From: Sulfuricurvum sp. | Lineage (GTDB): Bacteria; Campylobacterota; Campylobacteria; Campylobacterales; Sulfurimonadaceae | Length of the DNA: 64,000 nt | Direction of reading: 5' to 3' | Assembly (NCBI GenBank): GCA_030693335.1 | Contig: JAUYAU010000007.1 | Coordinates: 1 to 64,000, forward strand | Shown: positions 1-64,000 of the stretch, one piece after another | Layout of the letters: each line of letters begins with the position of its first letter | Numbering within the stretch: position 1 is the stretch's first letter | Program-made: the position numbers and the translations under genes | The notes under the pieces: generated by a model | Seen by the model: the letters and a program-made list of their open reading frames with translations, nothing else | What the model was told of the DNA's origin: nothing | Databases searched by the model: none

Positions 1-1
1 G

Positions 2-151
2 GGGCGTATTCAGCTTGGAGTTTCTCTAACTGATGAAGAGACAGCCTCTATCGAGACTTTCCTCAAAGCATTGGATGGGCGTAAACCAAACATCACTTAT
101 CCGATGTTTCCAGCTTCAAACGCAACTACTCCTAAGGTAGATGTAAACTAA
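2..151 (+). CDS. Cytochrome-c peroxidase, C-terminal end only
   Basis: The open frame enters from the left edge and ends at TAA 149-151. The last 49 residues read GRIQLGVSLTDEETASIETF followed by LKALDGRKPN and a short Pro/Asn-rich tail. The pattern LTxEE...I..FLKALDG is typical of the C-terminal end of bacterial di-haem cytochrome c peroxidases (CCP/MauG family), periplasmic enzymes that reduce H2O2 with electrons from small c-type cytochromes. The haem motifs lie outside the window, so the family call rests on this tail alone. It is followed after 24 bases by the convergent L,D-transpeptidase gene. Confidence 0.6.
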   Translation, partial: GRIQLGVSLTDEETASIETFLKALDGRKPNITYPMFPASNATTPKVDVN

Positions 152-175
152 TCATTCTGATTCCCTTCGGGGAAA

Positions 176-856
176 TCACTCACACTCTATTCCCGCAAAC
201 TCTTTTTGATACTTTTTACATTCACTTCTGGGTATTTGCAGCAGCTTCGGTTTTTTATTGGGATCAAACCAACGGATGAGCTCCAGTAACGGTTCTTCAT
301 CCATCGCCGTACATCCGGCTGTGGGACGCTTGTTGGGATGGTTCAGATGAAAAAAGATACATGAACCTCGTCCACTGACACCTTCTCCGTTATAATCAAT
401 CACTGCGCCGTTACGGTACACCGCATCGTTACGACGCATTTGCTCAAAACTTTTAGGTGGATTTTCGGGATTTAAATAACCCATTGTGTTGTAGCGGGTA
501 TCATTGACATCGTCGATGCAAATAAGGTTATCATCTGCGTACCAATACGGCAATGCGGAATTGGCTTTCGAATCTTCACCAAACGTGGCGGTAATGTCAA
601 AAAGACCGGCAGGACTCCTGCCATCGCCTTCTCTCTTCAAGGGTTCATGGCCTTGATCCCAACCTAACCCGCTTCGTCCTAATGTTACGGGAACAGGGGC
701 AGAAATAGCTTTGTATCCACCTGCCTCTTTCTCATATCTGACCATCATTCCTGATGTGGCATTCATATCCCAAGAAGTCACTACTACAAGCTGCTGCGAT
801 CCAAACAACATAAAGGGAAGAATAATAATAAAAATTAATGACTTAAATAGTGACAT
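176..856 (-). CDS. Secreted L,D-transpeptidase (YkuD-like) family protein
   Basis: This 226-residue protein starts with a hydrophobic signal segment (about residues 5-20, ending LFGSQQ), so it should be exported. Near residues 165-185 it has a His-rich stretch (FFHLNHPN) followed by RPTAGCTAMDEE, which matches the H...(S/T)xGC(T/S) signature of YkuD L,D-transpeptidases; the Cys of TAGCT would be the catalytic nucleophile. The family cross-links peptidoglycan stem peptides or attaches proteins to them in the periplasm. In Campylobacterota, relatives also trim peptidoglycan to shape the cell. The gene stands alone, convergent with the peroxidase tail and divergent from the acetyltransferase gene. 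Family call is good; exact reaction unknown. Confidence 0.8.
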   Translation of the reverse strand: MSLFKSLIFIIILPFMLFGSQQLVVVTSWDMNATSGMMVRYEKEAGGYKAISAPVPVTLGRSGLGWDQGHEPLKREGDGRSPAGLFDITATFGEDSKANSALPYWYADDNLICIDDVNDTRYNTMGYLNPENPPKSFEQMRRNDAVYRNGAVIDYNGEGVSGRGSCIFFHLNHPNKRPTAGCTAMDEEPLLELIRWFDPNKKPKLLQIPRSECKKYQKEFAGIECE

Positions 857-928
857 AAAGAGATGGCCTTAGTTCCTTTTAAAGTTAGGTAGTATAGCAT
901 AATGAAAAATTCTCAAGAGGGATAGCGC

Positions 929-1552
929 ATGAAGGTCACTGTTCGAAAAGCATCCGAAGCCGATACCGTGATTATCTGTAAAGCTTTACTCGAAAGTTCC
1001 CGTTCCGGTAAACGGGTCGGTCTTTTTGATTTTGTATTTCAGACCTCCGATGATGCTTTGCTCTTGGATTATCTAAAACGTCTCACCACTGCCCCTACCA
1101 AGTGCTATTGTCATTATTCCAACTTTTTTATCGCTGTTGCGGGAGGTGTAAATGTTGGTGCAATTTGTGCCTATGAACCTCGTATTGCAACACATGATGC
1201 ATTTGCCAAAGCCCTCGAAGAAATTGGAATTGATGAGAGTTATCATGAACGTATTGCCGGCTACTTACTATGCGAACCTGAGGTAGACAATCAAACCTGG
1301 GTGCTGGATTTTCTGATGCTCGAAGAAGAGTATAAAAGCATCGAAAACTACAAAGAGCTTGTTACCAAAAGTATGCTTCCTGCACGTCTCAAGGGATACC
1401 GAAAAGTGCAAACAATGGTAGAAATCGGCTCCGTGGAAACAGAACTGATCTATAAAAAATTGGGCTTTACCCTCATTGATGAAAAAAGAAGCGATTATTA
1501 TGAAGAACAATTTAGCCGTGCCGGACTTATGCGTCTGCAAATGATACTGTAA
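929..1552 (+). CDS. GNAT-family N-acetyltransferase
   Basis: The 207-residue product begins MKVTVRKASEADTVIICKAL, the usual first strand and helix of a GNAT acetyl-CoA-dependent acetyltransferase. It ends with a strand-helix pattern including IYKKLGFTLIDEKR, the typical C-terminal GNAT motif B-like segment (Y..GF). The substrate cannot be told from sequence. The ATG has a clear GAGGGA ribosome-binding site. The stop TAA at 1550-1552 lies in the same frame as the following antiporter coding region, and the Shine-Dalgarno sequence of that gene (AGGA) overlaps this stop. The two genes are therefore probably cotranscribed and translationally coupled. Confidence 0.75.
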   Translation: MKVTVRKASEADTVIICKALLESSRSGKRVGLFDFVFQTSDDALLLDYLKRLTTAPTKCYCHYSNFFIAVAGGVNVGAICAYEPRIATHDAFAKALEEIGIDESYHERIAGYLLCEPEVDNQTWVLDFLMLEEEYKSIENYKELVTKSMLPARLKGYRKVQTMVEIGSVETELIYKKLGFTLIDEKRSDYYEEQFSRAGLMRLQMIL

Positions 1553-1561
1553 GGATCTTCA

Positions 1562-2935
1562 ATCGAATTTGGATTCTTAGGACTCGTTCCCCCTTTTATA
1601 GCGATTTTTCTCGCACTTTTCAGCCGGTCTGTTTTTGTGGCCTTGCTCGCCGCTATTTTAATCGGTGAGTTTATCATTTCAGGATACCATCCCGTAGAGA
1701 CCCTGTTCCTTATGAGCGAGCGGTTTTGGGGATTACTCAATGAACTTTGGGTCCTTAAAACACTCGCTTTTGCCATGATGGTGGGGTCAGTTATGACCCT
1801 TATCGAACGAAGTGGCGGGGTTAATGGATTGATTCATGAACTTAGTACCAAACGCTCTCTGGTCAACTCCAAACGAGGAGCATTAATCCCTAGTTTCATT
1901 GCAGGAATTGTGATTTTTATCGAATCGTCTATCACCTCGCTTGTTGCAGGAGCTATCGGACGACCGTTTTGTGATCGTTTTGGCGTTAGTCGTGCAAAAC
2001 TCGCCTTTGTATGCGACTCCACCTCTGCTCCTGTATGTTCCATCATTGCCATCAACGGCTGGGGAGCATTGCTCCTGGGACTCATCGGCGGACAAATCAC
2101 AGCGGGGCTTATAGCCGGAGAGGAAGCGCGCTGGCTTATCAGTGCAATCGGTTACAATTTTTATGCCTATGTCGCTCTTATTGTAGCTTTTGTAACCATT
2201 TGGTACAACATTGATATTGGGCCCATGAAACATTCCATTGTAGTTGAACCCACTATCGAATGCCAAGATGACAAAGGTTCACTGGGACTGTTTTTATGGC
2301 CAATGGTTTGGATGATTGGCGGTGTTTTGGTCTTTATGCTCATTACTGGCAATGGAAACCTCCTAAAGGGATCAGGATCCAGTTCTATTTTCTATACTCT
2401 GATTGTGACCTTGCTTCTCATGTTCGGCTATTATCGACTTAAAAATGCCATGAGCAGTATCGATTTTATCCGTGCAAGCCTCCAAGGGGCAAAAACGATG
2501 ATGCCTATCACATCCATTCTATTATTAGCATTTGCCATTGGGGGAATCAGTTCAGACATGCACGTAGGACAATACCTAGCCTCCTTCATCGGAGATTATC
2601 TTCCAAGTCCCTATCTACCTGCGGCTATTTTTATCCTAGCAGCCATCATTGCTTTTGCTACGGGAACGAGCTGGGGAGCATTTAGTATTATGTTACCTAT
2701 CGCCATCCCACTTGCAGTGGGATTAGACGCTCCCGTTGCACTCGCTATGGGAGCTGTAATATCAGGCGGGGTATTTGGCGATCATTGTTCCCCTATTTCC
2801 GATACTACCATTATCTCTGCTATGGCATCAGGGTGTTCGGTCCAAGAGCACACCAAAACCCAACTTCCCTATGCCCTCATTTCAGCTGGGATATCTCTTC
2901 TATTATTCATAGGGGCAGGATTACTGATTGTCTAA
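1562..2935 (+). CDS. NhaC-family Na+/H+ antiporter, probable ATC start
   Basis: A polytopic membrane protein of about 457 residues with roughly 11-12 hydrophobic segments. The stretch GGVFGDHCSPISDTTIISA near the C-terminus is the conserved core of NhaC-type (IT superfamily) sodium/proton antiporters. The first standard start (GTG 1637) has no ribosome-binding site and would cut into the first membrane segment. The frame stays open to 1553 and encodes IEFGFLGLVPPFIAIFLALF, the usual NhaC N-terminus. No ATG, GTG or TTG lies in that extension. An ATC at 1562 sits six bases after AGGA, so it is taken as the start. GTG at 1637 is the conservative alternative. The substrate could also be malate or another solute, as in some NhaC relatives. 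Confidence 0.8.
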   Translation: MEFGFLGLVPPFIAIFLALFSRSVFVALLAAILIGEFIISGYHPVETLFLMSERFWGLLNELWVLKTLAFAMMVGSVMTLIERSGGVNGLIHELSTKRSLVNSKRGALIPSFIAGIVIFIESSITSLVAGAIGRPFCDRFGVSRAKLAFVCDSTSAPVCSIIAINGWGALLLGLIGGQITAGLIAGEEARWLISAIGYNFYAYVALIVAFVTIWYNIDIGPMKHSIVVEPTIECQDDKGSLGLFLWPMVWMIGGVLVFMLITGNGNLLKGSGSSSIFYTLIVTLLLMFGYYRLKNAMSSIDFIRASLQGAKTMMPITSILLLAFAIGGISSDMHVGQYLASFIGDYLPSPYLPAAIFILAAIIAFATGTSWGAFSIMLPIAIPLAVGLDAPVALAMGAVISGGVFGDHCSPISDTTIISAMASGCSVQEHTKTQLPYALISAGISLLLFIGAGLLIV

Positions 2936-3191
2936 GTTTATTCTTTGGTGCCTCATCATTTTAAGTGCACAAGCGATCGAACCATTTGAAGAACAAAAGC
3001 CGCTTGGTATGACCACCCCAAACACTACTACAGAAAAAACAGTCAAATGGATACCGCTAAATTCTCAAGAAATGCCTCAAAAAACAACCAAAGTATCCAC
3101 AAAAGCCATCGACGATTCTATCAAAAACCAAATCCAAAAGAAAATGCAGGCACTACTAAAACCAGTAAAGGATGACGAGGAAGATCAATAA
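2928..3191 (+). CDS. Small secreted protein of unknown function
   Basis: An 87-residue product starting at TTG 2928, which lies seven bases after AGGA and overlaps the end of the antiporter gene by eight bases. Residues 1-16 form a signal peptide (MSKFILWCLIILSAQA). The rest is hydrophilic, rich in Thr, Lys and Gln, with no motif I recognise. The overlap suggests translational coupling to the antiporter; no function can be given. The signal peptide, ribosome-binding site and overlap support it being a real gene. Confidence 0.6.
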   Translation: MSKFILWCLIILSAQAIEPFEEQKPLGMTTPNTTTEKTVKWIPLNSQEMPQKTTKVSTKAIDDSIKNQIQKKMQALLKPVKDDEEDQ

Positions 3192-3209
3192 AAAAAACTC
3201 TTTTTAACT

Positions 3210-3227
3210 GCTAACACTACGCTAACA
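3210..3227 (+). promoter_or_regulatory. 11-bp-spaced direct repeat, probable response-regulator site
   Basis: GCTAACA occurs at 3210-3216 and again at 3221-3227, exactly 11 bp apart (one helical turn). This is the arrangement bound by OmpR/PhoB-type response regulators. It lies 43 bases before the Met/Gln-rich protein gene at 3270, and a similar CTAA-CTAA pair precedes the related gene at 5426. The likely binder is one of the two regulators encoded here; that is inference. Confidence 0.45.
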
Positions 3228-3269
3228 TTTTTTGGTGACAATGACATCATAAAAACACAAGGAATTACC

Positions 3270-3608
3270 ATGAAAAAACCTTTAATCTTAGTCGCTCTTT
3301 TGAGCATTACATCTTTTGCCGCTGATTACAGTGCAATGACTATGACAGAAATGCAAGCAATGCGCGGAAATATACCTGAAGCTGATCGTCCCGCTTATCA
3401 AGCTGAAATGCAGACCAGAGTTCAAGCCATGACACAAGAAGAGCGTCAAAGCATGCAAAGAAATATGCATCAAAGTAAACAAGACGGCCAAGGATCTATG
3501 ATTCAAAATAGAGTTCGAACCCAGACGCAGACAATGCAGCCACAAATGCAAAACCGTATGCAAAATATGCAGCAACCTATGGGTGGACGTATGGGTGGCG
3601 GTAGATAA
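3270..3608 (+). CDS. Secreted Met/Gln-rich helical protein, DUF1104-like
   Basis: A 112-residue protein with a clean signal peptide (MKKPLILVALLSITSFAA) and a start preceded by AAGGAA. The mature part has ADYSAMTMTEMQAMRGNIPE, then EADRPAYQAEMQ and MTQEERQSMQ, resembling the DUF1104 family of small Campylobacterota proteins. The last 40 residues are almost only Met, Gln, Arg, Asn and Gly. The helical, Gln/Met-rich, periplasmic character and position beside a two-component system recall CpxP/Spy-type stress chaperones or Met-rich metal binders, but no LTxxQ motif is present, so this is only analogy. A second family member lies at 5426. It is followed by the regulator/kinase pair at 3713-5381. 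Confidence 0.7.
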   Translation: MKKPLILVALLSITSFAADYSAMTMTEMQAMRGNIPEADRPAYQAEMQTRVQAMTQEERQSMQRNMHQSKQDGQGSMIQNRVRTQTQTMQPQMQNRMQNMQQPMGGRMGGGR

Positions 3609-3712
3609 GCTATCCAAACCAGGGGAGAGACTTCCCTTGCCCACAACAAGATCACTTGCTATACTTCTAAGGGAACTATACTAAGCGATCTTAAAAACAC
3701 TCAGGAGAACAA

Positions 3713-4345
3713 GTGCGCATACTACTTCTCGAAGATGATTTTGTATTAGGTGAGAGCATTGAAGAGATATTACGCGAAGCCGATTATGAAGTTAACTGGG
3801 TTCGAAACGGTGACGATGCCGCACAACTTTCTTTTGACCATACTTACGACCTTTATTTATTTGATGTTAATGTCCCTGATATAAATGGATTTGAGCTTCT
3901 AGAGCAGCTGCGCGACACAGATGATTCGACTCCGACTATTTTTATCAGTGCACTAAGTGATATCTCATCTATTACCAAAGGTTTTTCATTAGGGGCAGAT
4001 GATTATCTTAAAAAACCTTTTTTTCCTGAAGAACTACTCGTACGTATTGAAGCCAAATTTGCCAAACGTGATCAAACCATCCACTATGGCATGATCACAT
4101 ATAATCCAAAGACAAATGATGTTACCAAGGATGGAGTGTTCATCGCTTTAGGAGACGTTCAATTGCCATTACTGCGACTTTTTATTACCAATATTGGACG
4201 TACCCTCACCAAAGAGACTCTTTTTGATCTTATGGAACACCCCAGTGATACGGCTCTGAGGGTGGCTATTAACAAGCTCAAACAAACAACGGGCTGGGAC
4301 ATCATGAACATACGCGGGATAGGATATCGTATTGAAACACGCTGA
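3713..4345 (+). CDS. OmpR-family response regulator
   Basis: A 210-residue regulator starting at GTG 3713, with GGAG five bases upstream. Residues 1-115 form a receiver domain: acidic pair E7-D8-D9, phospho-acceptor D51 in LYLFDVNVPD, conserved switch S79 (FISALSD) and K101 region (DDYLKKPF). The C-terminal half is a winged-helix DNA-binding domain ending in NIRGIGYRIETR, the usual wing of OmpR/PhoB regulators, though shorter than average. The kinase gene overlaps its end by 14 bases. It probably controls the Met/Gln-rich genes on either side through 11-bp direct repeats. Confidence 0.9.
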   Translation: MRILLLEDDFVLGESIEEILREADYEVNWVRNGDDAAQLSFDHTYDLYLFDVNVPDINGFELLEQLRDTDDSTPTIFISALSDISSITKGFSLGADDYLKKPFFPEELLVRIEAKFAKRDQTIHYGMITYNPKTNDVTKDGVFIALGDVQLPLLRLFITNIGRTLTKETLFDLMEHPSDTALRVAINKLKQTTGWDIMNIRGIGYRIETR

Positions 4346-5381
4346 AACCGAATCTTTTCGTAAGAGTTTTTTAGTTTTCTTTCTTTCTTTGGCCTTATTG
4401 AGCGGGTTTCTTGCTTATTTCGAATATCTCAAGCAAAAGCAAGCACTTGATGCAACGCTGTTTAACCAAATGAAGCTGTGCAGTTTTGATCTTAAATGCA
4501 GCCAGTTTGAGTTTGATTTTGTCCCTTTGCAATCCAGTAAACTCTATACTCTCACCTCAGAGCCTCAAGGGCTATATGCTCTGTTTAGCATTCCGAAAAA
4601 TGACACCTATGCCCTCAAACTGCGTTTTGCCCAAAAACATTACGCCCAACGGCTGTATGAGATCCAAATCATGATCTTAAAATACTATTTATTGAGTATT
4701 GCGGCTATGGCTCTTCTCTCTTTTTTGTTCTCACTTTATGCACTCTATCCTCTGCGTAAAGCACTGAAACTCACAGAGGAATTTAGCCGCGATATTTTAC
4801 ATGATCTCAATACTCCCCTCTCCTCGCTTCGACTTAATGTTTCCCGCTTGAGTGTAGCTGAGGGTGAGAGAAAAAAAATTGAGCGAATTGAATACAGCAT
4901 CCAAGCCATTGCTTCTCTGGGTAATAATCTTCGCAGTTATCTTGACGGGCACGAATTGCAGCAAGAAAAAATAGAACTTTTTAGCCTCTTGCAAGAGCGA
5001 GTTTCCATCGTAAAACGACTTTATCCGGACATCACCTTTCACTTAGACGGATCATCGCTTGCCATCCATACTAATCGGGATGCTATTATTCGCATTTTTG
5101 ATAATCTTTTAAGCAATGCTGCAAAATACAACAACGCTCATGGTTGCGTTTGGATCAATACCTCTGGCTCAACCATAGTAATTCATGATAATGGCAAGGG
5201 GATCAAAAATACCACAAAAATATTTGACCGCTTTTACAAAGAACATGATCGCGGGCTGGGGATCGGTCTGCATATCGTCAAAAAACTTTGTGATGCCATA
5301 CATATTTCCATAGAGGTACAAAGTACTTTAGGAAAAGGGACTCGGTTCGCTCTCAATTTTAAAGCACTAATGGATCACTAA
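4332..5381 (+). CDS. Membrane sensor histidine kinase
   Basis: A 349-residue kinase starting at TTG 4332, seven bases after AGGA and inside the end of the regulator gene. Residues 13-33 and about 117-140 are membrane segments flanking a periplasmic sensor loop of some 80 residues that contains two Cys (C50, C56). The H-box is ILHDLNTPLSSLRL with phospho-acceptor H157; the N-box is FDNLLSNAAKYN and the G-box GLGIGLHIVKKL. No clear HAMP domain is visible between the second membrane segment and the H-box. It should phosphorylate the regulator encoded at 3713. The Cys pair could sense redox state or metal, which is inference. Its stop codon overlaps the second CTAA repeat. Confidence 0.9.
   Translation: MKHAETESFRKSFLVFFLSLALLSGFLAYFEYLKQKQALDATLFNQMKLCSFDLKCSQFEFDFVPLQSSKLYTLTSEPQGLYALFSIPKNDTYALKLRFAQKHYAQRLYEIQIMILKYYLLSIAAMALLSFLFSLYALYPLRKALKLTEEFSRDILHDLNTPLSSLRLNVSRLSVAEGERKKIERIEYSIQAIASLGNNLRSYLDGHELQQEKIELFSLLQERVSIVKRLYPDITFHLDGSSLAIHTNRDAIIRIFDNLLSNAAKYNNAHGCVWINTSGSTIVIHDNGKGIKNTTKIFDRFYKEHDRGLGIGLHIVKKLCDAIHISIEVQSTLGKGTRFALNFKALMDH
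5365..5381 (+). promoter_or_regulatory. 11-bp-spaced CACTAA direct repeat before second DUF1104-like gene
   Basis: CACTAA at 5365-5370 recurs at 5376-5381, 11 bp apart, matching the CTAA-N7-CTAA core of the site at 3211-3225. It is buried in the last codons of the kinase gene, 45 bases before the ATG of the gene at 5426; a TACAAT at 5393-5398 could serve as -10. Together with the first site it suggests a shared operator for an OmpR-type regulator. Confidence 0.4.
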
Positions 5382-5425
5382 CACTTCTGTACTACAATCC
5401 CCATTTCAGATACAAGGAAAATACA

Positions 5426-5773
5426 ATGAATACGTTAAGAACAGGACTCATCGCAGTGATACTCAGTACTTCACTTCTTTATGGAGCAGATACGATCAAC
5501 GAACAAATCCAAGCCATCCAAAAGGCTTCTGTACAAGAGCGTGCAGAGCTTATGAATAAACTCAAAATACAAATAGCATCCATGAATGAAGAAGAACGTG
5601 CCGATGCAATTAGCAGCCTTCGCACGAGTATGGGAGGTGAGGCTATAAATACTAGAGGCTTCCAAGCACCTATGAGTAGTTCACAGCGGATACAGCAATC
5701 TGCACAACAAAACACACTTATCCAACGTTCAAGCACTCAAATCAATAGTCAAATACCGCGAATGGGGCGATAA
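5426..5773 (+). CDS. Second secreted DUF1104-like protein
   Basis: A 115-residue protein with signal peptide (MNTLRTGLIAVILSTSLLYG) and an AAGGAA ribosome-binding site. The mature part contains INEQIQAIQKASVQERAELM and MNEEERADAISSL, the same alternating helical pattern and EER motif as the protein at 3270, so the two are probably paralogues. The tail is rich in Gln, Ser and Asn and ends RMGR, like the RMGGGR end of the other. It abuts the outer-membrane protein gene (stop TAA directly followed by its ATG), so they form one transcription unit. Role unknown; a periplasmic stress or metal-binding role is a guess. Confidence 0.65.
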   Translation: MNTLRTGLIAVILSTSLLYGADTINEQIQAIQKASVQERAELMNKLKIQIASMNEEERADAISSLRTSMGGEAINTRGFQAPMSSSQRIQQSAQQNTLIQRSSTQINSQIPRMGR

Positions 5774-6583
5774 ATGAAAAAAATACTTTTACTTTCACTG
5801 CTATTAAGTGGGTATCTGTTGGCCGCTGACAGTGATCTAGATGGCGTAGATGATGATCAAGATCAATGTATGAACACACCTTTTAGCGATCTTGTCAATG
5901 CAAGAGGATGCACCATACGCTCATTACAATCCGATCTCAATTATGACATTATCTTGGGTGCCGGCTATTCCCAAATAAATTATGCTTCCCAAGAAAAAGC
6001 CAATACTACAACCCAAACGATTCAAGCCGACTACTACAACGGCAATATTTGGGCACAAGTAACAGGATCTTATTTTAACTCATCCTCTCCTAGCTTTAAA
6101 CAAAGCGGTTTAGGTGATACCCTTATCGCTATTTATTATAAGTCACTGTTTGAAAATGGAATTACCATACAAACCGGGGTTGGTGTTCTGCTCCCGACAT
6201 ACAACAGCGGCTACCATAATGAAGCAGTTGATTATCAAGGTTCTATAAACGTCCAGTACGATCTAAATGATCGCTATAATCTCTTTGGCGGATACAGCTA
6301 TACTCTTGTGGGCGATAAAGATGTCCCTAGTACCCTACTGTATCAAAACACACAAGCATTTTATGCAGGAGCTGGATATACTCTAAGTGACAAAGCGACT
6401 ATCAGCAGTACCTATGCCCAATCGCAAAGTATGTATGTAGGTACACAAACCATTAAGACTGCCTCAGCCAGTCTCTTTTACCAGTTAAGTACCCATTGGT
6501 TCACCATGCTTGATTATCGATACGGATTGAGTGATTCGGCAAGTGATCAAGACGGTTCTGTGCGAATCGGTTACTCTTTTTAG
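5774..6583 (+). CDS. Predicted outer-membrane barrel with Ca-binding thrombospondin-type repeat
   Basis: A 269-residue protein with signal peptide (to about residue 18, SGYLLAA). The mature N-terminus is SDLDGVDDDQDQCMNTP, a thrombospondin type 3 repeat that normally binds calcium through its Asp residues, followed by a paired Cys in RGCTIR. From residue 55 on there are regularly alternating amphipathic strands rich in Tyr, Gly and Thr. The last residues (SVRIGYSF) end in Phe, the usual outer-membrane barrel signal. It looks like a DUF3187/porin-like barrel. The gene follows the DUF1104-like gene without a gap and precedes the second two-component system, which may sense conditions linked to its function. 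Confidence 0.65.
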   Translation: MKKILLLSLLLSGYLLAADSDLDGVDDDQDQCMNTPFSDLVNARGCTIRSLQSDLNYDIILGAGYSQINYASQEKANTTTQTIQADYYNGNIWAQVTGSYFNSSSPSFKQSGLGDTLIAIYYKSLFENGITIQTGVGVLLPTYNSGYHNEAVDYQGSINVQYDLNDRYNLFGGYSYTLVGDKDVPSTLLYQNTQAFYAGAGYTLSDKATISSTYAQSQSMYVGTQTIKTASASLFYQLSTHWFTMLDYRYGLSDSASDQDGSVRIGYSF

Positions 6584-6596
6584 GGCAAGTGTATGC

Positions 6597-6602
6597 TAAA
6601 AT
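6597..6602 (+). promoter_or_regulatory. Extended -10 (TGCTAAAAT) just before second regulator gene
   Basis: TGC-TAAAAT with its hexamer at 6597-6602 fits an extended -10 element. The ATG at 6609 is only seven bases downstream and no Shine-Dalgarno sequence is visible, so a transcript from here would be leaderless. Confidence 0.3.
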
Positions 6603-6608
6603 CTTTTT

Positions 6609-7277
6609 ATGACAAAAACGAAACTATTTCTTTTAGAAGATGATCCCAATCTCAGCGAAAGCGTCACTGAATATCTGGAAGAACATGGGTATAGCGTTAC
6701 GTGTGCTTACGATGCTGCCAGCGCGGAAGATCTCCTTTATGAAACTAAATTTGATTTGCTCCTGCTGGATGTGAATGTTCCCGGAGGAGATGGATTCTCT
6801 CTTTTGAAAAACTCCCGCAGCGGTGGGAATACTACTCCTGCCATTTTTATCACCTCCCGTAATGCTATGAACGATTTAGAAGAAGGGTTTAAAAGCGGCG
6901 GTGATGATTACTTGCGCAAACCCTATGAGCTTAAAGAGCTTCTATTACGGATACAAACGATCCTCAAACGCAATTTTTATCACCCATCCAGCGATCTTAT
7001 CGCTCTGGGAGAAGGAATCAGCTACGATACCGAAAATCAATCCCTTCTAATCAATGGCACTGAGCAATCCCTTCAACCCAAAGAACACAAACTGCTCAAA
7101 CTTTTCATTCAACATATCGGAGAATTGCTTACCCATGAGACCATCATGGACCATTTATGGGAATACGATGAAATATCCAATGATGGGAGCCTGCGCACGT
7201 ACATCAAAACGCTTCGCAAACTGCTAGGAAAGGACCGCATTGTCAGCCACAAACGCATCGGGTATCAGTTCCGCTAA
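6609..7277 (+). CDS. OmpR-family response regulator (second system)
   Basis: A 222-residue regulator. The receiver domain has acidic residues E10-D11-D12, phospho-acceptor D54 in LLLLDVNVPG, a switch Thr/Ser in FITSRN and the Lys of DDYLRKPYE. The C-terminal winged helix runs from about residue 130 and ends RIVSHKRIGYQFR. It is full length for the family and about 35-40% like the regulator at 3713 by eye. No ribosome-binding site precedes the ATG. The partner kinase starts inside its last codons (38-base overlap). With the neighbouring barrel genes it suggests control of the cell envelope. Confidence 0.9.
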   Translation: MTKTKLFLLEDDPNLSESVTEYLEEHGYSVTCAYDAASAEDLLYETKFDLLLLDVNVPGGDGFSLLKNSRSGGNTTPAIFITSRNAMNDLEEGFKSGGDDYLRKPYELKELLLRIQTILKRNFYHPSSDLIALGEGISYDTENQSLLINGTEQSLQPKEHKLLKLFIQHIGELLTHETIMDHLWEYDEISNDGSLRTYIKTLRKLLGKDRIVSHKRIGYQFR

Positions 7278-8424
7278 ATACCAAACCCTCAAACGCTTTT
7301 TAGCGTTGTATGGGGTGCTGGTGATCGTGATCCTCGCATTGCTGGGAACGTTGTATCACCAATACGCCAAAACACAAATGATCTCTTCGCATCGTTTGGC
7401 GATGCAGCTGGAAAGTGAGTCCTATGTCCCTGTTTTAAAACAATGGCTCGAACAGGATCGAAACCTTAAAACTTTCCCTCAAGATCTCGCTTACGCAACA
7501 GCACTCTACGGATACGATCAAAAACTCCTCGTCGGAAATCTCAAAAATAACTCATTAAATTTTAAAGAAAGCATTACCATGGAAGAGGGTTTTGTTCATC
7601 TTATCGTCCCTTTGGCTCCCTATGGTTTGGGAGAGTTTTATCTCGTATTTGAAACTTCTGATGATGGATTGTGGCAAACTCAGGCGATTGAAAAAGCTTT
7701 TTTGTTGGGTTTGCTCCTTTTTACCTTTTTACTGCTGATCGGATTTATTTTGGCACGGTTGTTGTTGCGCCCCATGAACGAAGCAATCGCCCTTCTCGAT
7801 GATTTTATCAAAGACACTACCCATGAACTCAATACCCCCATCAGTGCCATTTTGACCAATCTCGAAGCGCTCAATGGGGAACAAATCCCCGAATCAATGC
7901 AAAAAAAACTAAAACGGATCGAAATCGCATCCCGCACCATCTCAACGCTGTACGATGATCTCACCTACCTCATCCTTAACCATGATTTGGCTCTCGTCAA
8001 TGAACCGCTGAATGTAAGCGAATTACTGGAGGAACGGCTGGAGTATTTTCGCCATCGTATAGAGCAAAAGAAAATCCATTTAGAGCTTACCATTGCCCCT
8101 CATATTTTTCTCGTCATCGATCGTACCAAAATGACCCGAATACTCGATAATCTCCTCTCCAATGCCATCAAGTACAATAAGATGAACGGAACCATAGCCA
8201 TTGGGTTAAATGAGGGGATTTTATGCATTGAGGACAACGGCATCGGTATCCCCGCTTCTATGATCACTCAGGTTTTTGAACGCTATACGAGGGCCGATAA
8301 AAGCGTCGGAGGATTTGGAATCGGCTTGCACATCGTTGCGATGATCGCCAAAGAGTATAATCTGGATATCACTATCGAATCAGAAGAGAGAACAAGAACG
8401 AAGATTTGTATCGGATGGAAATAA
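7240..8424 (+). CDS. Membrane sensor histidine kinase (second system)
   Basis: A 394-residue kinase whose TTG start at 7240 lies five bases after AAAGGA within the regulator gene; no other plausible start lies before the first membrane segment (residues 19-38). The periplasmic part is about 110 residues, the second membrane segment is near residues 153-176. H195 in DTTHELNTPISAIL is the phospho-acceptor. The N-box is LDNLLSNAIKYN and the G-boxes are EDNGIGIP and GGFGIGLHIV. It should signal to the regulator at 6609. The stop codon overlaps the ATG of the next gene (TAATG). Confidence 0.9.
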   Translation: MSATNASGISSAKYQTLKRFLALYGVLVIVILALLGTLYHQYAKTQMISSHRLAMQLESESYVPVLKQWLEQDRNLKTFPQDLAYATALYGYDQKLLVGNLKNNSLNFKESITMEEGFVHLIVPLAPYGLGEFYLVFETSDDGLWQTQAIEKAFLLGLLLFTFLLLIGFILARLLLRPMNEAIALLDDFIKDTTHELNTPISAILTNLEALNGEQIPESMQKKLKRIEIASRTISTLYDDLTYLILNHDLALVNEPLNVSELLEERLEYFRHRIEQKKIHLELTIAPHIFLVIDRTKMTRILDNLLSNAIKYNKMNGTIAIGLNEGILCIEDNGIGIPASMITQVFERYTRADKSVGGFGIGLHIVAMIAKEYNLDITIESEERTRTKICIGWK

Positions 8425-9218
8425 TGAAATTTTCTTTTTTACTCTTACCATTATGCACTATCCCTTCCCTCACTAATGCTACGGATTGGTCTATGACGCA
8501 TGGGGTTCACGATTTTTTCGTTCGTGAAAAAAGTTCCCATACCTTTGGAGCTGATCTGGGAGTAGCCGGTGAAAAGACAACCGACTCAGGAACACATCTA
8601 AACGGAAGCTTTACCGTTTTTTTAGCCAATGACCAAGACAGGCTGGATCCTGATTATGAACCTCTGTGGTATAAGATGGATGGTCAAGCGACAGGAGAAC
8701 TTTACCCCTTAACGTCATATAGCGGATTTAATTGGCTGGTAAAATTTGATGGTAAGCTCAACACTCCAAGTGGGATTGAAAAACAGCATAAGCTTTTTGG
8801 AGGATTTAACGCACACTATACGACATCCACGATCAATGTATCTCTTGAAAGCCTTGTCGGATATTATTTTTTAGAAATTGATGACGATGTGCCTCTTCTA
8901 CGCGGGTATGATCTCGGTGATTTGCAGAATAAAACAACCGCCTACAGCGTAATGGCCGATAGTAAAATCAGAGTGAATTCAAAGATGAATGCCTATGTGC
9001 GAATCCAACAATACAGAGATGACAATCAATGGCTGGAAAATCAGTATGAACTGATACTCAACCACGATGCAACCCAATGGATACAAAGCAGCACCCTTAC
9101 ACTCAGTGCTGAACATACCAAATACAATCTGAATCCCTATCAAAGAACAGGCCTAATGCCTATTCTCCCCTGGAATTCGGACACCCTTGTCCGCCTCTAT
9201 TTGAGTGTTGCTATATAA
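8424..9218 (+). CDS. Predicted outer-membrane beta-barrel protein, unknown function
   Basis: The ATG at 8424 overlaps the kinase stop and gives a 264-residue product with a signal peptide (MKFSFLLLPLCTIPSLTNA). The mature part has many alternating strands with aromatic ends (for example GYYFLEIDDD, MNAYVRIQQY) and ends TLVRLYLSVAI, resembling a barrel of 12 or so strands. I do not recognise the family. It is cotranscribed with the second two-component system and may be its target or sensor accessory. Its last 22 bases overlap the 3' end of the convergent cytochrome gene. Confidence 0.55.
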   Translation: MKFSFLLLPLCTIPSLTNATDWSMTHGVHDFFVREKSSHTFGADLGVAGEKTTDSGTHLNGSFTVFLANDQDRLDPDYEPLWYKMDGQATGELYPLTSYSGFNWLVKFDGKLNTPSGIEKQHKLFGGFNAHYTTSTINVSLESLVGYYFLEIDDDVPLLRGYDLGDLQNKTTAYSVMADSKIRVNSKMNAYVRIQQYRDDNQWLENQYELILNHDATQWIQSSTLTLSAEHTKYNLNPYQRTGLMPILPWNSDTLVRLYLSVAI

Positions 9219-9490
9219 TCGGCCAGTGCCTTAATATCACCATCACTCAATGCAGCGATTTGCCCTTTCATAAGTGCTCCCATTCCTTTGGTATTACGCG
9301 TTCCCTCTTTATACCCCTTGAGTGCTTCAAGCGTTTTATCCGCTTTCCATCCTGTAATCGCCTGAGATTTTCCAAGCGCAGGCTTTTCCCCTTTGGCACC
9401 ATGACATGCAGCACATTTTTGATACAAAGCACTGCCATCAGCAGCACTCAACATAACCGTAAGACCTAAAATTGCAAGTAACGTTTTCAT
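9197..9490 (-). CDS. Small periplasmic c-type cytochrome (c553-like)
   Basis: The second ATG (9490) is chosen because AGGA lies six bases before it. The 97-residue product has a signal peptide (MKTLLAILGLTVMLSAA), then one haem site CAACH (in LYQKCAACHGAKGE) and a later Met-containing stretch (GMGALMKGQIA) likely to supply the axial Met, followed by the C-terminal helix LADYIATLK. This is a class I monohaem cytochrome c, a periplasmic electron shuttle, for example to a di-haem peroxidase or terminal oxidase. It overlaps the convergent barrel gene by 22 bases. Confidence 0.9.
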   Translation of the reverse strand: MKTLLAILGLTVMLSAADGSALYQKCAACHGAKGEKPALGKSQAITGWKADKTLEALKGYKEGTRNTKGMGALMKGQIAALSDGDIKALADYIATLK

Positions 9491-9508
9491 CATAAATCCT
9501 TTTATTGT

Positions 9509-9598
9509 AAACGCCATCGGAATACATCCCGATAGCTACGCTAACGCTTGTGTTCTCTTCAACAGAGAGCTCACGCGCAGCACGCCGCGCTCTTAATT
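9509..9598 (+). repeat. Structured intergenic element, copy A
   Basis: Begins AACGCCATCGGAA and forms a hairpin ATCGG (9516-9520)/CCGAT (9529-9533), then GCTACGCTAACGCT, then a TCTCT/AGAGA hairpin near 9554-9569. The first 45 bases match the elements found after fusA and rpsG (complement strand there), including ATCGGAA...TCCCGAT. The remainder differs. It fills the gap between two cytochrome-related genes. Confidence 0.6.
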
Positions 9599-9616
9599 CA
9601 TAATTTCAGAGTTCTT

Positions 9617-9946
9617 CTAACCGCAAGATGGGACATTGCCCGAATCGTTGCCGTATTCTTTAACAAAATCGCCAATGTCTTGAAGCTTTTCGGCATTGGA
9701 CGGATTGCTTAACTTTGCTTGAGCACTTGGAAAACGCTCCCCGTATTCTTTGATAAACCCTTTTGCACCATCAGCAAAAAGTGCTTCCCATTCAGCGACC
9801 GAATGCTCTACCGCAAACTTAGTCCCATTCATAGCAAAATCACTTTTAAACGTTTTTAGATAGGCCTTTTGACCTTTTTTGACATCTGCTTGAGCGACCG
9901 AAGCCATAAGGGCGACTGAGGCTAAGATCATCAGTAACTTTTTCAT
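9617..9946 (-). CDS. Secreted cytochrome-like protein without a haem motif
   Basis: A 109-residue product with signal peptide (MKKLLMILASVALMASVAQA) and ribosome-binding site AAGGAG. The mature protein starts DVKKGQKAYLKTFKSDF and ends DIGDFVKEYGNDSGNVPSCG. The layout (KKGQK.Y at the N-terminus, C-terminal helix with Phe/Tyr) resembles a small cytochrome c, yet there is no CxxCH; the only Cys is next to last. It is likely a periplasmic protein of a Campylobacterota family often named cytochrome-like. Function unknown. It sits upstream of a real cytochrome c, separated by the repeated element. Confidence 0.6.
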   Translation of the reverse strand: MKKLLMILASVALMASVAQADVKKGQKAYLKTFKSDFAMNGTKFAVEHSVAEWEALFADGAKGFIKEYGERFPSAQAKLSNPSNAEKLQDIGDFVKEYGNDSGNVPSCG

Positions 9947-10038
9947 TGAAAACTCCTTTTCTAAGTGAACCTCTTAGTTGAGATTCTCTTTTGATAGGAA
10001 CAGTATAGAAAAGGATTGTGGAGAGATTGTGAAGAAAA

Positions 10039-10260
10039 TTAAACGGTTTGAATTTTTTCAATCAAAGCCGTAATTTCTTTTTCTTGGGTATACAGCGCAA
10101 AATTACTGCGGACATATGCTTGCAGTAATGCACGAAGATCGTTGTTGCCTTCTATTTGAAAATCGTGTTTCATATGACTGGTCAAGAAATGAGCGAAATC
10201 TTCTTCAACATCAATATCGTATTTCTTTGCATTGAGTGTTAAAGAGACTTTGACATTCAC
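10039..10260 (-). CDS. Small cytoplasmic protein of unknown function
   Basis: A 73-residue product: an N-terminal strand pair (MNVKVSLTLNAKKYDIDVEE) followed by helices and a charged end. It starts three bases after the stop of the coiled-coil gene and lacks its own ribosome-binding site, so it is probably translated by coupling. The strand-helix plan and the coiled-coil partner loosely recall ZapA/ZapB division proteins, but I see no diagnostic motif. Confidence 0.5.
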   Translation of the reverse strand: MNVKVSLTLNAKKYDIDVEEDFAHFLTSHMKHDFQIEGNNDLRALLQAYVRSNFALYTQEKEITALIEKIQTV

Positions 10261-10263
10261 GGT

Positions 10264-10494
10264 TTAGCCCAATAAGCTTTCGATTTTAGCAACGATCGCT
10301 TCAATCTCATTGTCTTTTTCAGCGAGGTCGGCTGTCAAACGCTCGATTTCGTCATCTTTACTTTTAGCATGAGCACGGATTGAAACGATCTCTTCTCTAA
10401 GGGCTTGAAGTTCCTGCTCTGCCCTAGTGTGTTTTGTGATAAGATCCTCGGTGAGTGTCGTTAAGCGTTCCAATGGAGTTGGATTAAAAAGCAT
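10264..10494 (-). CDS. Small coiled-coil protein
   Basis: A 76-residue product with AAGG seven bases before the ATG. Residues 8-75 carry nearly continuous heptads (LTTLTEDLITKHTRAEQELQ, then EIVSI...IERLTADLAEK), so it should form a long parallel coiled coil. ZapB-like in size and character, but composition alone cannot show function. It is the first gene of a two-gene unit, and its promoter lies in a divergent region holding an 18-bp perfect palindrome. Confidence 0.55.
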   Translation of the reverse strand: MLFNPTPLERLTTLTEDLITKHTRAEQELQALREEIVSIRAHAKSKDDEIERLTADLAEKDNEIEAIVAKIESLLG

Positions 10495-10538
10495 GGTTAA
10501 ACCTTGAATACTAGAGTTTTGTTGCTAATTCTAACACA

Positions 10539-10556
10539 TTTTAACCTAGGTTAAAA
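10539..10556. promoter_or_regulatory. 18-bp perfect palindrome in divergent intergenic region
   Basis: TTTTAACCTAGGTTAAAA is its own reverse complement. It lies between the divergent coiled-coil gene and the PhnD-like gene, 83 bases before the -10 of the latter. A related shorter dyad, GGTTAAACC, lies at 10495-10503 beside the other gene start. A dimeric repressor or activator site is the simplest reading; the binder is unknown. Confidence 0.45.
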
Positions 10557-10626
10557 CCCATTTCTACTATTTGCCCTTCATTATTTTGTGCTATGTAGAT
10601 GAAATATTCCTAAAACATTAAAATGG

Positions 10627-10632
10627 TATACT
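10627..10632 (+). promoter_or_regulatory. -10 element of PhnD-like/kinase operon
   Basis: TATACT in GGTATACTGT. A start near 10638 would leave no room for the ATG at 10637, which supports the ATG at 10667 as the true start. Confidence 0.4.
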
Positions 10633-10666
10633 GTTTATGATTAACTACAAAGAAGGGTTGTACTGT

Positions 10667-11476
10667 ATGCACTTTTTACTTTTTTTCTTTCTTAGCACTT
10701 TTGTTTCTTTCACCTTGTCCGCTCAACCATTGATATTTGGAGTCGTACCTCAGCAAAGTCCTCTTGAACTGGTAAAAGCATGGAAGCCATTCACGGATTA
10801 TCTCGAAAAAGCAACGGGAGAAAAGATTGTTTTAAAAATAGAACGTTCGATTGGAGAATTTGAGAAAAATTTGTATCAAGGAAACTATGATATTGCCTAT
10901 ATGAACCCTTCTCATTATGTGATCGCACATCAAAAAAAAGGCTATGTTGCAAAAGTTCGTGATCAAAAGAATCTGGTCGGAATTTTAGTAGTTCGCAAAG
11001 ACAGCGGTATTGCCAACATCTCCGATATGAAGGGGAAACAATTTTTATTTCCGGCATCCGGAGCTTTTGCGGCAACGATGATCAATAAATATGAATTGCT
11101 CATTGACCACAGTATCAATATCGAATCCAATGAAAAATTTCGCTATGTCAATTCCCATGATTCGGTTTATAAAGGTGTTGCACGAGGGTTAGGCGAGATA
11201 GGAGGGGGGATTGAACGAACCTTTAATGATCTCAATGATGAAGAAACCAAATCTTCGCTTATCATTATACGCAGAACCAAGCCTTATCCCAGCCACCCTA
11301 TTGCTTTTCATCCGATGCTTCCTCAAGAAACACAGCAAAAAATCACACAGGCATTACTCAATACCCCTGATTCGTTATTGATAGCACTTAACATGAAACA
11401 CCTCATCGAAATCAATCATGCTGAATACTCCAGTGTTCAAAGCATGATTAAAATATTACCAAAAGCAGGGAAGTAG
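10667..11476 (+). CDS. PhnD-like periplasmic substrate-binding protein
   Basis: Using ATG 10667 (GAAGG upstream, promoter -10 at 10627) the product is 269 residues with a signal peptide ending near LSAQP. It follows the phosphate/phosphite/phosphonate-binding (PhnD) fold: LIFGVVPQQSPLELVKAWKP, YDIAYMNPSHYVIA, and LVVRKDSGI...DMKGKQFLFP. No transporter genes are nearby. Instead a hybrid kinase starts three bases after the stop, an arrangement known for sensory binding proteins of this fold such as AioX (arsenite). It therefore probably senses a small oxyanion-like ligand rather than feeding a transporter. The ligand is not predictable. Confidence 0.8.
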   Translation: MHFLLFFFLSTFVSFTLSAQPLIFGVVPQQSPLELVKAWKPFTDYLEKATGEKIVLKIERSIGEFEKNLYQGNYDIAYMNPSHYVIAHQKKGYVAKVRDQKNLVGILVVRKDSGIANISDMKGKQFLFPASGAFAATMINKYELLIDHSINIESNEKFRYVNSHDSVYKGVARGLGEIGGGIERTFNDLNDEETKSSLIIIRRTKPYPSHPIAFHPMLPQETQQKITQALLNTPDSLLIALNMKHLIEINHAEYSSVQSMIKILPKAGK

Positions 11477-11479
11477 AGT

Positions 11480-13426
11480 ATGAACCTCTCCTTTAAATAC
11501 CGATTCATTCTCTCTTTTTTAGCTATTGAGATCACTTTTATCTCTCTGATCGTTTTTGTAAACTTTAATGCACTCTCGAAACTGTCCGATTCTTTGATTG
11601 AGGATAAGATTGAAACAGGGACACGATTGTTTAGCGAAATGATCAAAACCCCCATGGTAGTATATGATCTTGGTACACTGGACAATCATAGTACAAATTT
11701 TACCCATATGAGAAATATTATCGCGGTAAAAGTCTTTGATACTCAACAGCGCCTTCTGTCTTCATCCAACAGTGATCCAAGCTTCAATATTGACCTTTTC
11801 ACAAATGCAAAAGATACCGTCACGTTGGAGGGAAGGACATTTCGATTGCAAACGGCCCCTATTATTCTTGAGGGAGAAAAAATAGGTGACGTCAAAATCT
11901 TATTTGAACTCACCCAAAGCCTGAAAACGATTGCTGAGAATAGAAAAATAACTTTTTTGATTATTCTATTAGAAATTGCGATCAGCTCAATCATCGCCTA
12001 TTGGATGGGTCACAGACTGACATCTGCATTAAATCAGCTAACACTATGTGCACAGGAAATATCTGATGAAAAAAGTCCTAACATCCCAGATTTGAGTGAC
12101 AGAAACGACGAATTGACGATTCTTTCAAATACCTTGCAGCTCATGCAAAAACGTATTGATGAACGCAACAAGAACCTAACCACTGCACTCCACGAGTCCA
12201 AAGTATTGAATAAAGAACTTCACGCAGCCAAAGAAGCGGCTGAAGCATCCACGCGTGCCAAGTCGCAATTTTTGGCATCGATGAGCCATGAAATACGTAC
12301 ACCGATGAACGGCGTCATGGGAATGCTTCAATTATTAGAATATTCCCCGCTTACCGATGCTCAGCGTAATAATGTACGTATTGCTCAAAGCAGTGCCAAT
12401 TCACTGCTGGGCCTTATTAATGATATCCTTGATTTTTCCAAAATAGAGGCAGGGAAAATGGATTTTGAGCAGATAACGTTTGATCTTCACAATGAGCTGG
12501 ATGCGTTTATCGAAATTATGACCTTAAAAGCGAAGGAAAAGGGATTGGAACTGGTTCTCGATACGACTCAGCTCCCACAGGGGATGATTATCAGCGATCC
12601 CGGACGTCTTCGCCAGATTCTAACGAACCTGGTAAGCAATGCGATTAAATTCACTGCAAAAGGGAAAATCGCCCTTGCAGTAGCTCTCAAAAAAGAAGAC
12701 CCCACACATGGACGTCTCTACATCGATGTGACGGATACCGGAATTGGAATTGCACAGGAAAAGATCGATTCTCTCTTCGAAATGTTTACTCAAGCCGACG
12801 GCTCTACCACACGCCAATACGGAGGAACGGGGCTTGGCCTTGCAATCGTCAAAAAACTCTCCAACCTGATGGGAGGAACAGTAAGTGCCACAAGTACAAT
12901 AAAAGAAGGAAGTACCTTTAGTGTAAATATTTTAGTCGAACTTGCGACTTCATCCACTGTTCATAAGGAACAAGAAGTCTCAAAAAGCCCTATAATCGAC
13001 CAAGAAAATCCGGTATGGCCCTCTACAACAAACATACTGCTGGTTGATGATGATCCCGTTAATAAAATGGTGGCAGAAGAGCTGCTAAAAGTGGTAGGAC
13101 TTCAAACCCACACTGCGTCTAACGGTGCAGAAGCTCTTGAGATATTAAAAGCAGCTCAGAGCAAACCCTATACTCTTATTTTTATGGATTGTCAGATGCC
13201 TGTAATGGATGGATACCAAACGACCCATGTAATTCGTAATGGCGAAGCGGGTGAGCAGTATAAAAATATTCCTATTATCGCCATGACAGCCAATGCGATG
13301 GCGGGTGACCGTGAAAAATGTCTTTTTTGGGGAATGAACGATTACATCTCCAAACCGATCGACATAAATGAATTACAAAATGCTTTGAAAGAATGGGTCT
13401 TTGCTGCAAAGGAACCGCTTCTTTAA
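11480..13426 (+). CDS. Hybrid sensor histidine kinase with receiver domain
   Basis: A 648-residue kinase. Residues 9-29 and 157-176 are membrane segments around a roughly 125-residue periplasmic domain; residues 177-230 look like HAMP, then a short coiled coil leads to HisKA with phospho-acceptor H270 in ASMSHEIRTPMNGVM. The ATPase domain has NLVSNAIKF, DTGIGI and GTGLGLAIV. A receiver domain follows from residue 517 (LLVDDDPVNK), with D570 in FMDCQMPVMDGY. No output domain or Hpt is encoded nearby, so phosphate must pass to an unlinked partner. Its periplasmic part is expected to bind the PhnD-like protein encoded just upstream. Confidence 0.9.
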   Translation: MNLSFKYRFILSFLAIEITFISLIVFVNFNALSKLSDSLIEDKIETGTRLFSEMIKTPMVVYDLGTLDNHSTNFTHMRNIIAVKVFDTQQRLLSSSNSDPSFNIDLFTNAKDTVTLEGRTFRLQTAPIILEGEKIGDVKILFELTQSLKTIAENRKITFLIILLEIAISSIIAYWMGHRLTSALNQLTLCAQEISDEKSPNIPDLSDRNDELTILSNTLQLMQKRIDERNKNLTTALHESKVLNKELHAAKEAAEASTRAKSQFLASMSHEIRTPMNGVMGMLQLLEYSPLTDAQRNNVRIAQSSANSLLGLINDILDFSKIEAGKMDFEQITFDLHNELDAFIEIMTLKAKEKGLELVLDTTQLPQGMIISDPGRLRQILTNLVSNAIKFTAKGKIALAVALKKEDPTHGRLYIDVTDTGIGIAQEKIDSLFEMFTQADGSTTRQYGGTGLGLAIVKKLSNLMGGTVSATSTIKEGSTFSVNILVELATSSTVHKEQEVSKSPIIDQENPVWPSTTNILLVDDDPVNKMVAEELLKVVGLQTHTASNGAEALEILKAAQSKPYTLIFMDCQMPVMDGYQTTHVIRNGEAGEQYKNIPIIAMTANAMAGDREKCLFWGMNDYISKPIDINELQNALKEWVFAAKEPLL

Positions 13427-13442
13427 CCCTATACTTTCACGC

Positions 13443-13460
13443 AAGAGTCTTAAGACTCTT
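13443..13460. terminator. Hairpin between convergent genes
   Basis: AAGAGTC TTAA GACTCTT: a 7-bp stem with a 4-base loop, directly between the kinase gene and the stop of the convergent gene. It lacks a strong T run, so termination strength is uncertain. Confidence 0.45.
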
Positions 13461-14080
13461 TAACGCTCATGAGGATTGCCATTGCCTTTCTTCTCTCGCT
13501 TATCCCGTCGATCTTCTCTTCGTTCTTGACGATGCTCTACCCGTTCTTTTTTCCCTCGATACTCTTCGTTGATTCGGTAATAATTTTCTCCTCTGCGTCG
13601 ACGATCAATCACCTCATCTGGACTGATATGATGATAATCGGAAAGAAAACGGACATTGACCAGATCAACAATCTCTGCATCCCGTAAACGATGTTTTTTA
13701 TGTTTATCGTATCCATAGGCATTACCGTAGGGAGGACCTGAATGTCTACGGGTTTCTACAACATACAAGGTACGAGGATCGAGACCTAAACGAAGGCTAA
13801 TATCCCACCAGCTGATTCCTCTCAAACGCAAATCCGTAATATAACGTGCACTTCTATGAGATCTATCGGCCAAATAGTAAACAACACTCATCTCACTGCG
13901 AGGAATGGAGCGCTCAATGATCATAATCTCCTGTCTGGGAACATTATAATAATTACCAACCGAGAGACTAAAGCCATCGATTCCACGATCGGAACCGGAA
14001 ATGCCAATGTCAAAATTCGATGCATTCGCCACACTGCCCAAACACCCTGCAATTACTGCCATACATAATAATCGTTTCAT
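13460..14080 (-). CDS. Secreted basic protein of unknown function
   Basis: A 206-residue product with signal peptide (MKRLLCMAVIAGCLGSVANA) and a gap-free frame. The middle has VPRQEIMIIERSIPRSEMSV and LRLRGISWWDISLRLGLDPR; the last 45 residues are extremely basic and charged (RRRRGENYYRINEEYRGKKE, then RQERREDRRDKREKK). The basic tail may bind polyanions, nucleic acid or cell wall. I do not recognise the family, though proteins with this WWDIS/LGLDP pattern are common as hypothetical proteins in Proteobacteria. Confidence 0.6.
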   Translation of the reverse strand: MKRLLCMAVIAGCLGSVANASNFDIGISGSDRGIDGFSLSVGNYYNVPRQEIMIIERSIPRSEMSVVYYLADRSHRSARYITDLRLRGISWWDISLRLGLDPRTLYVVETRRHSGPPYGNAYGYDKHKKHRLRDAEIVDLVNVRFLSDYHHISPDEVIDRRRRGENYYRINEEYRGKKERVEHRQERREDRRDKREKKGNGNPHER

Positions 14081-14149
14081 ATGCTACCTCACTTTTTTAT
14101 ACAACAGTATAACACTTTATTTGATATTTATAAATTACAATATTATCGC

Positions 14150-14587
14150 TTACTGCACTGTTCTGCAATGAGGGCATGTTTTTGCAGCAAGCGGAATTTC
14201 CATAGCGCACTCCGGGCATACTTTTGTCGTAGGAGCTGCTGCTTCGACCACAGGCTGTGAAGCTTTGAGCTTGTTATACGCTTTGACCATCATAAACATC
14301 ACAAAGCCCAAGATAGTGAATGAAATGAGGTCATTTGCAAATACACCCAGTTTGATTGCCGGTGCCCCTGCTGTCTCAAGTGCTGCCAATGAAACATACT
14401 CTTTTCCATCCAAAGCAATAAACAACGAGGAAAAATCCACACCCCCCATCAACAATCCCACAGGAGGCATGATGATGTTCGAGACCAGCGATTTTACAAC
14501 TGTGGCAAACGCCGCTCCAAAAATAAACCCTACTGCCATATCAATGACGTTACCACTGATTAAGAACTTTTTAAATTCCGTGAACAT
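14150..14587 (-). CDS. mscL: Large-conductance mechanosensitive channel MscL with zinc-ribbon tail
   Basis: Starting at ATG 14587 (AGGGAG six bases upstream), 145 residues. FKKFLISGNVIDMAVGFIFG is the classic MscL N-terminal helix and TM1; TM2 is DLISFTILGFVMFMMVKAYN. The channel opens under hypo-osmotic stress to release solutes. The C-terminus, normally a short charged helix, here carries CPECAMEIPLAAKTCPHC, a two-CxxC zinc ribbon, after an Ala/Pro linker. Monocistronic. Confidence 0.95.
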   Translation of the reverse strand: MFTEFKKFLISGNVIDMAVGFIFGAAFATVVKSLVSNIIMPPVGLLMGGVDFSSLFIALDGKEYVSLAALETAGAPAIKLGVFANDLISFTILGFVMFMMVKAYNKLKASQPVVEAAAPTTKVCPECAMEIPLAAKTCPHCRTVQ

Positions 14588-14664
14588 ACTGTTCTCCCTC
14601 ACTTTCTTTAATTTTATTTCAATAATTGTATCTTTTAAAATAGTAAAAGTGATTTTTATTGACC

Positions 14665-15342
14665 TTATTTACTAATTTCATCCTTGAGAGATTTTAATAG
14701 CACTTTGTAGGTGTAGCGGTTGAAAAGATACTCTTTGGCATTAAAGAGACTTTCAAACATGATTTTCCAAAGCATCGAAAAATTTTCATCACTTCGTACA
14801 CTGCATAGCTGCATCTGCATTTTGGATTCGAGTTCACTCAGCGCTTTTGCGTGTTCTACATACTCTTTGATGATGGCATAATCAATACCCACTGCCTTAA
14901 ATGAGAGCACAAGCTTAACAATAGAAGCCTCTTTCTCCGTAAAATCTTCATCATGTATCGGTACTAAAATACCATCGTTCATAAGTTGTTCGAGGAATTT
15001 ACTGTCGATATTGTAATATTTTAAAAACTGTTCTTTAGTATAGTGAACAGCGCCTATTGGTATAGAGCTCAGGGTATTCATGAGTGGTTCTATCATGGAA
15101 AAAGAGCTCGATAAAGATTGATTTTTGTTTTGCAACGCAAATTTAATCTGCTCATTCGTACTGCCTATTTCTTCTTGCATGTACTTGATATATCCGATAA
15201 GTTCAATATGCTCATCACCGTATCGGTGGACATTTGATTTGAGTTTTTTAGCCTCAGGGAGCAGGCCTTCTCGGATGTAATATAAAATGGTTGATTTTGG
15301 TACATTGGTACGAGCAACCATCTCTGACATTTTATATTCCAT
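14665..15342 (-). CDS. MerR-family transcriptional regulator
   Basis: A 225-residue protein with an N-terminal MerR winged helix-turn-helix: MSEMVARTNVPKSTILYYIR followed by GLLPEAKKLKSNVHRY. The C-terminal 140 residues are helical with no clear metal-binding Cys cluster (a single Cys, in QLCSVRSD), so it belongs to the MerR group with other effectors. It is divergent from a secreted redox operon starting at 15459. A 35-bp dyad (15401-15435) lies between them and is the probable operator. Confidence 0.85.
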   Translation of the reverse strand: MEYKMSEMVARTNVPKSTILYYIREGLLPEAKKLKSNVHRYGDEHIELIGYIKYMQEEIGSTNEQIKFALQNKNQSLSSSFSMIEPLMNTLSSIPIGAVHYTKEQFLKYYNIDSKFLEQLMNDGILVPIHDEDFTEKEASIVKLVLSFKAVGIDYAIIKEYVEHAKALSELESKMQMQLCSVRSDENFSMLWKIMFESLFNAKEYLFNRYTYKVLLKSLKDEISK

Positions 15343-15400
15343 CCCCAGCCCTCTTAAATCATTTTTATAATTAATATTGACATAAGAATTATACCCTATA

Positions 15401-15435
15401 ATTCATAACGTTAAGTACAACTTTACGTTATGAAT
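15401..15435. promoter_or_regulatory. 35-bp dyad operator between merR-like gene and redox operon
   Basis: Arms ATTCATAACGT (15401-15411) and ACGTTATGAAT (15425-15435) are perfect inverted repeats, with an inner AAGT/ACTT pair. A TATAAT at 15397-15402 on the plus strand and another on the minus strand (15388-15393) flank the left arm, and TTGACA lies at 15377-15382. MerR proteins act on such dyads in promoter spacers. The exact promoter geometry is unclear. Confidence 0.6.
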
Positions 15436-15458
15436 TTCATAATACAGAAGGAAAAAGT

Positions 15459-15668
15459 TTGAAACACATCTTTGAAATTATTACAAAATACAGCATCAAA
15501 ACAATTTTTTTTATTTGGGACTTTATTTTCTTTTTCTTTGGAATGCCCTACGAAAAACAAGCCAGTAAACTCAAACTGGATAAATTAGACCATATTTTTA
15601 GAGGAACTGAGAATCAACAGCCAACCCATAAAATCTATAGAGCCAATAAAGTGAGTAAAGGAAGTTAA
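15459..15668 (+). CDS. Small membrane protein of unknown function
   Basis: A 69-residue product from TTG 15459 with AAGGAAAA upstream. Residues 8-30 (IITKYSIKTIFFIWDFIFFF) form one membrane helix; the tail is polar and basic and probably cytoplasmic. It opens the operon divergent from the MerR regulator and ends three bases before the DsrE-like gene. No family recognised; a membrane anchor or accessory to the redox proteins downstream is possible. Confidence 0.55.
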   Translation: MKHIFEIITKYSIKTIFFIWDFIFFFFGMPYEKQASKLKLDKLDHIFRGTENQQPTHKIYRANKVSKGS

Positions 15669-15671
15669 TCC

Positions 15672-16118
15672 ATGATGAAATACATAACTATCTTATTACT
15701 GTTTTTAAATACATTACAAGCGCAAGAGTACAAAACAGTCTTTGATTGCAGTTCCGACAATGCACGTTATATTATGACTCGTATGAACTTGATAGAAAAG
15801 ACAATGAGCATGATTGAAAAACGCGGAGATACGGCTACTTTCGCGATTACCTTGCATGGAGGATGCGTACCTATAATTTCTAAAGAGTTTAAAGAGATTA
15901 CCTATGAAGAAGATCTTCCTTATATCCAAAAGGCTCAAGAAAGTATCACCCGTTTGGCAAAAGAAAAAAATGTTGAAATCGTTGCATGTGCCATGTCTTT
16001 AAACGCTAACGGTATTGATCAAAAAGATGTATTGCCTTTTGTACATATATCTGAAAACAGTTTTATTGACACGATGGGCTATCAAAATCATGGCTATGCC
16101 ATAATGACGTTTCAATAG
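15672..16118 (+). CDS. Secreted DsrE-like protein
   Basis: A 148-residue protein with a signal peptide (MMKYITILLLFLNTLQA). The mature part follows the DsrE/DsrF fold: YKTVFDCSSDNARYIMTRMN, ITLHGGCVPIIS, a helix LPYIQKAQESITRLAKEKNV, then EIVACAMSLNANGI. DsrE-type proteins bind sulfur or persulfide on Cys; Cys residues at GGC and VACAM are candidates. An exported form would act in the periplasm, in line with sulfur metabolism. It lies in the MerR-linked operon with a thioredoxin-like gene. Confidence 0.7.
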   Translation: MMKYITILLLFLNTLQAQEYKTVFDCSSDNARYIMTRMNLIEKTMSMIEKRGDTATFAITLHGGCVPIISKEFKEITYEEDLPYIQKAQESITRLAKEKNVEIVACAMSLNANGIDQKDVLPFVHISENSFIDTMGYQNHGYAIMTFQ

Positions 16119-16152
16119 AATTATTGGTTAAAATGATAAACAAAGGAATACA

Positions 16153-16590
16153 ATGAAAATTTTAATGACGTTACTAACCCTCTTTAGCTTTATTTATGCC
16201 GCTCAGATCGATGAGTTTGCTGCTGAAGTGAATTACTTGCGAAACTATGAGATGGCTATCAAAACGGCCAAAAAACAAAACAAAATCGTTATGTTGGTAG
16301 TCGTAGGCGATTATTGCCCATGGTGTAAAAAGTTTGAGCGAAAAACACTTACCGATTCTGCCATCATGGCAAAAACCAACGAAAGTTTTGTAGCCATTAT
16401 CATCGATAAATACAAAGATAAAGGAAAGTATCCGCAGGAGTTTTCAGCTCCCCTGATTCCTGCGGTGTTTTTCATCAATCCCAAAGATGGAAAATCTGTT
16501 CAAGAAACGGTTGCCTATATGAAACCGGATGAATTTATGGAAAATATGGATTATGCTATAAGTCTCAATAAATCGGAGAAAAAACAGTGA
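16153..16590 (+). CDS. Periplasmic thioredoxin-fold protein with CPWC motif
   Basis: A 145-residue protein with signal peptide (to FIYAA). The active site is DYCPWCKKFERKTL, and the cis-Pro loop IPAVFFINP follows 60 residues later, both thioredoxin-fold hallmarks. The family includes SoxW- and DsbD-gamma-like thiol reductases. Third gene of the operon, with an AAAGGAA ribosome-binding site. It probably reduces a disulfide or persulfide on the DsrE-like protein or another secreted partner (inference). Its stop overlaps the next ATG. Confidence 0.8.
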   Translation: MKILMTLLTLFSFIYAAQIDEFAAEVNYLRNYEMAIKTAKKQNKIVMLVVVGDYCPWCKKFERKTLTDSAIMAKTNESFVAIIIDKYKDKGKYPQEFSAPLIPAVFFINPKDGKSVQETVAYMKPDEFMENMDYAISLNKSEKKQ

Positions 16591-17024
16591 AAAAGTTATT
16601 TTTAGCATTTTTGCTCTCTAGTTCACTTAATTGCGCATCACTGTATACTCTGGATAATGTCCATTCATTGAATCTTTATTTTGCGAGCGAAGCCAGTTTT
16701 CTCGATCAAGACAAGAAAGCCGCACTAAAGAATATGGTCACTGAAAAATTGACGAAAGCGGGCTTTGTTTTAGGAGAAACCGATGCCAGCATCTTTGTTG
16801 TAAAAATAGATGCCCTAAAAATCCAAGAGACTCAAGCCATTCACATAGAAATAGGTCTGGGAGAAGAAGTGGTAGCCAAACGCAAAGAGAAAGTACAAAC
16901 CTTTGCTTATACCTATTTAGAGAATAAATTTATAAAAACTCAAGACCCTTACACGCAGACATCGACCTTGCTTGCTAGCTTGGTGGATGCATTTATTAAA
17001 GCACACAAAGAGGATAACGAGTAA
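16587..17024 (+). CDS. Secreted protein of unknown function
   Basis: A 145-residue product overlapping the thioredoxin-like gene by four bases (ATGA). The signal peptide ends SSSLNCAS, where the Cys could be a lipobox (LNC), although the -3 residue is not ideal. The mature part is a mixed alpha/beta domain (FVLGETDASIFVVKIDALKI...AIHIEIGLGEEVVAKR) of about 115 residues. I do not recognise it. Last gene of the MerR-linked operon; the convergent AraC-type gene follows. Confidence 0.6.
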   Translation: MKKLFLAFLLSSSLNCASLYTLDNVHSLNLYFASEASFLDQDKKAALKNMVTEKLTKAGFVLGETDASIFVVKIDALKIQETQAIHIEIGLGEEVVAKRKEKVQTFAYTYLENKFIKTQDPYTQTSTLLASLVDAFIKAHKEDNE

Positions 17025-17049
17025 CTATCCATTCTTGCTTTGCTGTGAT

Positions 17050-17925
17050 TTAAAATTTGATCGATAAATAAAAACTCAATTCAAAAAGATTATCATCAGA
17101 CAGATACTTATTTTTTTGATAAATAACATATTGCGGCTTGGTCGTTGTTTCATATTCGCTGTTTGGCAGCCATTCGCTGTATAACCAGTGCATGAATTTC
17201 AACAGGTCTCCATTGGTCCCTTTTAGATCAAATTTAGCATAGGTTCCGCCAAATATTTTAAACTTCGGCAGTCGTTCATTCTCAGATATTTTGACATTAT
17301 CAGCTTGTATACAAGCAACATACTGACATTCATCCAAAGGAGTTATCGCAGGATTATCATGAAACAATGCAATCTGCTGATAGTTCTCAATATTTTTATT
17401 GTAGGTCCATGCCTGAATCTTTTGCCAAGTCTGTCTTACTTTATCGGTGTATCCATTATGCCGAATATAATACGCTTCAATTTGCGGCATTTTAACAATG
17501 GTTGGTTCAAGGTGATCAAACGTAGCGCTTGATTGTCGTGCATTAGCTGATTCTTCGATGATACTTTTTGAGTATGTTTTATAACCACCCTTTCTCCATG
17601 CTGTCGGAGTCATCAAAAAGCGTTCTTTAAATACACGTATAAATGATGTTTGTGAGCTGTATCCGCACAATAAAGCAATGTCTGTAATGGTCGAGTACTT
17701 ATTGGTCACTAAGAGTGTTGCCGCTTTTTGAAGTCTTATAGACTTGATACTCTCATATATGTTTCTACCAAACATTTCTTTAAACATCTTATGCATGTAA
17801 AACTTACTGATATTAAACTGATGAGCTAGTTCATCCATGTTTATATCTACATCGATGTGCGAGTAGATATAAAACAGTATGTCATTCGATATTTTGGTCT
17901 TTTTATTAAGAGTTTCTCGTTTCAT
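17050..17925 (-). CDS. AraC-family regulator with GyrI-like effector domain
   Basis: A 291-residue protein. Residues 10-115 are the AraC double helix-turn-helix (MDELAHQFNISKFYMHKMFK and ITDIALLCGYSSQTSFIRVF, ending FLMTPTAWRKG). Residues 130-291 form a GyrI-like/SOUL-type small-molecule binding domain (VKMPQIEAYYIRHNG, FKIFGGTYAKFDLKG, LYSEWLPNSEYE). This is the Rob/SoxS-with-effector arrangement with the DNA-binding part first. It is divergent from icd, with ATGACA direct repeats near its start; its targets are unknown. Confidence 0.85.
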   Translation of the reverse strand: MKRETLNKKTKISNDILFYIYSHIDVDINMDELAHQFNISKFYMHKMFKEMFGRNIYESIKSIRLQKAATLLVTNKYSTITDIALLCGYSSQTSFIRVFKERFLMTPTAWRKGGYKTYSKSIIEESANARQSSATFDHLEPTIVKMPQIEAYYIRHNGYTDKVRQTWQKIQAWTYNKNIENYQQIALFHDNPAITPLDECQYVACIQADNVKISENERLPKFKIFGGTYAKFDLKGTNGDLLKFMHWLYSEWLPNSEYETTTKPQYVIYQKNKYLSDDNLFELSFYLSIKF

Positions 17926-17957
17926 AAATTTTATTATATCAAAAAAAGCAACTATTT

Positions 17958-17985
17958 ATGACATACAGTGAATACAAACATGACA
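17958..17985. promoter_or_regulatory. 22-bp-spaced ATGACA direct repeat upstream of AraC-type gene
   Basis: ATGACA at 17958-17963 and 17980-17985 are two helical turns apart, a spacing used by AraC-type regulators. It is short and could be chance. Confidence 0.2.
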
Positions 17986-18069
17986 AAAATAGATAATTTA
18001 TTTACCAAAAGCCATGAAGAATTAATTTTATGAAAAGAATAGAATTCTGCAATTAAATTTTTTCGGACA

Positions 18070-18088
18070 TGCTAACAAAACATTAGCA
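18070..18088. promoter_or_regulatory. Inverted repeat upstream of icd
   Basis: TGCTAA-CAAAACA-TTAGCA forms a perfect 6-bp inverted repeat 44 bases before the icd ATG. It may be a regulator site or a hairpin in the leader. Confidence 0.3.
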
Positions 18089-18131
18089 GAAAGAGAAAAG
18101 TTAATGGACATATCCAAATTAAGGAAATAAA

Positions 18132-19592
18132 ATGGCAAAGACAACAATTACAGTAGCACGCGGTGACGGTATCGGTCCGGAGATTATGGATGCAAGCATT
18201 AGAGTACTAGATGCTGCGGGTGCAGATGTAACATGGGAACACATTGAAGTAGGTGAGCAAGTTTATCTTGCCGGCAACAGTTCTGGTATTGCTCCAGAAG
18301 CTTGGGATACTATCAAAAAGAACAAAGTTCTTTTTAAAGCACCTATCACTACTCCTCAAGGCGGTGGATACAAAAGTTTGAACGTAACAATTCGTAAAAC
18401 ACTAGGTCTTTACGCAAATGTACGTCCTGCTATCTCTTATAACCCTTTTATACCTTCAAGATATCCGGGTATGAATGTTCTTACTATTCGTGAAAATGAA
18501 GAGGATTTGTACGCAGGAATTGAGCATCAGCAAACTCCGGAAGTCACTCAGTGTCTCAAAATCATCACACGACCGGGTTGTGAAAAAATTTGTCAATACG
18601 CATTTGAGTATGCAAAAGCATATGGAAGAAAAAGAATTACATGTATGATCAAAGACAACATCATGAAAATTACTGATGGTCTTTTTGTAAAAGTATTCTA
18701 TGAAACTGCTAAAAACTACCCAGATATTCAAGCAGATGATTGGATCATCGATATCGGTATGGCAAAACTAGTAGATGCTCCTGAAGAGTTTGATATGGTG
18801 CTTATGCCAAACCTCTATGGTGATGTTGCTACTGATGTTCTTGGACTTATGACAGGTTCAGTAGGTATCGCACCGGGTGCAAACGTTGGTGATGATTTTG
18901 CAATGTATGAAGCGATTCATGGTTCTGCTCCACGTCACGCAGGTCAAAACAAAGCTAATCCATCAGGACTTTTGCTTTCAGGTGTAATGATGATGGTACA
19001 AGCAGGTCAGCCTGAAGTAGCAGAAAAAGTACACAATGCTTGGTTGAAAACGATCGAAGACGGTATCGTAACTTATGACCTTGCACGTAAACTAAAAGCA
19101 GAAGGCAAAGCACATACAGAAGTTGGGACAAAAGAGTTTGCCGATGCAGTAATAGAGAGACTTGGTCAAAAACCATCAACTCTAGCAGTTGTAAAATACG
19201 ACAAAGCGATCAAGATCAAAAAACCAACACTTACTAATGTAAGAAAGCAAGTAATGAATCTTATCGGTTGTGATATCTTCACTCGTGATGATTGTGATTC
19301 AAAAACAATCGGTGACAAACTGGTTGAGCTTACTTCTGGTACTAATATAGCACTTAAAATGATCTCTAATCGTGGTCAAAAAGTTTATCCAAACGGTCAC
19401 CCGGAAACATTCTTGACTGACCACTGGAGATGTCGTTTTTACTCGAAAAACCAAGGCGATATCATCACAAATGGTGACATCACTAACATGATGAACAAAA
19501 TTGATGCAGCAGGCATTACAGTTATTAAAACTGAAAATCTTTATGCATTTGAAGATGGTGAGCGCGCTTACTCTCTAGGACAAGGCGAATAA
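18132..19592 (+). CDS. icd: Isocitrate dehydrogenase, dimeric type with C-terminal extension
   Basis: A 486-residue enzyme interconverting isocitrate and 2-oxoglutarate plus CO2. Motifs: RGDGIGPEIMDAS near the N-terminus, TIRKTLGLYANVRP (isocitrate-binding Arg residues), IRENEEDLYAG, MIKDNIMKITDG and the cofactor loop EAIHGSAPRHAGQNKANPSG. The His/Lys-type cofactor loop is usual for NADP-linked forms, but cofactor is not certain. The extra 140-residue C-terminal domain (from about residue 345) is shared with the Thermus/Rickettsia type and absent from E. coli Icd. In Campylobacterota with the reductive TCA cycle the reaction runs toward CO2 fixation. AGGAAA upstream; monocistronic, with a terminator after it. 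Confidence 0.93.
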   Translation: MAKTTITVARGDGIGPEIMDASIRVLDAAGADVTWEHIEVGEQVYLAGNSSGIAPEAWDTIKKNKVLFKAPITTPQGGGYKSLNVTIRKTLGLYANVRPAISYNPFIPSRYPGMNVLTIRENEEDLYAGIEHQQTPEVTQCLKIITRPGCEKICQYAFEYAKAYGRKRITCMIKDNIMKITDGLFVKVFYETAKNYPDIQADDWIIDIGMAKLVDAPEEFDMVLMPNLYGDVATDVLGLMTGSVGIAPGANVGDDFAMYEAIHGSAPRHAGQNKANPSGLLLSGVMMMVQAGQPEVAEKVHNAWLKTIEDGIVTYDLARKLKAEGKAHTEVGTKEFADAVIERLGQKPSTLAVVKYDKAIKIKKPTLTNVRKQVMNLIGCDIFTRDDCDSKTIGDKLVELTSGTNIALKMISNRGQKVYPNGHPETFLTDHWRCRFYSKNQGDIITNGDITNMMNKIDAAGITVIKTENLYAFEDGERAYSLGQGE

Positions 19593-19601
19593 ATATTATC
19601 T

Positions 19602-19624
19602 CTCCCCTTATTTACTAAGGGGAG
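19602..19624 (+). terminator. Hairpin after icd
   Basis: CTCCCCTTA TTTAC TAAGGGGAG, a 9-bp stem, ten bases after the icd stop, followed by T-rich TCTATATTTATT. Confidence 0.7.
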
Positions 19625-19705
19625 TCTATATTTATTGTATTGCCTCTCTTCTGTGGTTATTAGGGGGCAATCCTGTAAATATGTATTACGATAAAAAGGT
19701 ATACC

Positions 19706-21016
19706 ATGAACAATGTAAATACTCAGCAAAACCAGAATCTTGATCAAGATTCTGCCGCATTTGTTGCGAAATATGCTGGTCGTGACATCCAAGCCGGTGT
19801 CATTACTGCAACCATGGCAATCCCATTATCTATTGGTATTGCTATGATGTCAGACTATCCGATTCAAGTAGGATTGGCAACCGTTGCTTTTGCCTCCTTT
19901 ATAGCATTCATATTTGCCCTATTTCGTCCAGGCAACTATATAGGAGCCCCTGGAATCGCAGCAGGTTTAGCCCCAATTCTTGCAGCGGGGGTTGCTACTT
20001 TTGGCATGGAAAACATGGCCTTTATTGTTTTTATGACAGCATTCTTCCAAGCAATTATATGGAAATTTAACTGGCAACGCTATCTTTTAATGGCTGTTCC
20101 ACATTATTTAGTTGAAGGGCTATTGGCTGGTATCGGTTTAAAAATTGCCCTCAAATTCTTACCTTTCCTGTGGATGTTACCAGCTAGTGTTGCCGTTTGT
20201 GAAGATTTTTGGTGCGATGCACGTATTCAAATTATTGCGCTTTCTATAGTTGGAGCCATTATTTTTCTTGCTTTGTTTAAAAAATTCAAAGATACCAAAC
20301 CAGCGATACCGTATTTTACTTTGATTGTCTATGGTATCGTAGCTTCACTCTTTATTGATGTAAAGATGCTTGAGATAGAAGATGTTCCTTTCACCCTTGC
20401 GCTACCTATACCTGACTTTAATTCTCTGTATTTATGGATCTATGCGATCTTCTTCGCATTGATATTGGCGATAATTGACGTTATTGAACAGGTGATGAGC
20501 AATGCGGCAATTGAAAAAATCGATCCGCTGCAACGTCCATCCAATTCAAATAATTCCTTGTTAGCAATTTGGGCATCAAACATGGGTTCTAGCTTTTTTG
20601 GTGGTATGACAAACCTAGATGGTTTAGCAAAATCCTCAACAAATCGTCTTGCAGGTGCTTATACAAAATTATCGGTATTAGTGATTGGTATACTCATAAC
20701 ATTCTTTATATTCAACTCTCACTACTTAAATTATTTACCCTACTTCGCATTGGCAATTATCATGCTATTTGTTGGTGTCAAAATGCTCTTAGGTCTGTTT
20801 CACGTTGTAATCTTTGGACCGTACGCCGTACTGCTTGCAACCGTATGTGCTGGATTGGTATTTCAAGTTGGTATCTTCGAGGGACTGGTTGTTACTCTCA
20901 TTATCCACGGTGTCATTAATTTTGCTATTTTCTCAAAAATTGAAAGCATGCCAACGGGAACAATTATTAGTAAATATTTCCAAAAATTCAAAGAAGACGA
21001 CCAAGAAATCAATTAA
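19706..21016 (+). CDS. SulP-type inorganic anion transporter without STAS domain
   Basis: A 436-residue membrane protein with about 11-12 hydrophobic segments. DIQAGVITATMAIPLSIGIA, then SDYPIQVGLATVAF and GAPGIAAGLAPILAAG, follow the SulP/SLC26 pattern of N-terminal helices. The usual cytoplasmic STAS domain is missing; the protein ends soon after the last helix. SulP members move sulfate, bicarbonate or other anions. The nearby SbtA bicarbonate transporter and bicarbonate-using enzymes suggest bicarbonate (inference). AAAAAGG lies before the ATG. Confidence 0.75.
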   Translation: MNNVNTQQNQNLDQDSAAFVAKYAGRDIQAGVITATMAIPLSIGIAMMSDYPIQVGLATVAFASFIAFIFALFRPGNYIGAPGIAAGLAPILAAGVATFGMENMAFIVFMTAFFQAIIWKFNWQRYLLMAVPHYLVEGLLAGIGLKIALKFLPFLWMLPASVAVCEDFWCDARIQIIALSIVGAIIFLALFKKFKDTKPAIPYFTLIVYGIVASLFIDVKMLEIEDVPFTLALPIPDFNSLYLWIYAIFFALILAIIDVIEQVMSNAAIEKIDPLQRPSNSNNSLLAIWASNMGSSFFGGMTNLDGLAKSSTNRLAGAYTKLSVLVIGILITFFIFNSHYLNYLPYFALAIIMLFVGVKMLLGLFHVVIFGPYAVLLATVCAGLVFQVGIFEGLVVTLIIHGVINFAIFSKIESMPTGTIISKYFQKFKEDDQEIN

Positions 21017-21020
21017 TTTC

Positions 21021-21956
21021 ATGAAATTGACTAACATTTTTAATACCATGCTTCAATGTATTAAAAAATACACTTCTGATTTTTTTAACAGCAATACAAA
21101 AAAGTATCATTTTCACGCTGATCACTACAAAAATCGTGAAGTCGCTTTACTGACACAGCATGGAAAAGAGAGCGTGCTCGCACCTACTCTTAAAGAGTCA
21201 ATTGGCTGTATCGTCACAAAGGTTGAGGGCTATGACACGGATCTTTTGGGTACCTTCTCACGAGACATACCGCGTTACGGAACGCAGATCGAAGCCGCAC
21301 GCAAGAAGGCACATATCGGGATGGAACTTGCACGATTGCCTCTTGGCCTTGCCAGTGAAGGCTCATTCGGACCTGACCCGTTTACAGGGATGTTTTCATG
21401 GAACGTCGAAATTTTGATATGGATCGATAAGGAAAACGGTTTGGAGATTGTTGCCATGTCTCAGGGCAAGACGAATCTTTCCCATGAACTCACAACGAAC
21501 TGGGAAGAGGCCGAGTCTTTTGCCAAAAAAGCAGGTTTCCCGGAGCACCACTTAGTGGTACGCCCAAAGGGCGAGAACGACCCGCGCATTCGAAAAGGGA
21601 TTTGCGAATGGGATGATCTACGTGCAGCTTTTACTTGGGCACAGGAACAGTCTGATAACGAAAGCGTTTTTATCGAGACCGATATGCGTGCCCACGCCAA
21701 CCCGACACGCATGAACAACATCCGCCTAGCGGCTGAGGAGTTGGCAAATAAACTCTCTTCCATTTGCCCGGCTTGTGGTACACCTGGATACTGGATGATT
21801 GAGCGTGTTGCAGGATTGCCGTGCAAGCGCTGTGGTCAACCCACACGGGATACCCGTGCGGAAGTTTATGGTTGCTCTAAATGCGCACATCAAGCCACCA
21901 TCGAGCGCACGCAGGCATATGCCGATCCTGGTCACTGCGATACCTGCAACCCATAA
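21021..21956 (+). CDS. DUF6671-like protein with four CxxC zinc-ribbon motifs
   Basis: The ATG at 21021, five bases after the transporter stop, gives 311 residues. From residue 40 the sequence REVALLTQHGKESVLAPTLK resembles the start of DUF6671 proteins. The C-terminal 65 residues contain CPAC, CKRC, CSKC and CDTC, enough for two zinc ribbons. The first 40 codons are AT-rich like the neighbours, while the rest is visibly richer in G and C, as is the following gene. This suggests that a transferred segment was joined to a local 5' end. Function unknown. No membrane segment or signal peptide. It ends 11 bases before the Sua5 gene. Confidence 0.65.
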   Translation: MKLTNIFNTMLQCIKKYTSDFFNSNTKKYHFHADHYKNREVALLTQHGKESVLAPTLKESIGCIVTKVEGYDTDLLGTFSRDIPRYGTQIEAARKKAHIGMELARLPLGLASEGSFGPDPFTGMFSWNVEILIWIDKENGLEIVAMSQGKTNLSHELTTNWEEAESFAKKAGFPEHHLVVRPKGENDPRIRKGICEWDDLRAAFTWAQEQSDNESVFIETDMRAHANPTRMNNIRLAAEELANKLSSICPACGTPGYWMIERVAGLPCKRCGQPTRDTRAEVYGCSKCAHQATIERTQAYADPGHCDTCNP

Positions 21957-21967
21957 TGGAGATATCA

Positions 21968-22954
21968 ATGAAGCAACAATCACAAATATCAGAGGATGTT
22001 GATAGAGCCGCTAGCATACTTCATGCAGGTGGACTGGTCGCTTTTCCTACCGAAACGGTTTACGGTTTGGGTGCGGATGCGCGCAATGTGCAAGCGGTGA
22101 AGCGTATTTTTGAAGCAAAAGGGCGTCCGTCGGATCATCCCCTAATCGTCCATTTGGCACATGCCGAGCAAATGAGAGAATGGGCACAGAACATTCCCGA
22201 TGTTGCCTGGCAATTAGCACAAGCATTCTGGCCTGGGCCACTGACCCTGATTTTACCTCGTCTTGACAGTGTACCAGACGCAGTGACCGGAGGTCTCGAC
22301 ACGGTTGCCTTAAGGGTACCGAATCATCCTGTCACTTTGGCGCTGCTGGGCACATTCGGGAGTGGTATCGCTGCACCCTCAGCCAATCTCTATGGACGCG
22401 TAAGTCCCACCTCAGCACAGGATGTGCGAGAAGAACTAAAAGACAGTGTGGATCTCGTCCTAGACGGTGGCCGCTGTCCCATCGGCATCGAATCCACTAT
22501 CGTTGATTTGTCAACCCAAGTCCCCAGAATTTTACGCTCAGGCAAGATCACTAAAGAAGCATTGCATCGTGTACTGGGGAGTTCAGTGGCTTGGCCATCC
22601 AATATACCCGTATCCTCCTATCCGGGAGGCAACCCCTCTCACTATGCCCCAAGAGCACGCATAATCCTTGCATCATGGGATGACGTGCAACAACAAATAG
22701 AAGCGTGGCAACAGCGTGGAGTGCGCGTGGGCTTGTTGGCATCGCGTCTGCCCAATGGTCTGTCACAAGACGTTACCTGGCTGCGCTTAGCCCAAGATGT
22801 TGACGAACAGGCATACGAGCTATACCATTCTTTGCGCCAAGCCGATCACTTAGGCTTACAGGTGCTTGTGGCTGTTATGCCCGAAGACCTAGGAATCGGT
22901 CATGCAGTACGTGATCGACTACGCCGTGCTGCGGGTTTAGGAGAAGTTGTTTAA
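21968..22954 (+). CDS. sua5: L-threonylcarbamoyladenylate synthase, Sua5 type
   Basis: ATG 21968 (GGAG six bases upstream) gives 328 residues. The YrdC domain (residues 10-195) has AGGLVAFPTETVYGLGADAR, KGRPSDHPLIVHLA and SANLYGRVSPTSAQDV. A linker leads to the Sua5 domain (RPNG..., SSYPGGNPSHYAPRAR). The enzyme makes threonylcarbamoyl-AMP from Thr, ATP and bicarbonate for the t6A modification of tRNA. Campylobacterota often have a short YrdC version, so this full-length form may be extra. Base composition differs from the surroundings. The gene ends 6 bases from the bioA stop. The spelling tsaC would be an alternative symbol. Confidence 0.92.
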   Translation: MKQQSQISEDVDRAASILHAGGLVAFPTETVYGLGADARNVQAVKRIFEAKGRPSDHPLIVHLAHAEQMREWAQNIPDVAWQLAQAFWPGPLTLILPRLDSVPDAVTGGLDTVALRVPNHPVTLALLGTFGSGIAAPSANLYGRVSPTSAQDVREELKDSVDLVLDGGRCPIGIESTIVDLSTQVPRILRSGKITKEALHRVLGSSVAWPSNIPVSSYPGGNPSHYAPRARIILASWDDVQQQIEAWQQRGVRVGLLASRLPNGLSQDVTWLRLAQDVDEQAYELYHSLRQADHLGLQVLVAVMPEDLGIGHAVRDRLRRAAGLGEVV

Positions 22955-22971
22955 AGCGCTCAGAGCGTTTT
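22953..22971. terminator. Bidirectional hairpin across both stop codons
   Basis: AAAGCGCT CAG AGCGTTTT, an 8-bp stem (one G-T pair) that covers the Sua5 stop (22952-22954) and bioA stop (22960-22962). T-runs on both sides suit two-way termination. Confidence 0.65.
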
Positions 22972-24240
22972 ATGCTCTTGATAGGCTTTGATGACATTGA
23001 AAATGGCTGTCGTTAAATGGGTTAATTCTTCTTTAGTTATCACAAACGGAGGCATGATATAGACGAGATTCAAAAAGGGTCTTACCCAGACCCCTTCTCG
23101 TATAAAAGCCGGAGTCATAAAGCCCAAATCAACCGCTTCGTTTAGTTCCACCACACCGATTGCCCCAAGTATGCGAACCTCTTTGACGATTTTAAGTGCT
23201 TCACATTTTCTCAGTTCTTCGTTTAACTGTGTTTGAATGTTTTGTATTCTTCGTTCCCATGGTGAACTTAACAACAATGTTAAAGATGCATTGGCAACGG
23301 CACACGCTAGAGGGTTTGCCATAAATGTCGGTCCATGCATCAGCACGTTGCCATTGGCTTCCACCCCCTGCATCACTTTTTTACTCGTAAGAGTTGCTGC
23401 CAGTGACATATATCCCCCCGTCAGCGCCTTGCCAATACACAGAATATCAGGGGCCACGTCAGCATGTTCATATGCGAACAGTTTTCCGCTCCGACCAAAA
23501 CCGGTCGCAATCTCATCAAGTATTAGCAATGTTCCATACTGGGTACAAAGTTCTCTTACTCTTTTTAAAAACTCTGGCGAATAGATCCTCATACCACCCG
23601 CACCTTGCACGATAGGTTCAAGAATGACCGCTGCTATTTGTGTATGATTTTGCTGCAGTTTTGTCTTAAAATCTTCTATGTACTGTTCGTCCCACGGCTC
23701 GTCAAACCCACATGCTGGAGCCTGCGCAAATATGTTTTTATTAAGCACTCCTTCAAAGGCGCTGTGCATCCCCGTGATCGGGTCGCATACACTCATCGCA
23801 CCAAAAGTATCCCCATGATACCCTTTGCTAAATGCCAGTATTTTATTTTTTTGCTTATTTCCTTGCGAATTCCAATACTGAAATGCCATCTTCAAAGCTA
23901 CCTCTACGCTTACACTCCCTGAATCACTGAAGAAGATATATTCAAGGCTCTCATCCGTAATCTCCAGCAGTGTTTGGGCAAGCTTGATCGCCGGTTCATG
24001 CGTCAGACCCCCAAACATTACATGACTCATCTTTGAGAGTTGTTCCATTGCTGCAGTATTGAGTTCAGGGACATTATAGCCGTGAATAACAGACCACCAA
24101 GAGCTCATCCCATCAATGATTCTTTTACCACTGTCCAGCTCCAGATAAACACCGCTTGCAGATTTAACCAGCTCCATATCGCTCAGTGGCGTTGATGGAG
24201 CATAAGGATGCAATATATGTTGCTTATCAAAATCTTTCAT
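22960..24240 (-). CDS. bioA: Adenosylmethionine-8-amino-7-oxononanoate aminotransferase
   Basis: The ATG at 24240 has GGAGAG four bases upstream and is preferred to TTG 24252. The product of 426 residues is a class III PLP aminotransferase: VIHGYNVPELNTAAM, YHGDTFGAMSVCDP, LDEIATGFGRSGKLF (PLP Asp) and CIGKALTGGYMSLA with the PLP Lys. DGMSSWWSVIHGYN is typical of BioA rather than other class III enzymes. It makes 7,8-diaminononanoate in biotin synthesis. bioF is 15 kb away. Biotin is needed by carboxylases; the neighbours also handle CO2 or bicarbonate. Confidence 0.93.
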   Translation of the reverse strand: MKDFDKQHILHPYAPSTPLSDMELVKSASGVYLELDSGKRIIDGMSSWWSVIHGYNVPELNTAAMEQLSKMSHVMFGGLTHEPAIKLAQTLLEITDESLEYIFFSDSGSVSVEVALKMAFQYWNSQGNKQKNKILAFSKGYHGDTFGAMSVCDPITGMHSAFEGVLNKNIFAQAPACGFDEPWDEQYIEDFKTKLQQNHTQIAAVILEPIVQGAGGMRIYSPEFLKRVRELCTQYGTLLILDEIATGFGRSGKLFAYEHADVAPDILCIGKALTGGYMSLAATLTSKKVMQGVEANGNVLMHGPTFMANPLACAVANASLTLLLSSPWERRIQNIQTQLNEELRKCEALKIVKEVRILGAIGVVELNEAVDLGFMTPAFIREGVWVRPFLNLVYIMPPFVITKEELTHLTTAIFNVIKAYQEHKTL

Positions 24241-24413
24241 TAAACTCTCCAAAAATGTTCATACTTTTAATTCAAAACTATACACAAATATTATTAGAAC
24301 AATAACTTTAAAATAAATAAAAATAGAATTTCAGAAACTAGATAGAGCGCACAGCAAATCCTAAAGAGCCTTTTTGCTACCATCTGCCAAAGTAAAATCA
24401 CGGAGTTATAAAA

Positions 24414-25394
24414 ATGGACATCAATCTTATACTGCAAAACATTACAAATCCCCCCGTATTATTCTTTTTTTTAGGGATGCTTGCTGTTTTTTTAAAATCA
24501 GATTTATCAATACCGCAGCCTTTACCTAAGCTATTTTCTTTGTATTTGCTCATAGCCATTGGATTACATGGTGGGTATGAACTTTCTAAGAGCGGATTGG
24601 ATTTTTACATTTTCAAAGCCCTTCTTCTGGCAGTACTTATGTCTTTGCTTGTCCCTATCTACAGTTTCTTTATTTTAAAAAGAAAAGTAGATGTTTACAA
24701 TGCCATTGCGATTGCTGCTACTTATGGTTCTATCAGTGCGGTTACCTTTATTACAGGTATTACCTATCTGCATACAGTAGGGGTGGAATATGGCGGTTTC
24801 ATGGTAGCGTCCATGGCGCTCATGGAGTCTCCTGCTATTGTTATCGGTCTGGTATTTGCTGCACTGTTTGCCAAAGGCTCCAATAGTGATGGCGAAGGGA
24901 AAACTGAATGGAAAGAGATTCTAAGGGAAGCTTTTTTAAATCCATCCGTATTTTTATTAATCGGGGCACTTTTTATTGGGATAGTATCGGGAGAAAAAGG
25001 GTGGATTTCTATGGAACCCCTATTTGGAACGCTATTCAAAGGCTTCCTCGCATTTTTCCTTCTTGATATGGGGCTTGTTGCCGCTAGAAAGATTCATGAA
25101 CTTAAAAAAGTAGGATTCTTCCTAATCGCTTTTGCCCTCATTATGCCAACCATTAATGCATTGGTAGGCGCTGGTTTGGCGTATTTCTTTGATCTTTCAA
25201 AAGGGGATGCTTTTCTTTTAGCCCTTTTAAGTGCCAGCGCCTCGTATATTGCCGTTCCAGCAGCTATGAGGCTCTCAGTCCCTCAAGCAAATCCAGGTAT
25301 TTATTTACCTTTGAGTCTAGCTGTCACGTTCCCTTTTAATATTTCATTGGGAATACCGTTATACTATTTCATCATCAATACATTATGGAGATGA
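24414..25394 (+). CDS. sbtA: Sodium-dependent bicarbonate transporter SbtA
   Basis: A 326-residue protein with about 10 membrane helices in two inverted halves. LPKLFSLYLLIAIGLHGGYE and YGSISAVTFITGITYLH, plus GLVFAALFAK and SASASYIAVPAAMRLSVPQA, match the SbtA (DUF897) family, which imports HCO3- with Na+. Start ATG 24414 follows ACGGAG. A PII-like gene follows after 4 bases, the usual sbtAB layout. Promoter lies in the 170-base gap before it, which contains a weak hairpin near AAAGAGCCTTTTTG. Confidence 0.88.
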   Translation: MDINLILQNITNPPVLFFFLGMLAVFLKSDLSIPQPLPKLFSLYLLIAIGLHGGYELSKSGLDFYIFKALLLAVLMSLLVPIYSFFILKRKVDVYNAIAIAATYGSISAVTFITGITYLHTVGVEYGGFMVASMALMESPAIVIGLVFAALFAKGSNSDGEGKTEWKEILREAFLNPSVFLLIGALFIGIVSGEKGWISMEPLFGTLFKGFLAFFLLDMGLVAARKIHELKKVGFFLIAFALIMPTINALVGAGLAYFFDLSKGDAFLLALLSASASYIAVPAAMRLSVPQANPGIYLPLSLAVTFPFNISLGIPLYYFIINTLWR

Positions 25395-25398
25395 AAAT

Positions 25399-25692
25399 AT
25401 GAAAAGCATGAAAAAAGTTGAACTTGTTATTGAAGCCGTTTACATAACCAGATTGTTAGAACTGTTCAAACAACATGAAATAAATGCCTATACAATCATT
25501 AAAGACATTGAAGGCCGTGGTGGACATGGTTTAAAAACCGCAGATGATGTTAGCGATGTATTTACAAATATTTATGTCTTTACTCTTTGCGAAGAAAACG
25601 TATTCATCTCTATGAAAGAAGAGATTCGCACATTTGTGAAAAAATACGGCGGCAAATGTATCATCACCGATGTCATGGTCATACTCTCATAG
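25399..25692 (+). CDS. sbtB: PII-like signalling protein (SbtB-like)
   Basis: A 97-residue GlnB-fold protein: MKKVELVIEAVYITRLLELF, then the T-loop IKDIEGRGGHGLKTADDV and NIYVFTLCEENVF. It lacks the Tyr-uridylylation motif and the C-terminal CGPxGC seen in some SbtB. In cyanobacteria SbtB binds cAMP/AMP/ADP and gates SbtA; adjacency here suggests the same role. GGAG precedes the ATG, and it is translationally linked to sbtA. Confidence 0.82.
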   Translation: MKSMKKVELVIEAVYITRLLELFKQHEINAYTIIKDIEGRGGHGLKTADDVSDVFTNIYVFTLCEENVFISMKEEIRTFVKKYGGKCIITDVMVILS

Positions 25693-25776
25693 TGGCTTGA
25701 AAAGTTATCTTTAAAGCTTATATGGTTAACAAAGTTGTTAGGTTAAAATACCGTATACAGTCTATAAAGAGAAAAC

Positions 25777-26928
25777 ATGGATAAAAACTTCAACTATTCT
25801 AATTTAAAACTAGGCATTATCGGTGGGGGACAGCTGGGAAAAATAATGTCTCAAAAAGCCAAAAAAATGGGCTTTCATGTTACGATTTTAGATCCTACTT
25901 TCAACTGTCCTGCTGCTCAGGTTTCAGATAAACATATTATGGGCGGTTTTCACGATAAAGAAAAATTAGAACAACTTGTTCAAGAAACCGATGTAACAAC
26001 GTTTGAAACGGAACATGTTGATACAACTATTTTAAAAAAGCTTTATGATAACGGACACAACATACATCCCTCTCCTTATGTAATGGAATTGATTCAAAAT
26101 AAATACGAACAAAAAAAACTTTTAGATGAACGAGGCATTCCTGTACCTAAATACAGAAGTGTTGAGACCGATGAAGATCTTGCCAGTTTTGGGTTTCCCG
26201 TTATTCAAAAAACAAAAATGGAAGGATATGATGGCAAGGGCGTCCTTATGCTTAAAACGCCTGAAGATATTAAAAACTGCATCAAAACCGAATCCTTTAT
26301 TGAAGAACTCGTCGATATTGATAAAGAACTGGCCGTTATTGTCGCCAGAAACATAGAAGGCGAAATCCAATGTTATCCCGTTGTAGAGATGCTCTTTGAT
26401 GATCGAGTAAACATTTGCGACATTGTCATGGCACCGGCAAAAATCTCTCAAGAAATTGAAAAAAAAGTCCTAGAAATCTCTGTAAAATCCATTGAAGTGC
26501 TTGATGGTGTCGGTATTTTTGGCGTTGAGTTGTTCTTGACGAAAAGTGGTGATGTACTCGTCAACGAAATTGCTCCAAGACCTCACAATTCTGGGCACTA
26601 TACGGTTGAGGCATGTGCTACATCACAGTTTGAACAAATTATCCGAGCCGTTACCAATCTGCCTCTTGGTTCGACCAAATTACTCTCTCCTTCGGTTATG
26701 GTAAACCTTTTAGGTGAAGAAGGTTACGAGGGAGAACCTATTATCGAAGGGATCCATGAAGCACTTGAGATTCCGGAATTATCGTTTCATTTTTATGGTA
26801 AAAGTTTTACAAAGCCCTTTAGAAAAATGGGGCACATTACCGTATTGGATGATGATATTGATAAAGCATTGGAAAAGGCGATGAGAGCAAAAAGCGTTTT
26901 AAAAATTAAAGGGAGTAAGAGAATATGA
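25777..26928 (+). CDS. purK: N5-carboxyaminoimidazole ribonucleotide synthase
   Basis: A 383-residue ATP-grasp enzyme: [21 protein letters not shown]-terminal loop, [20 protein letters not shown]-binding segment, [20 protein letters not shown] metal site, and [19 protein letters not shown]. PurK uses ATP and bicarbonate to carboxylate AIR in purine synthesis. It overlaps purE by four bases (ATGA). Sits right after the bicarbonate transport genes, with a separate promoter-like TTAAAAT near 25743. Confidence 0.95.
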
Positions 26929-27449
26929 GTAAACCATTGGTTGGAATTATTATGGGGAGTGACTCAGATCTAAGCGTCATGAGTGCTGCCATTGAAATGT
27001 GTGAAGAGTTTGGCATTGATTATGAAGTAGATATTGTCTCTGCTCACAGAACACCCCAAAAGCTTGTTAAATATTCCGACAGCGCTGAAGAGAGAGGTTT
27101 AAAAGTCATTATTGCCGGAGCTGGCGGTGCGGCTCATTTACCGGGCATGGTTGCTGCGCTAACGGTTCTCCCAGTCATTGGTGTTCCCGTAAGATCCTCT
27201 TCATTGGATGGAATGGATTCACTGCTGTCAATCGTACAAATGCCAGGCGGCGTTCCAGTTGCCACCGTAGCGATTAATGGTGCAAAAAATGCAGGGATAT
27301 TAGCAGCTCAGATTATTGGCTCCAGTGACGCTTCTCTTAGAAAAAAAATAGCAGCGTATAAAAATAAACTGCAAAGTGAAGTAGAACAAAAATCAGAAAA
27401 ATTGCAAAAAGTTGCATATAAACAATACCTGCAAGAGATGGGAAAATAG
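26925..27449 (+). CDS. purE: N5-carboxyaminoimidazole ribonucleotide mutase
   Basis: A 174-residue PurE of the bacterial class I type: [57 protein letters not shown] and [20 protein letters not shown]. It moves the carboxyl from N5 to C4 of the AIR product made by PurK. Translation coupled to purK. Length is usual for the class. A helical C-terminal tail ([20 protein letters not shown]) is mild extension. Confidence 0.96.
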
Positions 27450-27563
27450 TTAGTCACCTCTAAAAACAAAATTTTTCCTCACTCTCAAAAGTAATAAAAG
27501 AATAAATGTTTTCTTTTTAATAGTTTTGGCATAATAGGTTATCTTGAAAATAGGAGTCATACG

Positions 27564-27770
27564 ATGACTAAAGAAAATCATGTAAAATTAGAAGCATTGA
27601 GTCCGCAGGCAAAGAGTGCCTATGTCGCAGCCAAAGGACATATACTAGAAGCTTTACGAGAGATGGACTTATTTGAAGGTTCGGCATCATTAACCGATAA
27701 AGAAAAAAACACTATCATTGAATTGCTCAATGAAACTGCCTTTTTGATGAAAAGCGAAGAGAAAAGATAA
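27564..27770 (+). CDS. Small acidic protein of unknown function
   Basis: A 68-residue helical protein (MTKENHVKLEALSPQAKSAY ... LNETAFLMKSEEKR) with AGGAG seven bases before ATG. No motif or membrane segment. Stands alone after purE; CATAAT at about 27530 could be its -10. Function unknown. Confidence 0.5.
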   Translation: MTKENHVKLEALSPQAKSAYVAAKGHILEALREMDLFEGSASLTDKEKNTIIELLNETAFLMKSEEKR

Positions 27771-27905
27771 TCCTATCGTCAGTAGTACATTTATTCTGCT
27801 AAAGTAAAAAAACTTTTAGAAACAACAATTACTTTTTTAAAAGCGTGCTTATTTTTCTTATAATAACTATACTTCAGGATTTAACAATCAAAAGGAAATC
27901 CTTCT

Positions 27906-28241
27906 ATGTATGCAGTACTAATGGAACACGAATGTGCATGTTTTAAAAAAAGCGAATACACCAACGGCAATACATTCAATACACAGCAAGAAGCCTATAA
28001 ATATGCAAATATTCTAGCTGAACTCATGAATGAAGAGTTCTGTGGTAAACATAAGTTCTATTCGCAAAAAGCCCAAGGTGATAATTTTGTAATCAGAGTC
28101 GCTATCAATGCTACGGCTGTCTCTGGTTGCAGTACGGGTGTTAGTTGTGATGTCGGTTGCGGCTCTACGGATGAGTGGACCCTTGAATCTACTGACAAGT
28201 CTGGTAATGAGAGCTGCGGGACTGGGTGCGGCTGCGCGTAA
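27906..28241 (+). CDS. Small protein with Cys/Gly-rich tail, possible metal binder
   Basis: A 111-residue protein. The N-terminus MYAVLMEHECACFKKSEYTN contains CxC, residues 40-60 contain MNEEFCGKHKFY, and the tail has GCSTGVSCDVGCGS and CGTGCGCA: at least nine Cys in all. No signal peptide, so cytoplasmic. Proteins beginning HEC(A/G)CFKKSEY with a Cys-rich end seem to be a Campylobacterota family of unknown role. TATAAT at 27859-27864 and AGGAAATCC before the ATG mark its own promoter and ribosome-binding site. Confidence 0.65.
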   Translation: MYAVLMEHECACFKKSEYTNGNTFNTQQEAYKYANILAELMNEEFCGKHKFYSQKAQGDNFVIRVAINATAVSGCSTGVSCDVGCGSTDEWTLESTDKSGNESCGTGCGCA

Positions 28242-28302
28242 ACAGCAATTTCGCTGTAATGCGACCACTATAAAACTACTATCATAACTAGCTTTAGGTA
28301 TA

Positions 28303-31026
28303 TTAATGCATACACTTTTCTGAAATCAATATACGCAATTTTTCGATCAATTCCGCACTGCATACATGCAATTCAGAGGTCATAGCATCTACTTCATCCT
28401 CTTTGCCTTCCTGATGCAAATTGAGTAATTTATGACCGAGTGAATGTACTTTTTCGTGCAGCGAAATCACGTCTGAGAATTCAGATCGATCACTATAATA
28501 GGTATTCCCCTCTGCCCCAAGCCACTGCCCAAACAGGCATTGAGCCGCATCCATTGGCGGTGGTGAGTTCCGTGCTCCCTTCAAATAGGTGTCAATATCA
28601 CGAAGCCAATGCCGATGTTTAACTTCGACAAAGACGATCATCCTGTCATGATAAGACAAAGCATGACCGCTCCATGCTGTCCACGAAGGATCAGGAAGCC
28701 ATGTGCGAACCCAGTTATGCATATTCTCTGCTGGCATAGGACGGGCAATGGCATAGCCTTGTGCTAAGACACAACCAAGCGACAGAAGCATTTGACCATG
28801 AACAATGCTTTCAACCCCTTCAGCGATAATTTCCCGATTAAAAGATGTCGATAACCCTATAACTCCTTCTACTATGGCCAAGTCATCGGTATCGTTGATC
28901 ATCCCACGGATAAAGCTTTGATCGATTTTAAGCACATCTACCGGCAAGCGTTTTAAATACGTAAGCGATGAATACCCTGTTCCAAAATCATCTAATGCAA
29001 AACCAACTCCCATCTTTTTACAATCGTGCATGATCACGAAGATCTGAGTCATATCTTCTAAGGCACTAGTTTCGAGTATTTCCAACTCTAAACAGCGAGG
29101 TTTGATATTTGGATGGTTTGATAAAAGCTTACTCAAGCGAGATACAAAATTTTTATCCTGTAGTTGCATGGCTGAAATATTAACACTGACTTTGATATCC
29201 AAACCTGCGGTATGCCATTGTTCCATTTGGAGTAATGCGGTTTCTATAACCCATTCACCAAGCTCAAGACTAATAGGATGATTTTCTATGATAGGGAGAA
29301 AATTAGCAGGTGGCAGTAATCCGCGCTCGGGATGTTCCCAACGGATCAAAGCTTCAGCGCCGGTTACTTCTCCTGTTTTCATATTAACCTTTGGCTGATA
29401 ATAAAGAACAAATTCCCGTTTTTCAAAAGCCACCCGGATTTGTTCCATGGATTCATGCCGGATTCTCACCGCTTCATCCTGATCTACATCGAAAATATGA
29501 TAGCGATTTTTACCCGCTTGTTTTGCCACATACATCGCCTGATCGGCATGACGTAAAAGCAAGTCAGCATCGGTCTCATCTTTTGGATAGATAGTTACCC
29601 CTATGCTGGCACTAACTCGTAAAGTAGTATCTTGGATGACAACAGGTTCAGAGGCTGCTTCTAATAAACGCTCTAATATCGGTGTGCAATGCTCCGGTTC
29701 TTCCAAATCGACAAGGATAGCAACAAACTCATCACCCCCGATGCGTGAAAGGGTATCACCATCGCGCAAAGCTCCTTTCATGCGTTCTGAAACTGTTACT
29801 AAAAGTTTATCGCCTGTATCATGACCATACGTATCATTGATTGCTTTAAAGCCATCCAAATCAAGATACACAACAGCCAATGAACGCTCTCGTCTCATGC
29901 TTTGCATCATCCCTTGTTCCAGCCGATCAGCCAAAAGTACCCGATTGGGAAGACTGGTTAACGCATCATAATGGGCAATGTACTCGAGCTGATGCTGATG
30001 CTCTTTCATAGGTGTAATGTCTGTAAATAAAGCAACATAATGTTGTACTTTTCCCGTGATATCAGTCACAGCACTGATGGTAATCATTTCGGCATAGGTC
30101 TCACCATTTTTACGGCGATTCCATACTTCACCTTGCCAATAGCCATTTTCGCTGAGAGATTGCCACATCTGAGTGTAGTACTCTGTACTTTGACGTCCGG
30201 ATTTTAACATACGCGGATTTTTCCCGCAGGCTTCTTCATGTGTGTATCCTGTTATGCGGGTGAATGCATCATTCACATCTACAATCGTACCATTAAGATC
30301 CGTGATTAAAATCCCTTCTCTGGCATGTATAAATACACTAGCCGCTAACTGCAAACGATTCTCAGCTAACAAGCGCTTATCCCGCATTACTTCAAATGCT
30401 CGTACCAGCTGCCCTACTTCGTCATTCGATATATCAGGTAATAATGTTAAAAAATCATCATCCCCCATCCGTATAGCTACGTATTCCATATCTTTTAAAG
30501 GGCGAAGAAGAATACGACTTTGCAACCATATAAAACTGGCACCGGTTAGGGCTAAGAGCAATAGCAACCAACTTTCTAAGATAAAAATACGGGTACTTTC
30601 TGCTTTTATTCTATTCATCGAATCGCTTGCTACGGTGAGCTGACCTAGATTAGTACCCTGATACGACAATTTTTGAGTAAACCATAAAATTTCATTTCCT
30701 ATGGGTAATTTGGAAGAGACCTGCGGGTAAAGACGCTTGCCGCTGGAATCTTCCAAAGTTATACTAATCCATTCTGGTATATCTATTTTACTTTGTTCAA
30801 GAATAATGTGTACTTGTTTGATGTCATGATTTACTAACGGTTTCGTCAAGGCCTGTTGTAAAATACTCAGCATCCGTATCTGTGTTTGCTTAAAATCATC
30901 ACGCGCATCATTGATATGTACCGGCATCCAAAAAAAATGCAAAACAAGAACTAAAAATACGATTGCATAGAAAACAGGTAATAGCAGTTTAAACCGAAGG
31001 CTTTGAGTAAACTTTATAGGATTCAT
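28303..31026 (-). CDS. Membrane GGDEF/EAL cyclic-di-GMP enzyme with PAS and CZB zinc domain
   Basis: A 907-residue protein. Residues 12-34 and 147-168 are membrane helices around a periplasmic domain; HAMP is about 169-222, PAS about 228-345 (GILITDLNGTIVDVNDAFTR), GGDEF motif at 430-434 with upstream RDGD inhibitory site, EAL at 558-560 (AEALIRWEH). The C-terminal 105 residues are a CZB domain: H806, C830 in QCLFGQW, H857 and H861 as zinc ligands. Both catalytic motifs look intact, so it could make or break c-di-GMP. Zinc may control it, as in E. coli DgcZ. Convergent with the Cys-rich gene; monocistronic. Confidence 0.93.
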   Translation of the reverse strand: MNPIKFTQSLRFKLLLPVFYAIVFLVLVLHFFWMPVHINDARDDFKQTQIRMLSILQQALTKPLVNHDIKQVHIILEQSKIDIPEWISITLEDSSGKRLYPQVSSKLPIGNEILWFTQKLSYQGTNLGQLTVASDSMNRIKAESTRIFILESWLLLLLALTGASFIWLQSRILLRPLKDMEYVAIRMGDDDFLTLLPDISNDEVGQLVRAFEVMRDKRLLAENRLQLAASVFIHAREGILITDLNGTIVDVNDAFTRITGYTHEEACGKNPRMLKSGRQSTEYYTQMWQSLSENGYWQGEVWNRRKNGETYAEMITISAVTDITGKVQHYVALFTDITPMKEHQHQLEYIAHYDALTSLPNRVLLADRLEQGMMQSMRRERSLAVVYLDLDGFKAINDTYGHDTGDKLLVTVSERMKGALRDGDTLSRIGGDEFVAILVDLEEPEHCTPILERLLEAASEPVVIQDTTLRVSASIGVTIYPKDETDADLLLRHADQAMYVAKQAGKNRYHIFDVDQDEAVRIRHESMEQIRVAFEKREFVLYYQPKVNMKTGEVTGAEALIRWEHPERGLLPPANFLPIIENHPISLELGEWVIETALLQMEQWHTAGLDIKVSVNISAMQLQDKNFVSRLSKLLSNHPNIKPRCLELEILETSALEDMTQIFVIMHDCKKMGVGFALDDFGTGYSSLTYLKRLPVDVLKIDQSFIRGMINDTDDLAIVEGVIGLSTSFNREIIAEGVESIVHGQMLLSLGCVLAQGYAIARPMPAENMHNWVRTWLPDPSWTAWSGHALSYHDRMIVFVEVKHRHWLRDIDTYLKGARNSPPPMDAAQCLFGQWLGAEGNTYYSDRSEFSDVISLHEKVHSLGHKLLNLHQEGKEDEVDAMTSELHVCSAELIEKLRILISEKCMH

Positions 31027-31348
31027 TTTATTTTTTCTTTTATTTTAAAATGTCATAAAAACTAAATATAACTCACTAATTTGAATAATTTTAACTATGA
31101 TTATACATTATTCTTAATATATATTTATCAAATAATATAGTTTGTCTCTTTTTGTGATTAAAATGTGATATAACCATGCTGATCTAGATTTTCTAGACAA
31201 GCGCAGCTAAAATGTCAGAAGCCTATAGTACTCCTATAAAAAAACAGCAATTAATTTTAATATTTTTTGATTGGGCAGTGTAGAGGCAGTTGTCTTGGTA
31301 AAAATTGGGTTTTCTATAAGTTCTTTGATAAATAAAGTATTTAAGTAA

Positions 31349-31363
31349 TTTAGTAATACTAAA
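31349..31363 (+). promoter_or_regulatory. Palindromic operator of the toxin-antitoxin promoter
   Basis: TTTAGTA-A-TACTAAA is a perfect 7-1-7 palindrome, 13 bases before the TATAAT at 31377-31382, where a ribbon-helix-helix antitoxin would block the -35 region. No good -35 hexamer is visible. Confidence 0.6.
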
Positions 31364-31376
31364 GTAAGTAACTTGC

Positions 31377-31382
31377 TATAAT
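31377..31382 (+). promoter_or_regulatory. -10 of toxin-antitoxin operon
   Basis: TATAAT in TTGCTATAATAC, 28 bases before the antitoxin ATG. Confidence 0.6.
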
Positions 31383-31410
31383 ACATAAAATACTATTGAT
31401 TGGAGAGATC

Positions 31411-31647
31411 ATGCATACGATCACATTAAAATCAGATGACACCTTTTATGAAACACTCAACGATATGGTTAAGACCCTCAAAATTACAAAGAGCGAATTA
31501 ATTCGCCGATCAGTCACCTATTACCATGAAGCATTAAAACAAGAACAACTCAAAGAGCAAATGAAACGAGCATCTTTAAAAGTACGAGATCATTCGTTGT
31601 CTATGGTTCAAGAATTTGATGATACGCTAAATGATGGATTGGTATGA
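31411..31647 (+). CDS. Antitoxin, ribbon-helix-helix type
   Basis: ATG 31411 (GGAG upstream) gives 78 residues: an N-terminal strand (HTITLKSDDTFYETLNDMVK) and helix TKSELIRRSVTYYHEAL fit a CopG/ribbon-helix-helix DNA-binding fold, and the acidic C-terminal tail (VQEFDDTLNDGLV) is the usual toxin-neutralising part. It overlaps the toxin gene by 4 bases and has a palindromic operator upstream, so the pair is probably self-regulated. Confidence 0.85.
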   Translation: MHTITLKSDDTFYETLNDMVKTLKITKSELIRRSVTYYHEALKQEQLKEQMKRASLKVRDHSLSMVQEFDDTLNDGLV

Positions 31648-31985
31648 AACGCGGTGACATCTATTTAGCCAACCTCAATCCTAAAAAAGGGGATGAGATA
31701 GGCAAAATACGACCCGTGCTGATTTACCAAAGTGATATGCTAAATAGCATAGGGCATACAACAACCATAGTCATTCCACTATCCACCAAACTAATCGATG
31801 ATACCCAACCTCTTCGGTATCGCATTAATAAACGAGAGGCATTGGACTACGATTCAGATATCGTTATCGATCAAGTCCGCTCAATCGATAATAACCGATT
31901 GACCTCCAAGGCCATTGCTTCGTTACATCCGCATGAAATGGATGATATTGATACGATGGTGAGTATTGTGCTTGGTATAAAATAA
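31644..31985 (+). CDS. MazF/PemK-type toxin
   Basis: A 113-residue protein with the MazF pattern: MKRGDIYLANLNPKKGDEIG, then KIRPVLIYQSDMLN, TIVIPLSTK (catalytic Thr/Ser), and LDYDSDIVIDQVRSIDNNRL. It should be a sequence-specific endoribonuclease held by the antitoxin upstream. Full length, no damage seen. It is followed by 272 bases without genes before uvrB. Confidence 0.9.
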   Translation: MKRGDIYLANLNPKKGDEIGKIRPVLIYQSDMLNSIGHTTTIVIPLSTKLIDDTQPLRYRINKREALDYDSDIVIDQVRSIDNNRLTSKAIASLHPHEMDDIDTMVSIVLGIK

Positions 31986-32194
31986 TAAAAAAACCAATTT
32001 TACTTTACCTTGCTAATGCATATACAGCCAACACGAATGTCAATCGCATGACTTCTGAAAATTATGCTTAAAAATGTATCAATGCTCTCATAAGTGTTAC
32101 AGAACAAAACCTATTATTCAAATAAATTACTTTTTCTCACAAACCTCATTCGAAAACTCACCTTAACTCAACAGCCTATAGGCAGTCATCTTCT

Positions 32195-32234
32195 TTGAAA
32201 AACAACTATTCCGCTATAATTCTGCCACTATAAT
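32195..32234 (+). promoter_or_regulatory. Tandem -10 elements before uvrB
   Basis: TATAAT at 32215-32220 and again at 32229-32234, 14 bases apart. TTGAAA at 32195-32200 is a weak -35 candidate. This could be two start points or overlapping promoters. Confidence 0.4.
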
Positions 32235-32257
32235 CTATTTTATTTCAGGGTCATTCA

Positions 32258-34231
32258 TTGCCGATTTTTAAAGTCCATACCCCCTATCAACCTGCCGGTG
32301 ATCAGCCTGTCGCTATCGAGACACTTAGCAGTGCTATCAAGCATGGTGAGCGCTTTGTAGCACTGGAAGGAGTCACGGGTAGCGGTAAAACGTACACTAT
32401 GGCCAAGGTTATCGAAAGTGTTCAGCTGCCAACCATCATCATGACCCATAACAAAACGCTTGCGGCACAGCTGTACAGTGAGTTTAGAAGTTTCTTTCCA
32501 CAAAACCATGTTGAATATTTTGTATCGTATTATGATTATTACCAGCCTGAGGCGTACATTCCTCGTCAAGATCTCTTCATCGAAAAAGACAGCTCTGTTA
32601 ATGAAGAACTGGAGCGTTTGCGACTCTCTGCCTCGGCAAATCTTCTCAGCTATGATGATGTGATCGTCGTCGCTTCTGTCTCTGCTAACTACGGTTTGGG
32701 TGATCCTGAAGAGTATGAGAAGATGGTGCAGGTGATCGCAATAGGGGATGAGATCAATCAAAAACAGCTTCTTTTACGCCTCGTTGAGATGGGATATACC
32801 CGTAACGATGCTTATTTTGACGGCGGGAACATACGGGTCAATGGGGAAGTGATCGATATTTATCCTCCTTATTGGCAAGATCAGGCAATACGGGTTGAAT
32901 TTTACGGAGATGAAGTGGAGCGGATCATCTATTTTGAACCGCTGAGCAATACAGTGACTGAGAACCATGACACCGTTACCATCTATGCCACGAGTCAGTT
33001 TGCTGTGAGTCAAGACAAACTCTCCCGCGCTATCAAACGTATTGAAGATGAGCTGGGAGAAAGGCTCCAAGAGCTTGAAGCTCAAGGAAAAATAGTCGAA
33101 GCGCAAAGACTGCGTCAGCGGTGTGAATTTGATCTCGAAATGCTCCAAGCCACCGGAATGTGTAAGGGGATCGAAAACTACTCCCGCCTTTTGACCGACA
33201 AACTTCCAGGAGAGGCTCCATACACTCTGCTCGATTATTTTACCTTGCATCACGACAAGTTTCTCATCATCGTTGATGAATCGCATGTGAGTTTACCGCA
33301 GTTTCGCGGGATGTATGCGGCAGATCGCAGTCGTAAAGAAGTTTTAGTAGACTATGGTTTTCGTCTCCCAAGTGCGCTTGACAACCGCCCACTGATGATC
33401 GATGAATATCTGGCCAAGTCACCGCACTATCTCTTTGTCTCTGCAACCCCTGCCCTGCAAGAGCTGGAACTCAGTACCATCGTTGCCCATCAAATCATTC
33501 GCCCAACGGGACTGATCGATCCTCCCATCACCATCAAGTCTTCCACCAATCAAGTCGAAGATTTACACGATGAAATTATCAAAACGGTTGCATTGGGGGA
33601 TCGTGTCCTCGTAACAGTACTGACCAAAAAAATGGCGGAAGCACTCACCAAATACCTCGCAGACTTAGGGATAAAGGTGCAATACATGCACTCTGAAATT
33701 GATACCATTGAGCGTAATCAGATCATACGGGGACTGCGCATAGGAGACTTTGATGTCCTCATCGGGATTAATCTCCTGCGCGAAGGGCTTGATTTGCCAG
33801 AAGTGAGTCTTGTCGCCATTTTGGATGCGGACAAAGAAGGATTTTTGCGCTCCGAAACCTCACTGATCCAGACCATCGGACGCGGTGCGCGTAATTCCCG
33901 TGGCCGTGTCATACTCTATGCCAACAAAATAACCGGCTCAATGGAACGTGCCATCAAAAAGACAAATGACAGGCGTGCCATCCAAGAGGCCTATAACATC
34001 GAACATGGCATTACCCCTATAACGACAAAACGCTCTCTCGATGAAAACCTCAAACTCGAAGACGTGGGTGAACTTTACAACCGATCGAAAAAAGCGAAAA
34101 CACTCCCTGCTGCCGAACGTAAAAAACTGGTAGATGAGCTCACTGCCAAAATGAAAGAGGCTTCCAAGAAACTCGAATTTGAAGAAGCTGCACGCCTGCG
34201 TGATGAAATTGCAAAAATAAGGAAATTATAA
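32258..34231 (+). CDS. uvrB: Excinuclease ABC subunit B
   Basis: A 657-residue helicase-like subunit of nucleotide excision repair. Start TTG 32258. [15 protein letters not shown], Walker [13 protein letters not shown], the beta-hairpin [12 protein letters not shown], helicase motifs ([35 protein letters not shown]), and the C-terminal UVR motif ([17 protein letters not shown]) for UvrC binding are all present. Damage recognition after UvrA loading. Followed by a DedA gene after two bases. Confidence 0.97.
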
Positions 34232-34233
34232 TT

Positions 34234-34794
34234 ATGGATGATATGCTCAGCAATCTCACGACTTACGGTTACTTGGTCGTTTTTTTATACTCATTAGGCG
34301 GAGGATTTCTCGCCTTGCTAGGTGCCGGAGTTTTGAGTTTTATGGGAAAAATGGACTTGGGGCTTTCTATGAGTATTGCCTTCATCGCTAATTTTATCGG
34401 AGACACTCTGCTGTTTTATATGTCTCGTTATCATAAAAGTGAGATGATGGAATATTTAAAAAAACACAAGCGCAAACTTGCCTTTTCCCATCTTCTCATG
34501 AAGCGCCACGGCTCGTGGATCATCATTATGAAAAAATTTATTTACGGTCTCAAAACACTCATCCCTCTTGCGATTGGGTTGAGTAAATACAGTTTTTGGA
34601 AGTTCAGTACCTATAATGCGCTGGGAGCACTCGTCTGGACGGTCGTTGTAGGAGGAGGAAGTTATCTTTTTGGAGGCGCACTGATCGAAGGCTATAAGAT
34701 GGTTGCTGATAAACCTTATCTTGCCCCGGTTATGCTTATTATCGTCGGGGGAAGTGTTTGGTTTTATCTTACGCAAGCAACCAAAAAACACTGA
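34234..34794 (+). CDS. DedA-family membrane protein
   Basis: A 186-residue protein with about four membrane segments. GGGFLALLGAGVLSFMGKMD, FIGDTLLFYMSRYHK and FIYGLKTLIPLAIGLSKYSF are DedA/VTT (SNARE-associated) patterns, with the basic residue before TLIP. DedA proteins take part in membrane lipid (undecaprenyl phosphate or phospholipid) flipping. Starts two bases after uvrB and ends near a strong hairpin terminator. Confidence 0.85.
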   Translation: MDDMLSNLTTYGYLVVFLYSLGGGFLALLGAGVLSFMGKMDLGLSMSIAFIANFIGDTLLFYMSRYHKSEMMEYLKKHKRKLAFSHLLMKRHGSWIIIMKKFIYGLKTLIPLAIGLSKYSFWKFSTYNALGALVWTVVVGGGSYLFGGALIEGYKMVADKPYLAPVMLIIVGGSVWFYLTQATKKH

Positions 34795-34817
34795 TATTTA
34801 GTTATTTTTATGAAGCA

Positions 34818-34848
34818 GAGGTTCCACAAAAAGAACCTCACTTTTTTT
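34818..34848. terminator. Bidirectional intrinsic terminator
   Basis: GAGGTTC (34818-34824), loop CACAAAAA, GAACCTC (34833-34839), then seven T at 34842-34848. It serves the DedA gene and, from the other strand, lies just after the convergent gene. Confidence 0.85.
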
Positions 34849-35272
34849 AGCCATTTATGAGATAGGTCAAGGTGAAAGCCAACCCTGACGCCCCCATAAA
34901 AATAGATCCGAATAAAAATGACGAGACAAGTTTGATAATCGGTTGATATGTCCATTTGACCAGCAAGATGATACCTGATCCAACAAGAGATGGTACAAAT
35001 GTATACAATGTTATCTCAAGCAGACCGAAGCCCTGGGGAAGATAGACAAAGTTTGCAATAAGAAGATCAAAAACAAACATAACTGCAAAATAAAAAGCCA
35101 GATAACGAACCGTTTTAAACTTTTCAAAACATTCCGATATGTTAGCATCTTCCGCGATCATACATTTCATATCAGAAAACTTTACATCCTTAAGCGACTT
35201 TTCTTCACAAAAGAAAAAAACCAAAAGAGCAAATACAAACCCTATACCTATCAAAACCAGAACTGTTCCCAT
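34847..35272 (-). CDS. Membrane protein of unknown function
   Basis: A 141-residue product with four hydrophobic segments (MGTVLVLIGIGFVFALLVFF, YLAFYFAVMFVFDLLIANF, GLLEITLYTFVPSLVGSGII, LVSSFLFGSIFMGASGLAFT) and a Cys-bearing cytoplasmic loop (KCMIAEDANISECFEKF). No family recognised. Monocistronic, convergent with the DedA gene. Confidence 0.6.
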   Translation of the reverse strand: MGTVLVLIGIGFVFALLVFFFCEEKSLKDVKFSDMKCMIAEDANISECFEKFKTVRYLAFYFAVMFVFDLLIANFVYLPQGFGLLEITLYTFVPSLVGSGIILLVKWTYQPIIKLVSSFLFGSIFMGASGLAFTLTYLING

Positions 35273-35480
35273 TTGAAATTCCTTGTAGAGTGATTTTATA
35301 ACGAATTATTATATCGTATTATTTAGAAATATGATTTATTCTTATATTGTTATTTTTAATAGAAAAAAATTAAAGGATCTGAAAGCTGACAAACCCAGAG
35401 AGAAGAATAGGGAGAAAATTAAGAGTATGATGCAAGGGCTTAATATTATGGACAAAAATACCACCGGTCATCTTGTCCCT

Positions 35481-37445
35481 TTAAAAGACCAATTGTTCAT
35501 CGGTTTTAGGTGCTTGCTCTTGCAGTGTATCAGGAGTTTTAGAGAGATCCGTAAAATTCTCAGTTGTATTTGAATCTCCTTGGCCTTCTGTATAAACACC
35601 TGCAGGTCGATCAAAAGAACGCTTCGTATTGGGATAAATACGCAATAAATCTTGGTAATAATAACGGAAAATAGGAGCGGCTGCCCGCCCTCCCGTTTCA
35701 CTTCGCCGCATTGGCGTATTGTTATCATGTCCCATCCACACTACTGTTTCTACTGTAGGTGAGTATCCTATAAACCATGCATCCACATTTTTATTGGTTG
35801 TCCCTGTTTTACCCGCGATTTCAAGCCCCGGAACACTTGCCCCCGTTCCTGTTCCGTATTGAACAACATCTTGCAAAATCGACGTCATAAGATAAATTTG
35901 TTCACGCGTATTGACTTGACGACGCTTATTTTCATAGCGAAATGTCTCTCCTTTAGGAGTAATAACCTGACGAATCAAAATTGGATTCGTCAACACACCC
36001 CCTGTTGCAAACATCGTATAATATTTTGCCAAATTAAAAGGAGATACTCCGATTGTTCCAAGTGCAATTGAGAGATCAGGAGGAAGATTTTCTACGATTC
36101 CATAACGATGCAGACCATCAACCACTTTTCCAAAACCCATATCACTCACCATATTGATCGTTGCCAAGTTACGAGAATGGGTCAGCGCATCACGGATCGT
36201 CACCATCCCTTTATACTCATTCTTATAGTTTTTAGGTTTCCATGTTTTTTCTTCGCCACCCTCACCTGCATAGGTATAAGTACGGGCAATATCAGGGACA
36301 AGCGATGCCGGAGACATTCCGCTATCAAGCGCTACTTGATACACAAACGGCTTAAAAGCAGAACCCGGTTGGCGCTTGGCTTGAGTTACACGGTTATAAG
36401 GACTCGTTGAATAATCATATCCTCCCACCATTGCCAAAATCTCACCCGTATTGGGATCCAAACTCATCAAGGCACCATTTAACTGTGATTGTATATTGGC
36501 ATCCAATTCTCCCGCTTCTTGTGCTCGGTCTATGATCTCATTACGTCCTGACTGAAGCGCCTTGTATCCAGCTTCCTGAAGCCGCATGTCAATAGTGGTG
36601 TAAATTTTATATCCACCGCTTCGGATATCCGGAAAGGCATCTCCAAGCTGACGCATAACTTCATCAATAACATACGGACCTGAGTTCTTACTCAATGTAT
36701 CATTGTAAACTTTTGGGCGCTCTTGTGTTGCACGATCATACGTTTCTTGATCAATCCATCCAAGATTTAACATTCGCTCAATAATACGATTAGCACGACC
36801 CAAACTCAACTCATAGTTTTTAGTAGGCGCATAAAAATTGGGTCCTTTTGGAAGAGCCACCAGCATTGCCATCTCTTTGAGTGTCAGCTCCTTAAGACTT
36901 TTTCTAAAATAGCCATCTGAAGCCGTTTTGATTCCATAATAACCATGCCCCAAATAGATTTCATTAAAATAACGCTCCAAAATCTGCTCTTTTGTCAGTT
37001 CCTGTTCGATACGTATCGCATACAAGACCTCTTTAAACTTTCTCGAAAATTTCTTTTCTCTCGTTAAAAGGGCATTTTTTACCAATTGCTGAGTAATCGT
37101 ACTCGCACCTTCTTTAAGCTTTCCGGCGCTGACATCTTTAATAATAGCACGCATAATCGCATCAGGATTTACGCCGCTGTGCTCAAAAAAGTCGGTATCC
37201 TCAATCGCGAGCAATGCCTCAATAAGACGAGGGGGAATGTTGTCTATGGATACATAGTAACGGTGTTCATTACTGAATAAGTTGGCAATCTTTTCGCCGT
37301 TTCGATCGTAAACTTCCGTCGTCAATCTCGGCTTATAGTTAATTAAACGCTGAGTTTCGTATTCAAAACTGTAAATAACGTATCCCAAGTACCCCAAAGG
37401 TATCATGATGACCAGACCCAGTGCGATCCATAAATTTTTATTCAT
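35481..37445 (-). CDS. pbpA: Class A penicillin-binding protein 1A
   Basis: A 654-residue bifunctional peptidoglycan synthase: N-terminal membrane anchor (about residues 5-27), GT51 transglycosylase (EDTDFFEHSGVNPDAIMRAI, GASTITQQLVKN) and transpeptidase with SxxK (QPGSAFKPF), SxN (HSRNLAT) and KTG (AGKTGTTN) motifs. It makes and cross-links glycan strands in the periplasm. Last gene of a six-gene overlapping operon that begins with alaS. An orphan short ORF on the opposite strand overlaps its end and is rejected. Confidence 0.95.
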   Translation of the reverse strand: MNKNLWIALGLVIMIPLGYLGYVIYSFEYETQRLINYKPRLTTEVYDRNGEKIANLFSNEHRYYVSIDNIPPRLIEALLAIEDTDFFEHSGVNPDAIMRAIIKDVSAGKLKEGASTITQQLVKNALLTREKKFSRKFKEVLYAIRIEQELTKEQILERYFNEIYLGHGYYGIKTASDGYFRKSLKELTLKEMAMLVALPKGPNFYAPTKNYELSLGRANRIIERMLNLGWIDQETYDRATQERPKVYNDTLSKNSGPYVIDEVMRQLGDAFPDIRSGGYKIYTTIDMRLQEAGYKALQSGRNEIIDRAQEAGELDANIQSQLNGALMSLDPNTGEILAMVGGYDYSTSPYNRVTQAKRQPGSAFKPFVYQVALDSGMSPASLVPDIARTYTYAGEGGEEKTWKPKNYKNEYKGMVTIRDALTHSRNLATINMVSDMGFGKVVDGLHRYGIVENLPPDLSIALGTIGVSPFNLAKYYTMFATGGVLTNPILIRQVITPKGETFRYENKRRQVNTREQIYLMTSILQDVVQYGTGTGASVPGLEIAGKTGTTNKNVDAWFIGYSPTVETVVWMGHDNNTPMRRSETGGRAAAPIFRYYYQDLLRIYPNTKRSFDRPAGVYTEGQGDSNTTENFTDLSKTPDTLQEQAPKTDEQLVF

Positions 37446-38140
37446 TTTCTGTATTCCCGGTTTTTAAAATCAGCTTCTATTAATTGAGATGTATACGGCA
37501 TTTTTGGATTTTCTAAGACTTTCTTCAACTTTCCACTCTCAATAATTTTTCCCTTTTGCAAAACACATATGTCCTCGCATAAAGCTGCTGCAACACCCAT
37601 ATCGTGGGTTACAAAGAGGAGTGAGAACCCTAATATCTCTTGCAAAGAGAGGAGCTGTTCAATCATCACTATTCGAGAATCCCCGTCCAACGCAGTTGTC
37701 GGTTCATCCAATAGCAGCAGTTTAGGATTGGATCCAAGCGCCATTGCCACAACTACCCGCTGCAATTGTCCCCCTGAAAGTTCGTTAGGATACCGTTCTA
37801 ACAAAGCAATATCGAGTCCCAACAAAGAGAACAACTCTGCTGAGCGTTCGTTTGCTAAAAACATCTGATCTTTAATCCTCGTTAGAGGGGAGAGTGCCGT
37901 AAAAGGATTCTGAGGGACAAGCGCCACATTTTTACCTCTGCTCCACTCAAAAGATGAGCGCTCTTGTAAAGATACCTTCAAAGCAGTGTCACACAATCCT
38001 AAAAGAGCTTTGAGAATCAGCGATTTTCCGCTTCCACTCTCACCTACGAGAGCAAGCGAACGCCCGATCTCGAAACTGCAATCAACCAGTACCGACTCTC
38101 CATAAGCAACACTCAACCGATCTATATAGATACTATTCAT
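37442..38140 (-). CDS. ABC transporter ATP-binding protein, oligopeptide/nickel type, no linked permease
   Basis: A 232-residue ATPase with Walker A GESGSGKSLILKALL, Q-loop VPQNPFTALSPL, signature LSGGQLQRVVVAMAL and Walker B LLLLDEPTTALD. The PQNPFTALSPLTRI pattern is like the DppD/OppD/NikD group. No permease or binding protein genes are next to it; it sits in the alaS-bioF-maf-PBP operon. Four bases overlap with both neighbours' ends. Transported substrate unknown. Confidence 0.9.
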   Translation of the reverse strand: MNSIYIDRLSVAYGESVLVDCSFEIGRSLALVGESGSGKSLILKALLGLCDTALKVSLQERSSFEWSRGKNVALVPQNPFTALSPLTRIKDQMFLANERSAELFSLLGLDIALLERYPNELSGGQLQRVVVAMALGSNPKLLLLDEPTTALDGDSRIVMIEQLLSLQEILGFSLLFVTHDMGVAAALCEDICVLQKGKIIESGKLKKVLENPKMPYTSQLIEADFKNREYRK

Positions 38141-39251
38141 CGTGTGATTTTACCCTAATGTGACTAAAACGTTCACACACACGTATCAAAGTCTCTTCTG
38201 GGATATCAAGCCGTGCGATAAGACGTATAATTGCACGATTCACAGTTGGCTGACGGATGGCACCTACCAATACTCCAAGCTCCTCTTTTAACGATTTTTG
38301 CAACTCCATTACACGCGTATTGTTTCCGATTACGATAGGGACAATCAAGCCGTCAATATCGAATCTAAGTATCTCTTTTACAATACGCTGACGTGCTGCA
38401 ATGGCTTCTTTTAAACTTTCTACATTATCTCGAATATAATTAAGAGCATGCTGCGCCAATGCCGTATCATACAAAGAAGGAGCTGTTGCGTAGATCACAT
38501 TTTTAGCACGATTGATAAGATAGTCACTGATGTGTTGTGACGAGAGTACATACGCCCCAAAGCTTCCGTAGGCTTTGCCCAGAGTCCCCATTTTGATCAT
38601 ATTGGCTGTTGGTTTGATATCATAAAAATCGAGAATACCCATCAGATTTTTTCCAATCACGCCGCTGCTATGCGCTTCATCCAAAATGATCAGGACATCA
38701 TAACGTTCACATACCTCTAAAATCTCTCGTGCGAGCTTGTCCCCGCCCATCGAATAAATCCCTTCAACAGCTACGATAATCCGCTTTTCAGTCGCTTTTT
38801 GAAGAGCTTGCTCTAATGCTACTGCGTCATTGTGCGCGAAAAATTCCACTTTCGCATCGCACATACGCGTCGCCATCACCCCGCTGGCATGATAGGACTC
38901 ATCCATTAAAAGCAAATCCCCTTTTCTGGCAAGAGACTCTATCATCCCTATATTGGCATTAAATCCGCTCCCCATAACGATACTCGCTTCAAACCCGTTT
39001 GCTTTGCATAACGCCTCTTCAAAGTCACGATGGATAGGATGATAACCATTGACCAGCATGGACGATTTAGGGGCATGAAATGAAAAAGAGTTGAGTGTTT
39101 CACATGTTTTAACATGCAGTTTTTTGAGATGGGCTAAGCCCAAATAATCATTGGAAGCACCATCCAGCAAGGCTTCATTAACCAGAGTACGCTCTCTGTA
39201 CCGCCCTGATCGTTTTAGCGCTTTGAGTTCATTTTCATATGGATTGTTCAT
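38133..39251 (-). CDS. bioF: 8-amino-7-oxononanoate synthase (BioF/KBL-type)
   Basis: A 372-residue alpha-oxoamine synthase (PLP, fold type I): VMGSGFNANIGMIESLARKG, DESYHASGV, EGIYSMGGD, ILDEAHSSGVIG and the Schiff-base Lys in MGTLGKAYGSFGAY. BioF joins pimeloyl-ACP and Ala in biotin synthesis; 2-amino-3-ketobutyrate ligase is an alternative. bioA is at 22960. It overlaps maf by four bases and the ABC gene by eight. Confidence 0.85.
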   Translation of the reverse strand: MNNPYENELKALKRSGRYRERTLVNEALLDGASNDYLGLAHLKKLHVKTCETLNSFSFHAPKSSMLVNGYHPIHRDFEEALCKANGFEASIVMGSGFNANIGMIESLARKGDLLLMDESYHASGVMATRMCDAKVEFFAHNDAVALEQALQKATEKRIIVAVEGIYSMGGDKLAREILEVCERYDVLIILDEAHSSGVIGKNLMGILDFYDIKPTANMIKMGTLGKAYGSFGAYVLSSQHISDYLINRAKNVIYATAPSLYDTALAQHALNYIRDNVESLKEAIAARQRIVKEILRFDIDGLIVPIVIGNNTRVMELQKSLKEELGVLVGAIRQPTVNRAIIRLIARLDIPEETLIRVCERFSHIRVKSHDE

Positions 39252-39796
39252 GTTAAAAACGGCTTTAATACTTCAATTGAAAGCCCCATAGCCGTACTTT
39301 CAAACCCTCGGACTTCCCGTATGTACGATTTACAAAATCCCTCCACCATACACGCACCCGCTTTCCCCTGCCATTCATTACTTTGGATATAGGCTTCCAG
39401 TGCCTCCGGATCGAATGGATTAAAAAAATAGCGGGTTGAAGAGATATCGAGAAGTTCAAGTCGGGGTGTTTTATAAATCATACAGGTGATGATGGAGACT
39501 TCACTGCCGCTTTGTGTTGCCAAGATAGCTCGTGCATCGTTCTCATCTTTGGCTTTACGCAAGATTCTTCCTTGTGCCGTAACAACGGTGTCGGCTACGA
39601 GCAAAGGATAATCGCTACAACCGAATTTTTCCAAATTTACGCGGTATTTTCCCAATGTAGCTTGATACACAAAGTTTTTGGGAGTAGAAGCAATAATGGA
39701 ATCTTCATCAAAATCGACAGATTCTTGGAAAAAGGGGATACCCGCCGCACTCAAAATCTGCGCACGGGTAATGGAAGAAGAGCAAAGTCGTAGCAT
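39248..39796 (-). CDS. maf: Maf-like nucleotide pyrophosphatase
   Basis: A 182-residue Maf/HAM1-fold protein. LCSSSITRAQILSAAGIPF at the start replaces the usual LASASPRR with LCSSSITR, a variant common in Campylobacterota. Further motifs: VADTVVTAQGRILRKAKD and EWQGKAGACMVEG. Maf hydrolyses modified or canonical nucleoside triphosphates (dTTP/UTP/m7GTP). Overlaps its neighbours by one and four bases within the operon. Confidence 0.85.
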   Translation of the reverse strand: MLRLCSSSITRAQILSAAGIPFFQESVDFDEDSIIASTPKNFVYQATLGKYRVNLEKFGCSDYPLLVADTVVTAQGRILRKAKDENDARAILATQSGSEVSIITCMIYKTPRLELLDISSTRYFFNPFDPEALEAYIQSNEWQGKAGACMVEGFCKSYIREVRGFESTAMGLSIEVLKPFLT

Positions 39797-40332
39797 TAAT
39801 ATGCGTTACGTAAAACTACACCCATAAAAATAGCGATAACACCCAATGCAATATTCACGGGAACCATGTATTGCGCGATCGGAGTTAGCATCTCTTTGGC
39901 ACGCGCCAAATTATCCGCTGCCAATGCTTTGGCTGCCTGTGAGCGTCGGTACATCATCGCACCCAAATTGATTACCATAACGATCCAGATCGCCTCTTTG
40001 ATATGCACAGTCTGATACAAACTCATCGCATAATCATCGATAATATTACCGTTTACATCCACTGCAGCTTCACGAAAACCAAGCCCCACTGCCATCAAAA
40101 TAGCCGTGATGATCAACACTGTTGCAGCAGGCCAGGCGATGTTAAACAAACGACCAAGAGCATGCGCTGCGCGTTGCATTCGCAACTTTGGATCTTCAAT
40201 CATACTGCATGACGCATGTGCGGCATAACGCATCGTGATCATTCCACCTACCCATAAAACGGCACTGATAATGTGTAAAAAGATAATCGTGGTGCGATAA
40301 TCTGCAAATGTTTGTACTAAAAAAGCTTTCAT
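39796..40332 (-). CDS. CopD-like membrane protein
   Basis: A 178-residue protein with four membrane segments. [20 protein letters not shown] with the buried His, [19 protein letters not shown], and [20 protein letters not shown] resemble CopD/DUF4149-type cytochrome-b-like proteins with His residues inside helices. It overlaps alaS by four bases. Function is unknown; a haem or copper role is inference. Confidence 0.6.
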
Positions 40333-42881
40333 GCTAATTCCTTTGTTATGTAGGCTATTGCGGCCTCTTTGGCTTCACCTATTTTACTAGGATCTTTTCC
40401 GCCTGCTTGCGCAAAATCAGGACGTCCGCCCCCACCGCCGCCTAATATCGGGGCGATTGTCTTGATCCAATCCCCTGCTTTTGCATTTGCATTTTTGACA
40501 CCGCTTGCGAGTAACACTTTATCGTCTTTGACTTGGAATAACATTACGGCAACCGACTCATGCTCGTTCTTAAGTTCATCGATACGTTCCTTAATATCAC
40601 CCGCACCCAACTGAGCTACGACAACCGCAGTTGAGCCCATCATCGTAAGACTTAACTCTTCTTTGGATGCTGATGCCAGAGTGCTCATCTCATGTTTGAG
40701 TGTCTTCACTTGTTCTTTGAGACGCTCTACCCCTGCAAGGACGTCACGGTTTTTTACCGAACTCTCTACTTCTTCGAGGAGATGACGCTGAGATTTGAAC
40801 ACATTGTACGCGGCATTTCCGCATACTGCTTCGATACGGCGCACCCCTGCACTCACACCGCTTTCTTTGGTGATGATAAACGTACCGATTACCGCTGTGT
40901 TCTCTACGTGCGTACCTCCGCAAAACTCTACGGATGCACCGCCAAAATCAACAACACGTACGCGATCGCCGTATTTTTCACCAAACTGCGCTTTGGCACC
41001 GCTCTTTTTAGCTTCATCGATGCTCATCTCTTTGGTCAATCCGGTAAGCGCATGGAAAATATGCTGATTCACACGCTCTTCAACGAGGGCAATTTCTTCG
41101 TGGCTCATCGCTTTTGGATGAGAGAAGTCAAAGCGCAAGCGATTGTGCTCGACTAAAGAACCTGCTTGGGAAATATGTTCACCTAGCAATTCATACAAGG
41201 CCGCGTGTAATAAATGCGTAGCAGAGTGATGTTTCGCGATCTCATTGCGTGATAGATCCACAATCGCCTCTACCGTTTCCCCTACGCTAATCGTTGTCGT
41301 TGTTTCAATATGAGAAAGATTGAGTCCGTGAAACTTTTGCGTATCCAAGACGGTTGCTTTGTCACCCAAGGTACCTTTATCGCCCGCTTGTCCCCCGCTT
41401 AGTGCGTAAAAAGGGGTCTCTTCCAGAAGTACCCATCCTTTTTGGCAGGCATGCAGAGATTCGACACGCTGGAAACTTTCACTTAACAATGCTTGTATTT
41501 TAACCGGTGCTTTGGTGTAGGCGTAACCGATAAAAGCATTAATGCCAAAGGTTTCGAGAAGCGCTTTAAAGTCTCCCTCAACTGCCGCATCTCCCGAACC
41601 TTTCCATGCCGCTTTTGCACGGGTTCGCTGTTCCTTCATAAGTGATTCAAAGGTATCAGTATCCAATCCTAAGTTTTTCTCACGCAACATATCTTCCGTT
41701 AGATCAAGCGGAAATCCGAAGGTATCATAAAGTTTAAACGCTACTTCACCGCTAAAGGTTGCTTTAGTATTTTTGAGCTCTTCGTTAAACAGTTCAATCC
41801 CTGATGCAATGGTTTTGAAAAAACGCTCTTCTTCCAGCATAATCTGCTCTTTGAGAACCGAAAGTTTTTCCACGATATACGGGTATTGTTTCCCCATCAG
41901 TTCTGCTACGGTATCCGCTATTTCAAACATAAACGGTTTGGTAAATCCGAGCAAGTATCCATGACGCACCGCACGGCGCAAGATACGGCGAAGAACGTAT
42001 CCACGCCCTTCGTTTGAAAAGTTTGTCCCCTGCGCTAGCAAAAAAGTTACAGTGCGGATGTGATCGGCGATAACGCGATACGATGCACCGCTGACATAAT
42101 CATACGGCTTGCCGATCAGGGCTTCAACTTTACGAATAATCGGCATGAAAAGGCTTGAGTCATAGTTACTACGAACCCCTTCCAGAACCGCAACCGCACG
42201 TTCCAATCCCATACCCGTATCGATAGAAGGCTTTGGCAATGGTTTAAGTTCCCCTTTTGCATTGCGCTCATACTGCATAAACACAAGATTCCAGATTTCC
42301 AAGAAACGATCCCCATCGCCTCCCATATAATCCTCAGGTCCGTTAAAATGTTCCGCACCCTGATCCACAAAAATCTCTGAACACGGTCCACATGGACCTG
42401 TATCGCCCATTTGCCAAAAGTTATCTTTGTCACCCAAACGCATAATACGATCAGCCGAAATGTGTTTTTTCCACATCTCTTCAGCTTCATCATCGCTCTC
42501 ATGAACCGTTACCCAAAGCTTCTCTACCGGCAATTTCATCACTTCAGTGATAAATTCCCATGCGTAGGCAATCGCTTCTTCTTTAAAGTAGTCCCCAAAA
42601 CTGAAATTTCCCAACATCTCGAAAAATGTATGGTGACGTGCGGTATGACCGACGTTTTCCAAATCATTATGTTTTCCGCCTGCACGTAAACACGTTTGGG
42701 AGCTCGTTGCTCTTGGGTTGGCAGGGGCAGGAATCTCTCCCGTAAAAATCGACTTAAACGGAACCATACCGGCATTCGTAAAAAGCAGTGTCGCATCATC
42801 AGGAACAAGCGGGGAACTTGCTACTCGATCGTGTTGTTTTGATTCAAAAAAGGCTAAAAAAGCTTCGCGGACATCCATCAT
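40329..42881 (-). CDS. alaS: Alanyl-tRNA synthetase
   Basis: An 850-residue class II synthetase charging tRNA-Ala. N-terminal [20 protein letters not shown], catalytic-domain motifs ([31 protein letters not shown]), editing-domain zinc site [11 protein letters not shown] and [12 protein letters not shown], and a C-terminal DHHA1-like domain ending with the Gly-rich [15 protein letters not shown]. First gene of the overlapping operon running down to the PBP gene. Its upstream region is a hairpin-rich gap. A second start ATG lies three bases later. Confidence 0.97.
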
Positions 42882-43102
42882 GGGTTACTCTCATTTGGGT
42901 AAAATTGTCGCGATTATAGCGAAGAAGGGTTTAAAAGATAGTTTTACTTTTCTTTTTCATAAGAAAAGTAACAAAATAAGGGAACCGCTTTTGCAAAGCA
43001 AAATATTTCTGCGAAAAGAAAATCGCCTCCGCAACAAATCGCTATCGGTACGCTTTCGCACTACTGCGAGCGACCTTGCTCTTCGTGTGTTACGGTGGCT
43101 AC
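42882..43102. repeat. Hairpin-rich gap between leuA and alaS
   Basis: No gene supported. It holds three dyads: ACTTTTCTT/AAGAAAAGT (42944-42971, 11-bp stem), TTTTGC/GCAAAA (42989-43003), and TCGCA/TGCGA within CGC...GCG (43051-43072). Part of it becomes the alaS leader or the end of leuA mRNA. Nature unknown. Confidence 0.45.
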
Positions 43103-44770
43103 TTATGAGAAGGCTCTATTTAATGCGCTAAACATTGCCTTAATAGAGGCTACCGTAATATCATTATCACATCCGACACCGAAAAATTTTTCGTCTGTTT
43201 GGGTCTGAATCTCAATATATGCAACCGCTTCTGCACTGGAGAGTTCTCCGCGTGAGTGTTCGCTGTATGAAAGAATTTTAAACGCATGAGAATATTCCAC
43301 CATCAGCGCATTCTTACACGCATCAATCGGTCCATTTCCCTGTCCTTCTGAGCGGATTGTTTTACCGTTATGGGTATATTCCAAAATACATTTAGCAGAA
43401 TGTTCTTTTGCACTCTCAGAAACCACTGAATAATCGACAAATTCGATGTCATGCGGTTCACCAAAATAAGTCTTTTCAAAGATGTCCAATATCTCCTCTG
43501 CAGTCAGTTCACGACCTACACTATCGGTCACTTTTTGAACAATCCCACCGATTTCAGGATGCATCTTTTTAGGCAAAGCGTACCCAAACGTATCTTCGAG
43601 TACATACGCGACTCCCCCTTTGCCTGATTGAGAATTAATACGGATAATCCCCTCATAATTACGTCCTACATCGGCAGGATCAATTGGCAAATACGGAACT
43701 TCCCAAAACGCATCTTCTTTAGCGCGCTGATATTCAAGACCTTTCTTGATAGCATCCTGATGTGATCCTGAAAATGCCGTGTAAACCAATTCACCCACAT
43801 AAGGATGGCGCTCATGGGTTTTCATATCCGTGCACTCTTCCACGATTTGAACAACTGTTTCCAAATCGCTGAAATCAAGTTCAGGATCAACACCCTGAGT
43901 ATACATGTTCAGCGCCAATGTGATAATATCGACATTCCCCGTACGTTCACCGTTTGAGAGCAATGTCCCCTCAACACGATCAGCTCCTGCAAGTAAAGCA
44001 AGTTCAGTCGCCGCAACAGAAGTTCCGCGGTCATTATGCGTATGCGTTGAAATCAACACATGCTCACGATTGGTCAAATGACGTCCCATCCACTCGATCT
44101 GATCAGCATAGACATTGGGCGTTGCCATCTCAACCGTTGCGGGAAGATTAATAACGACAGGACGCTCTTTACTGATACCCCATCGATCTGTGACTGCATT
44201 ACAGATACGTGCAGCATATTCCAGCTCGGTGCCCGTAAAGCTCTCAGGAGAATACTCTAGAAAAATCTCTCCATCATGCTTTGCCGCACGTGCTTTAACC
44301 ATATCAACACCCTCAAGTGCCAATGCAATAATCTCATCTTCCTCTTTGCCAAAGACGATTTTGCGCTGTGCTGTTGACGTAGAGTTATATAAATGAACGG
44401 TCGCTTTTTTGACTCCTGCCAATGCTTCAAAGGTTTTGTCGATCAAATGTTCCCGTGCCTGCACTAAGACCTGAACCGTTACGTCATCTGGAATCAGCTT
44501 TTGTTCTACAAGGGTACGTAAAAAATCAAACTCAACTTTGGAGGCAGACGGAAATCCCACCTCGATGTGTTTAAATCCCAGTTTCAGCAAGAGAGAGAAG
44601 AGGCGTAATTTTTGATTCATATTCATCGGGGTAATCAGCGCTTGGTTTCCGTCGCGAAGATCGACACTGCACCATAAAGGAGCGTGCGTGATGGTTTTGG
44701 TAGGCCAAATACGATTTGGTAAATCAACTTGAGGATAAGGGCGATATTTACCCGTAGACATGTTTTTCAT
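43103..44770 (-). CDS. leuA: 2-isopropylmalate synthase, long (LeuA2-like) form
   Basis: A 555-residue enzyme that condenses acetyl-CoA with 2-ketoisovalerate in leucine synthesis. TITHAPLWCSVDLRDGNQAL holds the DRE-TIM metallolyase signature (substrate Arg-Asp); HTHNDRGTSVAATELALLAG has the metal His pair. C-terminal LeuA dimer/regulatory domain from about residue 430 (feedback by Leu). The opening MSTGKYRPYPQVDLPNRIWP is typical of the longer, mycobacterial-like clade. ATG at 44770 is preceded by AAGGAA. Monocistronic or with alaS downstream. Confidence 0.95.
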   Translation of the reverse strand: MKNMSTGKYRPYPQVDLPNRIWPTKTITHAPLWCSVDLRDGNQALITPMNMNQKLRLFSLLLKLGFKHIEVGFPSASKVEFDFLRTLVEQKLIPDDVTVQVLVQAREHLIDKTFEALAGVKKATVHLYNSTSTAQRKIVFGKEEDEIIALALEGVDMVKARAAKHDGEIFLEYSPESFTGTELEYAARICNAVTDRWGISKERPVVINLPATVEMATPNVYADQIEWMGRHLTNREHVLISTHTHNDRGTSVAATELALLAGADRVEGTLLSNGERTGNVDIITLALNMYTQGVDPELDFSDLETVVQIVEECTDMKTHERHPYVGELVYTAFSGSHQDAIKKGLEYQRAKEDAFWEVPYLPIDPADVGRNYEGIIRINSQSGKGGVAYVLEDTFGYALPKKMHPEIGGIVQKVTDSVGRELTAEEILDIFEKTYFGEPHDIEFVDYSVVSESAKEHSAKCILEYTHNGKTIRSEGQGNGPIDACKNALMVEYSHAFKILSYSEHSRGELSSAEAVAYIEIQTQTDEKFFGVGCDNDITVASIKAMFSALNRAFS

Positions 44771-44856
44771 GCTGGTTTCCTTGAATTTCTCTTCTCATTG
44801 TCTCTTGCCGGTGACAAGTAAGTAATGGGATTATAGCAAAAAGGGCTTTGAGGTCA

Positions 44857-45885
44857 TTAATGCTTATCCTTTAGATCTTTTTCAACTGTTTCAATAATGT
44901 GCTGTGCACCATTGTTAGCAATCAAACGGCCCAACGCTTCACTTTTAGATTGTATATCACTGCTTATTGCCTCTTGGAGCTTTGGTAAAATTCCTTCACC
45001 CTGACGCTCACACCATCCGACATTGTGTTCTACGATATAGCGCGCATTATGAAACTGATGATCCGCCGCCGCAAAGGGAAAAGGAATATAAAAAGCCGGA
45101 ACCCGTGCCGCGCACAATTCCCATAAGGTACTCGCACCCGATCTGCTCACCGCAAAATCGCTTCTGGCGATCAATTGGGCAATTTGTGTTGTAAATCCAT
45201 AGACCTCAGCATCAATTCCAAGCTCATGATAGGCATGACGAACACGTTCTTCTTCCGAAGCGCCGCATTGATGAATGATAAAAATCCCTTTTTGACGTAG
45301 CCAAGGGGCACATTGCAAAGCAAGATCATTGATGAACTTTGCCCCCTGAGAGCCTCCTAAAAAGATAACGGTTTTTACCTCTGTTCGAGTTCGTGCCTGT
45401 TGAAAATAAAACTCATTCACCGGATAATCACAATGCCCCGCCCCTGTTTCATAAGAGCTGAAAAAACCTGCTGCATAGGGACGTAAAAGGGTATTGAGTT
45501 TGCCGGTTATCGCATTTTGCTCATGTATGTACAACGGGCGCTTCATGGTAATCGCCGCAATGGCGGCAGGTGCTGCTGAAAATCCTCCGACACTCACAAT
45601 CGCATCGGCATGCAAACTTTTGACAATACGTCTTGATTCAATAACGGCTTTGAAAATTTTCCACATTGCCCCTAGCTTTCCAAACCCTTTTTTGTTTACC
45701 ACTCCCGTCGTTTCCAAAAAATAGGCTTCTTCAAAAACCGTGCTATGTTCAAACCATTGGCGATCTTGCCCGCTCATTGAACCGATAAAAACTACTTTAT
45801 GTCCGTGTCCCTTCGCCGCTTGTGCAAGCGAAAGAGCAATTACCAAATGCCCGCCCGTACCGCCACCCGTGAAAACCAAAGTCAT
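44857..45885 (-). CDS. murG: UDP-GlcNAc:lipid I N-acetylglucosaminyltransferase
   Basis: A 342-residue glycosyltransferase (GT28) that makes lipid II at the inner face of the membrane. FTGGGTGGHLVIALSLAQA is the N-terminal Gly-rich loop; SVGGFSAAPAAIAAIT, EQNAITGKLN and FLGGSQGAKFIND plus the C-terminal SRSGASTLWELC are MurG motifs. It overlaps ftsW by four bases, as is common (ftsW-murG). Confidence 0.96.
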   Translation of the reverse strand: MTLVFTGGGTGGHLVIALSLAQAAKGHGHKVVFIGSMSGQDRQWFEHSTVFEEAYFLETTGVVNKKGFGKLGAMWKIFKAVIESRRIVKSLHADAIVSVGGFSAAPAAIAAITMKRPLYIHEQNAITGKLNTLLRPYAAGFFSSYETGAGHCDYPVNEFYFQQARTRTEVKTVIFLGGSQGAKFINDLALQCAPWLRQKGIFIIHQCGASEEERVRHAYHELGIDAEVYGFTTQIAQLIARSDFAVSRSGASTLWELCAARVPAFYIPFPFAAADHQFHNARYIVEHNVGWCERQGEGILPKLQEAISSDIQSKSEALGRLIANNGAQHIIETVEKDLKDKH

Positions 45886-47060
45886 GCATCTTCTCCCGAT
45901 TGTGGTTTTATTTTTTTAGAGATCATCAACACCATCCCAATACCGATGCTAGAAGCCAACATTGCTGATCCCCCATAACTCAATAACGGAACAGAAATTC
46001 CTTTAATCGGAGTTAATCCACTGATTCCATATGCATTGATCATAAAAGCAAAAGTAATCAGTAATCCCACCCCCAAACTAAAGAGGTAATCGGTATCCGC
46101 TTTGGAACGATTTGCAATTTTAAAGAGACGATGCAAAATCATGACAAAGAGCATCGTGACGGCAAATACCCCTATAAATCCAAACTCTTCGGCAATTCCG
46201 GCAAGGACAAAATCGGTATGAACTTCACTTAAAAATCCCAGTTTAAACGTTCCGTTCCCCAAGCCCGTTCCGAAAAGTCCCCCATTATGGATGGCATTCA
46301 AAGAGTGCCCGATCTGATAGGCCTCTTCACCATTAGCAATACGCAAATGCTTGGCTATGGATTCGGGAAAAAAAGCGAGTATCGTGCTTTGCGCCGATGC
46401 CCACCATGAGAGAATACGATTAATACGGTGCGGTGCCATTGCAATAAATAAGAGGAAGAAGAGAACAGCCCCTCCAATCAAACTAAGAAAAAAGCGAAAA
46501 CTGCTCCCTGCAAAAAAGAGCATAAAGGCAAGTGTTAACGATAAAACAACTACCTGCCCTAAATCATTTTGAACAATGGCAATCAAAAACATAATCAAAA
46601 TGAACAGTGCCGCATACGGGAAAAAACGCTTAAATTCTTCTTTAACCCCCATACCGCCATGGTGACCCAGTTTGCGTGAAAAACTCCAGGCCAAGAAATA
46701 AACAAAACCAATCTTGAAAAATTCAACCGGAGCTATAGAGATACCAAAAAGTTTAATCCATCGCTTCGCACCGCCTACTTCACTCACAAAAAAGGAAGGG
46801 AGAAAAGGCATCACGACCATTAAGGCTATTCCTCCCCAAAACAGGGTTAGTCCAAGTGGATGAAGCCAGACATCAGGATCAAGTTGAGCTATCATCCACA
46901 TCAAAAGAATTGAAATAATAGACATTAAAAGCTCACGAAATACAAAGTGAAATGCGTTGTACTCAAACAAAATAACGGCATAAGCCGTAAGCGTGTAGGA
47001 ACAAATAATTCCGAAGGTAATAAGAATAGTGGTTAAAATAAATAATTTTTTATCGGGCAT
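45882..47060 (-). CDS. ftsW: Cell division lipid II polymerase FtsW (RodA/FtsW/SpoVE family)
   Basis: Start ATG 47060 (MPDKKLFILTTILITFGI) is preferred to 47108, because the upstream part looks like a promoter rather than code (TTGCTATACT, TTATACACC). 392 residues, about ten membrane helices; GGALFFLLFIAM and SGLTPIKGISVPLLSYGGSA contain the SEDS family signature. FtsW polymerises lipid II at the septum together with FtsI. It is divergent from flgB, with about 120 bases between starts. Confidence 0.93.
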   Translation of the reverse strand: MPDKKLFILTTILITFGIICSYTLTAYAVILFEYNAFHFVFRELLMSIISILLMWMIAQLDPDVWLHPLGLTLFWGGIALMVVMPFLPSFFVSEVGGAKRWIKLFGISIAPVEFFKIGFVYFLAWSFSRKLGHHGGMGVKEEFKRFFPYAALFILIMFLIAIVQNDLGQVVVLSLTLAFMLFFAGSSFRFFLSLIGGAVLFFLLFIAMAPHRINRILSWWASAQSTILAFFPESIAKHLRIANGEEAYQIGHSLNAIHNGGLFGTGLGNGTFKLGFLSEVHTDFVLAGIAEEFGFIGVFAVTMLFVMILHRLFKIANRSKADTDYLFSLGVGLLITFAFMINAYGISGLTPIKGISVPLLSYGGSAMLASSIGIGMVLMISKKIKPQSGEDA

Positions 47061-47132
47061 CTTTTGACTTGTTTGGTGTATAATTTTGTACAAGTATAGC
47101 AAGCCCATATTAAAGAGCCACTAAAGAGAAAG

Positions 47133-47148
47133 TGGAATGTATTTTGCT
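47133..47148 (+). promoter_or_regulatory. Sigma54 promoter before flgB
   Basis: TGGAATGTATTTTGCT matches the -24 GG (47134-47135) and -12 GC (47146-47147), exactly 12 bases apart. Sigma54 with FlgR is the established class 2 flagellar control in Campylobacterota. Predicted start near 47159, 27 bases before the flgB ATG. Confidence 0.8.
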
Positions 47149-47185
47149 TGAAGAACAATAACACAAAATGAAAGGGATTCAGTAG

Positions 47186-47617
47186 ATGAGCATCAATATC
47201 TCACGAGCACATGAGTTGATGAAAAGCGCGATGGATTATCGTGCCGCACGTCAGGACATGATCGCCAGTAACATTGCCAATGCTGATACCCCTTTTTATC
47301 GACCTCGAGATGTCCGTTTCGAGGAAGCACTTGCCAAAGAAAGTGCCGCTATCTTCGCTGAAAAAGGGCAAGAACTCCAAATGACCCATACAAACGGTGC
47401 TCATTTAAATGGGTTTTCTGCATCAAACGACACGAAGGCGACCACTTTTTTTCGTGATGGCCACATGGCGCGCAATGATGGCAACAGTGTTGATTTGGAT
47501 GTAGAGAGCTCGGAAATGGCTAAAAACTCTACAATGTTTAATGCGCTCACTGCCGCACTCAAAAAAGACTCCGCCTTGTTTAAAAGCGTCATTGATGCTT
47601 CGAGCAAGACGGCGTAA
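47186..47617 (+). CDS. flgB: Flagellar basal-body rod protein FlgB
   Basis: A 143-residue proximal rod protein. RAARQDMIASNIANADTPFY is the shared N-terminal rod/hook motif; the C-terminal helix MFNALTAALKKDSALFKSVI completes it. It is exported by the flagellar type III system. Ribosome-binding site AAAGGGA. First gene of flgBC-fliE-ftsI, under the sigma54 promoter above. Confidence 0.96.
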   Translation: MSINISRAHELMKSAMDYRAARQDMIASNIANADTPFYRPRDVRFEEALAKESAAIFAEKGQELQMTHTNGAHLNGFSASNDTKATTFFRDGHMARNDGNSVDLDVESSEMAKNSTMFNALTAALKKDSALFKSVIDASSKTA

Positions 47618-47627
47618 GGATTAAATC

Positions 47628-48122
47628 ATGGCATTTTTAGACAGTTTTGATATCAGCGGTTACGGCCTTTCGGCTCAACGTGTTCGTGTAAATACGATAA
47701 GTTCCAACATCGCCAATGCTCAAACTACCCGTACCGCTGAGGGTGGTCCATACCGCCGTCAAGAGGTTATTTTTAAAGCCATGGATTTTAACAGTATTTA
47801 CAATGATGCACTTGAACGTCAAACCTCTTCTTTGGGCTATTCCGATCCACTAAAAGAAGGCCTTCAAGGGCTTAAACCAAATCCAGCCATTATGAGTGTG
47901 ATCGTTGATAAAATTGCCCGTGATGACAAAGCGCCGAACATGAAATACGATCCTAGCCATCCCGATGCCGATGCAAAAGGGTACGTTGCTTACCCTAATA
48001 TTAATCCTGTCATCGAAATGGCCGATTTAGTAGAAGCAACACGCTCCTATCAAGCAAACGTAGCCGCGTTTGAGAGCGCTAAAAATATGGCTAGCGGTGC
48101 TATCAGCATCTTGCAAGCATAA
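47628..48122 (+). CDS. flgC: Flagellar basal-body rod protein FlgC
   Basis: A 164-residue rod protein: SGYGLSAQRVRVNTISSNIA at the N-terminus, YPNINPVIEMADLVEATRSY and QANVAAFESAKNMASGAISI at the C-terminus, both standard for FlgC. It starts 10 bases after flgB stop; AAGGA before the ATG. Confidence 0.97.
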   Translation: MAFLDSFDISGYGLSAQRVRVNTISSNIANAQTTRTAEGGPYRRQEVIFKAMDFNSIYNDALERQTSSLGYSDPLKEGLQGLKPNPAIMSVIVDKIARDDKAPNMKYDPSHPDADAKGYVAYPNINPVIEMADLVEATRSYQANVAAFESAKNMASGAISILQA

Positions 48123-48139
48123 CCTAAGGACTAACCACT

Positions 48140-48442
48140 ATGCAAGATTTAAATTCTATTAAATCTCTTTCTACTGCCGACTTATTCAAAGCAAAAGGGA
48201 CAGCTCCAGCTCAAGAAAGCACAACTGACTTTGCTCAAGAGCTTAAAAATGCCCTTGGCAATGTTAATGAGATGCAAGTACAGAGCGAAAAAGCGATGAG
48301 TGACATCGCAACCGGTTCCGTCAAAGATCTTCATCAAGCGGCCATTGCCATTGATAAAGCTGAAATCAGTATGAGATTGATGCTTGAAGTGCGTAATAAA
48401 GCACTCAATGCATACAAAGAGATCACTCGAACCCAAATGTAA
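48140..48442 (+). CDS. fliE: Flagellar hook-basal body complex protein FliE
   Basis: A 100-residue protein with TTDFAQELKNALGNVNEMQV and DLHQAAIAIDKAEISMRLML, the FliE pattern. FliE joins the MS ring to the rod. Ribosome-binding site AAGGA; in the operon flgB-flgC-fliE-ftsI. Confidence 0.95.
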   Translation: MQDLNSIKSLSTADLFKAKGTAPAQESTTDFAQELKNALGNVNEMQVQSEKAMSDIATGSVKDLHQAAIAIDKAEISMRLMLEVRNKALNAYKEITRTQM

Positions 48443-48461
48443 TGCGCTGAATTAAAAAGTC

Positions 48462-50258
48462 ATGCGCAATTCCAATAAATCCAAAAAAATATTAGCACTT
48501 TTCCTTGTCCTCTTAATGGGCTTTGGCATCTTTTTAGCTGTTATGTTTTATACGGCCGTTCATGAGCGTGACATCCCCTCTATTTACTCAGAAGAAACGG
48601 CTAAAGCACAGCGTGGAAATATCATCAGCGCGGATGGATTTCACATTACTGCGACTCAAAAACTTTACAAAGCAGTTGTAAATACTAAAAATATTGATCC
48701 CGATAAAAGAGAACTTTTTGTTCAGCTTTTCAGTATCTACAGCGGTATAAACCCGGATGAAATTCGACAACGTCTCCGCACGCGTAAAGGTTCCGTAACG
48801 CTGAGCTATCATATCGGACCCAAAGAAGCAATGTATCTTAAAACCCTTGCTTTTGAACTGCGTAAACTCAAAGTTTTTATTGAATATGAACTGCCAAACG
48901 GCCAACGTGTTCTTCAAGGATTGAACATCATCGAAAGCGGCGAAGCGCGTGAATACCCCTATAAAAAGTTGCTGACCCCTCTCATCGGCTATCCTAGAAA
49001 GATGGAGGAAGACGGCTATACCCGTATCTATGGGATCAAAGGATTGGAAAAATATTTTGATGAGGAACTCAATCCCCAACAAAACAAAAGCCAAAAAGCG
49101 ATGCGGGATGTCAATGGCTACTTGATATTAAACAAACAAAGCTCCATTAAATCTCAGATTAATGGGTTTGATGTCAAACTCAATATTCCTATCGCCTTGC
49201 AAGCCCGTACAGAAGCAATCACCGATCGAATCAAAAATGAGCTTCAAGCCGATGAAATCATTGCCACCGTGATGGAATCCAAAAGCGGAAAAGTAATTGC
49301 ACTGTCCAGTTCTAACCGATTCGATCCCAGTCATATTCGAACGGAAGATTATCCCTCCCTCAATGCCAACGCAATCGAATACAGCTTTGAGCCGGGCTCC
49401 GTTATTAAACCGATTATATTTGCCCTATTGCTGGATCGCCATCTTATCAATCCCTATGACATGGTAAATGGACACAATGGACGCTACCAGCTGGGACGTA
49501 AAACCATCGTCGATGAACACGCATTTCAAATGATCAGTGCCGAAGATGTCATTGTTCATTCCTCTAACATCGGTATCGCCCAACTGGGACAAAAACTCAA
49601 TGGCACTGAATTTACCGAAGGACTCAAACGTTTTGGCTTTACCCATTTCAGTGGAACCGATCTTCCCTATGAAAAACGAGGGTCTATCCCAAGCAGTGCG
49701 CAGCTGAACAACTATCTTTATAAAGCCATTACCTCCTATGGGTACGGAATGCGCTCAAATGCCATGCAAATGGTCAAGGCTTACAATGTTTTTAACAACG
49801 GCGGACGTATTATTAATCCCATGATTGTTGATTCACTGATTGATGAAAAAGGAGTTTCTAGACCAATGCAGGTTCAAGCTCCGATTCAAGTCATTTCTCC
49901 TGCAACTGCAGAGCGAATGAAATCGATTTTAATCAAGACCGTTAATGAAGGGACAGGAGTCTTAGCCAAGACACCCGGATTGGAAATAGGCGGAAAAACG
50001 GGGACCGCCCATATTGCAAAAAAAGGAAAATACGTTAACAGCTATCATACCTCATTTATCGGATTTGCCAATGATGCTAAGCATGCCTATACTATTGGAA
50101 TCACCGTCATCAATCCAAAAACGGTCTATTTTGCCTCCATCACCGCCGTTCCGGTTTTCAAAGCCATTGTGGATGTTATGGTGGAAGAAAAATACCTTAA
50201 ACTTGATCCAAGAGCTGTTCTCACTGCTCAAAATGCTCCCAAAGTTGAACATCATTAA
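48462..50258 (+). CDS. ftsI: Penicillin-binding protein 2/3 (FtsI-like) transpeptidase
   Basis: A 598-residue class B PBP with an N-terminal membrane helix (about residues 10-30). SxxK motif is FEPGSVIKPIIF, SxN is VHSSNIGIAQLG, KTG is IGGKTGTAHIAK. It cross-links septal peptidoglycan together with FtsW. Placement straight after fliE in a flagellar operon is typical of Campylobacterota and links septation genes with flagellar ones. It ends six bases before the stop of a convergent gene. Confidence 0.93.
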   Translation: MRNSNKSKKILALFLVLLMGFGIFLAVMFYTAVHERDIPSIYSEETAKAQRGNIISADGFHITATQKLYKAVVNTKNIDPDKRELFVQLFSIYSGINPDEIRQRLRTRKGSVTLSYHIGPKEAMYLKTLAFELRKLKVFIEYELPNGQRVLQGLNIIESGEAREYPYKKLLTPLIGYPRKMEEDGYTRIYGIKGLEKYFDEELNPQQNKSQKAMRDVNGYLILNKQSSIKSQINGFDVKLNIPIALQARTEAITDRIKNELQADEIIATVMESKSGKVIALSSSNRFDPSHIRTEDYPSLNANAIEYSFEPGSVIKPIIFALLLDRHLINPYDMVNGHNGRYQLGRKTIVDEHAFQMISAEDVIVHSSNIGIAQLGQKLNGTEFTEGLKRFGFTHFSGTDLPYEKRGSIPSSAQLNNYLYKAITSYGYGMRSNAMQMVKAYNVFNNGGRIINPMIVDSLIDEKGVSRPMQVQAPIQVISPATAERMKSILIKTVNEGTGVLAKTPGLEIGGKTGTAHIAKKGKYVNSYHTSFIGFANDAKHAYTIGITVINPKTVYFASITAVPVFKAIVDVMVEEKYLKLDPRAVLTAQNAPKVEHH

Positions 50259-50264
50259 CCGTGT

Positions 50265-50792
50265 TTATTTTTTTCCATTAAGTGCTTTATGAATTAAAAG
50301 CGTCGCATCTTTGCTAAATGCATAGCGATACTCTATACCCCAAACCTCAACAACTGCTTCTCCGCTGATCGTCAGTTTGTTTTTTTCCTGCAGAATCCCA
50401 ATCATGCGATTAAAGGTGATATACTTAGGATCAATCTCAATGGTTAAAGGGAGAACACGCTGTGTATTAGGGGCAACACTAAATCCACTCATTCCATTGA
50501 TAGATGCCAATCCATGGGCCAAGTTTTGCTTTCCCTCTGTTAAAACATAGGTAAATGATTTTAACTTCATCTCAGTGTGCCAACGATTGCTGATCGTAAC
50601 ATCCGTACCGATACGTATTACCTCTCTATCTGCCGGACCGCCTAATAGAGATAATATCCCCAACGCCACCTCACTTTTCGTATTTTCCCATCGTAAATGA
50701 CCGGAGGGTTCTATTAGAACATCTTTTCCCATCTTCGGAGCACATCCGCTGGATAAGAGCAAAATGACCGCTAACAACAAAAAGTTTTTCAT
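50265..50792 (-). CDS. Lipoprotein with LEA14-like domain
   Basis: Start ATG 50792 (GGA six bases before). Lipobox LLLSSGC at residues 11-17 suggests acylation at C17. The mature part has a single immunoglobulin-like domain (VTISNRWHTEMKLKSFTYVL, RVLPLTIEID) like LEA-type-2/WHy proteins. Its ATG lies just after the panC stop, so it is cotranscribed with panC. Function unknown. Confidence 0.65.
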   Translation of the reverse strand: MKNFLLLAVILLLSSGCAPKMGKDVLIEPSGHLRWENTKSEVALGILSLLGGPADREVIRIGTDVTISNRWHTEMKLKSFTYVLTEGKQNLAHGLASINGMSGFSVAPNTQRVLPLTIEIDPKYITFNRMIGILQEKNKLTISGEAVVEVWGIEYRYAFSKDATLLIHKALNGKK

Positions 50793-50793
50793 C

Positions 50794-51615
50794 TTACATC
50801 CACACATTATCAATTAAGCGTGTCGACCCTACACGTGCCGCGACCAATACAATCGTATCCCCGATAATCACTTCGGGTATGGCTTCAAAACGACGGTTGA
50901 CTATTGCTACATATTCCACCTTAAGAGGCTGTAAAATATCCATCATTACCCTGCATATCACATTGGTTTCTCTCACCCCTTGCATCACAAGATGGGTAGC
51001 TCGTTTAAGGGATGCGGAGAGCTTGAGCGCTTCAACCCGATCTTCTTGAGTCAAATAAACATTGCGACTCGATAATGCCAAACCATCGCTTTCACGAACC
51101 GTATCCACGGCAATAATTTCAACATCCATAAAAAAGTTTTTAACCATTTGAGTGATAAGGGAGAGTTGTTGTGCATCTTTTTTTCCAAAATAGGCACGTG
51201 AAGCGCGTACCAAATTTAAAAGTTTCATGACAACTGTCAATACTCCGTCAAAATGACCGGGTCTGGAAGCTCCTTCCAAAATATATCCGCGAACATCTGG
51301 TGCTTTTATGCTGATTTCATCCGTTCCGTACATCGAATCTATTTCAGGATAAAATAACACATTCACACCGCTGAGTTCACAAATTTTAAAATCTGCCTCT
51401 TCACGACGCGGATATTTACTCAAATCTTCACCCGCCAAAAACTGTGTCGGATTCACAAAAATCGACACCACAACCACATCGTTTTCTACCCTCGCCTTTT
51501 CTATAAGTGTGCGATGTCCAACATGCAGCGCTCCCATCGTTGGTACAAATCCAACCGATCCCGCTTTAGAATCCAATGCAGCTCTCAATTCCACTGCCGT
51601 ACGTGCGATAATCAT
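50794..51615 (-). CDS. panC: Pantothenate synthetase
   Basis: A 273-residue enzyme joining pantoate and beta-alanine with [23 protein letters not shown] carries the HxGH (HVGH) motif; [39 protein letters not shown] and [12 protein letters not shown] complete the PanC pattern; the KMSKS-like segment is ALSSRNVYL. Divergent from prfB with about 60 bases between. Confidence 0.96.
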
Positions 51616-51673
51616 CGTTTTAGCCTCTATACAATATAATCACAATTATAATACAGTTAGAGGATATTCCTTT

Positions 51674-52783
51674 ATGGATCACTATGAATACACCGAATTA
51701 TTAAAAACTTTGACCATTAAAATGCAAAACGTTACCGATGTCGTCCGTCCAAAAGAGATAACGGCGCGTTTAGGTGAAATCACCGCGCTCGAAAACAGCG
51801 ATGGATTTTGGAATGATGCCTCCAATGCAGGTATTATTCAAAAAGAGAAAACGCAGTTGGAGCGCAAGCTTGCCAAATATTCGAAAACAAACAATGCTCT
51901 AGGCGATGCCAAAGACATTTATGAAATGGCAAAAGAAGAAGGCGACGAAGAGACCATTGAATCTCTTTTTTCCGATGCCCTCAATCTCGAAAATCAAATT
52001 AAGGCAATGGAAGTTGAGGTTCTGTTAAGCGGCGAACACGACTCACATAATGCCATCGTCACCATTCACCCGGGTGCAGGCGGAACCGAGTCTCAAGATT
52101 GGGCTTCCATGCTTTTACGTATGTATACCCGATGGGCTGAGCGTCATGACTTCACTGTTGAAATGCTCGACTATCAAACAGGGGATGAAGCAGGAATTAA
52201 AGATGCTGCCATCCTGATCAAAGGGGTAAACGTTTATGGCTATCTTAAAAATGAAAACGGTATCCATCGTTTAGTACGTATCAGTCCCTATGACTCCGCG
52301 GCCAAACGTCACACCAGCTTTACCTCTGTTCTTGTGTCGCCTGAACTCGACGACGATATCGATATCGATATCGAAGACCGTGACATCCGTATTGATACCT
52401 ATCGTGCATCCGGTGCAGGGGGACAGCATGTTAATAAAACCGAGTCAGCAATACGCATCACCCATATCCCCTCAGGGATCGTTGTGCAATGCCAAAATGA
52501 CCGAAGTCAGCATAAAAACAAAGCAACCGCATTTAAAATGCTCAAATCACGGCTTTATGATCTTGAACTCGCAAAGCAAAAAGCAGCGGTAGACGGTGTT
52601 GAAAAAAGTGACATCGGCTGGGGACACCAAATCCGTTCTTATGTCCTAGCTCCCTACCAGCAGGTCAAGGATACCCGTTCAAATGAAGCCTATTCAAATA
52701 TCAATGCTATTCTCGATGGAGATATCGATGAAATGATAGAAGGGGTCCTCATTGCCCTCAATAGAAAAGATGACGACGACTAA
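51674..52783 (+). CDS. prfB: Peptide chain release factor 2, no programmed frameshift
   Basis: Start ATG 51674 (AGAGGA upstream) gives 369 residues. RF2 signs: [20 protein letters not shown], catalytic [37 protein letters not shown], and [14 protein letters not shown]. The gene is open from the ATG with no internal TGA near codon 25, so the +1 frameshift autoregulation of E. coli is absent. The stop-codon-recognising tripeptide, SPF in E. coli RF2, reads SPY here (Y206). It overlaps bpt by 14 bases. Confidence 0.95.
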
Positions 52784-53531
52784 CCCCAATACCATTCTCA
52801 AGGAATGCGCTTTGCATGAGGCGTGTTCCTACATACCCGGAAACACCCAAACGATCCATTATAAAGTTATACAAGATTCTACGAAAGAACAATGTGAAGC
52901 GTTGATTTTCAGAGGTTGGAGACGATTCGGAACCATGTATTTCCGCCCTATTTGCCAGAATTGTCACTCCTGTGAAAGCCTGAAAATCGATGTAGAGAAT
53001 TACATATTCAGTAAGTCAGAACGCCGGATTTTACGTAAAAATACTCACCTTCATACCATTATCCGCCATCCCACAATGTCCACCGAACACCTGGAACTCT
53101 TCTACCGCTACCACGCCCATAAACACCATACCCGTGGTTGGGAAACTCCTAAAGTTGATCCCAGAAACTATTATTCTTCCTTTGTCCAAGGCCACGGCAA
53201 CTTTGGCTATGAAGTTCTCTATTTTCAAGATGATAAGCTCGTTGCTGTGGATTTAATCGACATTCTCAACGATGGGATATCCTCTCTATACTGCTATTAC
53301 GACCCTCATTATAAATCGCTCTCTTTAGGAAAATATACTCTTTTGGAACAAATAGCCCTAGCAAAACGTTTGGGTCTGAAATGGATCTATCTTGGTTATT
53401 ACGTACAAGAATGCCTCAGCCTATCTTATAAAGCCGATTATCAACCATCCCTGCAACTGCAAGACAGACCTGAAGAGAATGAAGTTCCAATATGGAAAAT
53501 GCTAAGTACCAACAGCCACACTATTTTTTAG
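52770..53531 (+). CDS. bpt: Aminoacyl-tRNA--protein transferase Bpt (arginyltransferase fold)
   Basis: Start ATG 52770 within the end of prfB gives 253 residues. Cys-rich opening ([12 protein letters not shown]) and [20 protein letters not shown], ending with the GNAT-like [11 protein letters not shown], match Bpt/Ate1. These enzymes add Leu to proteins with N-terminal Asp/Glu (N-end rule) in the cytoplasm. An upstream in-frame TTG is possible. Ends in convergent overlap with the thioesterase gene. Confidence 0.85.
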
Positions 53532-53964
53532 CGTAACGGGGATTTTTAGCACCCTCATGCGCCATCATACGTACTTCTTCCTCTACATCATGACGCAGTA
53601 CTTCCAAAACCGGAATCTTATTATGAGCCTCATCGACAGTGACAAAGGTAAATACAGCATCAACAACACTGCATTCACAATTCGTTTCACGACGACGCAC
53701 ATGAAAATCTACATGAATACGCAGAGAAGTGCGGCCGATAGAATCAATCGAAGTATAGATTGTAAAGATATCGCCATTTTTAACCGGTTCTTTGAAATGT
53801 AAATCCGTAACAAAAACGGTAGCCGCCTGGCCTATCACCATTCCCTCAACGGTTATAGATGCCGCTTTGTCCATTTTACCCATAATCCAGCCGCCAAAAA
53901 CGCCGCCCATGTGGTTGAGATCTGTCGGATAAACACGTCCCCGCAATGCTAATATTCTTTCCAC
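53521..53964 (-). CDS. Acyl-CoA thioesterase, YciA-like hotdog
   Basis: A 147-residue hotdog-fold protein. YPTDLNHMGGVFGGWIMGKM carries the N..G..FGGW.M..MD signature with the active-site Asp (DKAA), and FVTDLHFKEPVKNGDIFTIY the substrate strand. These thioesterases hydrolyse medium to long acyl-CoA. It overlaps bpt by 11 bases at the 3' ends. Confidence 0.9.
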   Translation of the reverse strand: MERILALRGRVYPTDLNHMGGVFGGWIMGKMDKAASITVEGMVIGQAATVFVTDLHFKEPVKNGDIFTIYTSIDSIGRTSLRIHVDFHVRRRETNCECSVVDAVFTFVTVDEAHNKIPVLEVLRHDVEEEVRMMAHEGAKNPRYAKK

Positions 53965-54045
53965 CTGAAACTCCCAATAAAGTATAATAATTTTTTATTC
54001 TAGATGAGTACGGCTAAGAGGAATATTAATAGAAAGTATAATGAG

Positions 54046-54130
54046 GAATCTGCCTCGTAAAGAGGCAAGCTTTAGTACCATAGCGGCTAGCGAAGCCAAT
54101 CGGGACTTTGTTCCGATGGCGTTAAAATAA
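54046..54130 (-). repeat. Structured intergenic element, copy B (after fusA)
   Basis: Directly after the fusA stop. Three stems: CCAATCGGGA/TTCCGATGG (54096-54119), GGCT/AGCC (54085-54097) and TGCCTC/GAGGCA (54051-54067). Same plan as copy C after rpsG and, in its first part, as copy A at 9509. Orientation follows fusA transcription. Confidence 0.65.
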
Positions 54131-56215
54131 TTAACTGTTACGCTTTTTGATAATCTCTTCAGCAACGTTACGTGGAACTTCAGCATAGTGATCAAATTCC
54201 ATTGAATAACTTGCACGTCCTTGTGTTGCAGAACGAAGGTCAGTAGAGTAACCAAACATTTCTGACAATGGAACAAACGCGTCAACAATTTTGTTACCAG
54301 AACGGTCACCCATATTGTTAACTTGTCCACGACGACGGTTAAGGTCACCGATAACGTCACCCATGAAGTTTTCAGGTACTTCTACTTCAACTTTCATCAT
54401 AGGCTCAAGAATTGCAGGGTTTGCTTTGCGGCAAGCCTCTTTGAATCCCATTGATGCAGCGAGTTTAAACGCCATCTCAGAGGAGTCAACCTCGTGGTAT
54501 GAACCATCATACAAAGTAACTTCGATGTCTTCGATAGGATAACCCGCCAAAACACCTTTAGCCATAGCTTCTTTACACCCTTTTTCAACTGCAGGAACGT
54601 ATTCTTTTGGAATAACCCCACCTTTGATTTCGTTGTGGAAAGTATATCCGGTACCAGGCTCGCCCGGCTTAACGATGAGATAAACGTGACCAAATTGTCC
54701 ACGTCCACCTGATTGTTTTGCGTATTTATACTCTTGTTTTACTTCCGCACGAATTGACTCACGGTAGGCAACTTGCGGTGCACCAACCTCTGCTTCAACT
54801 TTAAACTCACGGAACATACGGTCAACAAGAATCTCTAGGTGAAGCTCACCCATTCCTGAAATAATTGTCTGACCTGTTTCTTCGTCTGTGTGAACACGGA
54901 AAGATGGATCCTCTGCTGCAAGTTTAGCTAAAGCGATACCCATTTTTTCTTGGTCTGGTTTTGTTTTAGGCTCAACTGCAACCGAGATAACCGGTTCAGG
55001 AAAGTGCATACGCTCCAAGATGAGACGATCGTCTTCTGAACATAACGTATCTCCTGTTGTTGTATCTTTAAGACCAACAACCGCACCGATTTCACCCGCA
55101 TAAAGAGATTTGATCTCTTCGCGTTTGTTCGCATGCATTTTTACGATACGTCCGATACGCTCTTTTTTACCTTTGATAGTATTGTAAGCGTAGGTACCAG
55201 ACTCAAGTACACCACGATAAACACGTACGAAAGTAAGTTGTCCAACAAACGGATCCGTCATGATTTTAAATGCAAGACCGGCAAACGGAGCATCATCACG
55301 TGATTCAACGGCTACTTCAACCTCTTCATCGTCTTCTTTTGTTCCTGTAATCGCAGCAACTTCAAGTGGGGATGGAAGATAATCAACAACCGCATCCAAA
55401 AGAGTTTGAACCCCTTTGTTTTTAAACGCAGTACCGCATGTCATAGGGATGATTTCCATCTTAAGACATCCGGCTTTGATCCCGCGCATGATTTCTTCAT
55501 TGCTAAGCTCACCCTCTTCGAAGAATTTCTCCATCAAAGTATCGTCGCCCTCAGCAGCCGCTTCCATCATTTGTGCACGGTATTGATTCGCTTTTTCTAC
55601 CATATCAGCAGGAATTTCTGCTTCATGATAGTTTGAACCCATTGCAGCATCATCGTCCCAAAGGATCGCTTTCATCTTAACAAGATCAACGATACCTTTA
55701 AAACCGTCTTCAGCACCGATTGGCAACTGAATAGCAATAGGATTTGCTTTAAGGCGCAAACGAATTTGCTCTTCTACGTTGTAGAAATCAGCACCGGTGC
55801 GGTCCATCTTGTTGACGAAAACCATACGTGGTACACCGTAACGGTTTGCTTGACGCCATACTGTTTCCGATTGTGGCTGAACGCCACCAACAGCACAGAA
55901 TACCGCAACAGCACCATCAAGTACACGCATAGAACGCTCAACTTCAATGGTGAAGTCAACGTGGCCCGGAGTATCAATGATATTAATTTGTTTGCCGTTC
56001 CATTCACAGGTAGTTGCAGCAGAAGTAATCGTGATACCACGCTCTTGCTCTTGCTCCATCCAGTCCATAGTTGCAGCACCTTCATGTACCTCACCGATTT
56101 TGTGAGAAACACCCGTATAGAACAAAATACGCTCTGTTGTGGTAGTTTTACCCGCATCAATATGCGCAGCGATTCCGATATTTCTAACGTCTTCTAGTTT
56201 ATGGGATCTTGCCAT
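54131..56215 (-). CDS. fusA: Elongation factor G
   Basis: A 694-residue translational GTPase that drives translocation. GTP motifs [22 protein letters not shown] and [12 protein letters not shown] domains III-V with RGQFGHVYL and [17 protein letters not shown] near the C-terminus. Last in the rpoB-rpoC-rpsL-rpsG-fusA block; tuf is not next to it. Ribosome-binding site AAGG. Confidence 0.98.
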
Positions 56216-56289
56216 GATAATAGCCTTAAAAAGTAGTTTTATTGGGAGAATAATAACTTACAAAAGTTATCAAAGGGTTACGCTCTAAA

Positions 56290-56368
56290 TATCTGCCTCA
56301 GCATGAGGCAAGCTTCAGTGCCTTAGCGGCTAGCGTAGCCAAAGGGATGAATTCCTTTGGCGTTCAAA
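56290..56368 (-). repeat. Structured intergenic element, copy C (after rpsG)
   Basis: Starts right after the rpsG stop. Stems CCAAAGGGA/TTCCTTTGG (56339-56360), GGCTA/TAGCC (56328-56340) and TGCCTCA/TGAGGCA (56294-56310). Differences from copy B keep the pairing: AATCGG/CCGAT there becomes AAAGG/CCTTT here. Confidence 0.65.
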
Positions 56369-56860
<492 letters not shown>

Positions 56861-56908
56861 TTACTCAAAAAACGGCTATCAAGAACCGAATCTTGTCGGC
56901 TTAAATGA

Positions 56909-57289
56909 TTATTTTTTAACCTTAGCTTTTTTCGTTCCGTATTTAGAACGAGATACTTTACGGTCTTTAACACCTGCAGCATCGAGAGCACCACGAACGA
57001 TATGGTATTTTACCCCTGGTAAGTCTTTAACACGACCACCACGAACAAGAACAATCGAGTGCTCTTGCAAGTTGTGACCCTCACCACCGATATAACTAAT
57101 AACTTCAAACCCTGAAGTCAAACGAACTTTAGCAACTTTACGAAGCGCCGAGTTAGGTTTCTTTGGGGTTGTAGTATATACACGAGTACATACACCACGA
57201 CGTTGTGGGCATGACACCAAAGCGGGTGATTTTGATTTTTTCACTACCGCTTGTCGCTCTTTACGAATAAGCTGGTTGATTGTTGGCAT
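56909..57289 (-). CDS. rpsL: 30S ribosomal protein S12
   Basis: Start ATG 57289 ([15 protein letters not shown]) with GGAG five bases upstream; 126 residues. [20 protein letters not shown] and [20 protein letters not shown], then [13 protein letters not shown]. Lys at the two positions linked to streptomycin resistance (TPKKPN and RVKDLP) are the wild-type residues. Decoding-centre protein. First gene after the rpoC end. Confidence 0.98.
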
Positions 57290-57357
57290 ACAATCTCCTT
57301 GTTTTGAAATGTTCCAGTAGAATTTTAATCCACCCATAGGGGACTAATAAACGCGCA

Positions 57358-57363
57358 ATGATA
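57358..57363 (-). promoter_or_regulatory. Possible -10 of rpsL operon
   Basis: Minus-strand TATCAT after an A-rich stretch, about 69 bases before rpsL, in the 168-base gap after rpoC. No clear -35. Confidence 0.3.
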
Positions 57364-57440
57364 CCTGTTTTTTGATTAAATATAGCTTATTTTAAGGAAG
57401 ATTTAAATTGAAGAAAGAGAAGGAGTTTAGTTTTGTATTC

Positions 57441-57454
57441 TTGGCCGAAGCCAA
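57441..57454 (-). terminator. Small hairpin after rpoC
   Basis: TTGGC-TTCG-GCCAA (read on the minus strand), a 5-bp stem with a UUCG loop, 3 bases after the rpoC stop. No T run follows, so it may be weak. Confidence 0.35.
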
Positions 57455-57457
57455 AAA

Positions 57458-64000
<6,543 letters not shown>

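Follow-up and report, generated by a model that had tools for sequence, protein, structure and literature searches.

We identified a conserved four-gene cassette, RR1-HK1-S2-TSP, in a 64,000-nt stretch of the Sulfuricurvum sp. genome (GCA_030693335.1, contig JAUYAU010000007.1, forward strand; hereafter the window), and we lean towards interpreting it as a self-regulated envelope-sensing cassette in which a CTAAC operator mediates induction of a small secreted protein (S2) and an outer-membrane barrel (TSP). The initial annotation had described a single eight-gene unit with two interleaved two-component systems (TCSs) at positions 3200-8424. The gene order it gave, S1-RR1-HK1-S2-TSP-RR2-HK2-BAR, is real, with all eight genes on the + strand and intergenic gaps of -38 to 104 nt, and the interval does contain S1 to HK2 but not BAR, which lies beyond 8424. 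The unit itself is nevertheless four genes and not eight: the first system has its own conserved boundary, and in relatives RR2 lies directly behind an NhaC-like gene. The features discussed below are:

1637-2935, + strand: gene for an NhaC-like antiporter at the left edge of the older NhaC-RR2-HK2 locus, outside the cassette
3210-3227, + strand: putative RR1 operator, tandem CTAAC repeats with an 11-nt period, 42 nt before S1 (26.3 bits)
3270-3608, + strand: S1, secreted Met/Gln-rich DUF1104 protein (PF06518, 32.2 bits), putative accessory target
3713-4345, + strand: RR1, OmpR-type response regulator, core of the cassette
4332-5381, + strand: HK1, sensor kinase with a periplasmic loop, core of the cassette
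5377-5394, + strand: predicted but degenerate RR1 site ahead of S2, with a single good half-repeat (11.2 bits)
5426-5773, + strand: S2, small secreted Gln-rich protein, core of the cassette
5774-6583, + strand: TSP, Asp-rich TSP3-like motif and, in its structure model, a 12-strand outer-membrane barrel, core of the cassette
6609-7277, + strand: RR2, second, separate OmpR-type regulator
7240-8424, + strand: HK2, second, separate sensor kinase
8424-9218, + strand: BAR, end of the RR2-HK2 locus, lineage-restricted; "barrel" is the label of the initial annotation

At 74 of 80 named loci the four cassette genes form a single same-strand group, ordered RR-HK-S2-TSP (52 loci) or S2-TSP-RR-HK (22 loci); an earlier, looser rule gave 76, from which L236 and L249, whose S2 lies beyond the contig start, were dropped. 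RR1 adjoins HK1 at every one of the 80 loci and S2 is found near HK1 on the same strand at 77, with an S1-like gene near HK1 at 17. Also identified were intact cassettes in families f4, f5, f9 and f11. Counting against a fixed arrangement, S2-TSP and RR1-HK1 occupy separate places in family f8. Among the matches listed, families f2 and f3 provided no full-length HK1 match, those from f2 genomes corresponding to the kinase core only. Homologues in Campylobacterota are not scattered and retain the four-gene neighbourhood, bearing out the expectation of a conserved context. An RR1 paralogue in the same genome (L309) was considered and rejected; it adjoins a different kinase of 293 aa, and no S2 or TSP was labelled there. 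No description of the cassette was found in a literature search of titles and abstract openings, whose coverage most subscription papers fall outside.

The second TCS belongs to an older NhaC-RR2-HK2 locus, separate from the cassette. Of 19 loci examined in relatives (L310-L328), seven lack the cassette at this point and have NhaC joined to RR2 at offset 0; in all four of these seven that were inspected the NhaC stop overlaps the RR2 start; in the window the two are separated by 3,677 nt. Given that relatives have NhaC directly before RR2, the cassette appears to be an insertion between these genes in the window, where the product of 1637-2935 yielded Tet(35)/NhaC-family matches below cut-off. 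Nearly full-length HK2 matches, at a minimum of 65% identity, were detected in 35 of 41 same-genus genomes. In a close relative with a 94% identical HK2 (L318), the second system is present but RR1 is missing from the locus, and no HK1 match in that genome (G130) is better than E 1.4e-31. Cooperation of two interleaved TCSs within one eight-gene unit would agree with the single direction and short gaps throughout and with HK2 following closely downstream of the cassette, on its strand, at a few loci (8 of 80); set against the NhaC-RR2 junctions, the L318 locus and a motif scan that placed no RR1-operator site before RR2 (0/14) or HK2 (0/15), we consider it very improbable indeed. BAR was seen in L040, L041 and L314 and returned no Pfam or NCBIfam matches.

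RR1 and HK1 constitute an OmpR/PhoB-type TCS with receiver (Response_reg, 89.3 bits), HisKA (28.8 bits) and HATPase_c (64.4 bits) domains, all over their Pfam cut-offs; counting against this, the DNA-binding domain of RR1 (Trans_reg_C) scored 22.3 bits (E 1.4e-4), below the cut-off of 26.2. The pair does not belong to the CopRS/CusRS families as modelled by NCBIfam (TIGR01387/TIGR01386), RR1 scoring 98.2 bits against a cut-off of 279.2 and HK1 58.4 bits against 292.55. The HK1 periplasmic loop, of ~70 residues, carries M47, C50 and C56, and M47 and C50 are invariant across 81 alignment rows. The Cys pair noticed earlier in the first kinase loop corresponds to C50/C56 and is conserved as a pair in 115 of 137 kinases. 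One further kinase retains a single Cys, eight have a CX4C pair at another place in the loop, and 12 full-length relatives and one truncated relative have neither pair, a point against a thiol-based sensor. Kinases without the pair include those adjoining MerA (L295) and a heavy-metal ATPase (L299). The loop model (pLDDT 88) is suggestive of a small PAS/Cache-like sensor fold, with sensor-type structural matches only at Z of about 4-7.5 and intermixed with coiled coils.

Upstream of the cassette and its relatives we found tandem GCTAACACTnCrCTAACA repeats with an 11-nt period, which likely represent the RR1 operator. The site at 3210-3227 matches GCTAACACTNCNCTAACA with 0 mismatches, the sole perfect match in the 2.17 Mb genome, and is followed by a possible -10 element (GTGACAAT); with three mismatches allowed, operator-like matches (12) are fewer than those of a control pattern (53), so that only the perfect site stands out. 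Across relatives, the repeat is present in 40 of 61 upstream stretches, compared with a mean of 0.74 and a maximum of 3 in shuffles. A motif trained solely on 15 sites before S1 (DUF1104) genes identified sites of 14 bits or more at 50 of 82 S2 genes located after HK1 and at 27 of 45 in S2-first loci, and at none of 118 TSP barrel or 145 HK1 kinase genes; of those 82 genes, permuted motifs matched a mean of 0.07 and never more than 3. Counting against regulation of S2 in the window is the weakness of its own site (11.2 bits). A separate scan for promoters and terminators gave no signal (shuffles gave 14.5 promoter-like and 5.2 terminator-like matches, the real sequence 9 and 7).

For a genome-wide scan the exact pattern proved too strict (12 of 101 genomes), and one mismatch was allowed, revealing 44 operator sites against 8 control matches in 151 genomes. 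The 29 site loci inspected comprised 12 at S2, 11 at DUF2202, one each at DUF1104 and RR1, and 4 others. An HK1 orthologue is present in 32 of 33 genomes with a site, compared to 85 of 151 overall (Fisher p 1e-8), and in 16 of 17 genomes where the site is away from the cassette (Fisher p 5e-4), both values being inflated by kinship of the genomes; for the control pattern the figure is 5 of 8 (Fisher p 1.0). Sites also occur before other regulator genes, either directly (L350, L351) or via a DUF2202 gene (L343), and thus paralogous response regulators may share the box. A DUF2202 gene is absent from the Sulfuricurvum sp. genome analysed, which counts against it as a target here, and the literature search returned no paper on DUF2202.

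Closer inspection of the small proteins modified their description as a paralogue-like, Met/Gln-rich secreted pair. S1, a DUF1104 protein (gathering cut-off 25 bits), is rich in both residues (16% Met, 21% Gln); S2 is rich in Gln (15%) but not in Met (only 5%), and has no Pfam match over cut-off, DUF1104 included. The two are related by profile-profile comparison with the S1 family (probability 95, E 3.5e-8), though barely by BLASTP (E 0.011), from which the N-terminal unit of S2 appears to be a distant relative of DUF1104. Among solved structures, the top matches of the S2 profile were protein A chains, which we took as a chance helical resemblance. DUF1104 also includes the Helicobacter pylori proteins HP0719-HP0721, which were detected in outer-membrane vesicles according to the available text of PMC11394524.

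The proposal that TSP is a barrel agrees with its AlphaFold2 model, a 12-strand barrel with a pLDDT of 90. The Asp residues of its proposed TSP3/Ca-binding motif are conserved in 60-61 of 61 barrels, but the Pfam TSP_3 score (11.7) is under the cut-off of 25. C32/C46 are present in 61/61. The match to DUF3187 (PF11383) falls just under its cut-off (23.6 against 24 bits), and nothing relevant on that family was found in the literature. In a phylum-wide barrel search, many of the matches behind a count of 106 of 298 genomes were short TSP3 repeats of other proteins and were not counted as barrels. The best structural match is FapF of Pseudomonas, likewise a 12-strand barrel (Z 23.4, 210 residues, 2.5 A; Foldseek E 3e-11), with the TSP3-like Asp motif of TSP at the position of FapF's periplasmic region. 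FapF exports the amyloid FapC, as described in the available text of PMC5557850. This raises an alternative in which S2 and the barrel form a secretion pair, the TCS controlling production of S2 and a FapF-like channel exporting it to the surface as a matrix component or extracellular metal binder. S2 adjoins the barrel in both gene orders (gap 0 in the window), and the best four profile matches of TSP in the PDB are all FapF; these are, however, non-significant (E 0.03-0.05), FapF is not singled out because a COG4313 channel follows close behind (Z 22.1), and the tails of S2 differ widely in both length and sequence. We regard the secretion pair as quite unlikely.

As to the signal, evidence comes from genomic context. 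A CusA/CzcA-family RND pump lies upstream on the same strand in 10 loci (the L062 pump matching CusA and ZneA about equally, at 578 and 570 bits), and in a BLAST cluster RND was next upstream in 12 of 117. All 10 loci have the S2-first order and fall within one 30-row tree clade, and the association may therefore reflect one or two events. Beside distant HK1 relatives we found MerA, DsbD, FTR1, LTXXQ, ArsR/SmtB, heavy-metal P-type ATPase and NosZ genes. In the window the cassette has no metal gene as a neighbour, and the HME-RND pump expected of a CusRS/CopMRS-like locus is absent among the surrounding genes; at most loci no metal gene was recognised. From neighbours at a minority of loci (RND, MerA, heavy-metal ATPase, Spy-like proteins), HK1 probably responds to soft metals or thiol redox. 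The earlier suggestion of an envelope metal or stress sensing module therefore holds for the conserved Cys pair, the secreted proteins and the kept neighbourhood, its signal being plausible from context.

We also weighed a Cpx/Bae/Spy-type system for general envelope stress (protein folding), in which S1 and S2 would be Spy/CpxP-like helical chaperones and feedback proteins, with metals one inducer among many. Both proteins are small and Gln/Met-rich with signal-peptide-like starts, and LTXXQ/Spy-like proteins adjoin the RR1-HK1 relatives L293 and L295, where operator sites lie 48-82 nt ahead of the first gene following HK1, with DsbD a further neighbour in L295. Yet neither S1 nor S2 matches LTXXQ (PF07813; Pfam, E up to 1), and RR1 and HK1 score far below the NCBIfam cut-offs for CpxR, BaeR, CpxA and BaeS. 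To our knowledge a conserved barrel and DUF2202 targets are foreign to such systems, and we view this alternative as fairly unlikely.

Our preferred reading, the self-regulated cassette, builds on the observed conservation of the genes, of the operator and its position, and of the Cys pair, and on the barrel model; from these we infer that RR1 binds the operator, what the signal is, and which roles S2 and the barrel play. HK1 would read a periplasmic signal through its small PAS/Cache-like loop. There, C50 and C56, together with M47, might serve either as a switch operated by disulfide formation or as a binding site for Cu(I) or another soft metal. HK1 would phosphorylate RR1, which would bind the tandem CTAAC repeats just 5' of the -10-like box and turn on S2 and the barrel, along with lineage-specific extra targets that may include c-type cytochromes as well as DUF1104 (S1), DUF2202 and Met-rich Spy-like proteins. 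Metal buffering or protection of envelope proteins could be the task of the small Met/Gln-rich proteins, and the barrel could provide this response with an outer-membrane channel. A more elaborate and decidedly doubtful extension would be an undescribed Campylobacterota surface-defence module, combining a thiol-switch sensor, one operator, a FapF-like barrel exporting Met/Gln-rich polypeptides, DUF2202 lipoproteins and a metal-sequestering coat; if true, DUF2202 proteins would be extracytoplasmic ferritin-like lipoproteins and the coat would lie outside the cell.

Knowledge of envelope stress responses in Campylobacterota comes mainly from two pathogens. The cassette links four families with unassigned roles (DUF1104, S2, the TSP3 barrel and DUF2202) with a single regulator and a single DNA site in sulphur-oxidising bacteria of vents and sediments. 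It provides a regulon that can be tested and a candidate for a sensor of thiols or metals. Campylobacter jejuni DccRS, too, has a tandem-repeat operator. Likened by description, DccRS is an OmpR-type TCS activating a few genes for putative periplasmic and membrane proteins, and H. pylori CrdRS is a TCS tied to copper (both as given in the available text of PMC9449129). CrdRS is also associated with nitrosative stress. The Escherichia coli cusRS-cusCFBA locus resembles the RND-associated loci in that a TCS, sensing periplasmic copper, is encoded beside a CusA pump and a small protein of the periplasm; in the part of PMC10100754 available, the sites of CusS are His and Met, in place of the Cys pair and M47 of HK1, and RR1/HK1 also differ in their low scores against the CopR/CusR and CopS/CusS models. 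In Synechocystis copMRS/copBAC, a small secreted Met-rich protein, CopM, is likewise encoded with an RR-HK pair, and an HME-RND pump is under the same TCS, whereas for the cassette RND is adjacent in some lineages only. The portion of PMC4335983 available describes CopM as periplasmic, partly extracellular and Cu(I)-binding, with DUF305 domains and 8 His where S2 is DUF1104-like, and names no barrel, which the cassette has.

Gene calls in the window bore out the order given in the initial annotation, namely a DUF1104 protein (S1), a first regulator and kinase (RR1, HK1), a small secreted Gln-rich protein (S2), a TSP3-like Asp motif joined to an outer-membrane barrel (TSP) and a second regulator and kinase (RR2, HK2); the gene for the following protein read there as a barrel (BAR) lies just beyond the end set for the unit. 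From S1 to BAR every gene lies on the + strand, neighbouring genes being -38 to 104 nt apart. Pfam supports the two kinases and the two receivers, and the RR1 output domain and the TSP3 motif of TSP score under its cut-offs. The host genome comprises 2.17 Mb in 18 contigs, and the closest HK1 proteins in named records belong to Sulfuricurvum MAGs (79-82% identity).

The conserved unit is a cassette of four genes, RR1-HK1-S2-TSP. Of the 151 genomes in the host's family, 85 carry an HK1 orthologue (at least 41% identity; one partial match counted), and we compared 60 of the corresponding loci and then 80 named loci, two sets which overlap in organisms. RR1 adjoins HK1 in 80/80 named loci, and the co-occurrence check proposed in the initial annotation revealed a conserved neighbourhood, all four genes lying together on one strand in 74/80 (52 ordered RR-HK-S2-TSP and 22 S2-TSP-RR-HK). 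Four of the six exceptions fall at contig ends (L219, L236, L249, L252); in L232 three opposite-strand genes separate S2 from TSP, and L247 lacks TSP. A rapid phylogeny of 136 HK1 proteins requires five changes for the S2-first order, three of which are forced by well-supported branches, which argues that the genes were kept together through more than one rearrangement. Outside the host's family the cassette is present in families f4, f5, f9 and f11, and f8 genomes carry an S2-TSP pair without a two-component system (TCS), RR1-HK1 lying elsewhere. In f10 (L289, L290, L306, L307, L308) a DUF1104-like gene and RR1-HK1 are divergently oriented, and the latter are followed by a small protein but by no barrel; L289 and L306-L308 also hold genes which we take to resemble nifDK.

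RR2-HK2 is a neighbour of the cassette rather than its partner. The proposal of a single unit with two interleaved TCS did not hold, since HK2 lies directly downstream of the cassette in only 8/80 loci and an antiporter-like gene (NhaC), found left of S1 in the window, adjoins RR2 in relatives. In seven of 19 loci fetched around HK2 (L310-L328) the offset between NhaC and RR2 is 0, with the NhaC stop overlapping the RR2 start in the four of these checked; in eight more the offset is 244-1,675 nt, and the remaining four had no pair that could be measured. The corresponding 3,677 nt in the window are occupied by an 87-aa protein gene, S1 and the cassette. In L318, where HK2 is 94% identical, RR1 is absent from this site, and the best HK1 match in the same genome was no better than E 1.4e-31. 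The 87-aa protein (2928-3191, between NhaC and S1) has a signal-like start and also occurs in relatives without a cassette at that site (L318, L320, L321). The NhaC-RR2 interval in L040 and L043 also carries a 281-289 aa protein, presumably resembling an ADP-ribosylglycohydrolase, and L318 has one of similar size; these extra proteins point to a variable insertion site.

A candidate operator ties the small proteins S1 and S2 to RR1. Stretches upstream of S1 and of first-position S2 have in common tandem CTAAC repeats, spaced 11 nt apart, before a -10-like box (40/61 stretches; shuffles, mean 0.74, maximum 3). The host genome has one perfect copy:

3210-3227, perfect operator site, 42 nt before S1

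The second-best match has two mismatches, and when three are allowed a control pattern gives 53 matches versus 12 for the motif; S2 in the window has a weak site (11.2 bits). To avoid circularity, a motif was trained on 15 S1 sites only. At a threshold of 14 bits it recovered 50/82 S2 genes following HK1 (column-permuted motifs, mean 0.07, maximum 3), 27/45 first-position S2, 3/10 second S2 copies and 19/29 S1 (the training class), along with 10/148 RR1, 22/1,123 other genes and 0/145 HK1, 0/118 TSP, 0/14 RR2 and 0/15 HK2. The full motif, at 16 bits or more, yielded 154 sites in 1.70 Mb of fetched loci, preceding 84 S2, 20 S1, 17 RR1 and 28 other genes, with five at edges.

The operator also predicts a putative regulon. 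Allowing one mismatch, 44 sites were found in 33 of the 151 genomes, versus 8 for a reversed control. Following genes were read for the 30 sites with loci: the host site precedes S1, and the other 29 precede 12 S2, 11 DUF2202 (presumably ferritin-like), one DUF1104, one RR1 and four other or no genes. Of the operator-bearing DUF2202 genes, three neighbour the cassette and two neighbour a paralogous TCS; the six located elsewhere encode secreted proteins or lipoproteins, with the operator ~45 nt before the start (L357, L358, L363, L364, L373, L378). An HK1 orthologue occurs in 32/33 genomes with a site versus 85/151 overall (Fisher p 1e-8), in 16/17 with sites away from the cassette (p 5e-4) and in 5/8 control-pattern genomes (p 1.0), values which are optimistic because the genomes are related. 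Exact sites also precede another TCS (L350, L351), and a perfect site precedes a DUF2202 gene just upstream of a paralogous HK1-like TCS of ~33% identity (L343, L360, L362). Other regulators may therefore read the same box, which may be common to two systems.

The model of HK1 residues 1-150 places four strands between two long helices (pLDDT 88), with matches to sensor domains reaching only Z ~4-7.5. M47 is found in 134/137 kinases; 115 have both C50 and C56, 1 has a single one of the two and 21 (one truncated) have neither. Eight of the 21 carry a CX4C pair at a later position in the loop. This both-or-neither inheritance, together with the alternative pair, suggests a disulfide or shared metal site.

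Metal genes turn up repeatedly in the vicinity of HK1 relatives. In 10 loci a CusA/CzcA-family RND pump is encoded upstream on the same strand, and for L062 its adaptor and outer-membrane partner were also identified; L058 has a further such pump on the opposite strand. More distant HK1 relatives adjoin MerA, DsbD, FTR1 and an LTXXQ protein (L295), ArsR/SmtB and a Met-rich LTXXQ protein (L293), NosZ (L298) or a heavy-metal P-type ATPase (L299; near-identical gene in L301). We place moderate confidence in a soft metal or thiol redox signal, and no more, because no metal gene was recognised beside the cassette at most loci, the window included (part of the neighbours being searched against families), the RND loci are confined to one clade of the HK1 tree, and the Cys pair is absent from the relatives in L293, L295, L298 and L299.

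In TSP, 12 strands follow a nearly invariant Asp motif and two Cys conserved without exception; the structures it matches best, FapF (Z 23.4) and a COG4313 channel (Z 22.1), make a channel likely. The S1 and S2 families are distant relatives (probability 95), and 125 S2 proteins average 13% Gln and 8% Met versus a background of 3.5% and 2.6%. A DUF1104 protein fused to EF-hands (L136, 6164-6748) gives a further instance of a calcium-binding motif in this neighbourhood. H. pylori DUF1104 proteins are reported from outer-membrane vesicles (PMC11394524). The known systems closest in anatomy are copMRS of Synechocystis (PMC4335983) and cusRS of E. coli (PMC10100754); RR1 and HK1 were not members of the CopR/CopS models, and a literature search at the level of titles and abstract openings showed no description of the cassette. 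Downstream of the cassette, DnaG primase is ~930 aa in some Sulfurimonas and ~555 in others (L069, L095, L234), the extra part after a CFGC motif reading like an intein.
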